DNA of 64,000 nt from Duganella sp. BuS-21 (GTDB taxonomy: Bacteria > Pseudomonadota > Gammaproteobacteria > Burkholderiales > Burkholderiaceae_D). The notes beneath the pieces were generated by a model. The model was not told the DNA's origin, did no database searches, and was given only the letters and a program-made list of their open reading frames with translations. The stretch spans positions 2,604,001 to 2,668,000 of the forward strand of contig CP097466.1 of NCBI GenBank assembly GCA_041874725.1. The letters are read 5' to 3'. This document shows positions 1 through 64,000 of the stretch, in pieces (position 1 is the first letter of the stretch; each line of letters opens with the position of its first letter). The position numbers and the translations under genes were made by a program.

Positions 1-476
1 ACGGCCACGAGGCCACGCGCCTGCTGCGCACCGACAGCCGCTTCAGCGAGCTGCCGATCATCGCGGTGACCTCGAACGCGCTGGCGGGGATGCGGGCGCG
101 CTGCCTGGAAGAGGGCATGCAGGACTATATCGCCAAGCCTATCGATCCGCAGCGACTGTATGGCGTGCTATCGCGCTGGCTCGGCATGTCGATGAAGGTG
201 ATACCGCCGGTGCCGCCGCTGCCGCAAGCGCAGGAAAGCGGCGACGGCGTGGCCTGCGCCAGCGCCGCCGATGCGCGCCAGGCGATGCAGGATCTGGCGG
301 CGCTGCTGGCGGAGTTCAGCGGCGAGAGCATGGATTACTTCGAGCGGGCGCATGCCTGCCTGGCGGCGACGTTGTCGGCGCCGGAGATGGCGCGGCTCAG
401 CCATCATATGGAGCAGTATGAATTTGAAGCGGCCGGCAAAGTGCTGGCCGCCGCCATTGGAAGACAGGAGACATGA
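1..476 (+). CDS. Hybrid sensor histidine kinase/response regulator, C-terminal part (cut by window edge)
   Basis: The reading frame is already open at base 3 and ends at a TGA at 474-476, so the 5' part lies outside the window. The first ~60 visible residues are the C-terminal half of a receiver (REC) domain. The conserved Thr of the beta-4 strand (IIAVTSN) and the conserved Lys-Pro (IAKPID) that follow the phospho-Asp site are both present. About 95 further residues form a linker and a helical tail with no motif I can name. The stop overlaps the ATG of the next gene (ATGA), so the two are probably translationally coupled in a phosphorelay operon. A lone REC protein remains possible because the kinase core is not visible. 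Confidence 0.75.
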   Translation, partial: GHEATRLLRTDSRFSELPIIAVTSNALAGMRARCLEEGMQDYIAKPIDPQRLYGVLSRWLGMSMKVIPPVPPLPQAQESGDGVACASAADARQAMQDLAALLAEFSGESMDYFERAHACLAATLSAPEMARLSHHMEQYEFEAAGKVLAAAIGRQET

Positions 477-850
477 TGAACAATAATAATCGACGCACCG
501 TGCTGATCGTGGACGACACGCCGGATAACATTACCTTGCTATCGAGTCTGTTGAAGGACAAGTACACCACCAAAGTGGCCACCAACGGCGCGACGGCCTT
601 GCAGATCGTGGCGTCGTCCAAGGTGGACCTGATCCTGCTCGATATCATGATGCCGGATGTGGATGGCATCGAGACCTGCCGCCGGCTCAAGGCGGACCCC
701 GCCAGCGCGGCGATTCCGGTGGTGTTCCTGACCGCGAAAAGCCTGTCGGAAGACGAGGCTTTGGCGCGCAGCGTGGGCGCGGTGGACTTTTTGCGCAAGC
801 CGGTGAATCCCGATCAATTGTTCAGCCGCGTGGCGGCGCATCTGAAATGA
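473..850 (+). CDS. Single-domain CheY-like response regulator
   Basis: A 125-residue protein made of one receiver domain. It shows the acidic pair Asp14-Asp15, phospho-acceptor Asp57 in the LLDIMMPDVDG motif, Thr87 (FLTAKS) and Lys109 (LRKPV). There is no output domain, so it should act by protein-protein contact in a phosphorelay. Its ATG overlaps the stop of the upstream hybrid kinase gene, and a GGAG-type ribosome site lies just inside that gene. This points to the upstream kinase as its partner. The next gene begins after an AT-rich gap and looks like a separate transcription unit. Confidence 0.9.
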   Translation: MMNNNNRRTVLIVDDTPDNITLLSSLLKDKYTTKVATNGATALQIVASSKVDLILLDIMMPDVDGIETCRRLKADPASAAIPVVFLTAKSLSEDEALARSVGAVDFLRKPVNPDQLFSRVAAHLK

Positions 851-888
851 TATATACTGTTTATATTATTGATTAAATTGGAGTGAGT

Positions 889-1437
889 ATGGTCACCAAG
901 GCTACCCCTAAAACCACCGCAACCAAGCCAGCCACGCCGGCCGTCAAGCCAGCCGTGAAGGCCGCGCCGAAGGCAGCCGTCAAGCCGGCGCCGAAAGCCG
1001 TCACACCGAAGCCGGCCGCCAAGCCTGCACCTAAAGCCGCTGCACCTAAAGCAGTCGCGAAGCCGGCGCCGAAGGCAGCACCTAAAGCAGCACCGAAGGC
1101 CGCCGTAGCCAAGCCGGCGCCAAAAGCCGCAGCCAAGCCGAAAGCCGCTCCGAAGGCCGCCGCCAAGCCGGCAGCAGCCAAGCCAGCCGCAGCGGAAGTG
1201 AAAGTCAAGGCGCCGAAGGAAAAACTGGTGCGCGACAGCTTCACCATGCCGGAAGCCGAATACGCGGTGCTGGGCCAGGTGAAGAAAGCCGCCTTGAAAG
1301 CCGGTTTCGAAGTCAAGAAAAGCGAACTGCTGCGCGTCGGCGTCGCCCTGATCTCGCAAATCGACCTGGCGACTCTGAAGAACGTGCTGGCCGGCCTGCC
1401 ACAGCTGAAAACCGGCCGTCCAAAGAAGCCTGATTAA
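889..1437 (+). CDS. Lys/Ala/Pro-rich histone H1-like protein
   Basis: I chose the ATG at 889 because a GGAG at 880-883 sits five bases upstream; a GTG at 883 overlaps that ribosome site. The product is 182 residues. Residues ~1-115 are a low-complexity run of KPAPKAA/KAAPKA repeats, strongly basic, like the C-terminal tail of histone H1 or of AlgP-like proteins. Residues ~120-182 are a distinct folded-looking domain with the motif DSFTMPEAEY, then helices and a basic end. The tail should bind DNA or another polyanion; the compact domain probably gives specificity. It has its own AT-rich promoter region (851-880). A nucleoid role is inferred from composition only. Confidence 0.7.
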   Translation: MVTKATPKTTATKPATPAVKPAVKAAPKAAVKPAPKAVTPKPAAKPAPKAAAPKAVAKPAPKAAPKAAPKAAVAKPAPKAAAKPKAAPKAAAKPAAAKPAAAEVKVKAPKEKLVRDSFTMPEAEYAVLGQVKKAALKAGFEVKKSELLRVGVALISQIDLATLKNVLAGLPQLKTGRPKKPD

Positions 1438-1445
1438 AAAACAAC

Positions 1446-1480
1446 ATGTCACGGAAATGACATTTCTCTGTCATTTTCTT
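1446..1480 (+). terminator. Possible terminator with two overlapping hairpins after the histone-like gene
   Basis: Arms ATGTCA (1446-1451) and TGACAT (1458-1463) can form one hairpin. Alternatively AAATGACA (1455-1462) pairs with TGTCATTT (1469-1476), followed by TCTT. The two structures share bases and cannot coexist. The second looks like a weak intrinsic terminator for the gene ending at 1437. Confidence 0.4.
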
Positions 1481-1532
1481 GAAGTATTCGATCGTTACGC
1501 TTGCTTCGTCTTCCACACCAAAGGGATGAAGC

Positions 1533-2309
1533 ATGCAAACCTCGATCATACAAGCGGACGTGCGAGCATCGTCCGGCAAGCTGCTACTCAGTATGGCAAG
1601 CACGCCGGAAGAGCTGCGCGAAGTGCAGCGCTTGCGCTACAAGGTGTTCATCGAATCGATGGGCCTGAGCGCGCTCGTTCGCGCCGACGGCCTCGATAGC
1701 GACGAATTCGACGAACACTGCGACCACCTCATCGTGCGCGACGCCAACTCCCTGATGGTGGTCGGCACCTACCGCCTGCTGAGCGCCAACCGCGCCCGCA
1801 AACTGGGCCGCTTGTACTCCGAAGGCGAATTCGACCTGGGCCGCCTGAACAACATCCGTGGCCGCATCGTCGAAGCGGGCCGCGCCTGCATCCACCCTGA
1901 TTATCGCGGCGGCAGCGTCATCATGCTGCTGTGGTCCGGCCTGGCCGAATACATGGTCCGCGAGAATGCCGAATTCCTGGTAGGCTGCGCCAGCATCAGC
2001 CTGGCCGATGGCGGCCACAATGCTGTCGCCGTGTACCAGCAGCTGATTGAAAAGAACATGGCGCCGCTGGAATACCGCGTCACGCCGCACCTGCCGTTCC
2101 CGTTCTCCAAGCTGGAGGCCGCGCAAAAGCCGCAAGTGCCTGCGCTGTTGAAAGGCTATATGCGCTCCGGTGCATGGATCTGCGGCGAACCGGCCTGGGA
2201 TCCTGATTTCGAAAGCGCCGACCTGTTCCTGCTGATGCCTCTGGCGAACCTGGACGCCCGCTACGCACGCCACTACGGCGTGGGCGAAGCACAACCGCTG
2301 GCTGCATAA
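1533..2309 (+). CDS. GNAT-family acyltransferase, OlsB/COG3176-like (probable ornithine lipid synthesis)
   Basis: A 258-residue protein starting at an ATG preceded by AAGGGATGAAGC. The block VVGTYRLL, the short EFDL segment, the RIVEAGRACIHPDYRGG motif, and the LLWSGLAEYM and VGCASISL segments are the pattern of OlsB-like N-acyltransferases, which move a 3-hydroxyacyl chain from acyl carrier protein to ornithine. The length fits the family. No OlsA-like O-acyltransferase is adjacent, so complete ornithine-lipid synthesis cannot be shown here. It could instead be another member of the haemolysin-named GNAT group. It appears monocistronic, between the histone-like gene and fdhD. Confidence 0.7.
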   Translation: MQTSIIQADVRASSGKLLLSMASTPEELREVQRLRYKVFIESMGLSALVRADGLDSDEFDEHCDHLIVRDANSLMVVGTYRLLSANRARKLGRLYSEGEFDLGRLNNIRGRIVEAGRACIHPDYRGGSVIMLLWSGLAEYMVRENAEFLVGCASISLADGGHNAVAVYQQLIEKNMAPLEYRVTPHLPFPFSKLEAAQKPQVPALLKGYMRSGAWICGEPAWDPDFESADLFLLMPLANLDARYARHYGVGEAQPLAA

Positions 2310-2332
2310 CAGTGTTCCGCGGCCCCGTGTAG

Positions 2333-2352
2333 AATAAGCCGTTGTGCTTATT
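2333..2352 (+). promoter_or_regulatory. Small hairpin just upstream of the fdhD start
   Basis: AATAAGC (2333-2339) and GCTTATT (2346-2352) form a 7-bp stem with a six-base loop, 13 bases before the chosen fdhD ATG. An alternative GTG (2344) lies in the loop and stem. It could be a weak terminator of the upstream gene or part of the fdhD translation-initiation region. Confidence 0.3.
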
Positions 2353-2364
2353 TCGCGGGGCAGT

Positions 2365-3174
2365 ATGAAGCTGGATCTGGAGTCGGACCACGCAGGTTTT
2401 CAGGAACGACCGGCCACGCGCCATCGCGGCGCGGACGCCGTTCTCACCACCGACCGCGTCATCGAGGAAGTTCCGGTGGCGCTGGTTTTCAATGGCATCT
2501 CGCATGCCGTCATGATGGTCACGCCGCGTGACCTGCAACCGTTCGCCATGGGCTTCGCCCTGACCGAAGGGCTGGTCGCCAAGGCCGCCGACATCTTCGA
2601 CATCGAAGTGCGCCAGCACGCGCGCAGCGTCGAGATCGACATCACCATCGCTAGCGAGGACTTCGTCCAGCTCAAGCAGCAGCGCCGCTCGATGGCGGGC
2701 CGCAGCGGCTGCGGTGTGTGCGGCATCGAAAGTCTGGAACTGCTGGATCTGCAGCCGGAGCGCATCGCTGCCGCAGCGCTGCACGGCGAGGGCGCGCTGC
2801 AACCGGCGATCGCCCGCGCGGCGGCGGAACTGGGCCAGCATCAGCATTTGATGCGCGCCACCGGCGGCGTGCACGCGGCGGCATGGTGCGACGCCGGTGG
2901 CGCCGTGCTGCGCGCGTGCGAAGACGTCGGCCGTCACAATGCCCTCGACAAGTTGATAGGTCACCTGGCGCTGGAAGGCGTGGACATGCAAACCGGATTC
3001 GTCTTCATGTCCAGCCGCGCCAGCTATGAACTGGTGCGCAAGGCCGCGCGCATGAACATTCCCATGCTGGCGACCATCTCCGCCCCCAGCACGCTGGCGA
3101 TCGACATCGCCGCCGAAGCCGGCATCAAGCTGGTGAGCTTCTGCCGCCACGAGGGCTGCGTCGAATACACCTGA
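2365..3174 (+). CDS. fdhD: Formate dehydrogenase accessory sulfurtransferase FdhD
   Basis: FdhD passes sulfur from a cysteine desulfurase to the bis-MGD cofactor of formate-dehydrogenase-type molybdoenzymes. The 269-residue product carries the CxxC sulfur-transfer loop (Cys116 and Cys119 in SGCGVCG) and the conserved EDVGRHNALDKL segment near the C-terminus. I prefer the ATG at 2365, with a GGGG seven bases upstream, over the in-frame GTG at 2344. Its likely client, the YdeP-type oxidoreductase at 5931-8251, is encoded on the other strand beyond the lipoprotein gene. Confidence 0.93.
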   Translation: MKLDLESDHAGFQERPATRHRGADAVLTTDRVIEEVPVALVFNGISHAVMMVTPRDLQPFAMGFALTEGLVAKAADIFDIEVRQHARSVEIDITIASEDFVQLKQQRRSMAGRSGCGVCGIESLELLDLQPERIAAAALHGEGALQPAIARAAAELGQHQHLMRATGGVHAAAWCDAGGAVLRACEDVGRHNALDKLIGHLALEGVDMQTGFVFMSSRASYELVRKAARMNIPMLATISAPSTLAIDIAAEAGIKLVSFCRHEGCVEYT

Positions 3175-3204
3175 TTCCCGTCTGCCGCAATCGGGCTTGG
3201 TCTG

Positions 3205-3236
3205 CCTTGCCGCTGGCAAGGTAAAATTGTCTTTTT
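3205..3236 (+). terminator. Probable intrinsic terminator of fdhD
   Basis: CCTTGCC (3205-3211) and GGCAAGG (3215-3221) form a 7-bp GC-rich stem with a three-base loop. It is followed by a T-rich tail ending in TTTTT around 3232-3236. It sits 31 bases after the fdhD stop. Confidence 0.5.
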
Positions 3237-3258
3237 AATAATTTCTAGAGAGAACTGA

Positions 3259-5930
3259 TTGTTTAACTATAAGAATAACCGATTGTCGCTTGCGGCAGCT
3301 TTGGCCCTGTCATTGCTGCTAGCCGCGTGCGGCGGCGGCGGCACCAGTGCCGGCGCTCCGTCCAGCGTGCCTACACCGACGCCCGATCCCTCGCCGGGAT
3401 TTTCGGTCAGTATCGACCGCACCCAGTTGCGCTTCGCCGGCGATGAAGGCAGCGTGCTCGCGCCTCAGGTCATATTGGGCACCGGCAGCGGCACCAATGT
3501 TCCAACCACGGCTTATTTCGGCGGCCAGGATCTCGGCACCGCCATCGACCGGGTGGAGGCCCGTATCAACGGTACGCAAGCGCAGTTTTATGTGTACCCG
3601 AAAATGCAGCTGGCGGCGGGCGAGTACGCCGGTACGCTGAAACTGTCGATGTGCGCCGATATGCAGTGCGCCCAGCACTTCAAAGGTTCGCCGGTCGAGG
3701 TCGCGTACATGATCAGCATCAGCAAGGGTTTGAATGTCACGCCGCTTGGCCTGGATTTGCGGGCGCTGGGCGGCGCCACAGCCTCCGCCGCAGTGGCGGT
3801 GCAGTTGCCGACCGGTGCCAGCAGTTTCTCCGTCACCAGCAGCGTGCCCTGGCTGCAGGCCAAGAATATCACCGCCAGCGGCATGACGGTGGTCGCTTCG
3901 TCCAAGGCGCCGGGCAATTATTCCGGCGTGTTGACGATCAATGCGGGGCAGCGCCAGACTTCGCTGGCGGTCAACTATGTGGTCAGCGCCGATCCGGCCT
4001 CCGTGACCAGTATTACGCCCGAGCGCGCCAGCCTGGACTTTTCCGCACCCACCGGTTATGCCAGCGGCGCCCAGCAGTTGAAGGTGACGCTGCCGCCGTG
4101 GGCGCAGGCCCTGGGCAGTAGCGTACGCTATCAGTACGGCGGCGATGGCGATTGGCTGGCGGTCACGCCGGGCGCCGGCGGCAGCTTGAATCTGGTGGCT
4201 TCCGCAGCCAAGCTCAGTCCCGGCATTTACCGCGCCGACGTGGTGCTGAGCGGCGGCGCCGAGGTGTTGTCAGTCAGCGTGCCGGTCACGCTGAATGTGT
4301 TGCCGGCTGACTGGCGTATCAGCGGCGCCGCCACGCTCACGGTCGACGCGGCCAGCACCGCAGGCAGCCTCAGCGGGCAGATCAGCATCGACATCCCGAA
4401 TCTGCCGGTGCAGGGTTGGCAGGCCAGCAGCAATGCCAGCTGGCTGGTGCTGTCGCGCAATAGCGGCTCGTTGCGCACCGATAAATTGGGCTTGTCCGTG
4501 AATGTGCCGGAAATGCTGAAGCTGGCCAACAACCAGCTGCACGCGGCCGACGTCACGGTCAGCCTGGCCAGCGGCATCACGGCGGCGACGAAATTCACGG
4601 TCTCGCTGAACAAGAAGCTGCCCGAGCTGAATTACATCAGCCCCCATACCCGGCTTCCCGGCGAGTCCGGCAAATACATCGTGCGCGGACGCGGCTTCGA
4701 TGCGATTGCGGATTTGCGCCAGGTGCTGCAAGTGACCGGCACCACGCCCACCGCGATCATGCGCGTCAACGATACGCAGTTCGAGCTGACCTTGCCGGCG
4801 GCGACCGGCGCCGCCTCCGTGGCTTTGTCGAATGGTCTCGGGGCCTCATCCGGGACGCTGATCCTGAAGACCCTGTCGCAACCGGCGATCGGCTACGCGG
4901 CGGTGGCCGCGCAAGGCAGCAAAGGCGGCATCGTGTTCGATCCCGAGCGGCAGGCCCTGTACACGGTCAATAAAAGCCTGGGTTCGCTGATGCGCTTCAG
5001 CAAAACCGTCACGGGCTGGGATGTCAGCAGCGTTCCGGTGACGAGCGCCGACGCGGTAGCGATGTCGCCCGATGGCAAGAGCCTGGTGGTGACCGTCACG
5101 ACCGGCCATATCAAGCTGTTCGATCCGGCCACGCTGGCCGAACAGGGCAGCTTTAAAGCCGGCTACGTGGATGGCGACACGCTCAACAACCTGCCGCGCA
5201 TTGCGGTGCGCAACGACGGTAAAGTGCTATTCAATGGCTCGTCCGGGGTGCAGGACGGTGGCGGCTACATGGCGTATTTCGACCTGGTCACGCGTCGTTT
5301 CGGCAACATCGGCGGCGCCTTCAACTTCGGTTGGGCGGTGGCCTCCGGTGATGGATCGCACATCAATATCGTGCAATCGGCAAGCTATTCGCCGGCGCCG
5401 CCGATGGTGTCGCTGGACAGTAACGACCTGGCGTCCAAGGTTGCCCCCGGCGGCCTGAACTTCTGGTACGAGGCCGCCCAAAGCCTGCGTGGCGAGCGTT
5501 TTGCGGAAGGCACATATACCGTATGGGACCGCGACTTCAATATGATCGGCAAAGTGGCGATTCCGGACCGCGAGTATTTCGGCCGCACGCCGATATTCTC
5601 GCCCGATGGTAAGCGCCTGTACGTGATGGCTTACGACAGCTCCGGCCTGTATGCCACTTCGACCAGCAAGCCGCGCGTGTATGTGTTCGACAGCAGCACG
5701 CGCATGGTGACCAGCACCGACCTTCCGCTGCTGGCTTCTTTCGATTTGCAGGACTATCCGACCTGCAAGACCAGCGCCTATGGCTGCGATACGCGCGCGC
5801 TGGGCACCATCAGCCCGGACGGCAAGACCTTGTTCTTGCTGGGCGACAGCGCCATGCTTGCGGTCCCTATCCCAGCCGTTTCAGGCGCCAAGGCGCAGCT
5901 GATGCGGCGCCTGGTGCTGCCCGCACCGCA

Positions 5931-5934
<4 letters not shown>
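3259..5934 (+). CDS. Large lipoprotein with BACON/Ig-like repeats and a C-terminal beta-propeller
   Basis: An 891-residue protein with a lipobox signal peptide (LLLAACG, Cys at about residue 25), so it should be a lipid-anchored envelope protein. The start appears to be TTG at 3259 after AGAGAGA; no ATG lies in frame between it and the signal peptide. Residues ~50-450 contain repeated beta-sandwich units with the BACON-like signature SWLVLSRNSGSL and related PWLQA/DWLAVTPGAG blocks. An IPT/TIG-like segment (ISPHTRLPGESGKYIVRGRGF) follows. Residues ~540-880 look like a WD40/YVTN propeller (MSPDGKSLVVT, FSPDGKRLYVM, ISPDGKTLFLL). The substrate is unknown; such architectures usually bind glycans or proteins. 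Its stop TAG interlocks with the stop of the convergent oxidoreductase gene. Confidence 0.75.
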
Positions 5935-8251
<2,317 letters not shown>

Positions 8252-8311
8252 GTTGCGTTCCAGTAATATTTTCAGCGAGTATATTGTATTTTTAGCTTAG
8301 GGGTGGTTGCG

Positions 8312-8548
8312 ATGGTTGAGGAACTGATGGTGGCCTTGTGGCGCCTGGAGGCCGAGCGGCCCGACAAGCCGTGCTCGCTGGCCCGGCTGAGCAAGCAGGC
8401 CGGCCTGCCCATGAGCGTGCTGCGCCGGCAGTTGACGCTGCTGGAGGAGGCCGGCCTGCTGACGCTGGCGCTCGACGACGGCGGCATCACCGGCACCGTA
8501 TATTCTAGCCCGGCCGGCCGGCAACTGGCGGCCGCGATGATGCGGTGA
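8312..8548 (+). CDS. Small winged-helix DNA-binding protein, divergent from the oxidoreductase
   Basis: A 78-residue protein. The ATG at 8312 is preferred over GTG 8303 because GGGG at 8300-8303 is well spaced for it. The sequence reads as a helix-turn-helix (CSLARLSKQAGLPMSVLRRQLTLLEEAGL) followed by a short wing, as in ArsR/MarR-like minimal regulators. It is transcribed divergently from the molybdoenzyme gene across a 60-bp AT-rich gap, so it may regulate that gene. No ligand-binding region is present. The regulatory target is inference from position. Confidence 0.65.
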   Translation: MVEELMVALWRLEAERPDKPCSLARLSKQAGLPMSVLRRQLTLLEEAGLLTLALDDGGITGTVYSSPAGRQLAAAMMR

Positions 8549-8595
8549 ACTTCTGACCAGGGCGGCGGTCCAACCTGTTTTAGAGATACCACGCC

Positions 8596-10302
8596 ATGAC
8601 GCCACCACTAAGATCCGTGATCGCCCCTGAGCTGACCCCCGAATTGCTGCTGCGTCAGATCTATCTGAATTTGCAGGACTTTGCCATTTTCACCATCGAT
8701 ATCAATAGCCGCGTCACCAGCTGGAACCTGGGCGCCGAGCTGATCTTCGGCTACGGGCCGGCGGAGATGATAGGGCAGAGCATGGACCGGCTGTTTACCA
8801 TCGACGATCAGCTTGCCGGCGAATACCTGGTCGAGATGTCCACCGCGCAGCGCTGGGAGCGTGCCGCCGACTATCGCTGGCACCTGCGCAAGGATCAGTC
8901 GCGTTTCTGGGCCGACGGCGTGCTGACGCCGATCCGCGACGAGCACGGCCAGCCGATCGGCTACCTGAAGATCCTGCGCGACGTCACCGACCGCAAGCTG
9001 GCGCAAGATGAGATCCGCCGCCTGGCCACCATCGATGTGCTGACCGGGCTATCCAACCGCGCCGCTTTCGATACGCGGCGTTCCGAGATGGTGGCGCTGG
9101 CCGAGCGCACCGATCAGCTGTTGCTGTTGCTGATGATCGATCTCGACCAGTTCAAGGAAGTCAACGACGTGCTGGGCCACCAGGCCGGCGACCTGCTGCT
9201 GCAGCAGACCGCGCAGCGCATCCGTGCCGCCAGCCGCGAGAGCGATTTCGTGGCCCGGCTCGGCGGCGACGAGTTCGCGCTGTTGCAGTTGAATGCGCCG
9301 TCCCCGGCCGACGGCGGGGTGCTGGCCGCGAAGCTGCTGGCCACCCTGGCGCGGCCGTTCCTGCTGGGCGAGCGCGAGGTCAAGATCAGCGCCAGCATCG
9401 GCATTGCCGTGTGCCCGGTGGACGCCGACGGGCCCGACAGCTTGCTGAAGAAGGCCGACCTGGCGCTGTACCATGCCAAGAACGCCGGCCGCAATTGCTA
9501 CCACTATTACACCGAGGAGCTGGACATGATCGCGCACCGCAAGAATGCCGATCACGCCGAGCTGAAGCAACACTTGATGAATCTGGACTTTTACCTGGCC
9601 TACCAGCCGATCGTCGATGAGCTTGGCGACACGGTGGCGATGGAAGCCTTGCTGCGCCTGCCTGGCGAGATGGGCCGCCAGCCGGTCGAGTACATCATCG
9701 GCCTGGCGCGCGAAACCGGCTTGCTGCCGGAGTTGGGGCGGGCGATTTTCCTGAAGATCTGCCGGCAAATGCAGCGATGGCTGGCGGCTGGCGTGCGGGG
9801 GCTACGCATCTGCGTGAACTCCTGCGCCTATGAGTTGCAGGATGCGGCCTACCTGTGCTGCCTGCGCACCGGGCTGGAGCAGCACGGGCTGGAACCGTCC
9901 ATGGTGGAGATCGAACTGACCGAGCGCGATGCGATCGAGCTGGAACGCAGCGGCAGCAATGTGGTGGACCAACTGCGCGAACAAGGCTTCCGGCTGTCGC
10001 TGGACGACTTCGGCACCGGTTATTCCTCGCTCAGTTACTTGCGCACCCTACGCGTCAATACCATCAAGCTGGACAAGAGCTTCCTGCACGATGTGCCCGA
10101 TCACGGCGATGCCGACGTGGTGGTGCGGATGGTCGTGCAGCTGGCGCAAGACCTGCGCCTGAACGTGATTGCCGAGGGTGTGGAGAGCGAGGAACAGGCG
10201 GCGTTTCTGAACCAGGCCGGCTGCGTCGCCTTCCAGGGCTTCCTGTATTCACCGCCGTTGTCGGTGGAGGACGCCACCGACTGGCTGCTGACGCACTCCT
10301 GA
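8596..10302 (+). CDS. PAS-GGDEF-EAL cyclic-di-GMP signalling protein
   Basis: A 568-residue, apparently cytosolic protein. A PAS domain with PAC (residues ~20-135) ends in the LKILRDVTDRKLAQDEI linker. A diguanylate cyclase domain with intact RLGGDEF near residue 222 follows. A phosphodiesterase domain has EALLRL near residue 351, DDFGTGYSSL near 469 and KLDKSFL. Both catalytic signatures look intact, so it could make or degrade c-di-GMP; which activity dominates cannot be read from sequence. It follows the small regulator by 47 bases and could share its transcript. No membrane segment is visible; PAS may sense a redox or small-molecule signal. Confidence 0.92.
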   Translation: MTPPLRSVIAPELTPELLLRQIYLNLQDFAIFTIDINSRVTSWNLGAELIFGYGPAEMIGQSMDRLFTIDDQLAGEYLVEMSTAQRWERAADYRWHLRKDQSRFWADGVLTPIRDEHGQPIGYLKILRDVTDRKLAQDEIRRLATIDVLTGLSNRAAFDTRRSEMVALAERTDQLLLLLMIDLDQFKEVNDVLGHQAGDLLLQQTAQRIRAASRESDFVARLGGDEFALLQLNAPSPADGGVLAAKLLATLARPFLLGEREVKISASIGIAVCPVDADGPDSLLKKADLALYHAKNAGRNCYHYYTEELDMIAHRKNADHAELKQHLMNLDFYLAYQPIVDELGDTVAMEALLRLPGEMGRQPVEYIIGLARETGLLPELGRAIFLKICRQMQRWLAAGVRGLRICVNSCAYELQDAAYLCCLRTGLEQHGLEPSMVEIELTERDAIELERSGSNVVDQLREQGFRLSLDDFGTGYSSLSYLRTLRVNTIKLDKSFLHDVPDHGDADVVVRMVVQLAQDLRLNVIAEGVESEEQAAFLNQAGCVAFQGFLYSPPLSVEDATDWLLTHS

Positions 10303-10314
10303 GCGTTATCGCCC

Positions 10315-11487
10315 TTACACCAGAGCCAGATCGCGGCCTTGGGTGCCGAAAATGTTGTGTACCTGGCCGGCGTTCAGACCGTACATGCGCGCCAGCAGGC
10401 CGCCGAACATGGCGCGGTATTCGTTGAGCACCGGGTAGTCGCGATTCTGGAACAGCGTGGCCTGTTCCAGCCGCACCTGTTCGCCCCGCACCTTGCCGCC
10501 GTTGATGCCGCCGCCCAGCACCCAGTACACGGTGCCGTGGCCGTGGTCGGTGCCGCGATTGCCATTCTCGCGGAAGGTGCGACCGAATTCACTGACCACG
10601 ATCACCACCGTGTCCTTCCAGTCCGGCCCCATTTCCTGCGCGAAGCCGGACAGGCCGCGTCCCAGCTCCTCCAGCCGGTTGGCCAGGTAGCCGCTGGCGT
10701 TGCCCTGGCCGACGTGGGTGTCCCAGCCGCCGACGTCGATGAAGCCGATGTTGTAGCGCTCCTTCATCACCTTGGCGATGCGGCGCGCTTCCAGTTCGAA
10801 GCCCTTGGCGGTGATGGCGTTGCGGTTGGCCGCGTCCATCTCGCCGATCATTTCCTTCATCACGTCTTCGCGCACGGTGAAGCCGTCGCGCACCGGCTGT
10901 GCCAGCGCCGTGCCCTGGTACATGGCGGCGATCAGCCTGGCCTGGCGCGCGTCGATGGCCGGCCTGGCGACGTTGCGCAGCGCCGTATTGGGCACTTGCA
11001 GGCCGCCCTGCATGATCAGCGGCAGCTGGTCGGTGAAGGCGATGGGCTTGGCGCGGTCGGCGTTCAGCGTGGTCGCCAGGCGGTTGAGGAAGCCGGAGCG
11101 GAAGTCGCGCTTGCGGTCCAGGGCCTGGCCCAGCTCGATGCTGTCCTGCGTTTCAAAGTGGCTGCGCGACAGGTCCTCGGTGCCGGCAAACGGCACGAAG
11201 ACGGCCTGGCCGGCGGTGAACAGCGGGTGGATGGTGTCGCGCAGGGCCGGGTGCAGGCCCCAGTCGGCGTCGATCGGCAACGCGGTCGCTTTGGCGATGG
11301 CGATATTGGGCCGCACGTCGTAGTAGTACTGGCTGGAGACGGGCGCCAGCAGGCTGGCGGCGTCGTAGCCGCCGCGCATGAAGACGAACAGCAGGCGCGT
11401 CTTGCTGGCCGGCGCGGCCCATAGCTGGCCGGCCATGGCGGCGGCGGGCAGGGCGGTCAATGATTTGAGCAGGGTGCGGCGTTGCAT
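10315..11487 (-). CDS. DUF1501 domain protein with Tat-like signal
   Basis: I start the 390-residue product at 11487, where AGGAGA precedes MQRRTLLKSL. That N-terminus is a twin-arginine-like signal ending near AAPAS. The family belongs to the alkaline-phosphatase/sulfatase superfamily (DUF1501), with SEFGRTFRENGNRGTDHGHG as the recognisable metal-site-like block. The protein is probably periplasmic; its substrate is unknown. It lies 20 bases downstream of the DUF1800 gene, a pairing that recurs in many Gram-negative genomes, so the two are almost certainly one operon and probably one functional unit. Confidence 0.85.
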   Translation of the reverse strand: MQRRTLLKSLTALPAAAMAGQLWAAPASKTRLLFVFMRGGYDAASLLAPVSSQYYYDVRPNIAIAKATALPIDADWGLHPALRDTIHPLFTAGQAVFVPFAGTEDLSRSHFETQDSIELGQALDRKRDFRSGFLNRLATTLNADRAKPIAFTDQLPLIMQGGLQVPNTALRNVARPAIDARQARLIAAMYQGTALAQPVRDGFTVREDVMKEMIGEMDAANRNAITAKGFELEARRIAKVMKERYNIGFIDVGGWDTHVGQGNASGYLANRLEELGRGLSGFAQEMGPDWKDTVVIVVSEFGRTFRENGNRGTDHGHGTVYWVLGGGINGGKVRGEQVRLEQATLFQNRDYPVLNEYRAMFGGLLARMYGLNAGQVHNIFGTQGRDLALV

Positions 11488-11507
11488 GTCGACTCTCCTA
11501 ACGGTGC

Positions 11508-13034
11508 CTAGCGGTGCATCAGTTCCGGCGAGGACAGGAACAGCGTGTTCCATTCCTGCGGCGAGGTGGCCAGTGCCAGCGCCTGTTGCGTGGCCGGCGC
11601 CAGCGTGGCTTTCAGCGACTGGTAGTACAGCGCGTTGGCCAGTTGCGGGAAGGCCGGGCGCTCCTGCGGCTGCGCACCTTCGCTCTTGAACAGGCCGGCC
11701 GCGCCGCCGCCGATGGCCTTGGCGATCTCAAAGCGCGTGGTCATCTGGCCCGGGCTGGCCCAGCCCGATTGCGTGAGCGCATAGCCATCCGGCGTCTGGC
11801 GGCCGTACAGCGGTTCGGCCATGCGGTTCAGCCAATTGAGCATCGGGCCCGTGTTGAGGATGATGTTGTCGTCGTAGCTCAGGCGCACGGCGGCCACCAC
11901 GTAATGCACCGGGTCCTTGAATTTGCGGCCCAGCGACTGGGTGAATTCGGCCGAGTCGAACATCAGGCGCAGCACGGCGGCGATGTCGCCGTCGCTGGAA
12001 CGGAAGCGCGCGGCCATGCGTTCCACCAGTTGCGGCGGCGGCTCGTCGGCCACGAAGTAGATCGCCAGCTTGCGGCTGACGTAGCGCGCAGTGGACGGGT
12101 GGCGGCACAGGCGGTCGAGCGCTTCGTCGACTTCGGCCAGGCCGCGTCCCTTTACCGGCTGGCCGAGGAACATCTTGTCGCCGTAATCGTGGCGGTTGGG
12201 ATTGAATTCGAACAGGCCTGCGCGCAGGTATTGGTCCTGCTTGTCCTTGCGGACGTTGGGCGCCTTGTCGCCGAGGTTGACGCCGACGCCGGTGAGGATG
12301 CGTGCCAGCTGCTGCACGTCGGCCTGGCTGTAGCCGCCGTCCACGCCCAGCGTATGCAGCTCCATGATCTCGCGCGCGTAGTTTTCGTTGAGGCGGTTGG
12401 CGGCGTTCTGCTCATTGTCCAGGTAGCGGATCATGGCCGGGTGGCGTAGCGTGGCCGACAGCAGGTCGCGGAACTTGCCCAGCGCGTGCGGGCGGATCGC
12501 CTGTTCTTCATAGTCGCCCACCAGCACGCGCAGATTGCTCTTGCCTTGATGGACGTTGAAGTGATTGAGCCAGAACCAGGTCATCTGCTCCTGCAGCTGG
12601 TTGGGCGAGTAGAGATTGCGCAGCAGCGAGCGGGTGGCGGCTTCCTTCGCCAGACGGCTCAGTTCCTGCTGGTAGGCGCGTTGCGCGGCTTTCTTGGCGT
12701 CGTCGTCGGCCACGGTTTTGTCGGACTCGCGGCGCTGCTCTTCCATTTTTTGTACCAGCTGCGGCAGCGGCGTCTGCGCGATGGTCATGGCGTCGATCTG
12801 CGCCTGCGCGGCAGCCGGCAGCACGGCGGGGACGGGATGCAGCTGCTGCTCCAGCCATGCGGCGTAGCCGATGCGCTCGGCTTGTTGGTAGGTACTCTGG
12901 TTGACGCCCCAGGTGATGCGGTTCAAGGCGCTGCTCAGCGCCGCTGGATCGGCAGGTGGCGGTGGCGTGGTGGCGCAGCCGCTGAGCAGCAGGAGCGGCA
13001 GGGCGATACGGCGGGCGAGGTGTCGGGTATCCAT
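11508..13034 (-). CDS. DUF1800 domain lipoprotein
   Basis: The 508-residue product from the ATG at 13034 begins with a lipoprotein signal (LPLLLLSGCATTPPPP). An alternative upstream in-frame start would put a non-signal extension in front of it and is rejected. The body carries the DUF1800 pattern: helices around LNRITWGVNQ, the ENYAREIMELHTLGVDGGYSQADV motif, and DPVHYVVAAVR. The biochemical function of DUF1800 is not established. It is first in an operon with the DUF1501 gene, suggesting an envelope-associated pair. Confidence 0.85.
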   Translation of the reverse strand: MDTRHLARRIALPLLLLSGCATTPPPPADPAALSSALNRITWGVNQSTYQQAERIGYAAWLEQQLHPVPAVLPAAAQAQIDAMTIAQTPLPQLVQKMEEQRRESDKTVADDDAKKAAQRAYQQELSRLAKEAATRSLLRNLYSPNQLQEQMTWFWLNHFNVHQGKSNLRVLVGDYEEQAIRPHALGKFRDLLSATLRHPAMIRYLDNEQNAANRLNENYAREIMELHTLGVDGGYSQADVQQLARILTGVGVNLGDKAPNVRKDKQDQYLRAGLFEFNPNRHDYGDKMFLGQPVKGRGLAEVDEALDRLCRHPSTARYVSRKLAIYFVADEPPPQLVERMAARFRSSDGDIAAVLRLMFDSAEFTQSLGRKFKDPVHYVVAAVRLSYDDNIILNTGPMLNWLNRMAEPLYGRQTPDGYALTQSGWASPGQMTTRFEIAKAIGGGAAGLFKSEGAQPQERPAFPQLANALYYQSLKATLAPATQQALALATSPQEWNTLFLSSPELMHR

Positions 13035-13147
13035 AGCCGGAGCATATGCCAGTTTGCGCGGTTTGGTATATCGACTATATGTATCGTGCAACGAAATGTT
13101 ACAAGCGTCTACAATAGCTGGCGTACTATTTTTGAGCGAGAACAGAC

Positions 13148-13750
13148 ATGTCCACCATCGATCCGCGCGTTGACGCCTACATCGCCAAATCCGCCGACTT
13201 CGCGCAGCCCATACTGGAGCACTTGCGCGCCGTGGTGCACGCCACCTGCCCCGAGGTGGAAGAGACCATGAAGTGGAGCTTTCCGCACTTTATGTACAAG
13301 GGCATGATGTGCAGCATGGCGTCGTTCAAGGCGCATTGCGCCTTCGGCTTCTGGAAAGCCGAGCTGTTGATGGCGGACGATGAGGTCAAGCGCGAGGCCA
13401 TGGGCCACTTCGGTCGCATCACCTCGATCAAGGATCTGCCGGCGAAGAAGGTGCTGACGGCATATATCAAGCGGGCCATGAAACTCAACGACGAAGCCGT
13501 GGCCGCACCGGCGCGCGCCAGGCCGGCCACGCCGCGCGCGCTGGAGATGCCGGACGATCTGAACGCCGCGCTGGACGCCGTGCCGGCTGCGCGCGAACAC
13601 TTCGACGCCTTCACCCCGAGCAAGCAGCGTGACTACGCCGAGTGGCTGACCGAGGCCAAGACCGATGCGACGCGCGCGCGCAGACGCGAGCAGGCCGTCG
13701 AGTGGATCGCTGAAGGCAAATCGAGAAATTGGAAGTACGAAAAATGCTAA
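13148..13750 (+). CDS. YdeI/OmdA-family protein with DUF1801 domain
   Basis: A 200-residue protein. Residues ~5-115 are a DUF1801-like domain (VDAYIAKSADF, EETMKWSFPHFMYKGMMCSM). Residues ~150-195 are the YdeI/OmdA-type C-terminal helical motif (FDAFTPSKQRDYAEWLTEAKTDATRARR). Family members are described as bacteriocin-protection or stress-related proteins, but the mechanism is poorly defined. The gene starts at an ATG after GAGCGAGAACAGAC and appears monocistronic, divergent from the DUF1800 operon. Confidence 0.8.
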   Translation: MSTIDPRVDAYIAKSADFAQPILEHLRAVVHATCPEVEETMKWSFPHFMYKGMMCSMASFKAHCAFGFWKAELLMADDEVKREAMGHFGRITSIKDLPAKKVLTAYIKRAMKLNDEAVAAPARARPATPRALEMPDDLNAALDAVPAAREHFDAFTPSKQRDYAEWLTEAKTDATRARRREQAVEWIAEGKSRNWKYEKC

Positions 13751-13813
13751 GAGGGATAGCGATCAGCAGGGTTTGGGCTGGACGCTAAAAAGCGTAAATG
13801 GCGCCGGATACCG

Positions 13814-13831
13814 CATGCCGGCGCCGGCATG
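13814..13831. repeat. 18-bp perfect palindrome between convergent genes
   Basis: CATGCCGGCGCCGGCATG equals its own reverse complement. It lies in the 101-bp gap between the YdeI-like gene and the convergent HTH gene. A second possible pairing, GGCGCCGG (13800-13807) with CCGGCGCC (13818-13825), overlaps it. Without a U tract it is a weak terminator candidate. Confidence 0.5.
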
Positions 13832-13851
13832 GCATGACTGATGTAGCACGA

Positions 13852-14139
13852 TCAATGCATGGACGCGGTGGACAGATCTTTCAGCTCGCGTATGCTGATA
13901 TCTGATTTTTCATGCATGCGCAGCAGGATCGTTGCACCAACCGCCAACTTCCGGTGCCGGATCTTGCTGATGATCGGTGGCTGAACTTCCAGCACCCGAC
14001 ACAACTCTGCATCGTTTTTCAGATTCATCTTTTCAATCAAAGTGTCAAGAAGCTTGTTTGGGACAAAACTGGATGGCTCCAGGGCCCGCGCACGGTTCAT
14101 GGCTTCGATCAGCTCAAGCTTTTTTTGCCGAACGTTCAT
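13852..14139 (-). CDS. Small helix-turn-helix (Cro/CI-like) regulator
   Basis: A 95-residue protein starting at 14139, directly after a strong AGGAGG site. Residues ~30-75 (LDTLIEKMNLKNDAELCRVL then PPIISKIRHRKLAVG) read as an XRE-like helix-turn-helix with the recognition helix around PPIISKIRHRK. The rest is helical. The promoter region (14140-14317) is strikingly AT-rich compared with the neighbourhood. There is no toxin-like partner next to it, so I regard it as an orphan regulator. It precedes no obvious operon; a link to the adjacent importer is possible but not shown. Confidence 0.6.
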   Translation of the reverse strand: MNVRQKKLELIEAMNRARALEPSSFVPNKLLDTLIEKMNLKNDAELCRVLEVQPPIISKIRHRKLAVGATILLRMHEKSDISIRELKDLSTASMH

Positions 14140-14317
14140 GGTTTGCTCCTCCTTTGCTCTAAACGTTAAATTAACTACGTTTCCTGGCAAGGCTAGCGCC
14201 CACATTTTTTGGTCCTGAATGTGGTACGCGACTCAACATTCTTAATAACCATGCAAGTTATTTTGAATAATACTACGGTTAAAAAAAGTGCAGGGTTTGA
14301 CAATTAAATTATCTTGT

Positions 14318-14995
14318 TTATTGCGCAAACGGGTTGACGATTGTTGTTTCTTGTAGCCCGTTCTTCGATAAATGTAGGATTTTGTCTGTCTTTTTGGCAG
14401 CAAGTTGCGAATGTGTCACCATGATGGCGGACGCGCCGGTGGCTTTTATTTCGCGCCGCAACAGGGTAAGGATGGCGTCTGCGGTATCCGGATCGAGGTT
14501 GCCGGTAGGCTCATCGGCCAGCACCAGGGCCGGACGATGGACCAGGGCACGGGCGATGGCCACCCGTTGCATTTGCCCGCCAGAAATTTGATGAGGGAAA
14601 TCGTGCTCGCGGCCGCCGAGGCCGACTTCTGCCAGCATCTCGGCCGCGCGTGTCGTGGACAAACCGTTCAAGAGCAGGGGGAGGGCGACGTTCTGCAGCA
14701 AGGTCAGATGCGGCAGCACGTGGAAGGCCTGGAAGATGAATCCCATGCGCGCGCGCCGCAGTTTGGTGGCGGCGTCGTCGTCCAGGCCCGACATGGCGAC
14801 GCCGTCGACGATGATGGGCGATTGCGCTGCGGGGTCTGGCGTATCCAGGCCGGCGATGAGGTTCAGCAGCGTGGACTTGCCGACGCCAGAGTCGCCCATG
14901 ATGGCGACGAATTCGCCGGCCTTGAAGGTCCACGACAGCCGGTCCAGCACCGGCCGGCCGCCATAGGATTTGGAGAGGTCGCGGAGTTCGAGCAT
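14318..14995 (-). CDS. ABC transporter ATPase, LolD/MacB-like, last gene of the putative selenium importer operon
   Basis: The 225-residue product starts at 14995; its ATG overlaps the upstream permease stop by one base (TAATG). It has Walker [10 protein letters not shown], signature ISGGQMQR, Walker [13 protein letters not shown] and the H-loop MVTHS. The DEPTGNLD form and overall size resemble LolD/MacB/FtsE-type ATPases rather than PhnC. It is the second ATPase of the operon (the other is at 16643-17461), so the two may pair as a heterodimer, one per permease. Alternatively one is redundant. Transport function is inferred from the operon. Confidence 0.85.
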
Positions 14996-15801
14996 TATCG
15001 TGTGAGCGCGCGGCGCATGGCGAAGCTGATGCCATCGACCAGCGCCACCAGCAGCAGCATGGCGAGGATGACGGTGGCGGCCAGTGGCATCTGGAATAAG
15101 GACAGGTGGTACTTGAGCATTTGGCCCAATCCACCGGCGCCGACCACGCCGAGGATGGCGGCGGCGCGGATATTGTTCTCCCAGCGGTACAGTGTGTACG
15201 AAATCATCTGCGGCAGCGTTTGCGGCAGTGTGGCGTAGAAGAAGGCGCTGACCGCGTCGGCGCCGTTGGTGCGCAGGCTTTGCTCCGGCAGCGGCGCAGC
15301 GTTTTCCAGCGAGTCGGCGAACAGGCGGCCCAGTACACCGGCAGTGTGCGCGGCCAGCGCCAGCGTGCCGCCGAGCGGCCCGAGGCCGGCGGCGATCAGC
15401 ATGATGGAAGCCCACACCAGTTCCGGGATCGAACGCAGCACATTGAGCACGGCGCGCATGGCGGCGCGCGGCGCGGCACCGAAGCGGCCGGAGGCTGGCA
15501 GCGAAAACGCCAGGCCGAAGATCACGGCCAGCAGCGTGCCGAGGCCGGACATGGCCAGCGTTTCAAGCGCAGCCCAGAAGGTCTTGGTGAGGAAGGGCAG
15601 GCCGGTCTCCGGCGGCGCAAAACCTGCCAGCAGTTCCAGCGCGCTGTTGACCGCTTCCATGGTGAAGAAGTCGCGCCACTTGAGCGGCAGCGTAGCGAAG
15701 CTGGCGACGATCAGCAGCACCACCAGCAGCATCAGGACGCGCAAGGTCCAGTCGCGGGCCGGCGGCTTGGGCATGTGGGCGGCGGCTAGGTTCGATTTCA
15801 T
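14995..15801 (-). CDS. Phosphonate-type (PhnE-like) ABC permease, second permease of the putative selenium importer
   Basis: A 268-residue inner-membrane protein with about six hydrophobic segments. It contains the binding-protein-dependent permease EAA-type loop: FFYATLPQTLPQMISYTLYRWENNIRAAAILG, then GAGGLGQ. The closest named family is PhnE. It overlaps the upstream permease by four bases (ATGA) and the downstream ATPase by one base, so the operon is tightly coupled. A phosphonate role cannot be excluded, but no C-P lyase or phosphonatase gene is in the window. Confidence 0.85.
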   Translation of the reverse strand: MKSNLAAAHMPKPPARDWTLRVLMLLVVLLIVASFATLPLKWRDFFTMEAVNSALELLAGFAPPETGLPFLTKTFWAALETLAMSGLGTLLAVIFGLAFSLPASGRFGAAPRAAMRAVLNVLRSIPELVWASIMLIAAGLGPLGGTLALAAHTAGVLGRLFADSLENAAPLPEQSLRTNGADAVSAFFYATLPQTLPQMISYTLYRWENNIRAAAILGVVGAGGLGQMLKYHLSLFQMPLAATVILAMLLLVALVDGISFAMRRALTR

Positions 15802-16646
15802 CCGAGGCGCCTCCGCAGCACTTTAGAGAACTGGTCGGCCAAGGCCACCAGCAGTACGAACACCAGCAGCATGGAAGCCACTTCGGCGCCGGCCAGCATC
15901 TTCATCGATTCGTCCATGCGCTGACCGAGGCCGCCGGCGCCGACGAAGCCCATCACCACCGAGCCGCGTATCGCGCATTCCCAGCGGTAGACGGTGTAGG
16001 ACATCAGTTCCGCAGCCGATTCCGGCAGCACGCCGTACAGCAGCGCGGATAAACGCCCGCTGCCGTTGGTCAGCAGCGTGTCGCTGGCGTGGGCGTCGGA
16101 CGATTCGAGGATTTCGGCGTAGACCTTGCCCAGCATGCCGCAGTAGGTGAGGGCGATGGCCAGCACGCCGGCCGTGGGACCAAGGCCGATGATGCGCACG
16201 AACAGCAGCGCCCACACCAGTTCCGGCACCGAGCGCAGAATCACCAGCAGCCAGCGCACGCCTTGGCGCACGGCGTGCGCGGCCAGGCGCATGCGGCCCG
16301 TGCCCAGCGCGGAAATCGACAGTTGTTCGTTGATGATCAGCGTGGCGGGGATGGCGCCCAGCAGTGCCAGCGCCAGGCCGGCGGTGGCGATGGCGATGGT
16401 GTTCCAGGTTTCGCGCAGCAGCATCTCCAGGAATTCGGCGCTGTGGGCCGGCACCAGGAAGTCGGCCAGGAAGCGGCCGGTGGCGCGCAGGCTTTGCGCG
16501 TCGAGCAGTATCCACGGCGTGAATTCGCTGATGACCAGCGCCGGCCACAGGATGACCAGCGCAGCCACGATGGCGAGGATGCGGCCGCGCAGGGCTGGAT
16601 CGTGCCGGATATTGGTTGCGGCTGCAGGTGCGACGGCAGCCATCAC
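15798..16646 (-). CDS. Phosphonate-type (PhnE-like) ABC permease, first permease of the putative selenium importer
   Basis: A 282-residue membrane protein of the same fold as its neighbour, with the EAA-like loop LLYGVLPESAAELMSYTVYRWECAIRGS and GAGGLGQ. The two permeases are clearly paralogous, and both keep the RSVPELVWA/RSIPELVWA segment. They probably form the heterodimeric channel. The start overlaps the PhnC-like ATPase stop (ATGA). It begins with two Met codons; either may be used. Confidence 0.85.
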   Translation of the reverse strand: MMAAVAPAAATNIRHDPALRGRILAIVAALVILWPALVISEFTPWILLDAQSLRATGRFLADFLVPAHSAEFLEMLLRETWNTIAIATAGLALALLGAIPATLIINEQLSISALGTGRMRLAAHAVRQGVRWLLVILRSVPELVWALLFVRIIGLGPTAGVLAIALTYCGMLGKVYAEILESSDAHASDTLLTNGSGRLSALLYGVLPESAAELMSYTVYRWECAIRGSVVMGFVGAGGLGQRMDESMKMLAGAEVASMLLVFVLLVALADQFSKVLRRRLG

Positions 16647-17461
16647 AGGCAGGCGCCTACGCCGAGCTTGACCGCCATCAGCTCGTCGTGCGACGGCGGA
16701 CTGGCGGCCGGTTGTTCACCCTGATACAGCGCGGCGATCATCTGCGGCGTGACCTGGTCGCGCGGCAGGTCGAATTCGATGCGGCCGTCGCGCAGGGCCA
16801 CGATGCGCGGGAAGTGGCTGAGCGCCAGGTCCACCTGGTGCAGGCTGCAGATCAGGGTGGCGTTGCGGGCGCTGGCTTCTTGGCGCAGCGTGGTCAAGGT
16901 GAGTTCAGACAGCGCGGGATCGAGCGCGGACAGCGGCTCGTCGACCAGCAGCGATTTCGCCGGTGACAGCAGCAACCGTGCCAAGCCGCAGCGCTGGCGT
17001 TCGCCGCCAGACAGGCGGTCGACGCGGGAATACAGTTTGTCGCCCAGGTTGAAGCGCGACAGCGCCTGCCATGCGGCTTGCGGATCGGCGGGCTTGAACA
17101 GCGAGACCAGCGCGCGCCACACGCTCCATTGCGGCAGGCGCGCGGCCAGCACCGCCGTCACCACGCGCTGGCGCGGCGGCAGCGGCGGGGTTTGCGGCGC
17201 CAGGAATAACTGCGCGCGCAGGCGATGGCGCTCCGCTTCATCGAGCGCCCACGGGTCGACACCGAAGGCTTGGAAGCTGCCGTCGGCAGGCTTGTGCGAG
17301 AGGGAAAGGGTCGCCAGCAATGTGGTCTTGCCGGCGCCGGAGGGGCCGATCAAGGCCAGGTGCTCGCCCTGATTGACGGTCAGCTGGATCGCATGCAGTG
17401 CAGCGGTAGACGGTGCGCTCAGGTGGCGCACCGTCAGGTTTTGCAGTTGATAGTTCAACAT
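16643..17461 (-). CDS. PhnC-like ABC transporter ATPase of the putative selenium importer
   Basis: A 272-residue nucleotide-binding subunit with Walker A GPSGAGKTT, signature LSGGERQR, Walker B LLVDEPLSALDP and H-loop SLHQVDLALSHFPRIVALRDG. The family is PhnC-like (phosphonate/phosphite class). It lies 13 bases downstream of the substrate-binding protein gene and overlaps the first permease gene. It should power uptake across the inner membrane. It differs clearly from the second ATPase of the operon, which has a [12 protein letters not shown] Walker B. Confidence 0.87.
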   Translation of the reverse strand: MLNYQLQNLTVRHLSAPSTAALHAIQLTVNQGEHLALIGPSGAGKTTLLATLSLSHKPADGSFQAFGVDPWALDEAERHRLRAQLFLAPQTPPLPPRQRVVTAVLAARLPQWSVWRALVSLFKPADPQAAWQALSRFNLGDKLYSRVDRLSGGERQRCGLARLLLSPAKSLLVDEPLSALDPALSELTLTTLRQEASARNATLICSLHQVDLALSHFPRIVALRDGRIEFDLPRDQVTPQMIAALYQGEQPAASPPSHDELMAVKLGVGACL

Positions 17462-17474
17462 TGAGAACGTCGAA

Positions 17475-18335
17475 TTACTTCAGCAGGCCGGCGTTCTTGG
17501 CTGCGGCTTCGATGTTCTTGTAGTTCTCGACTTTGGTCGGAATGAACTTGATGGTGCGCTGCAGGTCCATAATGACTTTGTCTTCAGGCTTGGACGGGTC
17601 CAGGGCCAGGAAGGCGTCGCTCAGCTTTTTCTTTAGGTCGGCGTTCATGTCGGTGCGCACCGACCAGTTGTAGTCGTAGTAGCCTGGCGTGGTGTAGAAC
17701 ACGCGCACCACGGCTGGATCGACCTTTTTCGCTTCCAGCAGTTTTTCCCATACCGAGATATTCAGCGCGCCGGCATCGACCTTGCCGCCTGCGACGGCGG
17801 CCACGGTGGCGTCGTGCGCGCCGGAGAAGGCGATGCGTTTCAGGTCGGTGTCCGGATTGATCTTCGCTTGCAGCAGGTAGAAGCGCGGCATCAGGTGGCC
17901 CGAGGTCGAGGACTCGGAGCCGAAGCTCAGGGTCTTGCCCTTCAGGTCATTCAGGCTGTTGATGCTCTTGTTGGTGGTGACGAACACGGAGCGGAATTTT
18001 TCATCTTCGACGCGCTGCACCAGCGGCGTGATGGCGCCCTTGCTGCGATCGTTGGCTTGCACGAAGGTGAAGCCGCCGAACCAGACCATGTCGACTTTTT
18101 TATTGATCAGGGCTTCGACCGAGGCGGCGTAGTCGGTCACCGGCGTAAACTCGACCTTCATGCCGATCTTCTTCTCCAGATACTCGCCCAGCGGTTTGAA
18201 CTTGCGCTGCAGTTCGGTCGGCGCTTCGTCCGGGATGGCCGATACGCGGAACACGTTGTCGGCGGACTGCGCGTGCGACCAGGAGGCTGCCAGCATCAGG
18301 CCGGCGGCCAGGACGGATTTGAAGGAGATTTTCAT
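17475..18335 (-). CDS. PhnD-like periplasmic binding protein of a putative selenate/selenium ABC importer
   Basis: The 286-residue product starts at 18335 after AAGGG and has a Sec signal peptide cut after SWSHA. The mature part reads FRVSAIPDEAPTEL, LGEYLEKKIGMKVEF, then VDMVWFGGFTFVQA. This is a PhnD-type fold, and it matches what I recall of the family labelled in databases as putative selenate ABC transporter substrate-binding protein. It heads the five-gene operon and is divergent from egtD across 130 bp. The selenium assignment rests on memory of that family plus proximity to egtDB and senABC; phosphonate or another oxyanion is the alternative. Confidence 0.75.
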   Translation of the reverse strand: MKISFKSVLAAGLMLAASWSHAQSADNVFRVSAIPDEAPTELQRKFKPLGEYLEKKIGMKVEFTPVTDYAASVEALINKKVDMVWFGGFTFVQANDRSKGAITPLVQRVEDEKFRSVFVTTNKSINSLNDLKGKTLSFGSESSTSGHLMPRFYLLQAKINPDTDLKRIAFSGAHDATVAAVAGGKVDAGALNISVWEKLLEAKKVDPAVVRVFYTTPGYYDYNWSVRTDMNADLKKKLSDAFLALDPSKPEDKVIMDLQRTIKFIPTKVENYKNIEAAAKNAGLLK

Positions 18336-18465
18336 GGTATTTACCCTTGAGTGTGAAAAGACGCACGGAAGATTTACTGACGCGCTGCAAAATGGATATT
18401 CAGCTATCATAGCAAAAATCACTATCCCGTCGCGGGATGATCACCAAGAAAAAGCGGAGCAGCGT

Positions 18466-19401
18466 ATGCAATTGTCCCACGGTAGTCCGGAGGTCATCGC
18501 CGAAATCAGCGCAGGCCTGATGGCTGCCGCCGCATATACTTCGCCCAAATATCTCTACGACGGCCTCGGCTCCAAGCTGTTCGAGGCCATTTGCGAGCTG
18601 CCCGAATACTACCCGACCCGCACCGAAGCGGCCATCTTCGCCTGCCATGGCGCCGAAATGGCGCGCGCGGTGGGCGACGGCGCCACGCTGATCGATCTGG
18701 GTGCGGGCAATTGCGCCAAGGCGGCGTCGCTGTTCCCGCTGTTGCAGCCGGCGCAGTACGTGCCGGTCGATATTTCGCGCGACTTCCTGGCCGGCGCGGT
18801 GGCGCAGCTGCAGCAGCGCTTCCCGCACATCGAAATGACGGCCCTCGGCCTGGACTTTTCCAGCGGCTTTGCATTGCCGGACAGCGTGCGCGCCGGTCGC
18901 CGCGTGTTCTTCTATCCCGGCTCTTCGATCGGCAATTTCTCGCCCGACCACGCGATCACCTTCCTGCGCGGCCTGCGCCTCAATGCGGGCGCCGATGGCG
19001 GCCTGCTGATCGGTGTGGACCTGATCAAGGACCACACGGTGCTGGACGCGGCCTACGACGATGCGCTGGGCGTGACCGGCGCCTTCAACCTGAACATGCT
19101 GCGCCACCTGAATCACCTGATCGGATCGGATTTCGATGTCGAGCAGTGGAAGCACATCGCCTTCTTCAATCCCGAATTCAGCCGCATCGAGATGCACCTG
19201 GAAGCACGTTGCGGGTTGACGGTGCGCTGGCCCGGCGGCGAGCGCAGTTTCGCGCGCGGCGAGCGCATACATACGGAAGACAGCTACAAGTACACGCGCC
19301 AATCCTTCGTCAACCTGCTGGAGCGCGCCGGCTTCGCCACCACGCGCGTGTGGACCGATGAAGAGCAGTGGTTCGCCGTTATACACGCCAGGGTGATTTG
19401 A
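18466..19401 (+). CDS. egtD: L-histidine N-alpha-methyltransferase EgtD
   Basis: EgtD trimethylates histidine to hercynine with SAM, the first step of both ergothioneine and selenoneine synthesis. The 311-residue product starts at 18466 after a GGAG site; a longer in-frame start upstream has no ribosome site. It shows YDGLGSKLFEAICELPEYYPTR near the N-terminus, the SAM-binding LIDLGAGNCAKA, FFYPGSSIGNFSP, and the C-terminal HTEDSYKYT motif. Size and motifs are normal for the family. Its stop is two bases before the egtB ATG. It is divergent from the putative selenium importer. Confidence 0.95.
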   Translation: MQLSHGSPEVIAEISAGLMAAAAYTSPKYLYDGLGSKLFEAICELPEYYPTRTEAAIFACHGAEMARAVGDGATLIDLGAGNCAKAASLFPLLQPAQYVPVDISRDFLAGAVAQLQQRFPHIEMTALGLDFSSGFALPDSVRAGRRVFFYPGSSIGNFSPDHAITFLRGLRLNAGADGGLLIGVDLIKDHTVLDAAYDDALGVTGAFNLNMLRHLNHLIGSDFDVEQWKHIAFFNPEFSRIEMHLEARCGLTVRWPGGERSFARGERIHTEDSYKYTRQSFVNLLERAGFATTRVWTDEEQWFAVIHARVI

Positions 19402-19403
19402 GG

Positions 19404-20591
<1,188 letters not shown>

Positions 20592-20593
20592 TT

Positions 20594-21469
20594 TCATGCG
20601 TGCGCGCCGCTGAGCCGGAACTGACTCACCACCTGATTTAATTCCCCCGCCTGATCCTGCATGGCTGCCGCCGCAGCGGCGGCTTGCTCCACCAGCGCAG
20701 CGTTCTGCTGCGTTACCTGGTCCATCTGGCTGATGGCGATATTGATTTGCTCGATGCCGCTGGTCTGTTCGTGATTGGCCAGCGTGATTGCGCCGACGAT
20801 GGCGGTGACGCGGCGCACGCTCTCCTGCACTTCGTCCATGGTGCGGCCGGCCGCACTGACCAGCTGTGCGCCGGCCACCACCTTGCCCACCGAATCATCG
20901 ATGAGCGCCTTGATCTCTTTGGCCGCGCTGGCCGAGCGCTGCGCCACCACCGCGAAACCGCGCCCCTGTTCACCGGCGCGCGCCGCTTCTACCGCCGCGT
21001 TGAGCGCCAGGATATTGGTCTGGAATGCGATGCCGTCGATGATGTCGACGATCTTGCGCGAGGAGTCGTTGATGGCGTTCATGGTATCGACCACCTGCGC
21101 CACCACCGCGCCGCCGCGCTGCGCTACTTCGGTGGCCGACTGCGCCAGCGCGTTGGCCTCATGCGCGTTGGCGGCGTTCTGTTTGACGGTGCTGGTGAGT
21201 TCTTCCATCTCGGCGCGGATCTGCTCCGTGCGCGCGGGCAGGTCGGTGGTGAATAGTTCGAGCGTGAGCGCGGAATTGGCGCGGGTGGTCGTGCTGACGG
21301 TGGCAGCCGCTTCGGCCTTGACCCAGTCGTCCTCGATGATGGTGCGATTGAGGGAACCGATGCTGCCGAGCCGCTGCAGGCCGGTGGCGATCAGCACCGC
21401 CATCAGCAGCAGCACGGCGCCGAAGGCGATACCCAGGCGGGCGCCTATCTTGAGATTGGAGAGCATCAT
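20594..21469 (-). pseudogene. Methyl-accepting chemotaxis protein with two internal in-frame deletions
   Basis: The frame is intact (291 residues from ATG 21469, after a GGAG site) but the protein is far shorter than a normal receptor of ~540. It has TM1 and the beginning of a four-helix-bundle sensor, then jumps from ELFTTDLP straight into the signalling helix ([24 protein letters not shown]). The second membrane segment and HAMP domain are therefore missing. A second gap occurs near the hairpin tip: [16 protein letters not shown] lacks the usual ~7 residues (of the EVRNLA type) between GFAVVA and QRS. It is unlikely to signal normally. It ends two bases after egtB, convergently. Confidence 0.7.
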
Positions 21470-21571
21470 GAACCGACTCCTCGTCACAAAAAACGAGAAA
21501 CCAGTATAACTTGAATGCTGCAGTGCGGAAAAAAGTCTTGCGCCAGGTGTTGCGCGGACGGCACGTATTAG

Positions 21572-21660
21572 TTCGGGGTCAGTTCCGACATTCGGACACG
21601 AGTTCGCCGTAGCGTGCGCTACGGCAGGGCTCGTGTCCGAATGTCGGAACTGACCCCGAA
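21572..21660. repeat. REP-like inverted repeat with 31-bp perfect arms, at the leuA 3' end
   Basis: The left arm 21572-21602 is the exact reverse complement of the right arm 21630-21660. The arms begin TTCGGGGTCAGTTCCGACAT and continue CGGACACGAG. The 27-base centre contains a second short inverted repeat (GCCGTAGC/GCTACGGC). The whole can fold into one long hairpin. It begins three bases after the leuA stop and may act as its terminator. The form suggests a REP/REPIN-type extragenic element; that needs other copies in the genome. Confidence 0.8.
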
Positions 21661-21663
21661 TGC

Positions 21664-23352
21664 TTAGGCTGCCACTTTGCCTTCGGCCGCTTCAACGCGC
21701 ACCAGCTGGCGGTTGACCGCGCTGAGCACCGCCTTGAACGAGGCGGTCAGGATGTTGCTGTCGATGGCCGCGCCGAACAGGGTCGGGCCGTTGGCCAGGC
21801 GCAGTTCGACATAGCAGGCCGCCTTGGCGTTGGCGCCCGAGCCGATCGAGTGCTCGTGGTAGTCCATCAGCTTGATATCCAGGCCCAGCGCATCGACAAA
21901 GGCGTCGATCGGGCCGTTGCCGCCGCCTTGCAGCGCCAGTGACGCACCGCGATGGATCATGGCGATGTCGATCTGCACCGGCTCGTCGCTGCTGGTGTCT
22001 TCCACCATTTTGTGCGACTGGTAGGCGTATGGAGAGCTCTGCTCGAAGTATTCCTTGTTGAAGATATCGTAGATGCCCTCGGAGGTGATTTCAAGGCCGG
22101 TCTGGTCGGCCACCGCCTGCACCGCGCGGCTGAATTCAATCTGCAGGCGGCGCGGCAGCACCAGGCCGAAGTCCTGCTCCAGCAAGTAGGCCATGCCGCC
22201 TTTGCCCGACTGGCTGTTGACGCGGATGACGGCGTCGTAGCTGCGGCCCAGGTCTTGCGGGTCGATCGGCAAATACGGGATCTCCCAGAGCGCGCCTTCG
22301 ACCTGCTTGGCGAAGCCTTTCTTGATCGCGTCCTGGTGCGAGCCGGAGAAGGCGGTGAATACCAGGTCGCCCACGTACGGGTGGCGCGGGTGTACCGGCA
22401 ATTGGTTGCATTCCTCGACCACCTTGCGCACTTCATCGATGTCGGAGAAGTCCAGGCCAGGATGCACGCCCTGGGTGTAGAGGTTGAGCGCCAGCGTCAC
22501 CAGGTCGACGTTGCCGGTGCGTTCGCCGTTGCCGAACAAGCAGCCTTCAACGCGGTCGGCGCCGGCCATCACGGCCAGTTCGGCCGAGGCCACGGCGGTG
22601 CCGCGGTCGTTGTGCGGGTGGACCGAGATGATCAGCGAATCACGGCGCGTCAGTTTGCGCGACATCCATTCGATCTGGTCGGCATAGACGTTGGGCGTGC
22701 TGCACTCCACGGTGGACGGCAGATTGATGATCAGCTTCCTGGACGGCGTCGGTTCGAAGATGGCGATGACGGCGTCGCAGATATGCTTGGAGAAGTCCAG
22801 CTCCGTGGTGGAGAACGATTCAGGCGTGTATTCATAGCCCCAGTCGGTGTCCGGATGCTGCTTGGTCAGTTCCTTCACCAGCTTGGCGCCGGTGGTGGCG
22901 ATGTTGGTGATCTCTTCGCGCGACATGCCGAAGACCACCTTGCGGAATACCGGCGCCACCGAGTTGTACAGGTGGACGATGGCGCGCTTGGCGCCGAGGC
23001 ACGATTCGACGGTGCGGCGGATCAGTTCATCGCGCGACTGGGTCAGCACGATGATGGTGACGTCGTCCGGAATGCGCTTTTCTTCCACCAGCTTGCGCAC
23101 GAAGTCGAAGTCGGTCTGCGAAGCCGAAGGGAAGCCGACTTCGATTTCCTTCAGGCCGATCTTGATCAGCAGGTCGAACATGCGCAGTTTTTTCTCGATG
23201 CTCATCGGCTCGATCAGGGCCTGGTTGCCGTCGCGCAGGTCGGTGCTCATCCAGATCGGCGGCTTGCTGATGATGGCGTTCGGCCAGGTACGGTCGGTCA
23301 ACTGGACGGCGGGGAAGGCGCGGTATTTGCTCGCTGGGTTCTGCAACATCAT
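21664..23352 (-). CDS. leuA: 2-isopropylmalate synthase LeuA
   Basis: LeuA condenses acetyl-CoA with 2-ketoisovalerate, the committed step of leucine synthesis. The 562-residue product starts at 23352, eight bases after AGGAG. It shows [13 protein letters not shown] and the metal-site HPHNDRG. The C-terminal regulatory domain includes [16 protein letters not shown] and VDS-like repeats, where leucine binds. It belongs to the longer ~560-residue class. Upstream lie two small leucine-rich reading frames, suggesting attenuation. It separates the egtDB half from the senABC half of the selenium/ergothioneine region and is likely a housekeeping bystander. Confidence 0.96.
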
Positions 23353-23424
23353 GGGAATGCTCCTGGATCTAAAATGGGGTGTGCTAAGCGATGTGGCGAA
23401 AGGCTGCGGCGCGGCCACGGGATA

Positions 23425-23478
23425 CTAGGCGCGGCAACCGATCGGTAGTTTTAGCAGTAGCGACAAGGCTGGGAGCAT
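23425..23478 (-). CDS. Second leucine-rich mini-ORF in the leuA leader (17 codons)
   Basis: ATG at 23478 to TAG at 23425 encodes MLPALSLLLKLPIGCRA. Six of 17 residues are Leu, using CTC, TTG, CTG and three CTA codons. An AGGAAAG lies about ten bases upstream of the ATG. It is placed 72 bases before the leuA start, where a regulatory uORF would act. A hairpin with GGTTGC/GCAGCC ends follows its 3' end but has only a short T stretch. Its role in translation-coupled or attenuation control is inference. Confidence 0.5.
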   Translation of the reverse strand: MLPALSLLLKLPIGCRA

Positions 23479-23507
23479 CGGTACAACTTTCCTGGATTTT
23501 TGAGGCG

Positions 23508-23527
23508 GTGCGGCTTGTGGCCGGCAC
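23508..23527 (-). promoter_or_regulatory. Possible leader hairpin between the two leucine mini-ORFs
   Basis: On the minus strand GTGC-C-GGC and GCC-GCAC pair around the loop CACAA, giving a seven-pair stem with one bulged base. No U run follows, so it is not a classic terminator. It may be one of alternative leader structures controlled by ribosome stalling. Confidence 0.3.
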
Positions 23528-23548
23528 GGGGTACAACAGGGACGCGGA

Positions 23549-23635
23549 TTAAACGCGTGCTAGTAGACGCGCTGCTAGCGATAGGGCGCTGGCAGGCGAT
23601 AGCAGGAAAGCGGATAGGTGCAGATGCGAGGTCAT
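23549..23635 (-). CDS. leuL: leuA leader peptide, leucine/CUA-rich (28 codons)
   Basis: ATG at 23635 to TAA at 23549 encodes 28 residues: MTSHLHLSAFLLSP then ASALSLAARLLARV. Eight are Leu, and six of these use CTA, a codon almost absent from the large high-GC genes nearby. A CTA CTA pair lies just before the stop. This is the hallmark of a leucine-sensing attenuator. No clear Shine-Dalgarno is present; the predicted promoter would start the RNA at or near this ATG, so it may be leaderless. The family of leucine leaders in proteobacteria is known; this example is read directly from the sequence. Confidence 0.65.
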   Translation of the reverse strand: MTSHLHLSAFLLSPASALSLAARLLARV

Positions 23636-23641
23636 GCCTAG

Positions 23642-23671
23642 AATGTAAGCGATCCCCGCCGCAGTCGTCAA
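23642..23671 (-). promoter_or_regulatory. Predicted promoter of the leuA leader
   Basis: On the minus strand TTGACG (23671-23666) and TACATT (23647-23642) are separated by 18 bases; TTACAT gives a 17-base spacer. The expected transcription start falls about at the ATG of the 28-codon leader peptide (23635). Confidence 0.5.
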
Positions 23672-23704
23672 GCGAAATTGGCGGGTTGTCGTTTTGATAC
23701 CGAC

Positions 23705-24750
23705 TCAGTCGACGGTGACACGCGGCGCGCCGGCGGCCATGCGGCCGATGACGGCGGCTTCGCCGAAGCCTTCGCGGTGGAACAGGGCCAGCACTTCGTC
23801 CACGCTGGCGGCGTCGCAGGAGACCAGCAGGCCGCCCGAGGTTTGCGGGTCGGTCAGCAGCGAGTGCTGGGCCGGCGTGATGGTCTCGGCCAGCTGCACG
23901 TCCTTGCCGTAGGCGTCCCAGTTGCGGCCCGAGGCGCCGGTGAAGTAGCCATCGTGCGCCAGTTGCTCGACGCCCGGCAGCAGCGGGATCTGTTGCATGT
24001 GCAGCTGCGCTTCCAGCTTGGCGCCGCGCGCCAGTTCCAGCAGGTGGCCCAGCAGACCGAAGCCGGTGACGTCGGTCAGCGCGTGCACGCCGGCCAGTTC
24101 GGACAGCGCCTTGCCCGGTTTATTCAATTTGGTGGTGTTGGCGATCATGGCCTTGTAGCCTTCATCATCGAGCGCGCCTTTTTCAGCGCGGCCGACAGCA
24201 CGCCCACGCCCAGCGGTTTGCCCAGCACCAGCACGTCGCCGGCCTTGGCGTCGGCGTTGCGCTTGATCCTGGATGGGTGGATCAGGCCGAGGACCACCAG
24301 GCCGTAGATCGGCTCCACCGAATCGATGGTGTGGCCGCCGGCGATGGGAATGCCCGCTTCGGCGCAGATCGATTCGCCGCCCTTGATGATCTGGCCGATG
24401 GTTTCGATCGGCAGTTTGTTGATCGGCATGCCCACCAGGGCCAGCGCCATGATCGGCGTGCCGCCCATGGCGTAGACGTCGGAGATGGCGTTGGTGGCGG
24501 CAATGCGGCCAAAGTCGTAGGGATCGTCGACGATCGGCATGAAGAAGTCGGTGGTGGCGATCAGCGCCTGTTCGTCATTGAGCTTGTAGACGGCGGCATC
24601 GTCGGCCGTCTCAATACCGACCAGCAGTTCCTTCGGCACCGGGAAGCCGCTGGAGTTCTTCAGGATCTCGGACAGCACGCCGGGCGCGATTTTGCAGCCG
24701 CAGCCGCCGCCGTGGGAGAAGGAGGTCAATTTGATTGCTTCGTTGCTCAT
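23705..24750 (-). pseudogene. senC: SenC/SelD selenophosphate synthetase, with a one-base frameshift
   Basis: SelD-type enzymes make selenophosphate from selenide and ATP. From ATG 24750, nine bases after AAGG, the frame has catalytic Cys17 and Lys20 in SHGGGCGCK, the same positions as E. coli SelD, then the glycine-rich ATP region. At CTG AAA AAG the frame goes off ([11 protein letters not shown], stop). The rest continues in the -1 frame as [11 protein letters not shown] and ends LLTDPQTSGGLLVS. One G missing beside 24177-24183 explains it. The frame-corrected length is 348 residues, normal for the family. With senB 15 bases upstream and senA divergent, it should serve selenoneine synthesis. 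Sequencing error, pseudogene, or -1 recoding are the options. Confidence 0.88.
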
Positions 24751-24765
24751 GGTTTGCATCCTTGG

Positions 24766-25761
24766 TTAAGTCTTATGCAGCAGATTATCCACCAACTCCA
24801 GTAAAGCCGCTTGCTCGGCGGCCGGTGCGAACAGCGGGGCGCGGGCGTCGCACTGTGCCCGCAGCTGTCGATAAAAGTCGGTATCGGCGATGACGCGGTC
24901 GATCAGGCACGCCAGTGCGGCGGCGTCGCCGGGCGGGAAGTAGCCGGCGTAGTGCTGGCCCAACATGCCGCGATTGCCGCTGATGTCGCTGGCCAGCACC
25001 GGCACGCCGGCGCAGACGGCTTCGATGATGACGTTGGCGCCGCCTTCCATGTGGGAGGTGAGGGCCATGGCGCGACAGCGCTTGAGGCGCTGACGCGTGG
25101 CGGCGTGCGCCATGGGGCCGAGCCATTGGTAGCGCGGGCGCTGCGCGGCGGTGGCTTGCGCGGCCAGCGCCAGTGCCGGCTCCAGTGCGCCGCCGATGTG
25201 GATCAGCCGCGCCGACGGCGCCGTCACCAGCGCCGCCGCCTGCATGAAGGTGAGCGGGTCTTTTTCCTGACGCAGGTGGCCGATCATGGCGATGTCGGCG
25301 TGGCGCTGCGCGCCGGTCGCCGGGCGTAGTGTGGCTGCGGACTGGTAGATGACATGCGCTTTGCCGCGCAGCGGTGCCGGCAGCGCTTGCAGGCCGGCGT
25401 CTTGCAGCACCACCAGCGCGCTGGCCTGCCGTAGCGAGCGTTGGGCGTCGGCGTCGGTGTCGATGTCGCGATACAGGTCGGTGCCGGTCAGCAGCAGGAT
25501 GGAAGGGCGGTCGGGATGGCTGCGGGTCCACGCGTCCAGCGACGGCGCCGAGCGGCGCGCGTGCAGGGCGATCAGCAGGTCCGGCGGCGTGGGCAGGACC
25601 GATGCGCGCTGCGCTTCAGCGTCGGCCTCGGGCCACTGCTGGGTGATGGTCACGCGGTAGCGCGTGCGCAGGAATCGCGCCCAGCGGCTGGCGCTTTGCC
25701 AGTTGCCGTTGTTGGCCCGGGCCGACGCGGGACTGACGATCCAGATATGTGCTTTGCTCAC
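24766..25761 (-). CDS. senB: SenB selenosugar synthase (glycosyltransferase-like)
   Basis: SenB converts selenophosphate and a UDP-sugar into a selenosugar, the selenium donor for selenoneine. The 331-residue product starts with GTG at 25761. It is a GT-B glycosyltransferase: the N-terminal half begins [22 protein letters not shown]. The C-terminal half has the nucleotide-sugar motif [33 protein letters not shown]. The TGTDLYRDI motif lies between. Position supports the assignment: senC directly downstream, and senA divergent 34 bases away. No good ribosome site precedes the GTG. The general family is a TIGR-type putative glycosyltransferase; the SenB name follows the published pathway from memory. 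Confidence 0.85.
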
Positions 25762-25795
25762 TGGTGTTTTGCTTGAAAGTGGTTACAATCGGCGC
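25762..25795. promoter_or_regulatory. Divergent senB/senA promoter region (34 bp)
   Basis: Only 34 bases separate the two start codons. TACAAT (25784-25789) on the plus strand is a good -10 for senA, seven bases from the ATG. The -35 is poor, which may mean activator dependence. The senB promoter must overlap senA coding sequence or this gap. Confidence 0.45.
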
Positions 25796-26998
25796 ATGAC
25801 TTCCAGCTCTACTTCATTCAGGAACGCCACCTCGCAACAGTTGGCCCAGGCCCTGCAGCACGCGAGGGATTATACGCTGTCGCTGTTCGATTGCTTTGCC
25901 GCCGCCGGCATGGATGCGCCCGCGCGCGTGCCGCAGCTGCGCATCATCAACCCGCCGCTGTGGGAACTCGGGCACACGGCCTGGTTTGCCGAATGGTTCA
26001 TCCTGCGCGAGGCCAGCTCCAGCCACCCGGCCGACGCCAACGGCAACTGCCTGCTGACCAAGGGCGACGACTGGTTCGACTCCGCGCGCGTGCCGCACCG
26101 CAGCCGCTGGTCGCTGGACCTGCCCACCACCGGCGGCGTCAAGACCTACTGCCACGAAGTGCTGGACCGCGTGCTCGATAAACTGTCGCGCGAGCCCAAC
26201 ACCGATGAGGCGCTGTATCCCTATCGCCTGGCGCTGGCGCACGAGGACATGCACGGCGAAGCCTTCCTCTACACCTTGCAGACGTTGGGCCTGGCCGCGC
26301 CAACGCCGGCCAACGGCGAGCTGCTGACGATGTTCGCACCGTCCGAGATCGGCTTCCCCGGCGGCACGCTGCAACTGGGCAGCAAGGCCGGCGCCGGCTT
26401 CGTCTTCGACAACGAGCGCGAAGCGCACAGCTTCCATGTGGCGCCGTTTCGCATGGATAGCACCTTGGTGAGCAACGCCCAGTATGCAGATTTCGTCACC
26501 GATGGCGGCTATGACAACCGCCAGTTCTGGAGCCAGGCCGGCGCCGACTGGCTGATGCGGCAGGAGCGCTCCGCGCCGCGCTACTGGCAGCGCGAGGGTG
26601 CGCAATGGCGCACCATGCGCTTTGGGAAGCTGTCCACACTGGCCGGCACGGAGCCGGTACGCCACGTGAATCTATATGAAGCCCAGGCCTATTGCGCCTG
26701 GGCCGGACGCCGCCTGCCTACAGAGGCGGAGTGGGAGTACGCGGCCTTGTCCGGCCATCCGGCGTTCCGCTGGGGGCAATTGTGGGAGTGGACGGCGTCG
26801 CCGTTCGAGCCTTATCCGGAGTTCAAGGCGGACCGCTATCTTGAGTATTCCGAGCCCTGGTTCCACACGCACCAGACCTTGCGCGGCGCTTCCTTCGCCA
26901 CGCCATCGCGTTTTGGCTCGGCCAGATTCCGGAATTTCTACGCTCCGGAACGCGACGATATCTTTGCAGGTTTCCGCACCTGCTCCTGGCCCGGATAG
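25796..26998 (+). CDS. senA: SenA selenoneine synthase (EgtB-like non-haem iron enzyme)
   Basis: SenA joins hercynine and the SenB selenosugar oxidatively, giving the precursor of selenoneine. The 400-residue product starts at 25796. It has an N-terminal DinB-like domain with putative iron ligands in WELGHTAWF and [10 protein letters not shown], then an FGE-like domain with [33 protein letters not shown] and [19 protein letters not shown]. It is clearly a paralogue of egtB at 19404-20591 but distinct (HEDMHGE against HEQQHQE). TACAAT at 25784-25789 would place transcription start at the ATG, so the mRNA may be leaderless. Hercynine would come from EgtD at 18466. Confidence 0.87.
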
Positions 26999-27059
26999 TT
27001 TCGCTTTTACGCGGTGCTCTGCTATGCTTTTTGTTTTCGATAGCCATGGGCGCCCATAT

Positions 27060-28340
<1,281 letters not shown>

Positions 28341-28419
28341 TACAGCAGTAATCGCTTGCACGCAGCATGTTGCTTATCACATAATTGAAAAATAATTATG
28401 ATGATGGGGAGGGTGCTGC

Positions 28420-30240
28420 ATGAAGCGTGTATTCAAATGGCTGGCGATTGCGCTGGCCACCATCGTGTTGGTGATCGCTGCCTTGATCGCCCACACGATT
28501 TATTTCAAGCCGGTGAAGCTGGACTGGTTCTACACCAAGGTGTTTGCGGCATTCGCCATCGACAGCCCTGAAATGCTGTCGTCGATGCGCATCCTGCCCG
28601 GCTGGGCGGACTTCTACAGCGCCAAGCTGGATGACGCCTCGCCGGCGCACGAACAGGAGATGCTGGACCTGACAAAGGACAGCCTGGCCACCATCAAGCA
28701 GTACGACCGCGAAAAGCTCGATAGCGAAGGCCGCCTGTCTTACGACACGCTGACCTACTTCCTGCAAATCCAGGCCGACGGCGAAGCCTACGACAAGCAC
28801 AATTTCCCTGTGAACCAGATGCAGGGCGTGCAAAGCGCGCTGCCGGACTTCATGGTGCAGGTGCACCAGGTGACCAGCAAGGCCGAGGCGGAAAGCTATA
28901 TCGCCCGCCTGACGCTGTTCCCGACCAAATTCAACCAGCTGACCGAAGGCCTGCGTCTGCGCGAGACGCGCGGCATCATCCCGCCGCGCTTCACGGTGGA
29001 GAAGGTGCTCAAACAGATGAACGGCATGATCGCCGTGGCGCCGGAGCAGCATCCGCTGTACGTCAGCTTCAAGGAAAAGCTGGGCAAGATCCCGGCCGAC
29101 AAAGTGGATGCGGAAACGCGCACACGCCTGCTGGCGTCGGCCGCCGCTGCCGTCAAGGATCAGGTGTATCCCGCCTATCGCGGCCTGATCGCCTACTTCA
29201 CGGCGCTCTCGCCCAAGGCCAAAGAGAACAACGGCGCCTGGAGCCTGCCAAACGGCGATGCCTTCTATGCCTGGGCGGTGCGCATGCACACCACCACCGA
29301 CATGACGCCGCAGCAGGTGCATGATCTGGGCCTGGCCGAAGTTGCGCGGGTGAGTGCGGAGATGGATGAGATTCTCAAATCGCAGGGACTGAACGACGGC
29401 ACCATCGGCGCGCGCGTGCAGCAGCTGGCGCGTTCGCCGGAACAGCAGTACCCGAACACGCCGGAAGGCAAGAGGGCCATGCTGGCGCAATATCAGGTGA
29501 TACTGGATGAAGTGAACAAGGGCCTGGACAGCGCCTTCGATATCCGTCCCAAGCTGGGCGTGAAGGTGGAGCAGGTGCCGCCGTCGTCGGAAGCGACCGC
29601 GCCGGGCGCCTACTACATGCAGGGAGCGTTCGACGGCACGCGTCCGGGCGTGTTCTACGCGAACATGCGCAATCCGGGCGACACGCCGAAGTTCGCCATG
29701 CGCACGCTGGCTTATCATGAGGGCATACCTGGCCACCACTTCCAGGTGACGATCGCGCAGGAAATGGAGGGCGTGCCGTTCTTCCGTCGCGTGCTGCCGT
29801 TCACCGCGTATCAGGAAGGGTGGGCGCTGTATTCGGAGCGGCTGGCGTACGAGATGGGCTTCCAGAAAACGCCGCTGGATAACCTGGGCCGCCTGCGCGA
29901 CGAAATGATGCGCGCCACGCGCCTGGTGGTCGACTCGGGCATCCACTACAAGCACTGGACGCGCGAGCAGGCCATCACCTACATGATGGACAACACCGGC
30001 ATGGCCGAAGGCGATGTGACGGCGGAGATCGAGCGTTACTTTGTCGATCCCGGCCAGGCGCTGGCCTACAAGGTGGGCATGCTGAAGATCCTGGCCTTGC
30101 GCGAGCACGCCAGGCAGGAACTTGGCGCCAAGTTTGACCTGAGGCAGTTCCACAACGAGGTGCTGTCGCACGGCGCGTTGCCGTTGTCGGTGCTGGAGCG
30201 GGTGATCAACGACTGGATCGCGAAGCGGAAGCAGGCATGA
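28420..30240 (+). CDS. DUF885 family zinc peptidase-like protein
   Basis: A 606-residue protein anchored by an N-terminal hydrophobic segment (WLAIALATIVLVIAALIAH). Residues near 433 carry HEGIPGHHFQ, an HExxH-like zinc site with the adjacent AYQEGWALYSERLAYEMG helix supplying the third ligand. This is the DUF885 pattern. Family members are putative carboxypeptidases, and the true substrate is not known. A GGGGAGGG ribosome site precedes the ATG. The stop overlaps the start of the glycosyltransferase gene (ATGA). Confidence 0.88.
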   Translation: MKRVFKWLAIALATIVLVIAALIAHTIYFKPVKLDWFYTKVFAAFAIDSPEMLSSMRILPGWADFYSAKLDDASPAHEQEMLDLTKDSLATIKQYDREKLDSEGRLSYDTLTYFLQIQADGEAYDKHNFPVNQMQGVQSALPDFMVQVHQVTSKAEAESYIARLTLFPTKFNQLTEGLRLRETRGIIPPRFTVEKVLKQMNGMIAVAPEQHPLYVSFKEKLGKIPADKVDAETRTRLLASAAAAVKDQVYPAYRGLIAYFTALSPKAKENNGAWSLPNGDAFYAWAVRMHTTTDMTPQQVHDLGLAEVARVSAEMDEILKSQGLNDGTIGARVQQLARSPEQQYPNTPEGKRAMLAQYQVILDEVNKGLDSAFDIRPKLGVKVEQVPPSSEATAPGAYYMQGAFDGTRPGVFYANMRNPGDTPKFAMRTLAYHEGIPGHHFQVTIAQEMEGVPFFRRVLPFTAYQEGWALYSERLAYEMGFQKTPLDNLGRLRDEMMRATRLVVDSGIHYKHWTREQAITYMMDNTGMAEGDVTAEIERYFVDPGQALAYKVGMLKILALREHARQELGAKFDLRQFHNEVLSHGALPLSVLERVINDWIAKRKQA

Positions 30241-31499
30241 AGATAGGGCTGCAAACCTGGGGTAGCCATGGCGATATCCGGCCGTTCATCGCCTTGGCGG
30301 AGGGTTTGCAGCAGGCCGGCCATGAAGTTACGCTGCTGATCACCTGCGTCGACAGCGCGATCTATGAAAGCGTCACGTCGGCTTCCGGCGTGAAGATACG
30401 GGTGCTCGCCTCGCCGGTGAACGACGCCGCGAGGGCCGAGCAGGTGGGCATGGCTGCTATCAAGATCAGCAATCCGCTGACGCAGATGAAGATGCTGCTG
30501 GACGAATGTTTCGTGCCGTCGGAGGAGCAGATGTTCGCGGCCGCGCAGGAGCTGGCGGCGGAGTCGGACCTGCTGATCGGTCATTACTTCATGTATCCGC
30601 TGCGGGTGGCGGCGGAGCACGCGGGCAAGCCGTATGCGAGCGTGCTGCTGTCGCATGTGGCGGTGCCGAGCGCTTACAGTCATCCGATGGGCGTGCCGTT
30701 CGGGCAGGGCTTTCTGTGGTGGGTGAGCAAACTGGCTTTGCACAAGGTGGCGGGTCCGTATCCTAACCGTCTGCGCGCGCGGCTGGGCATGGCGCCGGTG
30801 AAGGATTTCGTGACCGAGGTATGGCTGTCGAATTGGTTGACGCTGGTCGCGGTCAGCCCGCAGCTGTGCGAGCGGCAGCCGGATTGGGCGCCATTTTTAC
30901 AGGTGAGCGGCTTCCTCGACATGCCCAATATGCAGTTGGAAGGCAGCCTGACGGCGGAGGTGGAAGCCTTCCTCGCGGCGGGCGAGCCGCCGGTGTACAT
31001 GACCTTCGGCAGCTGGACGCCGCGCGAAGTCGCCAGCCAGTCCGAGAACCTGCGCTTGTTTATCGAAGCGGCGAAACTTGCCGGCTGCCGTGCCATCGTG
31101 CAAACGCATGATGCGTCGGCATGCGGTTTTGTTTCGGATGAGCGAGTGTTGTACGTGTCGGCATCGCCGCATCATTTGATCTTCCCACGCTGTGCGGCGG
31201 TGGTGCATCATGGCGGCGCCGGCACCACGCAATCGGCCACGCTGGCGGGCAAGCCGTCGGTGGTGGTGGCGCACATCAGCGAGCAAGAGCACTGGTGCGA
31301 GGAGCTAATTCGGCTGGGCATCGCCGCGAAGCTGACGCACCGGCGCAGCGTGACGGCCAAGCAGCTGGCCGCGCGCATCCAGTCGTTGCGGCCCGAGATG
31401 CAATCGCGTGCGGCCGCCGTGGCGGAGGCGATGGCGGGGGAGCACGGCGTCGCCACCGCCATGCGACTCATCAACGATCGTATGAAAGCCAGACCATGA
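30237..31499 (+). CDS. GT1/MGT-type glycosyltransferase
   Basis: A 420-residue GT-B enzyme of the UDP-glucosyltransferase/MGT class. The N-terminal half opens MKIGLQTWGSHGDIRPFIALAEGL. The nucleotide-sugar site in the C-terminal half reads PRCAAVVHHGGAGTTQSATLAGKPSVV near residue 323. Such enzymes glycosylate lipids, sterols or antibiotics; the acceptor is not evident. It is translationally coupled to the DUF885 gene by a four-base overlap. No biosynthetic cluster surrounds it, so a role in detoxification or envelope lipids is only a guess. Confidence 0.85.
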   Translation: MKIGLQTWGSHGDIRPFIALAEGLQQAGHEVTLLITCVDSAIYESVTSASGVKIRVLASPVNDAARAEQVGMAAIKISNPLTQMKMLLDECFVPSEEQMFAAAQELAAESDLLIGHYFMYPLRVAAEHAGKPYASVLLSHVAVPSAYSHPMGVPFGQGFLWWVSKLALHKVAGPYPNRLRARLGMAPVKDFVTEVWLSNWLTLVAVSPQLCERQPDWAPFLQVSGFLDMPNMQLEGSLTAEVEAFLAAGEPPVYMTFGSWTPREVASQSENLRLFIEAAKLAGCRAIVQTHDASACGFVSDERVLYVSASPHHLIFPRCAAVVHHGGAGTTQSATLAGKPSVVVAHISEQEHWCEELIRLGIAAKLTHRRSVTAKQLAARIQSLRPEMQSRAAAVAEAMAGEHGVATAMRLINDRMKARP

Positions 31500-31586
31500 C
31501 CAAGGACTTGCCGATCTGGACGGTGAGTATGCGCGTATCATCGATACCGCAACCTTGCTGCGGTTGGATTACCGGAGAGTTTGAAC

Positions 31587-31793
31587 ATGAATTTTGATTG
31601 GCATGGCGGTGAGATTTTGCGCTCAACGGAAATCGATGCGGGCTACCGAAACACGCAAAACGTTCGGCGCTTTCTTTCCCGTGAATGTGGACCACATTTC
31701 AAATTTGACCGTGAATTCATGGCATGGGTGCGCAATGGCGAGGCCAAGAACATGGGGGACGTTGCAGACCAATGGACGCGAGGCCGCACATGA
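31587..31793 (+). CDS. Small DUF6434-like protein
   Basis: A 68-residue protein with a GGAG site nine bases before the ATG at 31587. The sequence FDWHGGEILRSTEIDAGYRNTQNVRRFL, then GPHFKFDREFMAWVRNG, resembles the short DUF6434/SAP-linked domain seen in many proteobacteria. Function is unknown. Its stop overlaps the next start (ATGA). Confidence 0.6.
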   Translation: MNFDWHGGEILRSTEIDAGYRNTQNVRRFLSRECGPHFKFDREFMAWVRNGEAKNMGDVADQWTRGRT

Positions 31794-32128
31794 CGATGTG
31801 GCCTAAAGGTCTCGTTGTGGCCGTTCACTACAAGGTCAACGATAATGTGTCCGAACGATTGGTGGAAGCGGTAACGAACCCGCTTGAGAAAGTATTGCGC
31901 GGCATCGAGCGGGTGGAGGAAATCAATACCAGCACCACCCACTACAGCGTTGAAGCCGAGATCCGATTCAAAGATGAAACGACGCAGCACGATTTGGCGA
32001 CCGTCACCAAGCACATCGAGCATGTCAATTTTGGCGAACAGGTTCAGATCATTTCGCGCACCGCAGAGCTGCGGCCGCCCAGGCTGTCGTTCGACGATCA
32101 GGAGTGGAAGGCTGGCGACTCGAAATGA
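31790..32128 (+). CDS. Hypothetical protein between DUF6434 and YnfA genes
   Basis: A 112-residue soluble, mixed alpha/beta protein beginning [21 protein letters not shown] do not recognise the family. Its start overlaps the upstream stop, and its stop (TGA at 32126-32128) overlaps the YnfA ATG at 32125. All three genes therefore seem translationally coupled. The tight coupling argues it is a real gene. Confidence 0.6.
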
Positions 32129-32457
32129 CAGATATCTTTAGAATTGCTGCGTTGTTTTTCGTGACCGCGCTTGCTGAAATTGTTGGCTGCTATTTGCCTT
32201 GGCTTGTGCTCAAGCAGGGCAAGTCGGCTTGCTTGCTGGTGCCTGCGGCGGCGTCGCTGGCGCTGTTTGCGTGGCTGTTGACTTTGCATCCCGCTGCGGC
32301 TGGTCGAACCTATGCGGCTTACGGCGGAGCTTATATTTGTGTGGCGTTGTTGTGGCTCAGGTTTGTCGATGGTGTGGCGTTGAGTCGCTTCGATGCGGCT
32401 GGGGCGGCGTTGGCGCTGGTGGGCATGGCGGTTATCGCCTTGCAGCCGGGGCACTGA
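32125..32457 (+). CDS. YnfA/UPF0060 family membrane protein
   Basis: A 110-residue membrane protein with four hydrophobic helices and the family signatures [32 protein letters not shown] and LIG-type final helix (LVGMAVIAL). The family is related to small multidrug-resistance proteins, and the transported compound is unknown. The length is normal. It is the third gene of a coupled trio. Confidence 0.9.
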
Positions 32458-32596
32458 GATGAAGTGAGCTTTGTTCAGTTGCAGTCAGAACGGGCGGCGT
32501 AGCCCGACGGCGGAGCAGGTGTTTGCGTCTTGGCCCGATGTATTCCACTTTGCCAGATGGTAATTTGCTCAAGCTGTAAACAAAAAGGAGACGCAG

Positions 32597-33863
32597 ATGA
32601 CCATGGCCAGGTATGTATTTACCCTATTCATCGCAATGGCATTCCTGCCTGCCGGCGCATCCGTAAGCGAGCCAAATCCCGCCAAAATCGTCATCAAGGG
32701 CGTGCGCGATCCATCGGTGTGGTTCCGGATCGAGAGCCAGCACCTGATCGTCTATTCTGACAGCGATCCGGATCAGGTCGTCCAGTTGGTGAACAAGCTG
32801 GAGCGGCTCGACTATGTGCTGCGCCTGTACCTGCGGCCATTCCTGGTCCGGCAAACCGACTTACCCAAGCTCACGCTGTATTTTCAGGACCGGATCGGCT
32901 GGCCGCCCGGGCTCGGTGAATTCCCCGTCGAGACGGTTGGCCCTGATGCACTACATGCTTTCATCGGCTGAAAACCGCGACAAGATGGCGCAGTATCTTG
33001 AGCTGATGAATAGCGGCAGCGATGGCGGCGCGGCGTTTGCCGAAGTGTTCGGCTTGTCAGACAGGACGCTCAAAACGACCATGTGGCATTACCGGCGAGT
33101 ACTCATGAAAGTCATCAAGGTAGATTTTCCCGAGTTGCCCCTGGCCCGTATCGACTTCACCCGCCTGAGCCGCGTCGAGGGCGACTTCGTCCTTGACAAC
33201 GCGGCGCTGAAAGCTTGCCCCTCTCCCGACAATGGCCGGCAGCTGCTGCAGCGCGTGCAGGCTGCGGCGGCAGGGGCACGCGCTGTGGATTTTGCCCAGG
33301 TCACCTTGAGCCGTGCCCAGATCGAGTGGGGTGATCCGCGCGACGCCATGCCCTACCTGATGGACGCCGTGCGGCGCGATCCGCACAACGTGGAGCTTCA
33401 TTATCTGTTGGGCCTGGCGCACCTGAAGCTGGCGAAAAACCAGGTCGGAGACAATCGGGAGCAACTTGCGGAAGCCCGGACCAGCCTGACGGAGGCGGCG
33501 CTGCTGGCGCCCGGGACGCCCTGGGTATCGTATGCACTGTTCCATGTCGGGATCATGGATCCGGAAACGCCACCGGAAGAGGCCATGGGCCTGGCGAGCA
33601 AGGCCTGGCGCCAGGGGCATGATGTCTCGGCATTTGCGCGTGCGGCCGCCTTGGCGCATGCCTGGCTAGGCGACTCAGCCAGCGCCTATCGCGCCTTCAA
33701 CACGCTTGCAAGGAACGATCATGATCCGAATAGCGCCGCATGGGCCGCGCGTTGGCTTAAGCTGCTCGAAAAAGGGGTAACGCGGGATCACTTATTGGCG
33801 GCGATGCGCGACGAACCGCTCGTATCGCCCGGCTTCAGGCGGACGTACGGCGACGCCCGCTAA
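32597..33863 (+). pseudogene. Decayed secreted TPR-like protein with an internal deletion and frame change
   Basis: From ATG 32597 (AAGGAG six bases before) the frame encodes a signal peptide and residues through LGEFPVETVG, then stops at 32971. A second frame through the same bases continues as ALMHYMLSSAENRDKMAQYL and runs to 33863 with tetratricopeptide-like repeats (DAVRRDPHNVELHYLLGLAHLKLA). The two parts look like one protein whose middle section, likely including a DUF1570/peptidase-like region, was deleted out of frame around 32935-32950. The size of the deletion cannot be measured without a homologue. I treat it as a pseudogene. Confidence 0.65.
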
Positions 33864-33890
33864 CGCTCCGACCGCCACCTGATCCCGTTT

Positions 33891-35123
33891 TTACAGCAGC
33901 GATTCGGCCAGGTCTTTCAGGTCGTCGGCGTATTCGAGTTCCACCAGCTCTTTGCGGGCGACGCCGCTGCGCCAGGCTGCGGTGGCGATCTTGGGCGTGA
34001 CGCCGCTCAGCAGCCTCGGGTCCAGCAGCCCTGGGACGATGTAGTCTTTGCTGAAGCGCGCGTCGCTGCGCGCCATGTCGGCCAGGGCCACCACGCAGGC
34101 GCGCTTCATTTCCTGGTTGATGGTGCTCGCGCCCGAGTCCAACGCCGCGCGGAACAGGTACGGGAAGCACAGCGCGTTGTTGATCTGGTTCGGGTAGTCC
34201 GAACGTCCCGTCGCGATGATGGCGTCCGGCGCCACTTCGCGCACCAGTTCCGGACGCAGCTCCGGCTCCGGATTGGCCAGCGTGAAGACGATCGGTTGCG
34301 CTTTCATGCGCTGTATGTCCAGTTGCGACAGCACGCCCGGTCCCGATACGCCCAGAAAGACTTCCGCACCTTCCATCACTTCAGACAGCGTAGTCGCGGC
34401 GGTGTCCTGCGCCCAAGCGGCTTTTTCGCCGTCCAGCTCACGCGCGGTGGTCAGTACGCCTTTGCTGTCGCAGACATAAATGTGCTTGCGCTGCGCGCCC
34501 AGGTCCACCAGCAGTTCCAGGCAGGCCATCGCTGCCGCGCCCGCGCCCGAGCAGACGATTTTCACCGAGGAGATGTCGCGGCCCGTCATTTCGATCGCGT
34601 TCAGCATGCCCGCGCCGACCACGATCGCGGTGCCGTGCTGGTCGTCGTGGAATATCGGTATTGACAAACGCTCGCGCAGCTTGCGTTCGATGTAGAAGCA
34701 CTCCGGCGCCTTGATGTCTTCCAGGTTGATGCCGCCGAACGTCGGATGCAGCGCGGCGATGATGTCCACCAGTTTGTCCGCATCGCTTTCGTCGATTTCA
34801 ATGTCGAAGGCGTCGATGCCGGCGAATTTTTTGAACAGCACCACCTTGCCTTCCATGACCGGCTTGCCCGCCAGCGCGCCGATGTTGCCCAGTCCGAGCA
34901 CCGCGCTGCCGTTGGTGATGACGCCGACCAGGTTGCCCTTGGCCGTGTATTCGTAGGCCTTGGCCGGATCGCGCTTGATCTCGACGCACGGCGCGGCGAC
35001 GCCCGGCGAATAGGCCAGCGCCAGGTCTTCCTGCGTGCTCACGCTTTTGGTGACTTCGATGGCGATCTTGCCGGCGCTGCCGGTGCGGTGGTAGGCCAGG
35101 GCCTTTTGTTCGATGGTGGTCAT
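33891..35123 (-). CDS. maeB: NAD(P)-dependent malic enzyme, short form
   Basis: Converts malate to pyruvate and CO2. The 410-residue product covers the malic domain and NAD-binding domain ([55 protein letters not shown]). It lacks the C-terminal phosphotransacetylase-like domain found in ~760-residue MaeB. Coenzyme preference cannot be read reliably. The gene lies 78 bases downstream of the gdhA terminator and is probably a separate unit. Confidence 0.9.
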
Positions 35124-35144
35124 GGTGTGTTCCTCACAAATGTG

Positions 35145-35178
35145 AAAAACGCCTGCACGGCGTAAAACCGTACAGGCG
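35145..35178 (-). terminator. Intrinsic terminator of gdhA
   Basis: On the minus strand CGCCTGTACGG and CCGTGCAGGCG form an 11-bp stem with one G-T pair and a seven-base loop, followed directly by TTTTT. It lies just past the glutamate dehydrogenase stop. Confidence 0.8.
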
Positions 35179-35201
35179 CAAACTGCTGGGGATTCAGTCG
35201 A

Positions 35202-36497
35202 TCATGGATACAGGCCGCGTACTTCCCGCGCTTGCAGCACACGGGTGCAGGCGAGGATGAAGGTGGCGGTGCGCAGCGTGACCTTCTTGTCCTGCGCCAC
35301 GCTCCATACAGCATTGAACGCATCTTGCATGATGCGGGTTAAGCGGGCATTAATTTCGTCTTCGCTCCAGAAGAAGCTGGAGAAGTCCTGCACCCATTCA
35401 AAGTACGAGACGGTGACGCCGCCGGCGTTGGCCAGCACGTCCGGCACGATCAGCACGTCCTTGTCGGTCAGGATGTCGTCCGCTTCCGGCGTGGTCGGGC
35501 CATTAGCGCCTTCCAGAATGATCTTGGTGCGGATGCGCGATGCGTTGGCGGCCGTGATCTGCTGTTCCAGCGCGGCCGGAATCAGGATGTCCGATTCGAT
35601 GCCCCAGAAGGCGTCTCGGTCCATGAAGGCTTCAGCGCCGGGGAAGCCGGTGACGCTGCCCACTTCGGCCACGTGCTGGTGCAGGCGGGCGATATCCAGG
35701 CCGGCTTGATTGACCACGGTGCCGGTGTGATCCTGCACGGCGATGACTTTGGAGCCGGCTTCCGCGAACATGGCCGCAGCCACGCCGCCGACGTTGCCGA
35801 AGCCCTGGATGCAGACGCGGGCGCCTTCGATCGCCACGCCACGCTTGGCGGCGGCTTCGCGGCCCACCACGAACACGCCACGGCCGGTCGCTTCGCGGCG
35901 GCCCAGTGAGCCGCCGAGCGAGATCGGCTTGCCGGTGACGACGCCGGTCGACAGGTTACCTTCGATCATGGCGTAGGAGTCCATCATCCACGCCATCACC
36001 TGTTCGTTGGTGTTGACGTCCGGTGCCGGGATGTCTTTGTTTGGTCCGATAATCAGACTGATTTCGCTGGTATAGCGGCGGGTCAGGCGCTGCAGTTCAC
36101 CACGCGACAGGGTCTTAGGATCGACACGGATGCCGCCCTTGGCGCCGCCGTATGGCACGTTGACGGCGGCGTTTTTCACCGTCATCCACGCCGACAGCGC
36201 CATTACTTCGGACAGGGTCACGTCCTGGTGGAAGCGCACGCCGCCTTTGCCTGGGCCGCGCGACATATTGTGCTGTACGCGGTAGCCTTCGTAATGGGCG
36301 ATGCTGCCGTCATCGCGCTCGATCGGCACATCGACGGTGAGGATACGTTTGGGACGCTTGAGGGTTTCGACCCAGCGCGACAGGCTACCGAGGTGCGGGG
36401 TGACGCGGTCGATTTGCTGCAGGTAGACACCCCATGGGCCGAGATCTTCGGCGTTGAGGTATGAAGGCAGTGCGTGTTGTGCTTGTACAGTGGTCAT
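35202..36497 (-). CDS. gdhA: Glu/Leu/Phe/Val-family glutamate dehydrogenase
   Basis: The 431-residue product starts at 36497 after GGGAG. It shows the substrate-site [11 protein letters not shown] with catalytic Lys, the [17 protein letters not shown] motif, the Rossmann segment [17 protein letters not shown] and [12 protein letters not shown]. The length fits hexameric GDH. A LysR-type gene on the same strand starts about 1.1 kb upstream, ends 131 bases before this ATG, and may regulate it. An intrinsic terminator follows. Confidence 0.93.
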
Positions 36498-36628
36498 GCT
36501 CAAGGCTCCCGTTGGATTGGTTTGCTGAGCGCCGCTTGTGGCGGTGCTCAAGTGGGACGAATCATAGGCCTGGAGCGTTTAGAGCGGCCAATGCTGTATG
36601 CGCATTCGGCTATGCAAAAAATGCATAG

Positions 36629-37590
36629 TTATCTCTCCGATACCGGAATGCGGCGTTTGCCGCCGCTGTGTTTTTGCTGTTGTTCGAGGAATTCCCATAG
36701 CCTTTCGACGATCGGTTTTCCTCTCCGGTGCGGTGACGGGCGCTCGCGGTAGAGGCGGATTTCCATTTCGATTTCCCAGTCCGCGCTGTCGCCGTCGGCG
36801 CGCGCCAGCTGCTTTTGTTTGAGCTCGCGCGTGACCGCCGATTCGGGCAGGAAGGCGATGCCGCGTCCTTCCAGCGCCATCATCTTCAGGCCTTCGGCCA
36901 TGTCGGTTTCGTAGTGCGGCTCGAGGTGCAGGGCGGTTTTGGCGTCGCTCAGGATCAGTTCCACCATGCGGCCCAGGTAGGCGTTGTTGGTGTAGGAGAG
37001 GAAGGGCAGCGGCGCGCGCTTGGTGCCCGGCAGCGTGAATTCGGGGACTTTGTTTTTGTCGCAGCGGGCGTAGGGGCGCAGCGATTCACGGCCCAGCACC
37101 AGCATGTCGTAGCGGCCGGGGTCGAGCTGCACCGGCTGGCGCGGATGGTGGTAGCACAGCAGCAGGTCGCAGCCGCCTTCCACCAGCTGCAGCACGGCGT
37201 CGTGTACGTTGAGCGCCATCAGGCGGCTGCGGATCGGCGCGAAGTCTTGTTCCAGTTTGGTCAGCCACTTCGGCACGAAGGTCAGCGCAAGCGTGTGCGG
37301 CACCGCGAGGTCGATGCTGGTTTGGGCGGCGGCGCGTTTGGAGCGCAGCATCTCGCGCGCGCCGTTGATCTTCGAGAGCATCTCCAGCGCCTGTTCGTAG
37401 AACACGATGCCGGCCGGCGTCAGGCGCGTGGGGTAGGAGGTGCGGTCGATCAGGTCTGTGCCGAGCCAGTTTTCCAGCGATTGGATGCGGCGGGAAAAGC
37501 GGGCTGCGTCACATGGCGCAGCGCCGCCGAGCGGCTGAAGTTATTGGTCTCTACCAGTGAGATAAAGTCTTCCAGCCATTTGGTTTCCAT
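36629..37590 (-). pseudogene. LysR-family regulator with a one-base frameshift
   Basis: The N-terminal DNA-binding helix-turn-helix starts at ATG 37590 (WLEDFISLVETNNFSRSAAL) and reads to HVTQPAF. The rest lies in another frame (TRLTPAGIVFYEQALEML and the ligand-binding domain) down to 36629. One base added to the four-A run at 37495-37498 restores SRRIQSLENWL, the standard LysR sequence. The corrected length of ~320 residues is normal. It sits just upstream of gdhA and could control it. Either a dead regulator or a homopolymer error. Confidence 0.85.
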
Positions 37591-37606
37591 GCAGTGTCCT
37601 TGGTGA

Positions 37607-38950
37607 TTACGCGGTGTTGGCGCTGATGCTGGGCATGGGCGTGAACAGGTAGGCCAGCGCCGCAAACAGCACCAGTATGATGCCACCACCGAGGAACAAT
37701 TGCGACAGTGCGATGTACTTGAGCAGCCAGCCGGCGACGGCGGCCGACATCGGCGCCAGTCCCATGAAGATGAACATGAAGATGCTCATGGCGCGGCCCA
37801 TCATCTGCGGCGGCACGCGGCGCTGGATCCAGGTGAAGACGTTGATCTGCATGTAGCCACCCAGCAGGCCGAGGGCCAGCATCAGCAAGGCTGCTTGCCA
37901 CGCCGCGTTCACCATGCCGAGCGGCGCCAGCAGCAGGCCGGCGATGCCGTCCACCAGCAGGATCATGACGCCGAATTCAGCGAAGCGCAGACGCGCGCCG
38001 AACTTGGCGGCCACGCCCATGCCGAGCAGCGTGCCGGCGCCGTGTGCGCCCATCAGCAGGCCGAGGGTGGTGGCGCCGTGCAAATCGCTGGCCAATACCG
38101 GAATGGCGACCTGCATGGCGCCGCCGATGAGCAGGGCGACCGTACCCCAGTAGATAAAGCACAGCCGCAGCGGCGCATCGTTCCACACCATGCGCAGTCC
38201 CTCGCCGACGGAGCGCAGGACCGATTGCGGAGCCGGCGCCGTTTGCGCATCGGCCGGCGCGGCGGCAACGATCAGCGGCCGCACCTTCGCCAGCGTCCAC
38301 GCCGACAGCAGGAAGCTCACGCAGTCCAGGCCGAAGGCCAGTGCCAGGCCGCGCGCGTCGGTGATCGCGCCGTTGCTGGTGCCGCCGCCACCATCGCCGG
38401 CGACCGCCAGCAGGCCCGCCGCCACCAGCGGCCCGGCCAGCATCGACAGCTGTCGTAGTCCCATCAGCATGCCATTGGCTGCCTGCAGATGTTCGCGCGG
38501 TATCGCCAGCGGCATGATCGACGTCCCCGATGGTATGCCGAAAGCCTGCGCCAGTCCCAAGGCCAGCGCCAGCGCATAAATCAGCTGTAGCGACAGCTGC
38601 GGCGTAAGCGCGATGGTGAGCGACAGCGATTCGCCCAGCGCAATCGTCGGCGCGCTGCCGATGTTCAGCACCAGCACCGTCAGCAAGCCAAGCAGCACGG
38701 CATTGGCGTACTTGCTGAGCATGAGCACCCGCTTGGGCGAGTAGCGGTCCACCAGCGCGCCGCCGATCAGGATGAACACCGCACGCGGCACGCTCATGAG
38801 CGCGATCACCAGGCCAAGCGCCAGCGTGTCGCCGGTGAGCTTGAGCACCAGCCAGGGCAGGGCGATCATGGTCAATTGGTCTCCCAGCATGGAGATGACG
38901 CCGCCGCGCATCAACCACTTGAAGTTGGGATCCTGTTTCAGGGCGCTCAT
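37607..38950 (-). CDS. MFS transporter, EntS-like class
   Basis: A 447-residue membrane protein with about twelve hydrophobic segments and the MFS loop motif GGALVDRYSPKRVLML between TM2 and TM3. It resembles the EntS/DUF894-type drug or siderophore exporters. The start overlaps the MarR gene stop by four bases (ATGA), so the two form an operon and the MarR protein is the likely repressor. The substrate is unknown. Confidence 0.85.
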   Translation of the reverse strand: MSALKQDPNFKWLMRGGVISMLGDQLTMIALPWLVLKLTGDTLALGLVIALMSVPRAVFILIGGALVDRYSPKRVLMLSKYANAVLLGLLTVLVLNIGSAPTIALGESLSLTIALTPQLSLQLIYALALALGLAQAFGIPSGTSIMPLAIPREHLQAANGMLMGLRQLSMLAGPLVAAGLLAVAGDGGGGTSNGAITDARGLALAFGLDCVSFLLSAWTLAKVRPLIVAAAPADAQTAPAPQSVLRSVGEGLRMVWNDAPLRLCFIYWGTVALLIGGAMQVAIPVLASDLHGATTLGLLMGAHGAGTLLGMGVAAKFGARLRFAEFGVMILLVDGIAGLLLAPLGMVNAAWQAALLMLALGLLGGYMQINVFTWIQRRVPPQMMGRAMSIFMFIFMGLAPMSAAVAGWLLKYIALSQLFLGGGIILVLFAALAYLFTPMPSISANTA

Positions 38951-39405
38951 GAGTTGGACGCGTTCATGCCGGCGATGAGCGCCAGCGCGTTGCTGATGTT
39001 GTCGAACTGCGCCGGCGGACAGTTGCGCAGCAGGTCCTTGCTGATCTGGTCGGCCACGGTGGTGGCGTTGGTCAGCATTTCGTGGCCGGTATTGGTGATG
39101 GCGGCGTAGGCCACGCGGGCGTCGCGCGGATCCTGCTGGCGTTCGACCAGGCCGATTTTCTCCAGCGGCAGCAGGGTGCGGGTGACGCCGGACGCAGTCA
39201 GGCCCTGGCGCTCGGCCAGATCGACGCGGCGCAGGCGGCGGCCGGGCGCGCGGGCCAGATGATGCAACAGCATGAAGTCGCTGAAGCTGATGCCGTGGTA
39301 GCCGCCCAGTACCTGATCGAGCCGACGCACCAGCGTGGCTTGGGCGCGCGCCAGGCGCAGGGTGAATTCGAGGCTGGGGCTGATTGGGGTAGGTGTGGTG
39401 TCCAT
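38947..39405 (-). CDS. MarR-family transcriptional regulator
   Basis: A 152-residue winged-helix protein. The core reads GISFSDFMLLHHLARAPGRRLRRVDLAERQGLTASGVTRTL followed by the wing VERQQDPRDARVAYAAI with the Asp-x-Arg motif. AGGA lies seven bases before the ATG. It is cotranscribed with the MFS gene and probably represses the pair until a ligand binds. An 11-bp tandem repeat in its upstream region is a candidate operator. Confidence 0.92.
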   Translation of the reverse strand: MDTTPTPISPSLEFTLRLARAQATLVRRLDQVLGGYHGISFSDFMLLHHLARAPGRRLRRVDLAERQGLTASGVTRTLLPLEKIGLVERQQDPRDARVAYAAITNTGHEMLTNATTVADQISKDLLRNCPPAQFDNISNALALIAGMNASNS

Positions 39406-39420
39406 GTGCTTGTCCTATGC

Positions 39421-39475
39421 TTGATTAATGTTTGATTAATGTTTGATTAATGCTTGAAATATACTTGAGTGCGCA
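39421..39475. repeat. 11-bp tandem repeat upstream of the marR-MFS operon
   Basis: Three near-identical units TTGATTAATGT/C (39421-39431, 39432-39442, 39443-39453) are followed by two weaker ones (TTGAAATATAC, TTGAGTGCGCA). Spacing of 11 bp puts each unit on the same helix face. The AT-rich array lies 15 bases from the marR ATG and may contain its operator and promoter. Confidence 0.7.
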
Positions 39476-39589
39476 ATCAAAATCCAGAGAAATTTAAACG
39501 TTAGTTTTTTGCCACATCAGTGACAGGGTGCAACTGGGTATGGTATCGTTTCCAAAATTACAGTATTACATAACAATAAGGGGTGACAA

Positions 39590-40795
39590 ATGCATATGGG
39601 GACCACCGAGATCTTTCTGATCGCGATGACGATTATTTTCAGCGTGCCTTACCTGATCTGGCGCCTGGGCGGCACCGATTACTACGCGCCGCTGGTGGTG
39701 GTGCAGATCATCGCCGGCATCCTGCTGGGACCGGGCATCATGGGGCGCGCTTTCCCCGAGTACTATGCGTTCGTGTTCAACCCGCAGGTGGTGCAGTCGC
39801 TCAACGGCATCGCCTGGTGGGCGGTGATGATCTTCGTGATGATCGCCGGGATTGAACTGGACCTGAAGAAAGCCTGGGAGCACAGGCGCGAGAGCAGCAT
39901 CACCGCCGGCTTGGCGCTGGGCATGCCGCTGGTGTTCGGCTGTATCGCCGCGCTGGGGCTGCTGGGCTACGCCGGCTGGATGGGACCGAAAGCGCACGGC
40001 TGGCAATTCATCTTGGGCGTGGGCATGGCCTGTGCGGTGACCGCGTTGCCTATTCTGATCCTGCTGATGGAAAAACTGGAGATCCTGCGTCAGCCGATCG
40101 GCCAGCGCATCCTGCGCTACGCCAGCCTGGACGATATCGCCATCTGGGGCGTGTTGGCGGTGATCCTGCTGGACTGGGACCGGGTCGGCCGCCAGTTGGG
40201 CTTCCTGCTGGTGTTTACAGTTGTGACCAAGCTGTTCCGCATGATGATGGTGCGCATCGAGGAGCGCGACCGCTGGTACGTTTCCTTCATCTGGCTGGCC
40301 GTGTGTGCGTTTGCTGCGGACTGGGCGGGCCTGCACTTCATGGTCGGCGCCTTCCTGGCCGGCGCGGTGATGGATGCCGAATGGTTTAATCAGGAAAAAA
40401 TGGACTTCCTGCGCGCGAATATCCTGATGGCGGTGATGCCGGTGTTCTTCCTGAGCACGGGGCTGCGCACCAACTGGGCGATGGGCGGCTCGGCCGTGTT
40501 CCTGGTGGCGGGCGTGCTGCTGGTGGCGTCGGTGAGCGGCAAGCTGGCCGGCATCCACATCGCCGGCAAGATCCTCAAATGGGGCCCGGGCGAGGCGTCC
40601 ATCATCGGCTGGCTGCTGCAGACCAAGGCGCTGATCATGATCATCTTCGCCAACATCCTGCTCGACAAGCAGATCATCACCAGCGAGACCTTCACCGCGC
40701 TGCTGCTGATGGCCATCGGCAGCACCATGCTGACGGTGCCGATGGTGGCGCCGAAATTGCAGCGGGTGGCGCAACTGGTGTTCAAAACGAGCTGA
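39590..40795 (+). CDS. Kef/CPA2-type cation/proton antiporter
   Basis: A 401-residue membrane protein of the Na+/H+ exchanger (CPA2) fold with about twelve segments. Visible features are VVVQIIAGILLGPGIMG, MIFVMIAGIELDLK, YASLDDIAIWGVLAVILL, where a membrane Asp pair is expected, and HFMVGAFLAGAVMD. No TrkA-N regulatory domain is attached. AAGGGG precedes the ATG. The transported ion cannot be told from sequence. Confidence 0.87.
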   Translation: MHMGTTEIFLIAMTIIFSVPYLIWRLGGTDYYAPLVVVQIIAGILLGPGIMGRAFPEYYAFVFNPQVVQSLNGIAWWAVMIFVMIAGIELDLKKAWEHRRESSITAGLALGMPLVFGCIAALGLLGYAGWMGPKAHGWQFILGVGMACAVTALPILILLMEKLEILRQPIGQRILRYASLDDIAIWGVLAVILLDWDRVGRQLGFLLVFTVVTKLFRMMMVRIEERDRWYVSFIWLAVCAFAADWAGLHFMVGAFLAGAVMDAEWFNQEKMDFLRANILMAVMPVFFLSTGLRTNWAMGGSAVFLVAGVLLVASVSGKLAGIHIAGKILKWGPGEASIIGWLLQTKALIMIIFANILLDKQIITSETFTALLLMAIGSTMLTVPMVAPKLQRVAQLVFKTS

Positions 40796-40807
40796 TATAA
40801 TTATGGG

Positions 40808-41056
40808 ATGAACGATACTACTCAACTCCCACCACTGCCGGATCGTCTGTCGATCGATCCGCGCAGCAAATTCCACGTCGCTGCCGTGTTCGAACACGAC
40901 ATCGGTATTAATTTCAACGGCAAAGAGCGCAACGATGTGGATGAATACTGCATCAGCGAAGGCTGGATCAAGGTCCCGGCCGGCAAGTCACTGGATCGCA
41001 AAGGCATGCCGATGTTGATCAAGCTGAAAGGCACGGTCGAGCCGTTCTACCGCTAA
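40808..41056 (+). CDS. DUF3297 family protein
   Basis: An 82-residue protein with the whole-family sequence pattern DRLSIDPRSKFH, VFEHDIGINFNGKERNDVDEYC, EGWIKVPAGKSLDRKG and KLKGTVEPFY. DUF3297 is conserved in proteobacteria without a known function. The gene follows the antiporter by 12 bases and is closed by a strong terminator. Confidence 0.9.
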   Translation: MNDTTQLPPLPDRLSIDPRSKFHVAAVFEHDIGINFNGKERNDVDEYCISEGWIKVPAGKSLDRKGMPMLIKLKGTVEPFYR

Positions 41057-41078
41057 GCGCCGCCGTTCGACGCAATGC

Positions 41079-41114
41079 AATGCCGTTCAGTTGAGACTGG
41101 GCGGCATTTTTTTT
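41079..41114 (+). terminator. Intrinsic terminator after the DUF3297 gene
   Basis: AATGCCG (41079-41085) pairs with CGGCATT (41102-41108), extended inward by TCAG/CTGG around a GA-rich loop, and followed by eight T. It overlaps the 3' end of the convergent gene. Confidence 0.8.
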
Positions 41115-42187
41115 GGGCGTTTCACGGCAGGTTGTGTCGTCGCGAAAACCTGCTTCAGGGTCTGCGCCGCCGCCAGCGCGTCACTCCAGCTTTCTACCTG
41201 TTCCACACTGGCTTTGGCGAGCCTGTTGCGGACAGTTTTCGACAATGGACCGTAACGCTGTGTCAGCAATCGTTCCAGTAGCGTGGCCGCTCCCTCTGCG
41301 CGCCCCCGCGCGAGTCCTCGCTCAAGTCCTTGCTCCAAGCCCTCGCGCCGGCCTTTCTGCAGGCCTTGCTCCATGCCTTTCTCCATGCCTCTTTCCACGC
41401 CTATTTCCAGGCCTTTCTTTATGCCATCTTCGAGGAACATTTGTTCCAATGGGTTGAGCAATTTCATTTCGTGCTCCTTTTCCAAGCGGAGGACCGCCTG
41501 CCAGTAGCGCCGCTGATGCGGCTCGGGCAATGCCATCATCCAGTTGATCACATTGAATAATACAATTATGCGTCCACGCTTCCAGCGATGCTTGAATAAT
41601 AGCCTGGTCAAGTGCAGCTTGGCCGCGTAGAGCATAGCCGGATCATGGTGGGCCTGCTGGGTGCGCAGGTGGGCCAGTGTGAGCCAGGCAAACGGATTGT
41701 TCAAGGCTTCCAGGGCAGCGGTGTCGGCGGCGAAATCAATCAGCTTGGCTATCGTGAACGAGAATCCTCTGGCCGTGCCCAGCATTTGCTGATGAAAATG
41801 GCTCGGCCGCCAATGAGGATCGGTATCGGCCAGCAGCACGAGGCTCGCCACCGATTGGCCATAGGTCTTGCCGATGTGGTAGTTGTAGTCGTGCACGCGT
41901 CGCGCCAGTGCGGCGTCGCGCTGCGCCTGGATTTCGATGTGGACCAGTATGCGCTCCACGCCACCGTCGCGCATGGATACCTCCACCAGCTTGTCGGCCA
42001 CCATCACGTTCGGTGCCGCGCCGATCACGAGGCCGGCCAACTCCTTGTCCCGGAAACGCGGACGTTGCGTCCAATCGATGTGAGCGCTGAAGTCGGGAAA
42101 ATAGAAGTCCATGAAGGGGTGGAAAGCATGCGTTAAAGCGGCTTTCCACGGCAGATCGTAGCGGGCGGGCTGAGCGGTATTCGGCAT
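41087..42187 (-). CDS. Rpn/PD-(D/E)XK-like transposase-related protein with Gly-rich coiled repeats
   Basis: The 366-residue product starts at ATG 42187; an upstream in-frame TTG is rejected. It opens DLPWKAALTHAFHPFMDFYFPDF. The nuclease-like core reads VEVSMRDGGVERILVHIEIQAQ, a D/E-x-E pattern as in Rpn recombination-promoting nucleases. Residues ~255-300 form four-residue repeats with Gly at each first position (GLEIGVERGMEKGMEQG and so on). A DUF4351-like C-terminal helical region follows. It is a single gene, not flanked by IS ends. Nuclease activity is inferred from the fold pattern only. Confidence 0.75.
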   Translation of the reverse strand: MPNTAQPARYDLPWKAALTHAFHPFMDFYFPDFSAHIDWTQRPRFRDKELAGLVIGAAPNVMVADKLVEVSMRDGGVERILVHIEIQAQRDAALARRVHDYNYHIGKTYGQSVASLVLLADTDPHWRPSHFHQQMLGTARGFSFTIAKLIDFAADTAALEALNNPFAWLTLAHLRTQQAHHDPAMLYAAKLHLTRLLFKHRWKRGRIIVLFNVINWMMALPEPHQRRYWQAVLRLEKEHEMKLLNPLEQMFLEDGIKKGLEIGVERGMEKGMEQGLQKGRREGLEQGLERGLARGRAEGAATLLERLLTQRYGPLSKTVRNRLAKASVEQVESWSDALAAAQTLKQVFATTQPAVKRPKKMPPSLN

Positions 42188-42257
42188 CCGCCCAGTCTGC
42201 CCTTGTAGCCCGCTGCGCCGTATGACAAAAGGCAAAGCGGGGCAGGGTACGCTTTGC

Positions 42258-42446
42258 TTAGCCGGCGGCGTCGCCGCGCAGCTTGTCCAGCATTTCCAGC
42301 GTAGACGGCAGCAGATTCATGATCCCGTGGTAGGCACAGTATTCACAAAACGCCTCCTCCGGTGACATCGCTGCAATACTGCTGTCGGAATGGCCCCGGC
42401 GGCGCAGTGCGCGCAGACAGGCGGCATCCATAATTCTGGAATTCAT
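42258..42446 (-). CDS. Small hypothetical protein with Cys motif
   Basis: A 62-residue protein with a good GGGAGA site before the ATG at 42446. It contains EEAFCEYCAYHGIMN, a CxxC-like pair, and helices around it. I do not recognise the family. It lies upstream of the Rpn-like gene on the same strand with a 70-base gap and could share its transcript. Confidence 0.55.
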   Translation of the reverse strand: MNSRIMDAACLRALRRRGHSDSSIAAMSPEEAFCEYCAYHGIMNLLPSTLEMLDKLRGDAAG

Positions 42447-42525
42447 GCACTTCTCCCTTTTGGATCTGATAAGGTTGGTGGTGGGTTACGTCTTACTGTA
42501 ATTATTATAAGTCGAAAATAATGCC

Positions 42526-43308
42526 ATGTGGCAACAAAATTGGTATTTCTTAACTAGCAGGAACTTTTTGCTACGCTGGGCGGGCTGTAGCGCGCTGGTC
42601 GCGGGCGTCCACGCGGCTGCCGCTGCGCCGCCGCCGCCGCTGACGCTGGTGACAGAGACGTTCATGCCATACAGCTACGTCGAGCGCGGCAAGGTGACCG
42701 GTTATGCGACCGAACTGCTGGCCGCCGCCCTGGCGCACGCCAAAATCGACTACAGCGTACAGATCTGTCCCTGGGCGCGCGCCTTCCAGATGGCCAGGAC
42801 TCAGCCCAATGTGCTGATCTACAGCATCGTGCGCACGCCCGAGCGCGAGGACCAGTTCCAATGGATAGCGCAGATCGCGCCGCGCAGCGTCTACCTGTTC
42901 AAACTGAGGTCGCGCCACGATATCAAGGCGCACACGGTGGACGACCTGCGGCGCTACCGCATCGCCGCCAACCGTGGCGACGTGGTCGAGGAGCAGCTGC
43001 ACCAGCTGGGCTTGAATGCCGACCTGGCGGCGCTGGATGAGGCTAGCCTGCGCAAGCTGGTGGCGGGGAGGGTAGATCTGATGGTGGCGTCGGATCGCAT
43101 GCTGAAGGACCTGTGCCTGCGCATCGAGGTGCATTGCGAGCAGCTGGAGCGCGTGATGCCGATGCCGGGCCTGGGCGACTACTACGTGGCGGCCAGCCTG
43201 GAGACGCCCACCGCCACGGTGCACTTGCTGCGCACCGAGTTCGACAAGTTGAAAAGCTCGGGCTTCATGCAGCGCACCGCCGACAAATACGGCATGACGC
43301 TCAGGTAG
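42526..43308 (+). CDS. Periplasmic amino-acid-type substrate-binding protein
   Basis: A 260-residue secreted protein of the SBP_bac_3 family: signal region RWAGCSALVAGVHAAAAA, then TLVTETFMPYSYVERGKVTGYATELL, and a C-terminal domain ending FDKLKSSGFMQRTADKYG. No permease or ATPase gene is nearby, so it may act as an orphan sensor or an exchangeable binding protein. The stop overlaps the convergent MFS gene by eight bases. Confidence 0.8.
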   Translation: MWQQNWYFLTSRNFLLRWAGCSALVAGVHAAAAAPPPPLTLVTETFMPYSYVERGKVTGYATELLAAALAHAKIDYSVQICPWARAFQMARTQPNVLIYSIVRTPEREDQFQWIAQIAPRSVYLFKLRSRHDIKAHTVDDLRRYRIAANRGDVVEEQLHQLGLNADLAALDEASLRKLVAGRVDLMVASDRMLKDLCLRIEVHCEQLERVMPMPGLGDYYVAASLETPTATVHLLRTEFDKLKSSGFMQRTADKYGMTLR

Positions 43309-44548
43309 CCGCTTGCGGGCGCGGCGCAGCCGTTGCCGGCAGACTGCGCTGCAGACGCCAGAGCAGCACCGACGCCACCAGCGAGGTCGCCACCACCACA
43401 TAGCCGACGGTATCGAAGTGCTGCAGACGGCCGTCGGCGGCCTGGGTCACGATATGGCCCGACACCACCGAGGCCACGCCACCGGCCAGTTGTTGAATCG
43501 AAGCGCTGATGGCGTTGTACGAACCGCGTTGCGTCATGCTCGGCACCGTGGACGAGATCGCCTGGAACGGAATCATGCGCGAGAAGATGCCGACGAACAT
43601 CACCGAATTGACCAGCACCAGCATCCACAGCGGAATATGGCCGAGGTGGGTGTAGATCAGCACCATGGCGATCGACAGCGCGGTGCCGAACAGGAAGACG
43701 CGGAACTTGCCGTAGGCATCGGCCGCGCGGCCAATCATCGGGCCGATGAAGATGGTGCACAGGCCGGTAACCAGGTAGACCGTCGGCAGGTGGTGCAGGT
43801 CGATGCCCATATTGTTGACGATGTAGGCGCTGCTGAACGGCATCAGCATGAAGCCGCCGGTGGTCAGCAGGGCGGTCACGCAGAAGGCCAGCAGGTAGCG
43901 CTTCTCCGTCACGGTGTGGAACAGGTGCATGAACGGGCTGTGCTCCTGCGGCTGGGCCAGATGGGCGTCGACCGGTTGCAGTTGCCAGGCCACCAGCAAG
44001 CCGCCGACCAGGCCGAACGCGGCCATGGCCATGAACGGCACGTGCCAGTTCCACTGGTTGGACAGGTAGATGCCGGCCGGGATGCCCAGCACTTGGCTGG
44101 CGGCAAACGCGGTCTGGATCAGGCCCATGACGCGGCCGCGCATTTGTGGCGGGAACAGGTCGCTGGAGATGGCCAGCACGACCGAGCCGATCACGCCGCC
44201 GAACAGGCCGGTGAACACGCGCGCGGCCAGCAGGCTTTCAAAGGTCTGCGCCAGGCCGCACCAGACGGTGCCGAGGATGAAGCCGGTATAGAAGAACAGC
44301 AGCAGTTTCTTGCGGTCGTAGCGGTCGGCAAAGCCGGCCGTCAGCAGCCCGGACAGGCCGGCGCTGAAGGCATAGGCCGACACCACCAGGCCGAACTGGG
44401 CCGGGCCGATCTTCAGGTCCGGCATGATGAGCGCGCCCAGCGGCGACATGATCATGAAATCGAGGATGACGGCGAACTGCAGGAAGGCCAGCATGGCCAC
44501 GACTTTTTTCTGATAGCCGCTGAATGGCGGCGCGGGCGTTTTCGTCAT
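43301..44548 (-). CDS. MFS transporter, DHA1-like
   Basis: A 415-residue inner-membrane transporter with about twelve segments and the motif GFADRYDRKKLLLF after TM2. FTGLFGGVIGSVVLAISSDLFPPQMRGRVMG is the antiporter-type segment. It resembles drug:H+ antiporters of the 12-TM class. The substrate is unknown. The next gene on the same strand, a small membrane protein, ends four bases upstream of its ATG, so they may be cotranscribed with the sigma factor gene. Confidence 0.88.
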   Translation of the reverse strand: MTKTPAPPFSGYQKKVVAMLAFLQFAVILDFMIMSPLGALIMPDLKIGPAQFGLVVSAYAFSAGLSGLLTAGFADRYDRKKLLLFFYTGFILGTVWCGLAQTFESLLAARVFTGLFGGVIGSVVLAISSDLFPPQMRGRVMGLIQTAFAASQVLGIPAGIYLSNQWNWHVPFMAMAAFGLVGGLLVAWQLQPVDAHLAQPQEHSPFMHLFHTVTEKRYLLAFCVTALLTTGGFMLMPFSSAYIVNNMGIDLHHLPTVYLVTGLCTIFIGPMIGRAADAYGKFRVFLFGTALSIAMVLIYTHLGHIPLWMLVLVNSVMFVGIFSRMIPFQAISSTVPSMTQRGSYNAISASIQQLAGGVASVVSGHIVTQAADGRLQHFDTVGYVVVATSLVASVLLWRLQRSLPATAAPRPQAAT

Positions 44549-44551
44549 TGT

Positions 44552-44929
44552 TTATTCTTTCGTTGCAGGTGCTTCGGGCGCATTGGGTGCTTCAGGGCGG
44601 CAGAACGGCGCGCGGTGTTTGAAGAACTTTTCGCGCTGCTGAAAGAACTGGGCGCGCTCTTCGGGCGTCATGGCCTGCCAGCGCTGCCAGTGCTCACGCT
44701 TCTCGTGCCAGTCGCGATGGTGGCCGCGGAAACCGCCGAACAGGATTCGGCACAGTAGCAGCAAACCCAGGGCTTGCCAATAATTCACCGCATTGGCGCC
44801 GGGAAAGATGGCGGGGATCAGCCAGTTCCACAGGGCCATCACGATGGCGCCGAACATGGCGGCGCCGGCGAGGATGAACAGACCCTTCATCAGTTTGAAT
44901 TTCTTGTAGCTCATATTATGGTGACGCAT
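44552..44929 (-). CDS. Small membrane protein downstream of the sigma factor gene
   Basis: A 125-residue protein starting at 44929 after AAGGAG. It has two hydrophobic helices (LFILAGAAMFGAIVMALWNWLI and ALGLLLLCRILFGGF). A hydrophilic tail rich in His, Trp and Arg follows, with MTPEERAQFFQQREKFF, reminiscent of Spy/CpxP-like LTPEQR motifs. It starts 13 bases after the sigma gene stop. A role as membrane partner of the sigma factor is possible but not shown. Confidence 0.65.
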   Translation of the reverse strand: MRHHNMSYKKFKLMKGLFILAGAAMFGAIVMALWNWLIPAIFPGANAVNYWQALGLLLLCRILFGGFRGHHRDWHEKREHWQRWQAMTPEERAQFFQQREKFFKHRAPFCRPEAPNAPEAPATKE

Positions 44930-44942
44930 TTTGTGACTCCTT

Positions 44943-45500
44943 TCATTCGTCATACAGGGCTTGCAGGCGTTGGCGCAGGAACAGCACGGCATAGCGCTTG
45001 CGGGCCAATAAAGTGTTGATGGAAACGCCGGTTTGTTCGGCCATCTCCTTGAAACTGACGCCGTCCAGTTCGTGGGCAATAAAGACTTCGCGCTGGGTGG
45101 CGGGTAATTCTTCCAGTGCGAGCTGCAGTTCTTCGAGCAGCATGGCGCGGGTGTAGGCGGCTTCGGGGCCTGCATCGGGCGAGGGCAGCATCAGGTCGAG
45201 GCGGCAGTCCTCGTCGTCGTCGGTGGCGGCCAGGTCTTCCAGCGCCACTTCCTTCTTCTTGCGGAAACGGTCGATGATGCGGTTGCGGGCGACCTGGAAC
45301 AGCCAGGCGCTGGCCTGCTCGATGGGATCGGGCAGGCGGTAGGCCTGGGTGAATTCGTAGAACACATCCTGCAGGATGTCGTCGGCGTCGGTCTGGTCCG
45401 CCACGCGGCGACGGATGAAATTCCACAAGCGCGAGCGCTCGCGCAACACCGTCGCGGTGATGTCCTGGTCTTGTTCGGCTGTTGTTATTGGTGCAGTCAT
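44943..45500 (-). CDS. ECF-type RNA polymerase sigma factor
   Basis: A 185-residue protein from ATG 45500. Region 2 reads LWNFIRRRVADQTDADDILQDVFYEFTQA and WLFQVARNRIIDRFRKKK. Region 4 reads LPATQREVFIAHELDGVSFKEMAEQTGVSINTLLARKRYA. No anti-sigma gene of recognisable type is adjacent; the small membrane protein downstream is the only candidate. Confidence 0.92.
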   Translation of the reverse strand: MTAPITTAEQDQDITATVLRERSRLWNFIRRRVADQTDADDILQDVFYEFTQAYRLPDPIEQASAWLFQVARNRIIDRFRKKKEVALEDLAATDDDEDCRLDLMLPSPDAGPEAAYTRAMLLEELQLALEELPATQREVFIAHELDGVSFKEMAEQTGVSINTLLARKRYAVLFLRQRLQALYDE

Positions 45501-45540
45501 ACACTGAGGACGATCCAACGGACGGAATATTGTGCCGTCC

Positions 45541-45570
45541 CGCAAAATAACCGCGCCCTGAAGGCGCGGC
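45541..45570 (-). terminator. Intrinsic terminator of udk
   Basis: On the minus strand CCGCGCC and GGCGCGG form a 7-bp stem with a TTCAG loop, followed by TTATTTT. It lies just after the uridine kinase stop. Confidence 0.7.
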
Positions 45571-45580
45571 TGGACGAAAA

Positions 45581-46222
45581 TCAGGGCTGCTTCAACTTTC
45601 CGATCACGCTCGCGACCTTGGTGGTGATCACATCGACCGCCGGGCCGTTGGCGCCGTGCGGAATAATTACGTCGGCGTGGCGCTTGGTGGGTTCGATGAA
45701 CTGCTGGTGCATCGGGCGCACCGTGTCCAGATACTGCCCGACCACGCTTTCCACCGAGCGGCCGCGTTCGGTGATATCGCGCTGCATACGGCGGATGAAG
45801 CGGACGTCCGAGGCGGTGTCGACGAAGATCTTCAGCGACATCATCTTGCGCAGGTCGGCGTCATACAAGGCGAACAGGCCTTCGATCACGATAACGGGTG
45901 CCGGCTTGACCGGAATGGTCCGGTTGGAGCGGTTGTCGATTGTGAAGTCGTACTCCGGCATCTCGATGGATTCGCCATTGCGCAGGGCCTGGACGTGCTG
46001 CACCAGCAAGGGCCAGTCGAACGCCTGGGGATGGTCGTAATTCTGCTTGCGACGCACTTCTGGGGTGAGGTGGGTTTGGTCGCAGTAGTAATCGTCCTGC
46101 ATGACGACCGAAACCATGTCCGCGCCAAACGACGCGAGCACTTGCTGGGAGACGGTGGACTTGCCACTGCCGCTGCCGCCAGCGACACCAATGATAAAGG
46201 GATGAAAGGAATTCGTGTTCAT
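45581..46222 (-). CDS. udk: Uridine kinase
   Basis: Phosphorylates uridine or cytidine in pyrimidine salvage. The 213-residue product from ATG 46222 has the P-loop GVAGGSGSGKST, the QDDYYCDQTHLTPEVRRKQNYDHPQAFDW acceptor-site region, EGLFALYDADLR and RRMQRDITERGRSVESVV. The size matches bacterial Udk. An upstream in-frame start would add 42 residues without support. Confidence 0.93.
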   Translation of the reverse strand: MNTNSFHPFIIGVAGGSGSGKSTVSQQVLASFGADMVSVVMQDDYYCDQTHLTPEVRRKQNYDHPQAFDWPLLVQHVQALRNGESIEMPEYDFTIDNRSNRTIPVKPAPVIVIEGLFALYDADLRKMMSLKIFVDTASDVRFIRRMQRDITERGRSVESVVGQYLDTVRPMHQQFIEPTKRHADVIIPHGANGPAVDVITTKVASVIGKLKQP

Positions 46223-46507
46223 GCCGAATGATACCGGAACGGCGACTGGATCGACAGAGGCCGGTCCCACGCCAGTTTGAGCAATCGATACTCCAGCCTG
46301 ATGACAACTGTTGGGCGGCTGCTTCGCCCCATTGCGGACATTAAACATGCATGTTTGGCGCAGTAGTTTCTTGAATTCTTTTAGTCGGTATTCAACGGCG
46401 TAACGACGAAATCTTCGGAGCGATTGAACTTTCCCAACTGAGCCTGAATAAGTTTGGATTTCATCGCCTGACCAAAAAACTCATATAGATTACTAGCAGC
46501 CGGCCGG

Positions 46508-49093
46508 TCACCGTTCATCTTCAAAGCGGACGGCATTGCGGCCGGACTCCTTGGCCAGATACATGGCTTCATCTGCCCGGCGGAATAATTCCATCTGGTC
46601 CGATCCGGTGGGCGAAAAAAGTGCGCCGCCAATGCTGGCGGAACATCGGTGCGAAATTGCTACCTCACCCAGCCCCTGGTGTACCGTAAAGTTGTAGATC
46701 TCAGCAAGCCGGTTGCGAACTTTCTCAGCAATCCGCAAGGCGAGTTCGCGCGAATCCGTCTGGCTTTCGCTCAATTCCCCCAGCGCGATCACGAACTCAT
46801 CTCCGCCGATACGGGCTACGGTGTCGACTTGGCGAACACTACCCTTAAGCCTAGTGGCGACTTCCTTGAGCAAGAGGTCACCCACTGCATGGCCAAATTG
46901 GTCATTGAGGGGCTTGAAATTGTCCAGGTCGATTACCAGCAATGCGCCGTAGGTTCCACTGCGCTTATTGCTGGCGATGGTCATATTAAGGCGCTCTTGC
47001 AGCAGGCGCCGGTTAGCAAGCTTGGTCAGGCTGTCATGGAAAGCGTAGTCGTACATGATGCTTTCGGCTTCTTTGCGAGCCGTGATGTCGGCATGAACGA
47101 TCACCGCGCCCCGGTCGCCAGTGTGCATGGGAGTGGCCGTCATGACGAACCAGCGCTGCTTTTCCGGTGAGTGGCAGGGATACTCACAACTGAATTTTGG
47201 CAACTTGCCGTTGATGACTGCCTCGATCCCTTCACGGATGCTGACCATATCCTCGGGCTCGGGCGGCAAAGTAGTCAGGGCCGCGAGGTAGTTGGCACCA
47301 ATGTCGACATTATCGCTGCTAACGCTGTCCAGGCAGCCGCCATTGTCGGCGGCGAATCGTCGCCAGGCCTCGTTGGTCGCCACAATGACCCCGGACTCGT
47401 TCAAGACGGCAATCTCGCTGGACACCGAGTCTAGGATGTCCTGGGTCAACAGCCGACCTTTTTCCAGGGCCCATTCGGCCTGCTTGCGTACAGTGATGTC
47501 CCGTGCCGACGCGTACAGGAGGTCGACGCCGTCCAGCACCACGCCCTTGGCATTGATCTCCACATCAAGGATGATTCCATCTTTGCGCCGATATCGGGTC
47601 TCAAAGGCCTGCGGCTGCGCAATGAGTCGACCTATTTCGGGAAGCAGTTCCTGTGGCTCAAACATAGCGTCCCAATCGCGCACGTTGAGCAGTGCTGTTT
47701 CTTCCGAAGTATAGCCAAGCAACACGGCAAACGATTGACTGAATTGCAAGATATTGCCGTCACGGTCCAGAATGTGGATGCCGTCACTGGCGGTGGTTAG
47801 CAAGGTCTGTAGGCGCGCAGTTAAATTTTTCCTATCGGTAATATCCTGAATCTGGGATACAAAGTGGACCGGTGCACCGTCCAACGTGCGCACCAGCGAC
47901 ACATTGAGCTGGGCCCAGATGATTCTGCCGTCTATGTGGAAATAGCGCTTTTCCATTTCATAGGTTTCCACAACGCCCTGGAGCAATTCATCAATGTGGC
48001 GCAGGTCCAATGCCAGGTCATCTGGATGAGTGATTGTTTGGAAATCGGTCACGAGCAGTTCCGCTTCGCTGTAGCCAAACAATTTGCACAGCGACTGGTT
48101 CACCTGGAGAAAGTTTCCGTGGACGGAGACCAGCGCAATACCATGCGAAGCCGCGTCGAACGATCCACGAAATTGCGACTCACTGATCACGAGGGCCGCT
48201 TCGGCAAGGCGGCGCTCGGTAATGTCTTGAAACGCGCCAACCAGGCGCACAGGCTTTCCCTGTTCAAATTCGGCCACGCCCAAGGATCGTACCCAAATTT
48301 CTGTACCATCTTTCTGAACAAAAGGTAGCTCAAGGTCCCAGCGTTGGCCGGTTGCGATAGCCTGCGCAACTGCGGCCTCCATCACCGGTCTAACCTGCGG
48401 CGCGTAAAACTCGATCGCTTCACTCATATGGGGCGCATACCCCGGCTGAACCCCATGAATACGGCAGGTTTCATCGGACCAGAAAATCGTGTTTGCGACT
48501 AGATCGACTTCCCAGCCACCGACCCCAGCCATGGCCCCCGTTCTTTCCAGCAGCGTTTTGGTACGTTGCAGCTCAAGCTGCAAGGTATTTCCGCGCCGCA
48601 CTGCTTGAGACCCTTCAATAATTTTGGCTGCAGTGGCCGCCAGAGCCACCAATTTATTGGCTTGGCTAGCGTTCAGCGAATGTGCTGTGCGGTCTACCAC
48701 ACACAAGGTACCCGCGCGCTGCTGGGATCCTAACATTATCGGCGCACTGGCGAAAAAACGGATTCCGACTGGTCCGGTAACCCAGGGGCTGGCGAATAAG
48801 CGAGGATCGTGCGCAGCGTCGTCCACCACGACCAGTTCATCACTATCCTTTGCAAGGGCAAGAAGGGTCTCGTCGCCCAGCAGGCCAGCTACTGCGACAG
48901 GGTCGGCAGTGGCGACATAACACGGTTGCGTACCATCAGAAAAGGCAATCCACGCCACAGCCACCCCCAACGCGACCGTGACACATTCCAACAGGGGCTG
49001 TGCCTCGGGCAGGGTGGCAGCATCCGACACCAGGGGTGGAGGTGCCAAAGTGGACGGCGGCTTTGGGGCCGAAGCAAACAGGAGGTCGTCCAT
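46508..49093 (-). CDS. Diguanylate cyclase with GAF and multiple PAS domains
   Basis: An 861-residue soluble protein. Residues ~20-165 look like a GAF domain (AWIAFSDGTQ, FFASAPIMLGSQQRAGTLCVVD). At least four PAS/PAC units follow, marked by GAFQDITERRLAEA, SQIQDITDRKNLTA, SARDITVRKQAEW and VHADITARKEAES. The GGDEF domain at the C-terminus has an intact RIGGDEFVIAL near residue 761 and DLDNFKPLNDQFGH. It should make c-di-GMP in response to several signals. The ATG at 49093 is preferred over the upstream TTG. Confidence 0.9.
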   Translation of the reverse strand: MDDLLFASAPKPPSTLAPPPLVSDAATLPEAQPLLECVTVALGVAVAWIAFSDGTQPCYVATADPVAVAGLLGDETLLALAKDSDELVVVDDAAHDPRLFASPWVTGPVGIRFFASAPIMLGSQQRAGTLCVVDRTAHSLNASQANKLVALAATAAKIIEGSQAVRRGNTLQLELQRTKTLLERTGAMAGVGGWEVDLVANTIFWSDETCRIHGVQPGYAPHMSEAIEFYAPQVRPVMEAAVAQAIATGQRWDLELPFVQKDGTEIWVRSLGVAEFEQGKPVRLVGAFQDITERRLAEAALVISESQFRGSFDAASHGIALVSVHGNFLQVNQSLCKLFGYSEAELLVTDFQTITHPDDLALDLRHIDELLQGVVETYEMEKRYFHIDGRIIWAQLNVSLVRTLDGAPVHFVSQIQDITDRKNLTARLQTLLTTASDGIHILDRDGNILQFSQSFAVLLGYTSEETALLNVRDWDAMFEPQELLPEIGRLIAQPQAFETRYRRKDGIILDVEINAKGVVLDGVDLLYASARDITVRKQAEWALEKGRLLTQDILDSVSSEIAVLNESGVIVATNEAWRRFAADNGGCLDSVSSDNVDIGANYLAALTTLPPEPEDMVSIREGIEAVINGKLPKFSCEYPCHSPEKQRWFVMTATPMHTGDRGAVIVHADITARKEAESIMYDYAFHDSLTKLANRRLLQERLNMTIASNKRSGTYGALLVIDLDNFKPLNDQFGHAVGDLLLKEVATRLKGSVRQVDTVARIGGDEFVIALGELSESQTDSRELALRIAEKVRNRLAEIYNFTVHQGLGEVAISHRCSASIGGALFSPTGSDQMELFRRADEAMYLAKESGRNAVRFEDER

Positions 49094-49259
49094 GGGAAGG
49101 TATTCCGTTCTCAAATGTGGCTTAGGACCGAAACGGCCTTGATTGCGTGAATACTAACCGCTTTGTCGAGCTGCTGGCATTTCCCACAGCCATACCAGGG
49201 AACCAATCATCGACAGCCCGATTGCGAGTGACGGCTTGTGGCCGGTTGCCGCCGAAATA

Positions 49260-49634
49260 TTAGATACACTTTCCTCGCACTTTGGCGACAGCTATGAACG
49301 GCAGCGCTAGATATCCGCCGAGAAGAAATGTAGGTTGACGCTTTAGGCCTTCCGAATGGAGACAGTCCGGCACCTTCGCTTCAGTAAAAGCAGCGGTCAT
49401 AATGTTCGTATTGGTTGAGCTGTACACTATAGCGCCTTGATAAGGCGGCTGCTGTGCTGCGTCGTTTTTTAATGTGTTAGCGACTGCTTTGCTTATAGAC
49501 GCATCGACGTGCCCAAGCATCGCCTTCAACTGCACCTCTGATGGGACCGCTTCTGCCCATGGGTCTTTAACGTTTTCGGCAGAATTAGCCGCTGTAGAGA
49601 ACATCAACATGCACAGAAAGAATAGTTTCAACAC
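49260..49634 (-). CDS. Secreted hypothetical protein with GTG start
   Basis: A 124-residue protein. The GTG at 49634 follows GGAGG by six bases and opens a signal peptide (LKLFFLCMLMFSTAANSA). The mature part (KDPWAEAVPSEVQLKAML and IVYSSTNTNIMTAAFTEAKVPDCLHSEG) contains two cysteines that could bridge. I do not recognise the family. Confidence 0.55.
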   Translation of the reverse strand: MLKLFFLCMLMFSTAANSAENVKDPWAEAVPSEVQLKAMLGHVDASISKAVANTLKNDAAQQPPYQGAIVYSSTNTNIMTAAFTEAKVPDCLHSEGLKRQPTFLLGGYLALPFIAVAKVRGKCI

Positions 49635-49978
49635 GTACTTCCTCCGCCGATAAATGAGGCCGTAACTCGATAGGTCTGCTAGTCGCCGGACGCAGTTCTT
49701 GAGCGCAGGATAGCATGTTGCCAAGCTGGAAAAGTCACGGACTGTCACATCAGAACTTAGTGCGATTGACCGTGCGCGTGCCAACCGCGCCTCTCCAGCC
49801 GGATTGGAGCACGCGCCTATATTCGTCTAGACCGCCAGGTCCAAGCTGTGAGTCGGTCGGCGGCGTTCGTCCCGCCGGCACCGCTTTCCTTCCCGATTTA
49901 CGGGCATTCGTCGCATGGGCGAAAACACGCGCACCCTAGCCGCTAGAATGGCCGGACAAGTTCAATCCGAGGAAGTTA
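49635..49978. other. Intergenic region without recognised gene
   Basis: This 344-base gap separates the divergent secreted hypothetical protein and the sensor kinase. It holds both promoters. I see no convincing gene, RNA or repeat here; short open frames lack ribosome sites and family features. Confidence 0.5.
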
Positions 49979-51301
49979 ATGAGTTCTCCCGCATTCCAGC
50001 CCTTCAACGCTCCGCCCGTACCGGAAGTGAAGCACGAGCGCCGCCTGGTACGCCGCTACCTGCTGCAATCGGCACTGCGCTTCAACACTGGCTCGCTGCT
50101 GTTCCTGTCGCTGGCGATCGCGCTGATGCCGCTCTGGCTAAACCTCGGCATGGCTGGGCCGGACGACCTCGATGCACGCAAGCTGAACCTGTACCTGGTC
50201 GGCGGCGGCGTGCTGGCGCTGATGGCTTGGTTCGCGCTATTGTCGAGCGGGATCGCCTGCAGCTTTCTTGCCCGGCTGGCCGAGGAGGGCGAGGCGCTGT
50301 GTGCCGAGGCGATGGCCTCCTCGGTGACGCGCCGCATCGAGGCACCGTTCAATTCCTCCACCACCTTTGACCTGTGCACCGAATCCCTGTCGGGACTCGC
50401 GCTCGGCACGGCGCTCGGCTACTCCGGTCCGCCGGCGTTCTTCAACGATCCGTTCAAGGGCAGGATCGTGCTGGGCCGCTGGCGTCCGCTGGCGCTGGGG
50501 CGCCATGTCGAGGTGAGGGTGTCGTCTGATGTGGGGCCAAGCTGCCACATCGAGCTGCGCTGCCGCGCGGGTCTGGCCTGGTTCGCGATCCAGCAGGGCG
50601 AGTCGCTGAAGGCCGCCGAGACGGTGTGCGTTCAGCTGCGCCAGCACCTTGCGCGCCATGCCAACGCACTGGATGCGGCACGGCGTGAACGCGAGCTGGA
50701 ACGCACCTCGCTGCAGGCCCGTCTCTCGGCCTTGCAGGCGCAGGTCGAGCCGCACTTCCTGTTCAATACCCTGGCCAATCTGAAGTACCTGATCCGCACC
50801 GACCAGCAGGCCGCGCAGGACATGCTCGACCACCTGGTCGGCTACCTACAGAACGCGCTGCCGGATATGCGCTCGGTGTCTTCGACCCTGGGACGTGAAA
50901 TGGATCTTGTTAGCAACTACCTGGAAGTGATGCGCATCCGCATGGGCGCACGCCTACGCTTCGCAGTCGAGGTGGATGAGGAATTGCGCAACCTGCCGTT
51001 CCCGCCGGCGATGCTGATCTCACTGGTGGAAAACGCCATTAAACACGGCTTGGAGCGGGCCAGCCGGCCAGGCTTGATCACCATCAGCGCAAGGTGTGAG
51101 GGCAAGTTGCTGAGCGTGTCGGTGATCGACGACGGCGTCGGCTTGACCGAACAGGCCGGGCAGGGCACGGGGCTGGCAAATATCGCAGAGCGGCTGCTGC
51201 TGCTTTACGGGCGAGAGGCCGGCATTTTCGTGGAGCCCGGCGACGGACAAGGCGTGCGCGCCGTGCTGACCGTGCCTTTGGCGGCAAACCACGCCTTTTG
51301 A
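49979..51301 (+). CDS. LytS/YehU-type sensor histidine kinase
   Basis: A 440-residue membrane kinase. Two hydrophobic segments (residues ~35-60 and ~72-95) precede a cytoplasmic part. The His_kinase box is QAQVEPHFLFNTLANLKYLIRTD with the phospho-His in PHFLFN. The ATPase domain follows with PAMLISLVENAIKHGLE (N box) and SVIDDGVGLTEQAGQGTGLANIAERL. A GAGGAA site precedes the ATG. Such kinases usually sit beside a LytTR regulator; here an S41 peptidase follows instead, so the partner must be elsewhere. Confidence 0.9.
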   Translation: MSSPAFQPFNAPPVPEVKHERRLVRRYLLQSALRFNTGSLLFLSLAIALMPLWLNLGMAGPDDLDARKLNLYLVGGGVLALMAWFALLSSGIACSFLARLAEEGEALCAEAMASSVTRRIEAPFNSSTTFDLCTESLSGLALGTALGYSGPPAFFNDPFKGRIVLGRWRPLALGRHVEVRVSSDVGPSCHIELRCRAGLAWFAIQQGESLKAAETVCVQLRQHLARHANALDAARRERELERTSLQARLSALQAQVEPHFLFNTLANLKYLIRTDQQAAQDMLDHLVGYLQNALPDMRSVSSTLGREMDLVSNYLEVMRIRMGARLRFAVEVDEELRNLPFPPAMLISLVENAIKHGLERASRPGLITISARCEGKLLSVSVIDDGVGLTEQAGQGTGLANIAERLLLLYGREAGIFVEPGDGQGVRAVLTVPLAANHAF

Positions 51302-51330
51302 TTTTTCTTTATATGGAGACTAACACTACT

Positions 51331-52401
51331 ATGCGACACTTCCTTTCCGCAGCAGTCATGATCCTCAGCGTCATCGCCCTCCCTAACGCCAGCGCGCAGC
51401 AGTCGCCCGCGTTGAGCGCCGCCGACAAGGCCGCCGCCGTCGACTTGCTGGCGCAACGCCTGTCTGGCAAATATGTTTACGCGGACGAGGGCAATAAGAT
51501 GGCCGCCGCCGTCCGCGATCATTTGCTCAAGGGCGATTACGAGAAGGTGGCGACGGATGCGGAATTCGCGGACTTGCTGACGACCCATCTCCAGGCTGCG
51601 CATCCGGACAAACACTTGAGCATCCGCCACATCCCCAATGCGCTACCTGATCGGCCTCGTCCCTCACTCACCCGGGGCGTGCCTGCCGAGATGCGGCAGC
51701 GTATGACCGAAGTGGGGCAATACCTGAATTTCGCTTTTGAAAAGGTAGAGCGCCTACCTGGCAATATCATGTACCTCAAGCTCAACGGCTTCTTTGAAGC
51801 GGAGGTCGGCAGAGCCGCCGCGACGGCCGCGATGAATCTGGCAGCCAACGGCAACGCCATGATCATCGACCTGCGCGACAACGGTGGCGGCGACCCGCGC
51901 ATGGTCGCCTACGTGGCAAGTTACCTGCTTGGCGATAAGAAGGTGCATCTGTCGGACATCTACTTCCGCGCTGAGAATGAAACCAATTCGTTCTGGAGTG
52001 ATCCTGCCGTTCCAGGCGTGCGCTTTGGCCCGGACAAGCCAGTTTATGTATTGACCAGCGGCGAAACTTTTTCTGCCGCCGAAGATTTTACGTACAACCT
52101 CCAGGCGATCAAGCGTATTACGGTCGTTGGCGGCACAACCGGAGGTGGGGCGCATCCGATCCAGCCGTTCCGGGTCAGTCCTAACTTGGTCGCCGTGATA
52201 CCGGTGGGACGATCAATCAACCTGATTACCAAAGGCGATTGGGAAGGAAGCGGCGTTAAACCCGATGTGGCCATTGCCGCAGACAAGGCCATGACCAAAG
52301 CAAATGCCTTGGCCTTGCGACAGGTTCTGCCGAAGATCGACAATCCGCACGAGCGGGCGATGCTTGAGAAAACGCTCGCCGAGTTGGAATCGGCTTTGTA
52401 G
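51331..52401 (+). CDS. S41 family (tail-specific-like) peptidase
   Basis: A 356-residue secreted serine peptidase. The start at 51331 (MRHFLSAAVMILSVIALPNASAQ, a signal peptide) is supported by GGAG upstream. Catalytic motifs are MIIDLRDNGGGDPRMVAYVAS, then the nucleophile Ser in TSGETFSAAEDFTYNLQ near residue 245, and VVGGTTGGGAHPIQPF. This is the retinoid-binding-protein-like branch of S41. It has no PDZ domain. It follows the sensor kinase by 29 bases and could share its transcript. Confidence 0.88.
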   Translation: MRHFLSAAVMILSVIALPNASAQQSPALSAADKAAAVDLLAQRLSGKYVYADEGNKMAAAVRDHLLKGDYEKVATDAEFADLLTTHLQAAHPDKHLSIRHIPNALPDRPRPSLTRGVPAEMRQRMTEVGQYLNFAFEKVERLPGNIMYLKLNGFFEAEVGRAAATAAMNLAANGNAMIIDLRDNGGGDPRMVAYVASYLLGDKKVHLSDIYFRAENETNSFWSDPAVPGVRFGPDKPVYVLTSGETFSAAEDFTYNLQAIKRITVVGGTTGGGAHPIQPFRVSPNLVAVIPVGRSINLITKGDWEGSGVKPDVAIAADKAMTKANALALRQVLPKIDNPHERAMLEKTLAELESAL

Positions 52402-52559
52402 ATCTCGCCGCGCGCCACCCGGTCAGGTACGGCGCCGATTATTGCGCGCCGACCGACGAGGCCCAAGCCGCCACCAACATCATCGTCGCAAATGAAAAGG
52501 CATGTGGCGGCTTCCCGGTAACCCAGCGCAGATGCGCAATTGAGGCGATATGAACCATG

Positions 52560-52883
52560 TGTGTTGATTTGCAGTGAAGTCTGACCCAGTTTGCCGCATA
52601 TTTTGCAAACCGAACTGACCCACGTTTAAGACACAATCCCGCTCATCACATTGAGCGGGGAATTGGAGTGATCGACGTGGCATTACTAGGCATTATTCGA
52701 CGCTGGCACATTCGCGACCAGGTCCCATTGAGAGAGATCGCCAGGCGACTGGGCATCTCCAGAAACACCGTCCGGCGCCACCTGCGCTCCGGAACCATAG
52801 AGCCAGCCTACGCTGAGCGGTCTTCCACACGCGCCATCGACAAATACGCGTTCCAACTTTCAGCACGCCTCAAGTCTGAGTGA
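52560..52883 (+). mobile_element. Truncated IS21-family element (left end and istA fragment)
   Basis: 52560-52667 contains repeated CTGACCCA words (AGTCTGACCCAG and GAACTGACCCAC), typical of IS21 terminal repeats. A GTG at 52668 then opens a frame for the IstA N-terminus. The element stops abruptly about 52880, just before the terminator of the DEAD-box gene. No istB or right end is present, so this is a remnant. Confidence 0.65.
52668..52883 (+). pseudogene. istA: IS21 transposase IstA, N-terminal fragment
   Basis: 71 residues remain of a protein normally about 500 long. The visible part is the N-terminal helix-turn-helix (LLGIIRRWHIRDQVPLREIARRLGISRNTVRRHLRSG) that binds the element ends. 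The frame ends in SARLKSE at a junction with local sequence. The DDE catalytic domain is missing. Confidence 0.75.
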
Positions 52884-52907
52884 TCGCACGGTAAGACTAA
52901 GCCGCCC

Positions 52908-52942
52908 AAAAAAATGGCCCCGAATCGCTTCGGGGCCATTTT
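52908..52942 (-). terminator. Bidirectional intrinsic terminator of the DEAD-box helicase gene
   Basis: AAAATGGCCCCGAA (52911-52924) and TTCGGGGCCATTTT (52929-52942) form a perfect 14-bp stem with a TCGC loop. Seven A precede it on the plus strand, giving T7 on the minus strand. It is placed 22 bases past the helicase stop. Confidence 0.88.
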
Positions 52943-52963
52943 GCTATCTGCTAGCGGACCGGA

Positions 52964-54394
52964 TTAGCGGTCGCCGTAGGTGCGGCGTGCGCCGTCGGTG
53001 CTGCGTGGGTTGCTGCCTTTGTAGCCGCCGCCCTTGTAGCCTTCGCCGGTGCCCGAGCCTTCGCGGCGCGGGGCGCCGCTGGTGCTGCCTGGCTTGCTGA
53101 ACGAACGCTGGCCTGGCTTGGCGCCGCCACGGTTGTCGCCCGGCTTCCAGCCGCCTGGACGCGAGGTCGAGCGTGGTGCCGAACCGGATTTCTTCGGCTC
53201 GTAACCTTCAACCACGTTCACCGGAATCAGCTGCTTGGTGAAACGTTCGATGCGCTTGACGTTCATGCCTTCAGCGTGGTTCACCAGCGAGATCGCCAGG
53301 CCATCGCGGCCAGCGCGGCCGGTACGGCCGATGCGGTGGACGTAATCTTCCGGGAACTTCGGCAGGTCGTAGTTGAACACGTGGGTGATGGTCGGCACGT
53401 CGATACCGCGCGCGGCAACGTCGGTGGCGATCAGGATCTTCACCGAACCGCGGCGCAGGCTGTCCAGGGTGCGGTTACGCGCGCCCTGGTGCATGTCGCC
53501 GTGCAGTGCGGCAGCCGAGAAACCGGCGATGTTCAGACGGTCGGCGATGGTGTCGGCGTCACGCTTGGTGGCGGTGAACACCACGGCCTGATCCAGCGAT
53601 TCGTCGCGCAGCAGGTGGTCCAGCAGGCGATTCTTGTGCGACAGGTCGTCGACGAAGTGTACGCGCTGGGTGATGTTTTCGTGCTTGTTGGCCGCGCTCA
53701 GGATCTGGATGACTTGCGGATCCTTGGTGATGCGACGTGCCATGTTGCCGACGACGCCGTCCAGCGTGGCCGAGAACAGCATGGTCTGGCGGGTCGACGG
53801 GGTCGCTGCGACGATTTTTTCGATGTCGTCGATGAAACCCATGTCCAGCATGCGGTCGGCTTCGTCCAGCACCAGGATTTCCAGTTGCGAGAAGTCGATC
53901 TTGCCCGATTCCATGTGGTCGATCAGACGGCCAGGGGTAGCGACCAGGATCTCAGGATTCTTGGCCAGCAGTTGCATCTGCTTAGGGTAAGGCATACCGC
54001 CCAGGATCGACACGGCCTTGATGCGGCGCAGGTTGACGCTGTACTTGTCGGTATTGGTGGTGACTTGCAGGGCCAGTTCGCGGGTTGGGGTCAACACCAG
54101 CATTTTTGGCTGTGCAGCTTTGAAACGTGGGCGCTCGCCACGGGCACGGGCGGCTTGCATTTCTTGATTTGGAGTCTTGCCGGCGCTGGCCGGGTCGATC
54201 TCGGACAAACGGTGCAACGACGGCAGCATGAACGCTGCAGTCTTGCCGGAACCGGTTTGCGAGGAAACCAACAAGTCCTTGCCTGCGATCGCTGCAGGAA
54301 TTGCCTGCTGTTGAACGGTGGTCGGCGCGGTGTAGCCGGCGTCGGTCAGGGCTTGAATGAGGGACGTGTTGAGACCAAGTGCTTCAAATGTCAT
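52964..54394 (-). CDS. rhlE: DEAD-box RNA helicase, RhlE-like
   Basis: The 476-residue product from ATG 54394 shows the full DEAD-box set: Q motif with TPTTVQQQAIP, motif I SSQTGSGKT, Ia PTRELALQ, Ib TPGRL, II VLDEADRMLDMGF, III SATLD, IV to VI including ATDVAARGIDVP and HRIGRTGRAGRDG. The C-terminal ~110 residues are a basic Gly/Ser/Arg-rich tail for RNA binding. It probably remodels RNA in ribosome assembly or decay. The 5' leader is AT-rich and long enough for cold-type control, but no specific element was found. Confidence 0.93.
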   Translation of the reverse strand: MTFEALGLNTSLIQALTDAGYTAPTTVQQQAIPAAIAGKDLLVSSQTGSGKTAAFMLPSLHRLSEIDPASAGKTPNQEMQAARARGERPRFKAAQPKMLVLTPTRELALQVTTNTDKYSVNLRRIKAVSILGGMPYPKQMQLLAKNPEILVATPGRLIDHMESGKIDFSQLEILVLDEADRMLDMGFIDDIEKIVAATPSTRQTMLFSATLDGVVGNMARRITKDPQVIQILSAANKHENITQRVHFVDDLSHKNRLLDHLLRDESLDQAVVFTATKRDADTIADRLNIAGFSAAALHGDMHQGARNRTLDSLRRGSVKILIATDVAARGIDVPTITHVFNYDLPKFPEDYVHRIGRTGRAGRDGLAISLVNHAEGMNVKRIERFTKQLIPVNVVEGYEPKKSGSAPRSTSRPGGWKPGDNRGGAKPGQRSFSKPGSTSGAPRREGSGTGEGYKGGGYKGSNPRSTDGARRTYGDR

Positions 54395-54698
54395 GCTGTT
54401 CTTTCGTAAAAACCAGCGTTGCCGCAAATACGGAACGCGAAATAGCAACGCCTACCAAAACGAAATGACTCAATCAAAATCGAAAGAAATTTCGGCACAA
54501 AAGCTTTGCGCCGGGACGGTGTCAGAATGTCGACACCAGAGGCGGGAGGGCTTTATTAGGCATCAGAATGATGCGCTGAGGCTTGCGATGCTGCTAAAAA
54601 TACTTGCTGGACTGATGTATCAGTGCTAGCCCGCTATTATGCACTAGTTTCTCCATCTTGTATAGGCGAGCGTATGTTGTTCAAGGCATAATACGAAA
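54395..54698. other. Divergent promoter/leader region without recognised gene
   Basis: About 300 bases between the helicase and HlyD genes. It contains the AT-rich helicase leader and, next to 54699, CATAAT as a possible -10 for the adaptor gene. I see no peptide-precursor gene here. Confidence 0.45.
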
Positions 54699-55973
54699 AT
54701 GAGTGAAGAAACCGACTTCCCCGCCCGCGTTCCCGAGTCGTTGCGCAGCTTCGATCACCATGTGGCGCGCGTCAGCTGGCGTGCCTGGGCCGCGCTTGGC
54801 GGACTGGGCGCCGTCATCCTGGTGGTGATCGTCTGGAGTGTGCTGGGCGATATTCCGACGCGCGTGGCCGGCAGTTGCATCGTCATGCAGCCGCAAGGCG
54901 TGAGCGACGTCACGGCCGACATGGCCGGCCAGATCACGAGCGTACTGGTGCAGCCGGGCGCGCTGGTGACGGCGGGGCAGGAGGTGGCGGTGGTGGCCAC
55001 GCCGGAGCTGTCCGAGCGCATCGCTTCCGCCCGCATTCATCTGGCCGACCTCGATGCGCAGGCCGAAGCGGCGCGCAATGAGGCGCGGCGCAGCACGCGC
55101 CTGAACCAGGATTCACTGGCCGAGCAGCGCAGCGCGCTGGCCTTGCGCATCGCCGGCGACCGCAAGCGCATCGCCATCCTGGAACAGCAGATGGAACTGG
55201 ACCAGCGCCTGCGTGCGGATGGTTTGATCACCAAGCGCGCTGCGGCGCAGACGCCTCTGGATTTGGCCGACGCCCGCGCCGGCCTGGAAGATAGCCAGCG
55301 CAAGCTGCGGGAGCTCGATAAGCGCGGCGCCGACTACGCCCGCTCCAGCGTCGCCAGCCTGGCCAAGCTGGAGCTGCAGATCGCCGATGCGCGTCGCGAG
55401 TTGTCCGGGCTGGAGACGCAGGGGCGCTCGGTCACGCATTTACGTAGCCCGGTGGCGGGGCGGGTGGTGGAGATCAAGGTTGCTATCGACAGCGCCGTGC
55501 GGCGCGATACGGCGGTGCTCAGCATTGAGCGGGTGGATGCTGGCGCTGCCGCGCTGGAGGCGGTGATGTATGTGTCGGCGGCCGATGGCAAGAAGATATC
55601 GGCGCTGGATGCGGTGGAAATCATACCCGGCCATGCGCGCCGTTATGAGCATGGCGTACTGCAGGCCAGCGTGAAGTCGACGTCGGCGTATCCGGCCACG
55701 CCGCAGGGGCTGACCAATACCATTACCAATCCAGAGCTGATGCGCGAGCTGGCGCGCGGCACGGCGACCTATGCGGTGCGGATTGCGCTGACACGCGATC
55801 CGGTGCCGACGGCTGCGGCGCGCAATCCCTATTTATGGTCGGCGGCCGCCGGGCGGGAGCTGCCGCTCAGCAGCGGCACCTTATGCCAGGGCGAGATTCT
55901 GGTGCATCACGAAAAGCCTATTAGCCTGGTGCTGCCGATTTTCCGCAGCACCGTCAGCGGCCACGGGACTTGA
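54699..55973 (+). CDS. HlyD-type adaptor of an NHLM/NHLP peptide export system
   Basis: A 424-residue membrane-fusion protein: one membrane segment (WAALGGLGAVILVVIVWSVL), the lipoyl-like half VTADMAGQITSVLVQPGALVTAGQEVAVVATPEL, a long coiled coil, and the second lipoyl half VTHLRSPVAGRVVEIKV. The C-terminal pattern (TPQGLTNTITNPELMRELARG, LCQGEILVHHEKPI) matches the NHLM bacteriocin-system HlyD class. It is on the opposite strand from the other export genes and convergent with the TolC-like gene. A second adaptor of the same class lies at 63190-64000. Confidence 0.82.
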   Translation: MSEETDFPARVPESLRSFDHHVARVSWRAWAALGGLGAVILVVIVWSVLGDIPTRVAGSCIVMQPQGVSDVTADMAGQITSVLVQPGALVTAGQEVAVVATPELSERIASARIHLADLDAQAEAARNEARRSTRLNQDSLAEQRSALALRIAGDRKRIAILEQQMELDQRLRADGLITKRAAAQTPLDLADARAGLEDSQRKLRELDKRGADYARSSVASLAKLELQIADARRELSGLETQGRSVTHLRSPVAGRVVEIKVAIDSAVRRDTAVLSIERVDAGAAALEAVMYVSAADGKKISALDAVEIIPGHARRYEHGVLQASVKSTSAYPATPQGLTNTITNPELMRELARGTATYAVRIALTRDPVPTAAARNPYLWSAAAGRELPLSSGTLCQGEILVHHEKPISLVLPIFRSTVSGHGT

Positions 55974-55980
55974 CCCCGTC

Positions 55981-56062
55981 GTTCTCGCGCAGGCGGGAAC
56001 CCATAGAACGTGTGCGCTGCCGCAACGCCGACGTTTGATAGGTTCCCGCTTTCGCGGGAACC
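55981..56062. repeat. Pair of REP-like hairpins between convergent export genes
   Basis: GTTCTCGC/GCGGGAAC (55981-55988 with 55993-56000) and GGTTCCCGC/GCGGGAACC (56041-56049 with 56054-56062) are two related hairpins in inverted order. They resemble short extragenic palindromes with GGGAAC arms common in betaproteobacteria. They may end both convergent transcripts. Confidence 0.65.
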
Positions 56063-56069
56063 AAGGGGG

Positions 56070-57608
56070 TTAGGGTAGCAGCTCGTCCAGCGCCACCGAG
56101 AGCGTGCCGTCGGGCGCGGTGCGCAGCAGTGCGCCGCTTTCGTACAGGATTTGCGCGCGCGCCAGCGCGTAGCCTTGCTGGTACTGCAGCCGCGCCAGGA
56201 TGGCGTTGTTCAGGCGATCCTCCACATTCAGCACATCGATCAGCGTCGCGCTGCCCAACTGGCGTTTGGTCAGCGTATCCCTGAGCGCCGCCCGATAGCG
56301 TTCGATGGTCTGTTCCGACGCGCGCAGCTGCGCCACATAGCTGTGGTAGCCCAGGTAGGCCGCCGCCACATTTCCCTGCACCGTCTGTTCCTGCGTCGAA
56401 CGGCGCACGCGCGCACTGTCGGCGTTGGCGGCTGCCGTGCGCAGCGCGCCGTTGTTGGCGGAATTTTCCAGCGGCAGTTGCACCGACAACCTGGCCGCCA
56501 CGCCCGGACCGGCGCGGTGCGAGGTCGGATCGAAGGCGGCCGACACCGGCCGCGCGCCTTCGCGCAGGCCGGCGTAGTAGGCCGACAGGTCGAGATCGAC
56601 CACCGGCTGGTTGTTACTGCGCGCTGCCGCCAGCCGTTCGGCCATTGCCTGTTCGCGCAGGCGCAGGGCGGCCAGGTCGGCGCGGCGTTCCATAGCTTGC
56701 GGCCCCAATGCTTCGAGTCCCGGCGCGGCGGCGCGTTCGGGCAGCGCTTCGATCGGCGGCGGCAACTGCTCGGTTTCCAGCGCGCCCATGCCATAGAGCC
56801 GGCCCAGCGCATAGCGGCCGTCGCGGGCGCGCTGCTGGGCGCCGATGCGGGCCGTTTCGCGTTCGGTCATGGCGGCGGTCAGCAGGTTGAGTTCAGCTGG
56901 TGGCAGTTCATCCTCGGCCACCAGCTTTTCCGTTTCGCGCCGCAGTTGTTGCATGCGCGCTTCGGCGCCGCGCGCCACATCGGCGGCGGCCACGCGGGCG
57001 GCCCAGTCCCAATAGGCTTGTACGACACCCAGCACGGCGCGCGCCACTACTTGCTCGGTGTCGCGGCGTGCCGCCACGGCTTCCAGTTCGGTGGCGTTGC
57101 GCGCGGCCAGCTGGTCGCGGCCGGGATTTTTACGCAGCGGCACGCGCACGGTGAAGGTCAAGCGGTCGCTGGTCTGGCGCGGAATGTTTTGCGCTTCCTG
57201 CACGTTGTCGGCAGCGCGGGTCAGCGCGTAGGCGCCGCTCAGTTGCACGCCGGAGTCGAGCTGGCGCGCGGCGCCCAGCGTGACGGCATTGGCGTCGACC
57301 AGTTGGTCGGCGCCGGCGGCCAGCGCTCTGGCGCGTTCGTCGGCGCGCAGCGGACGGCGGTCGCGCGTGCCGCCCAGCGTGGTGCTGGTGACCAGGTCGA
57401 ACGGCGCGCGGCTGGACAGTGCTATGCCTTGCGCGGCGCTTTCGGTGTAGCGCTGCAGTTCGATTTCGGGACTGCGTTCAAGCACCAGGCGGATCGCGGC
57501 GCGCAGGTCCAGCGTTGGCGGCAGCTCCTGGGCCGTGGCGCCAGGGGACAGCAGCGCCGCGCTGAGCAACGCAGCGGCCCGCCGAATGGGGAAGCGGAAG
57601 GTATGCAC
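56070..57608 (-). CDS. TolC-family outer-membrane efflux protein
   Basis: A 512-residue protein with a signal peptide (AALLSAALLSPGATAQ). Two repeats of the OEP fold are visible: LDLRAAIRLVLERSPEIELQRY with SGVQLSGAYALTRA, and LAALRLREQAMAERLAAARSNNQPVVDLDLSAYY with TLTKRQLGSATLIDVLNVEDRLN. It should form the outer-membrane channel of the type I-like exporter. It starts one base after the cyclic-nucleotide-binding gene stop, so it belongs to that operon. Confidence 0.88.
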   Translation of the reverse strand: MHTFRFPIRRAAALLSAALLSPGATAQELPPTLDLRAAIRLVLERSPEIELQRYTESAAQGIALSSRAPFDLVTSTTLGGTRDRRPLRADERARALAAGADQLVDANAVTLGAARQLDSGVQLSGAYALTRAADNVQEAQNIPRQTSDRLTFTVRVPLRKNPGRDQLAARNATELEAVAARRDTEQVVARAVLGVVQAYWDWAARVAAADVARGAEARMQQLRRETEKLVAEDELPPAELNLLTAAMTERETARIGAQQRARDGRYALGRLYGMGALETEQLPPPIEALPERAAAPGLEALGPQAMERRADLAALRLREQAMAERLAAARSNNQPVVDLDLSAYYAGLREGARPVSAAFDPTSHRAGPGVAARLSVQLPLENSANNGALRTAAANADSARVRRSTQEQTVQGNVAAAYLGYHSYVAQLRASEQTIERYRAALRDTLTKRQLGSATLIDVLNVEDRLNNAILARLQYQQGYALARAQILYESGALLRTAPDGTLSVALDELLP

Positions 57609-57609
57609 G

Positions 57610-58137
57610 TTAGCTGGCCAACCGTTTCAGCAGGCGGTCGAAGCGGGCGCCGGCCAGGTGCAGCTTGTCGACCAGCTCCTCGTTGATTTCCTCCAGCTGC
57701 GGCTTGGACGGATCGGTTGCCGCGCCATAGCCGAAGCGGCGCGTGGTCTGGCGCACGCGGTCCGACAGGAACATCGACAGCGCACGGTAGAAGCGCGCGG
57801 CAAACGCGTGGTCCGCCTCCAGCTTGGCGCGCAGCACGGCGTGCGACAGGCGCAGTGCCGAGGCGCCGGGCTGGGCCAGCACCGAGGCCGTGGTGCGGGC
57901 CGGATCGACCAGCGACATTTCGCCGATGATTTCACCGCTGCCGAGTTCCGTGATCAACTTGCCGTCGCCGGTCAGCACCGAGAAGGCGCCGTCGAGCACG
58001 AAGTAGACGTTGTCGACCTTGCTGTCGAAGGCGATCAGCTCGGCGCCGGCCGGATAGCGCACCTGCTCGCCGGTCTGCGCCAACCACTCGACGTCCTGGT
58101 CCTGCAGCTCGCTGAGGATGAACAATACTTTACGCAT
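57610..58137 (-). CDS. Cyclic nucleotide-binding domain protein of the export cluster
   Basis: A 175-residue soluble protein. Residues ~25-115 form a cNMP-binding beta-roll: VRYPAGAELIAFDSKVDNVYFVLDGAF, then the phosphate-binding-cassette-like LGSGEIIGEMSLVDPARTTASVLA. The Arg of the usual cassette is present in the PART segment. Similar proteins are associated with bacteriocin-type NHLM transport loci. No DNA-binding domain follows; the rest is helical. It may regulate the exporter, mechanism unknown. Confidence 0.82.
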   Translation of the reverse strand: MRKVLFILSELQDQDVEWLAQTGEQVRYPAGAELIAFDSKVDNVYFVLDGAFSVLTGDGKLITELGSGEIIGEMSLVDPARTTASVLAQPGASALRLSHAVLRAKLEADHAFAARFYRALSMFLSDRVRQTTRRFGYGAATDPSKPQLEEINEELVDKLHLAGARFDRLLKRLAS

Positions 58138-58158
58138 GCGGGGTTCCTGGTGTTGAAA

Positions 58159-61047
58159 TCATGATTCGCCGTGCTGCTCCATCAACTGGTCGCGCACCAT
58201 GGCGCCGAACAGGCCGTCCTTCGCCGTCAGGTCGCGATAGTTGCCGCGCTCTGCCACCTGGCCGTCCTGCAGCACGATGATGTGGTCGGCCTCGGTCAAG
58301 GCCGTCAGCCGGTGGGCGATGACGATGCGGGTCACGCGCAGGCGCGCCAGGTTGCGCATCACGCGCGCCTGCGACGGCCCGTCCAGCAGGCTGGTGGCTT
58401 CGTCCATGAACAGCACCGGCGGTTTGCGCACCAGCGCCCGCGCGATCAGCAGGCGCTGGCGCTGGCCGGCGGACAGCGTGCTGACGCCGTCGCCGATCAT
58501 GGTGTACATGCCCATCGGCAGCCGGCGGATATCGTCGGCCACGGAGGCCGCTTCGGCGGCGGCCCACACTTCGTCGAGCGTGGCGCCGGAGTCGCCGGCG
58601 ATATTGCTGATGATGTCGCCGGCCAGCAGGCGCGTGTCCTGCAGCACCACGCCGAACTGGCGGCGCAGCTGACGCAGGTGCAGGTCGGCCAGGTCCTTGT
58701 CGTCGTACAGGATGGAGCCGCTGGCCGGCTTCTCAAAGCCCAGCAGCAAGCGCAGCAAGGTCGACTTGCCGGAGCCGGAGGCGCCGACGATGGCGATGAA
58801 GTCGCCGGGGCGCGCAGTCAGCGACACGTCCTTCAGCACCTGCGGACCGTTGGCGTAGCTGAAACTGACCTTGTTCACCTCCAGCATGCCGGTCAGTTCG
58901 CCCGGCGCGGTCTTGCCCTGTTCCGCTTCGGGCAGGGTGTCGAGTATCGGCTTGGCCTTGAAGTAGGCGCCGTTGACGGCCACGGTGCTGATCAGCGTTT
59001 CGCACAGCGCCACCACGCCGTGGAACACGCCGCCGAAGGCCGCGAAGAAGCCGACGAATTCACCGGCCGACAGGCGCGTGCCGGCGCTGCTCATCATCGA
59101 GCCGGCGGCGGCGAACAGCAGCAGCGCGGCCAGGTGGTCGAGCGCGCGGAAGAACACCGATTCGGCCACGATCAATTTGTCCTGGCCGACGTTGGGCACT
59201 TCGCCCAGCGCATGCTCGCGCGCCCACAGCGCAAAGGCGCGGCGCTCGGCGCCGGCCACGCGCAACTTGCCAACGCCCTGGATCATCTGCAGCACCAGGG
59301 CGTTGAGGTTGCGCGGCGAATCCGGCGCGGCGATGGCGATGCGCACCGACTTGCGGCGGAACCAGGTAACGGCGCCCGCCGCCACCACGATCAGTCCCAG
59401 CGCCAGCAGCGACAGCGTGGCGCTGAACCAGAACAGTACCAGGAAGTTCAGCGCCGAGAAGGCGCCGGCGAACAGGTTGGCGACCGTGCGCGCCGACAGG
59501 ATGCGGATCACCTTCTGGCAGGCGCGCACGCGCGACTCCAGGTTGGCCACCGAGTATTTGCGGTGGAAGCTGGCGGGCATGCGCAGCAGGCGGTCCCAGA
59601 CGGCGGCCTGGATCGCCATATCCATCTTGTCCTGGATGCGCAGCACCATCAGCGAGCGCACCAAGGAGAACAGCGACACCGTCATGGTGACAAAGCACAG
59701 GCCCACGCCCATCTGGAACAGCAGCTGCGAACGGGCCGAGGGGATGATGACGTCCATCACGCGCGCGCTGGCCAGCGGCACCACCAGGCCCAGCGCGCCG
59801 ATCACGCCGGCTAGCGCCACCACCGCCAGCATCTCCTTGCCGTAGCCGTGCAGGCCGAAGCGCAGCAGGTCGATTTCCGTCAGCGCCTTGGCCGGCAGCG
59901 GGCGGTAGTAGAGATGGGCGAAGGGTTTGATGTTGGCTGCGCTGGTGCTGTCGATGGCGGTGCGCTTGCCGTCGGCGTCGACGGCGACGTAGCCGCGTTT
60001 CCAGCGTTGCGGCAGCAAGGCCAGCGGAGCGCCGCTGTCGGCGTCGAAGGCGAGCAGGGCGCCGCTGTCCTGCTGCCACCAGTTGGCGCCTAGTAGCACC
60101 TGGCGGGTGCGCACGCCGTTGGCTTCGGCCAAGGCGGCGGCGATGTCGGCGTCGGTCTTGCCGGTGGTGGCTTTGATGTCCTTCTTGAAGTCGATGCCGA
60201 TGTGGGCGCCGATGGCTTGGGCTACGCGCAGCAGCGGCGCTGCTGCTGCTTCCTTGGGGGCGATCCAGTCGGCGTCGCCGGTAACCAGACCGGCCAGGGC
60301 GCCGATGCCGGTGGCGAGGTCGTCGTCGGCGCGGGCGGTGGTGTCGGCCATGCGCTGTCGTTCGCTGGCGGCGTCGCTGCAGCGCTGCTGCCATGCCATC
60401 AGCAGTGAGAGCTGCCAGAGTTTTTGCAGGCAGGTCATGCGCGTGGCGGCGTCGCTGTCGCCGAAGCGGAGGACGTCCAGTTCGACGTCTTGGGCCACCA
60501 TGAAGGCTAGTTCGCGTGGGGCGGCCAGCATGTCGCCGGCTTGCAGTGTGGCGCCGTCCAGGCCTTCGATGCGCAGTTGGCCGGCGCGTACCTGGATCAG
60601 GACCAGCGAGGCGCTGGCGATGCGCATGCCGGCAGTTGCGGTGTAGCGGCCGCGCGTGATGGTGTCGTGCACGGTCTGGCCGGCGCACGGCAGCGGCCAG
60701 CAGGCGGCGACGGCGGCGGCGCCGTTGAGCCAGGCTTCTAGAGGTGCTTCGGCGGCGGCATCCGCGTCGGCGAGCGGTGCGACGATGGCGTTGATGGAGG
60801 GGAAGGCCAGCGGCGCGGCGTGGTCCGCGTGCCCGGCCAACGACGGCAAGGCAGGCAGCACCGCCGGCGCTGCAACCTCGGCCACCGCCAGCAGGGCGCC
60901 GCCCGCGTGGCGCGGGCTGTGCAGCATCAGGCCGATGCTGCCGGCGCTGAGCAGCAGCGGAACCGATAGCTGCATGGCTTGACGCGGCAGGGGCGGCGCA
61001 GACGCCCCAGCGTGCGGTAGCGGCATTGGCTCGCGGTCGGCGCTCAT
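58159..61047 (-). CDS. NHLM/NHLP-type export ABC permease/ATPase subunit
   Basis: A 962-residue protein. Residues ~1-400 are a long N-terminal region without peptidase motifs (a cyclic-nucleotide-like beta segment near RGRYTATAGMRIASASLVLIQVRAGQLRIEG). Then come a type I exporter membrane domain and an ATPase domain. Walker A GASGSGKST is near residue 755; Walker B is LFMDEATSLLDG. The signature is LSAGQRQR, with Ala in place of the first Gly of LSGGQ. It overlaps the peptidase/ATPase gene by four bases, so the two probably form a heterodimer. The family is the NHLM bacteriocin transporter ATP-binding class. Confidence 0.88.
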   Translation of the reverse strand: MSADREPMPLPHAGASAPPLPRQAMQLSVPLLLSAGSIGLMLHSPRHAGGALLAVAEVAAPAVLPALPSLAGHADHAAPLAFPSINAIVAPLADADAAAEAPLEAWLNGAAAVAACWPLPCAGQTVHDTITRGRYTATAGMRIASASLVLIQVRAGQLRIEGLDGATLQAGDMLAAPRELAFMVAQDVELDVLRFGDSDAATRMTCLQKLWQLSLLMAWQQRCSDAASERQRMADTTARADDDLATGIGALAGLVTGDADWIAPKEAAAAPLLRVAQAIGAHIGIDFKKDIKATTGKTDADIAAALAEANGVRTRQVLLGANWWQQDSGALLAFDADSGAPLALLPQRWKRGYVAVDADGKRTAIDSTSAANIKPFAHLYYRPLPAKALTEIDLLRFGLHGYGKEMLAVVALAGVIGALGLVVPLASARVMDVIIPSARSQLLFQMGVGLCFVTMTVSLFSLVRSLMVLRIQDKMDMAIQAAVWDRLLRMPASFHRKYSVANLESRVRACQKVIRILSARTVANLFAGAFSALNFLVLFWFSATLSLLALGLIVVAAGAVTWFRRKSVRIAIAAPDSPRNLNALVLQMIQGVGKLRVAGAERRAFALWAREHALGEVPNVGQDKLIVAESVFFRALDHLAALLLFAAAGSMMSSAGTRLSAGEFVGFFAAFGGVFHGVVALCETLISTVAVNGAYFKAKPILDTLPEAEQGKTAPGELTGMLEVNKVSFSYANGPQVLKDVSLTARPGDFIAIVGASGSGKSTLLRLLLGFEKPASGSILYDDKDLADLHLRQLRRQFGVVLQDTRLLAGDIISNIAGDSGATLDEVWAAAEAASVADDIRRLPMGMYTMIGDGVSTLSAGQRQRLLIARALVRKPPVLFMDEATSLLDGPSQARVMRNLARLRVTRIVIAHRLTALTEADHIIVLQDGQVAERGNYRDLTAKDGLFGAMVRDQLMEQHGES

Positions 61048-63188
61048 GCGTCCTCCAGCACGCGGCGGCAGGTGCTGTCGGGCTGGGCGTACAGCGTGTC
61101 GAACAGGCCTTGCTCGGTGATGGCGCCGCCGTCGAGCACCATCACGCGGTCGCAGGCGCGCAGCGAGAAGCGGCGGTGGGTGATGATGACGGTGGTGCAG
61201 CCACGGCGGCGGCAGTGGTCGAGAATCCGCGCTTCGGCCGACGCCTCGATCGCGCTGGTGGCTTCATCGAGCAGCAACAGGCGCGGATTGCCGGCCAGCG
61301 CGCGCGCTATCTCCAGCCGCTGGCGCTGGCCGCCCGACAGATTGCGGCCGTTCTCTTCCATCTTCGTATCGTAGCCATTTGGCAGGCCCATGATGAAATC
61401 GTGGATCAGCGCATCCTTGGCGGCGGCCACCACCTGCGCTTCGCTCAGGCTGCGGTCCCACAAGGTCAGGTTCTCGCGGATCGTGCCTTCGATGAACTGG
61501 ATGTCCTGGTCGACGTGGGCGATGGAGCTGGCCAGCAACGCCCGCCCATGGGCCGCGCGCGGCTTGCCGTCGAAGCGGATCTCGCCGCCGTCCGGCGTGT
61601 ACATGCCGGCGATCAGCCGCGCCAGTGTCGACTTGCCGGCGCCGGATGCGCCGATCACGCCGATCCGCTCGCCCGGCACGCCGACGAAGTCCAGGCGCCC
61701 GAACAAGGGCTGGTCCTGCGGGCTGTAAGCGAAGCGCAGGCCGCGCAATTCGAACGCGCCGGACAGCTTCTGCGACAGGTCCGGCTGCGTCGACTCGGGC
61801 GCGGCGGTCAGCGGATCGACGCTGCAGTTGAGCACATCGTCCAGCCGCTGCAAGTCGCCGCGCAGGCGTTGGACTTTTTCCAGCACGTTGAACAGCCCCA
61901 GCATCGGCCGCGAAAAATTGTAGACCAGGCCCTGATACGCGATCAACATGCCGATGGTCAGATAGCCGTCCATCACGCGGAAGCCGCCGATCACCAGAAT
62001 CAGTGTGGCGTTGAACATCATCAGGAAGGCCGGCACTTGGCCGTATTCGGCGCTGCTGGTTTCCATGCGTTGGTTGGCGTTCACCACCAACGCCTGCTGC
62101 GCCATGTGCTTGGTGTAGAAGTGGCTATCGTCGGCGCTGGCCTGCAGCGTTTCCAGCATGGCGATGCCGTTCGAGGCGTTGCCCTGCAGGCGCCCGCTGG
62201 CGATGGCGTAGCGGATCGACAGCGCCTGCGTGCGCCTGGCTGCGAAGTGGAACACGCCGATGCTGGCGCCGACGATCAATACGCTGATACTGGTCAGCAG
62301 CACGTCGTAGGTCAGCATCACGGCCACGAAGAAGAAGGCCAGGCCGCCGTTGATCAGGGCCCGCGCCAGATCGCCCGACACCACCTTGGCCACCGACTCG
62401 TTCAAGCCCAGGCGCGAGGCCACCTCGCCCGGCGCGCGCTGGGAAAAGTACAGCACCGGAAGGTGCAGGATGTGCCAAAAATAACGCCCGGTCGCCGCCA
62501 GCGCCAACTTGTACTGCAGTCGCAGCAGGTGCGCGCCTTGCAGCCACGCCAGCGCCGCCTCCAGCAACGTGGCCAGCAGCAGGCCGAGCAGGATGGGCAG
62601 GAACCAGCCCATCTGGCCGTCGATCAGGATACGGTCGACGAACAGGCGGGTGAACACCGGGATCACCATGCCCGGCACCACCATCAACAGGCCGGCCAGC
62701 GCGGCGAACAGCAAGGCCGGGCGGTCGCTGGCCATGCGCGCCAGCATACCCTTGAGCAGGCCGCCGCTGCCGCCGCCTTTCTTGAATTCGGGGCCGGGCT
62801 CGAAGGTCAGCACCACGCCGGTGAAGGCGGCGGCGAAGTCCTCGGCCTGCACCTGGCGGTGGCCGGTGGCCGGATCGTTCAGGTGTACCATGCCATCGGC
62901 AAAGCCTTCCACCACCACGAAGTGGTTGAAGTTCCAGAACACCATGAACGGCGCTTCCAGCTTGGGCAGCTCGGTGGCCTCGGTGCTCCAGGCGGTGGCC
63001 TGCATGCCGAAGCTGCGCGCAGCGCGCAGCAGGTTGCTGACCTTGGCGCCGTCGCGGCCGACGCCGCAGCGCACGCGCAGCTGTTCCAGCGGTTCGTGGC
63101 GGCCGTGGTAGCCGAGGATGATGGCCAGCGCGGCGGCGCCGCATTCCAGCGACTCCATCTGCATCACGGTTGGTGTGCGGGCCACCAT
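61044..63188 (-). CDS. C39-peptidase/permease/ATPase of the NHLM/NHLP-type exporter
   Basis: A 714-residue protein. The N-terminal C39 peptidase has catalytic Cys16 (LECGAAAL), His89 (NFNHFVVVEG) and Asp105 (LNDPATG), so it should cut a leader at a double-Gly-type site during export. A six-helix membrane domain follows. The ATPase domain has GASGAGKST, LSGGQRQR and LLLLDEATSAIE, all intact. It starts one base after the upstream adaptor stop and overlaps the permease/ATPase gene. No substrate peptide is visible in the window. Confidence 0.92.
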   Translation of the reverse strand: MVARTPTVMQMESLECGAAALAIILGYHGRHEPLEQLRVRCGVGRDGAKVSNLLRAARSFGMQATAWSTEATELPKLEAPFMVFWNFNHFVVVEGFADGMVHLNDPATGHRQVQAEDFAAAFTGVVLTFEPGPEFKKGGGSGGLLKGMLARMASDRPALLFAALAGLLMVVPGMVIPVFTRLFVDRILIDGQMGWFLPILLGLLLATLLEAALAWLQGAHLLRLQYKLALAATGRYFWHILHLPVLYFSQRAPGEVASRLGLNESVAKVVSGDLARALINGGLAFFFVAVMLTYDVLLTSISVLIVGASIGVFHFAARRTQALSIRYAIASGRLQGNASNGIAMLETLQASADDSHFYTKHMAQQALVVNANQRMETSSAEYGQVPAFLMMFNATLILVIGGFRVMDGYLTIGMLIAYQGLVYNFSRPMLGLFNVLEKVQRLRGDLQRLDDVLNCSVDPLTAAPESTQPDLSQKLSGAFELRGLRFAYSPQDQPLFGRLDFVGVPGERIGVIGASGAGKSTLARLIAGMYTPDGGEIRFDGKPRAAHGRALLASSIAHVDQDIQFIEGTIRENLTLWDRSLSEAQVVAAAKDALIHDFIMGLPNGYDTKMEENGRNLSGGQRQRLEIARALAGNPRLLLLDEATSAIEASAEARILDHCRRRGCTTVIITHRRFSLRACDRVMVLDGGAITEQGLFDTLYAQPDSTCRRVLEDA

Positions 63189-63189
63189 T

Positions 63190-64000
63190 TCAGTGCACCC
63201 CCAGCAGTTTTTTCAGCAGCGGCCAGGCCAGCGCGATCGGGCGCTGCTCGCGCACCACGATCTCGGCGTTGCACATCGAGCCCGAGCGCACTTCCGGCGG
63301 CTGGCGGGCGGCGCCGGACCACGCATAGTTGCCGTCGCCGCGCCGCACCAGCGTGGCCTGGACCTGGGTGGCGACGCCATCGCCGGCCAGTTCGCGCACC
63401 ACGTCTGGATTGTTCAGGCGCTGGTTGATCGCCTCGCGGCTGGCGGGGAAGGCCGAGACGTCGGCGATGCTGGCGCGTATGAATCCGAACTCCTGGCGCT
63501 TGACGTTGGTCGGCGTGATCTCGGCGCTCATGCCGCTTTGCAGCAGCTTGCCGTCGGCGGCGCGCACGAAGATCAGCGCGGCCAGCGGCGGCATGCCGTC
63601 GGCGCTGGCGCCGGTGCGCTCGATGGCGACGATGGGCGCGCCGGGCTGCAAGGCCTGGCCGTTGCGCGTCTTGACCTCGATCACGGTGCCGGCGTGCGGG
63701 GAGCGGATCTGCATCAGGATTTCGCGCTGGTTTTGCAGCAGCTTGACTTCGCGTTCCGCTTCCGCCACCTGCAGCGATTGCTGGCGTGATTCCGAATTCA
63801 GCATGCGCTGGTCTTCCTGCTGCTGGAAATCGAGCTGCCTGGCGCGGCTGTGCAGAGCCGCCTGTTCGACCTGCAGCTTGTCGACCTGGTCCTGGGCGTT
63901 GAGCAGGGCCTGGCGCGTGGACAGGCCTTGCTCGAACAGCTTTTGCTGTCCCTGCAAGCGTTGGCCGGCCAGTTGCAAACGCTGTTCCAGGGTGGCCAGG
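63190..64000 (-). CDS. HlyD-type adaptor of the NHLM/NHLP exporter, partial (5' end beyond window)
   Basis: The frame is open to the right edge, so the N-terminus is missing; about 270 residues are visible. They cover a coiled coil (GQQKLFEQGLSTRQALLNAQ, EAEREVKLLQNQ), the second lipoyl half MQIRSPHAGTVIEVKTRNGQ and the NHLM-class C-terminus (QEFGFIRASIADVSAFPAS, MCNAEIVVREQRPIALAWPLLKKLLG). It is followed immediately by the peptidase gene. It is a paralogue of the adaptor at 54699-55973. Confidence 0.85.
   Translation of the reverse strand, partial: LATLEQRLQLAGQRLQGQQKLFEQGLSTRQALLNAQDQVDKLQVEQAALHSRARQLDFQQQEDQRMLNSESRQQSLQVAEAEREVKLLQNQREILMQIRSPHAGTVIEVKTRNGQALQPGAPIVAIERTGASADGMPPLAALIFVRAADGKLLQSGMSAEITPTNVKRQEFGFIRASIADVSAFPASREAINQRLNNPDVVRELAGDGVATQVQATLVRRGDGNYAWSGAARQPPEVRSGSMCNAEIVVREQRPIALAWPLLKKLLGVH

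Follow-up and report, generated by a model that had tools for sequence, protein, structure and literature searches.

The selenoneine genes considered here have their closest described counterpart in senABC of Variovorax paradoxus (Kayrouz 2022, as described in PMC9814287 and PMC10891094), and the neighboring importer in the phnDCE genes of picocyanobacteria, whose binding protein is PhnD1. The role published for PhnD1 and phnDCE is import of phosphate, or phosphite (parts of PMC10284923 and PMC5700983), a transporter described as paradoxical; in one database of 97 picocyanobacterial genomes, phnD1 is reported from every genome. The affinities given in the main text of PMC10284923 range from 0.05 to 4.3 µM for phosphite and from 7 to 182 µM for phosphate, the latter having been co-purified with PhnD1 in structure 7s6g; a DSF screen gave shifts with phosphorus sources only, its ligands being listed in Supplementary Table S1 and the status of selenite not being stated in the main text. 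Indeed, the string "selen" does not occur in the main text of PMC10284923 or PMC5700983. The NCBIfam family TIGR04553, a hypothetical equivalog, carries the name putative selenate ABC transporter substrate-binding protein, for which we found no tested substrate, even if the annotation name is used in a paper (PMC13077682). An earlier hint from genome context described an ABC transporter-related ATPase near orphan selD, in passages that name neither binding protein nor importer family nor substrate (PMC5029168). A 2022 review states that a high-affinity system for selenium transport has yet to be identified (PMC9312934), and our literature search returned no title or abstract opening assigning selenium to PhnD-type importers.

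The window, a stretch of 64,000 nucleotides from Duganella sp. BuS-21, contains between positions 14,318 and 26,998 the features collected in table 1. ORF coordinates and profile scores place every gene named in the initial annotation where it had been located, and the assignments of EgtD, EgtB, SenB and SenA, previously based on motifs, are upheld by scores over the model cut-offs. As in V. paradoxus, senA and senB score over their models and selD adjoins them; the differences are that the senC of the window is the sole SelD over cut-off in the genome and is frameshifted, and that the locus additionally holds egtD-egtB and the importer. Compared with picocyanobacterial phnDCE, the importer has two permeases and two ATPases, and lies beside egt, sel and sen genes.

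Table 1. Features of the Duganella sp. BuS-21 locus, in window positions, with the profile scores (bits) behind each assignment
Feature	Position	Strand	Basis and remarks
ABC ATPase 2, LolD/PhnC-like	14318..14995	-	LolD TIGR02211 193 bits, below cut-off 308; start codon inferred
Permease 2, PhnE	14995..15801	-	TIGR01097 231 bits, above cut-off 216.7
Permease 1, PhnE-like	15798..16646	-	TIGR01097 179 bits, below cut-off 216.7
ABC ATPase 1, PhnC-like	16643..17461	-	PhnC TIGR02315 182 bits, below cut-off 266; Pfam ABC_tran
Substrate-binding protein gene	17475..18335	-	TIGR04553; ORF reaches 18422; start codon inferred
Divergent intergenic region, binding-protein gene/egtD	18336..18465		ORF coordinates; limits inferred from chosen start codons
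egtD, L-histidine N-alpha-methyltransferase (makes hercynine)	18466..19401	+	TIGR03438 382 bits, cut-off 291; start codon inferred
egtB, ergothioneine sulfoxide synthase	19404..20591	+	TIGR03440 539 bits, cut-off 360; start codon inferred
selD ("senC"), frameshifted	23705..24759	-	24145-24759 in one frame, rest in another; two separate matches
senB, selenosugar synthase	24766..25761	-	TIGR04348 412 bits, cut-off 300
senA, selenoneine synthase	25796..26998	+	NF041186 530 bits, cut-off 420

The binding protein is a member of TIGR04553 (ABC_peri_selen) by its score of 400.2 bits, against a cut-off of 250, and reaches 172 bits on the PhnD equivalog TIGR03431, for which the cut-off is 261. Because ATPase 1, permease 1 and ATPase 2 fall under the cut-offs of their best models, they are classified only as Phn-like or LolD-like; with permease 2 alone passing, the components do not all exceed the equivalog cut-offs expected of a PhnCDE phosphonate importer. 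The genes for ATPase 1 and permease 1 overlap by 4 nt. ATPase 2 follows permease 2 in those loci of the genus that extend far enough, and was not seen beside it in three loci of other families (L098, L100, L103); three members of the genus (G010, G024, G054) retain the binding protein and ATPase 1 alone.

SenA aligns with PDB 8k5i (E 4.5e-97) and has all residues in place, namely S96, N380 and the HxxxH pair H149 and H153, which we take to be metal ligands as in EgtB. The SenA group comparison covered 17 of 19 senB-less and 16 of 36 senB-bearing proteins; LeuA was left out of it, owing to wrong reading frames in some groups. SenB contains the motif EGGANV where Variovorax SenB reads EGGAHV, a form shared by 35 of 36 SenB proteins of the genus (the 36th has EGGANA) and by 8 of the 12 others examined, together with GHLR..KDP, whose Lys is presumably the catalytic one. 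Presence of SenB in the genus was established by genome-wide search in 36 of 60 genomes and by tblastn of the locus in the remainder.

The gene senC had been considered intact, but its ORF (24759 to 24145, minus strand) breaks after 204 aa and the second half lies in another frame. Full-length SelD is present in 58 of the 59 other genomes of the genus, the 59th (G040) having it split across contig ends, and the frameshift may be a sequencing error; as read, it would stop both selenium branches in the strain.

The order importer / egtD-egtB / leuA / selD / (senB) / senA recurs throughout the genus; because of this recurrence, the linkage of importer, egt, sel and sen genes exceeds chance. Of 60 genomes, 59 have their binding-protein and egtB matches on the same contig, separated by 1.1 to 1.5 kb, whereas in G040 the two are on different contigs; selD is on the contig of the binding protein in 53 of the 60, at start-to-start distances of 5.6 to 21.8 kb. 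In five members (G016, G022, G041, G047 and G050) importer, egtD-egtB and selD remain linked although the genome lacks senA and the locus lacks senB; an importer serving selenoneine exclusively was rejected on these grounds. The view of the locus as one antioxidant module is too narrow, given these five genomes and some other bacteria in which the importer accompanies selU, or else selA-selB together with a formate dehydrogenase gene that contains TGA.

Linkage of TIGR04553 importers with selenium genes recurs outside the genus, new evidence that supports a selenium role; the contrary pattern, in which homologues accompany phosphonate genes and never sen or egt genes, was not seen. Beyond the genus the importer occurs in 22 genomes (8 of the same order, 14 of the same class), of which 21 have SelD; the exception, G061, is an assembly of 210 contigs with the importer and no SelD over cut-off. 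TIGR04553 exceeds its cut-off in 14 of the 368 non-own genomes of the class, all 14 with SelD against a background of 86/368 (one-sided Fisher 6e-10, relatedness ignored), and in the phylum to which Synechococcus WH7803 belongs (175 genomes) all 20 importer-bearing ones have SelD against a background of 32/175 (one-sided Fisher 2e-18, relatedness ignored). SenA occurs in 9/14 same-class genomes with the importer vs 13/354 without (p 3e-9, relatedness ignored), and vs 12/72 when SelD-positive genomes are compared (p 6e-4, relatedness likewise ignored). The importer is missing from many genomes with SelD (72/86 of the class, 12/32 of the cyanobacteria). As a control, the seven same-class genomes with a best match just below cut-off (208 to 240 bits) contain no SelD (E 1e-36), and their sister proteins adjoin genes with kinase or PAS domains.

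A match to SelD, SenA, SenB or EgtD lies in the 12-20 kb examined around 8/14 same-class importers and likewise for 2/8 same-order ones (G062, G069), the examined flanks of the other 6 and 6 showing no selenium genes. On a Sphaerotilus plasmid, selU, ATPase, permease, binding-protein and selD genes follow one another in the same direction, neighbors overlapping or being separated by no more than 14 nt. On two related Paracoccus plasmids the importer adjoins a series of genes comprising selB, selA, fdhE and those for formate dehydrogenase, in which fdnG has TGA at codon 200 (ARV-TGA-HGPTV). Families were assigned to six of seven proteins, the seventh (a wrong frame near selU of locus L229) having none. 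In picocyanobacteria selU lies behind phnDCE in 6 of 80 loci; no selenium gene was seen near the importer in the other 74, about 16 of the 80 spanning less than 4 kb behind the binding protein, nor in another 18 cyanobacterial loci, all with scores above the TIGR04553 cut-off. SelD was checked in the genomes of 36 of these 80 loci: of the 36, all with PhnD1, 4 lack a SelD match and 3 more have only matches below cut-off, genome completeness not being stated.

The nearest solved relatives of the binding protein are PhnD1 structures 7s6g and 5lq5, which score 337 and 301 bits on TIGR04553 and so also exceed its cut-off. Binding protein and PhnD1 have seven residues in direct ligand contact in common, and the PhnD1/PtxB fold is present with its oxyanion pocket (Y44, S124, T125, S126, H156, Y204). 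For the alignment, 165 of 187 loci yielded a usable binding protein, 158 of these belonging to the family groups and 7 being sisters; 38 come from the genus. Since the contact residues are kept in the seven sensor-linked sisters of genomes without SelD, the pocket alone does not select selenium and was rejected as proof of it. Position 203 is D or N across the aligned family; D203 was likewise discarded as a selenium signature, since 11 of 98 proteins from cyanobacteria and 3 of 8 from the same order (the latter from SenA-bearing genomes) have N, and the sisters have D. Among the comparable PtxB/HtxB and E. coli PhnD importers, PtxB 5o2j, scoring 145 on TIGR04553 and thus below cut-off, has Q at this position. 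In the nearest solved relatives the pocket is small and buried, has a capping tyrosine and suits small oxyanions (part of PMC5700983).

From the gene identities, synteny, co-occurrence, pocket residues and fold observed here, we consider it probable that this is a locus of selenium supply and histidine betaines, with a Phn-type importer bringing in a selenium oxyanion. It is improbable that the importer carries phosphate or phosphite, as proposed for picocyanobacterial PhnDCE, with selenium genes merely nearby. Such a role would agree with the binding of phosphite and phosphate by PhnD1 orthologues over the TIGR04553 cut-off, with the annotated phosphonate dehydrogenase gene adjoining a relative just below that cut-off (221 bits, Burkholderia plasmid), and with the roughly half of importers outside the genus that have no selenium gene nearby. 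However, it gives no reason why the importer should track SelD in two phyla (14/14 and 20/20) and does not explain the neighborhoods of selU-importer-selD and selAB-formate dehydrogenase; moreover, picocyanobacteria without separate ptx or phnYZ genes cannot grow on phosphite, and phosphorus starvation does not induce phnD1C1E1 (part of PMC10284923).

Uptake of ergothioneine, hercynine or selenoneine could be suspected from the divergent arrangement of importer and egtD-egtB through the genus, from the proximity of binding protein and egtB even in the five members lacking senA, and from G062, G206, G253 and G365, where EgtD likewise lies about 4 kb or less from the importer. Yet the small capped pocket, the residues of which are conserved here, speaks against it, and no egt gene stands beside the importer in the Sphaerotilus and Paracoccus plasmid annotation or in cyanobacterial loci (tblastn); on these grounds we rejected the importer as a transporter of hercynine or ergothioneine, and regard uptake of any of the three compounds as very improbable. 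Within the favored reading of a selenium oxyanion importer, selenate is an unlikely main substrate, even if it is the literal name of TIGR04553 and is tetrahedral like phosphate, a PhnD1 ligand. Selenite is the three-oxygen analogue, and position 203 acts as a hydrogen-bond acceptor in 7s6g, a role that would suit protonated HSeO3-. PhnD1 favors three-oxygen phosphite over four-oxygen phosphate by at least 6-fold in Table 1 of PMC10284923, whose authors state at least an order of magnitude. Selenite thus seems likelier than selenate.

For this selenium supply locus we infer the transported substrate, the direction of transport and the flux to SenB and SelU as follows. The substrate that the five-gene importer would collect from the periplasm is a small oxyanion of selenium. 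Selenite, as HSeO3-, is the likeliest, held in a pocket like that for phosphite in PhnD1, and general thiol chemistry would reduce it inside the cell to selenide. SelD would then form selenophosphate for two users, SelU, encoded elsewhere in the genome, for 2-selenouridine in tRNA, and SenB of the locus for the selenosugar. SenA would combine the latter with hercynine from EgtD to give selenoneine, and EgtB would turn hercynine of the same origin into ergothioneine.

Beyond the name of TIGR04553, what is new is the co-occurrence with SelD in two phyla, the neighborhoods that involve three selenium traits and the connection with PhnD1. We lean, with some caution, towards the view that TIGR04553/PhnD1 is the dedicated importer so far missing from the picture of high-affinity selenium uptake in bacteria and that its ligand is biselenite, picocyanobacterial phnD1 then being part of a selenium importer for the synthesis of 2-selenouridine and phosphite a mere isostere. 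If this is true, the selenium for selenoneine, selenouridine and selenoproteins would enter through one importer family, which in marine picocyanobacteria would go by a phosphorus name.

The locus lies in a 6.49 Mb genome held in a single contig, and the assignments of EgtD, EgtB, SenB and SenA in the initial annotation are borne out by profile scores, all of which exceed curated cut-offs. The same applies to its reading of the importer as Phn-like with a TIGR04553 binding protein, since the latter also scores over its cut-off (250 bits); among the remaining four transport proteins, permease 2 alone exceeds an equivalog cut-off, so that by curated models the system is Phn-like and not a PhnCDE phosphonate importer. 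SenB of the window and its relatives mostly carry the motif EGGANV (35/36 SenB of the genus and 8/12 others), in contrast to the EGGAHV reported for Variovorax SenB. The chemotaxis-receptor-like gene encodes 297 aa and is shorter than its counterparts in two other loci (554 aa in L260, 543 aa in L274); its middle part may thus be missing in frame.

Gene arrangement of the locus in the window (names by similarity)
Feature	Position	Strand	Remark
binding protein, ATPase, two permeases, second ATPase	18335 to 14318	minus	ends close or overlapping
egtD-egtB		plus	divergent from importer genes
chemotaxis-receptor-like gene	20594-21487	minus	after egtD-egtB
leuA			after chemotaxis-receptor-like gene
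selD-senB		minus	after leuA
senA		plus	after leuA

Among 60 same-genus genomes, own included, 59 have a binding-protein match 1.1 to 1.5 kb from an egtB match on the same contig, and in 53 selD shares a contig with the binding protein (starts 5.6 to 21.8 kb apart, median 8.8 kb). The senA gene is present in 55, one of which (G020) has it broken into two matches, and senB lies inside the locus in 36. Five genomes lack senA altogether and have no senB in the locus, yet all five retain the importer, egtD-egtB and selD (the contig of one, G022, ends just behind the binding protein); this set is therefore the conserved core, to which the sen genes are an addition. Hence, the idea of a single antioxidant module is too narrow. 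Three genomes (G010, G054 and G024, with loci L260, L304 and L274) have the importer cut down to the binding protein and ATPase 1, with genes resembling a two-component system in place of the permeases; all three lack senB.

Linkage of the importer to sen and egt genes recurs outside the genus. In 40 same-order genomes from other families, the importer exceeds the cut-off in 8, SenA in 12 and both in 7 (Fisher 3e-4, a test that ignores the relatedness of genomes). In G062 the binding-protein gene has EgtD, SenA, SenB and SelD all within 7 kb. In G069 the contig with the importer breaks off in selD, the remaining part of which is on the contig carrying senA and senB; linkage to selenium genes was not seen for the other six importers. 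Across 369 same-class genomes, own included, the importer is present in 14 others (12 families), SenA in 22 and both in 9. The fetched stretch contains a SelD, SenA, SenB or EgtD match for 8 of these 14 importers (G206, G225, G253, G308, G317, G346, G365 and G431; the G308 match is just a SelD fragment where a contig ends), SenA is 113 kb away in G236, and the importers of G444, G323, G137, G261 and G371 are unlinked to selenium genes in the fetched stretch. Another same-order locus (L113, contig C19 of G061) has senA adjoining another Phn-like importer of a different kind, whose two binding-protein matches (87 and 92 bits) are far below the TIGR04553 cut-off.

A partner of the importer is SelD, which exceeds its cut-off in 14/14 importer-bearing same-class genomes vs 86/368 in the sample (Fisher 6e-10), and in 7/8 same-order importer genomes; the exception, G061, has no SelD over cut-off in an assembly of 210 contigs, with SelU present. 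In the phylum of Synechococcus WH7803, the importer occurs in 20/175 genomes, and SelD exceeds the cut-off in all 20 vs 32/175 overall (Fisher 2e-18; these tests, too, ignore relatedness). A result against this pairing comes from 36 picocyanobacterial genomes, chosen from those of 80 fetched loci, whose records include single-cell and metagenome assemblies with no completeness given: four yielded no SelD match and three only matches under cut-off. The 36 genomes have a SelU match in 34 (32 over cut-off) and a SelD match in 32 (29 over cut-off). Most of these cells thus appear to use selenium in tRNA.

In the window itself, selD runs for 204 aa in one frame, and its remainder lies in another. 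A genome-wide search found both halves and no further SelD over cut-off, so the gene initially taken for an intact senC is a frameshifted copy of the genome's only selD. Because the genome also has one SelU over cut-off, this SelD is no dedicated SenC and must also serve 2-selenouridine. Of the 59 other same-genus genomes, 58 have one full-length SelD (the G040 copy is split over contig ends) and 58 have SelU over cut-off, the sole exception being the 60%-complete G056. As read, the strain would make neither selenium product; the frameshift may be a sequencing error or a real loss.

The importer can accompany three selenium traits, namely the sen genes, selU and selenocysteine. A selU match lies behind phnDCE in 6/80 picocyanobacterial loci (L221, L222, L225, L229, L230 and L233) and in none of the other 74, about 16 of the 80 holding less than 4 kb behind the binding protein; tblastn found no selenium genes in 18 further cyanobacterial loci over cut-off. 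A Sphaerotilus plasmid carries selU, ATPase, permease, binding protein (306 bits) and selD one after another in the same orientation. In two related Paracoccus plasmids the importer (365 bits for L344) adjoins a row of genes for selB, selA, fdhE and formate dehydrogenase, in which fdnG has a TGA at codon 200 (context ARV-TGA-HGPTV), the position at which such enzymes carry selenocysteine. For the importer on a P. yeei plasmid (361 bits), no selenium gene is annotated within 8 kb, and in an Aeromonas record tblastn matched the importer alone.

The closest solved relatives of the binding protein, by sequence and fold, are PhnD1 of Synechococcus MITS9220 (7s6g) and of Prochlorococcus MIT9301 (5lq5), both over the TIGR04553 cut-off and thus, by score, of the same family. 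The published account terms the situation paradoxical, in that PhnD1 proteins bind phosphite best, known routes of phosphite use are missing from most strains (both strains that were cultured failed to use it) and phosphorus starvation does not induce the phnD1 genes; its authors favour a phosphate transporter that is expressed constitutively (PMC10284923). The term selenium is absent from the main text of that paper and of PMC5700983. Residue D203 of the pocket accepts a hydrogen bond (PMC10284923). In 158 aligned proteins of the family groups, position 203 is D or N, and Y44, S124, T125, S126, H156 and Y204 are invariant. Selenite is a three-oxygen analogue of phosphite and exists mostly as HSeO3- at neutral pH, a protonated form that would suit D203. 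The pocket chemistry is compatible with selenite but is not proof, because sensor-linked sister proteins share these residues.

These sisters come from seven same-class genomes with a best TIGR04553 match just below the cut-off (208 to 240 bits), none of which has SelD at E 1e-36. Adjoining genes encode HATPase_c kinase domains in six cases and PAS domains in the seventh, so that the sisters look like periplasmic sensors; by analogy with AioX/ArrX, they (loci L119-L125) may be oxyanion sensors. A relative at 221 bits on the Burkholderia plasmid pBVIE02 (L343) adjoins an annotated phosphonate dehydrogenase gene, which places phosphite importers among the near relatives.

In 19/60 genus genomes (e.g. 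loci L257, L260, L267 and L302) senA adjoins selD without senB in the locus, an absence searched genome-wide in 11 and at locus level in the rest. On the SenA tree this pattern requires four changes, at least three of them forced by well-supported branches. The position of S96, invariant in 36 SenA with senB, is A in 19/19 without it, and N380 is retained in 0/19 vs 35/36. The HxxxH site, a metal site in EgtB, lacks H153 in 13 and H149 in 8 of the 19. Group-mean dN/dS is 0.10 to 0.21 without senB vs 0.05 to 0.13 with it, so the senB-less SenA seem to have been repurposed, in part without the metal, and do not look like genes in decay.

In the pathway suggested by gene context, a selenium oxyanion, probably selenite, would enter via the importer and be converted to selenide, from which SelD would make selenophosphate for both SelU and SenB; SenA would then join the selenosugar to hercynine from EgtD, and EgtB would turn hercynine from that source into ergothioneine. 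For selenoneine, these steps are those of the published pathway (PMC9814287). The locus is ordinary in its enzymes and notable in its importer. The name of TIGR04553 shows that annotators had already guessed a selenium role. Our analysis adds that the importer depends on SelD in two phyla and is linked to three selenium traits, that its family is separate from the sensor-linked sisters and that picocyanobacterial PhnD1 belongs to this family.
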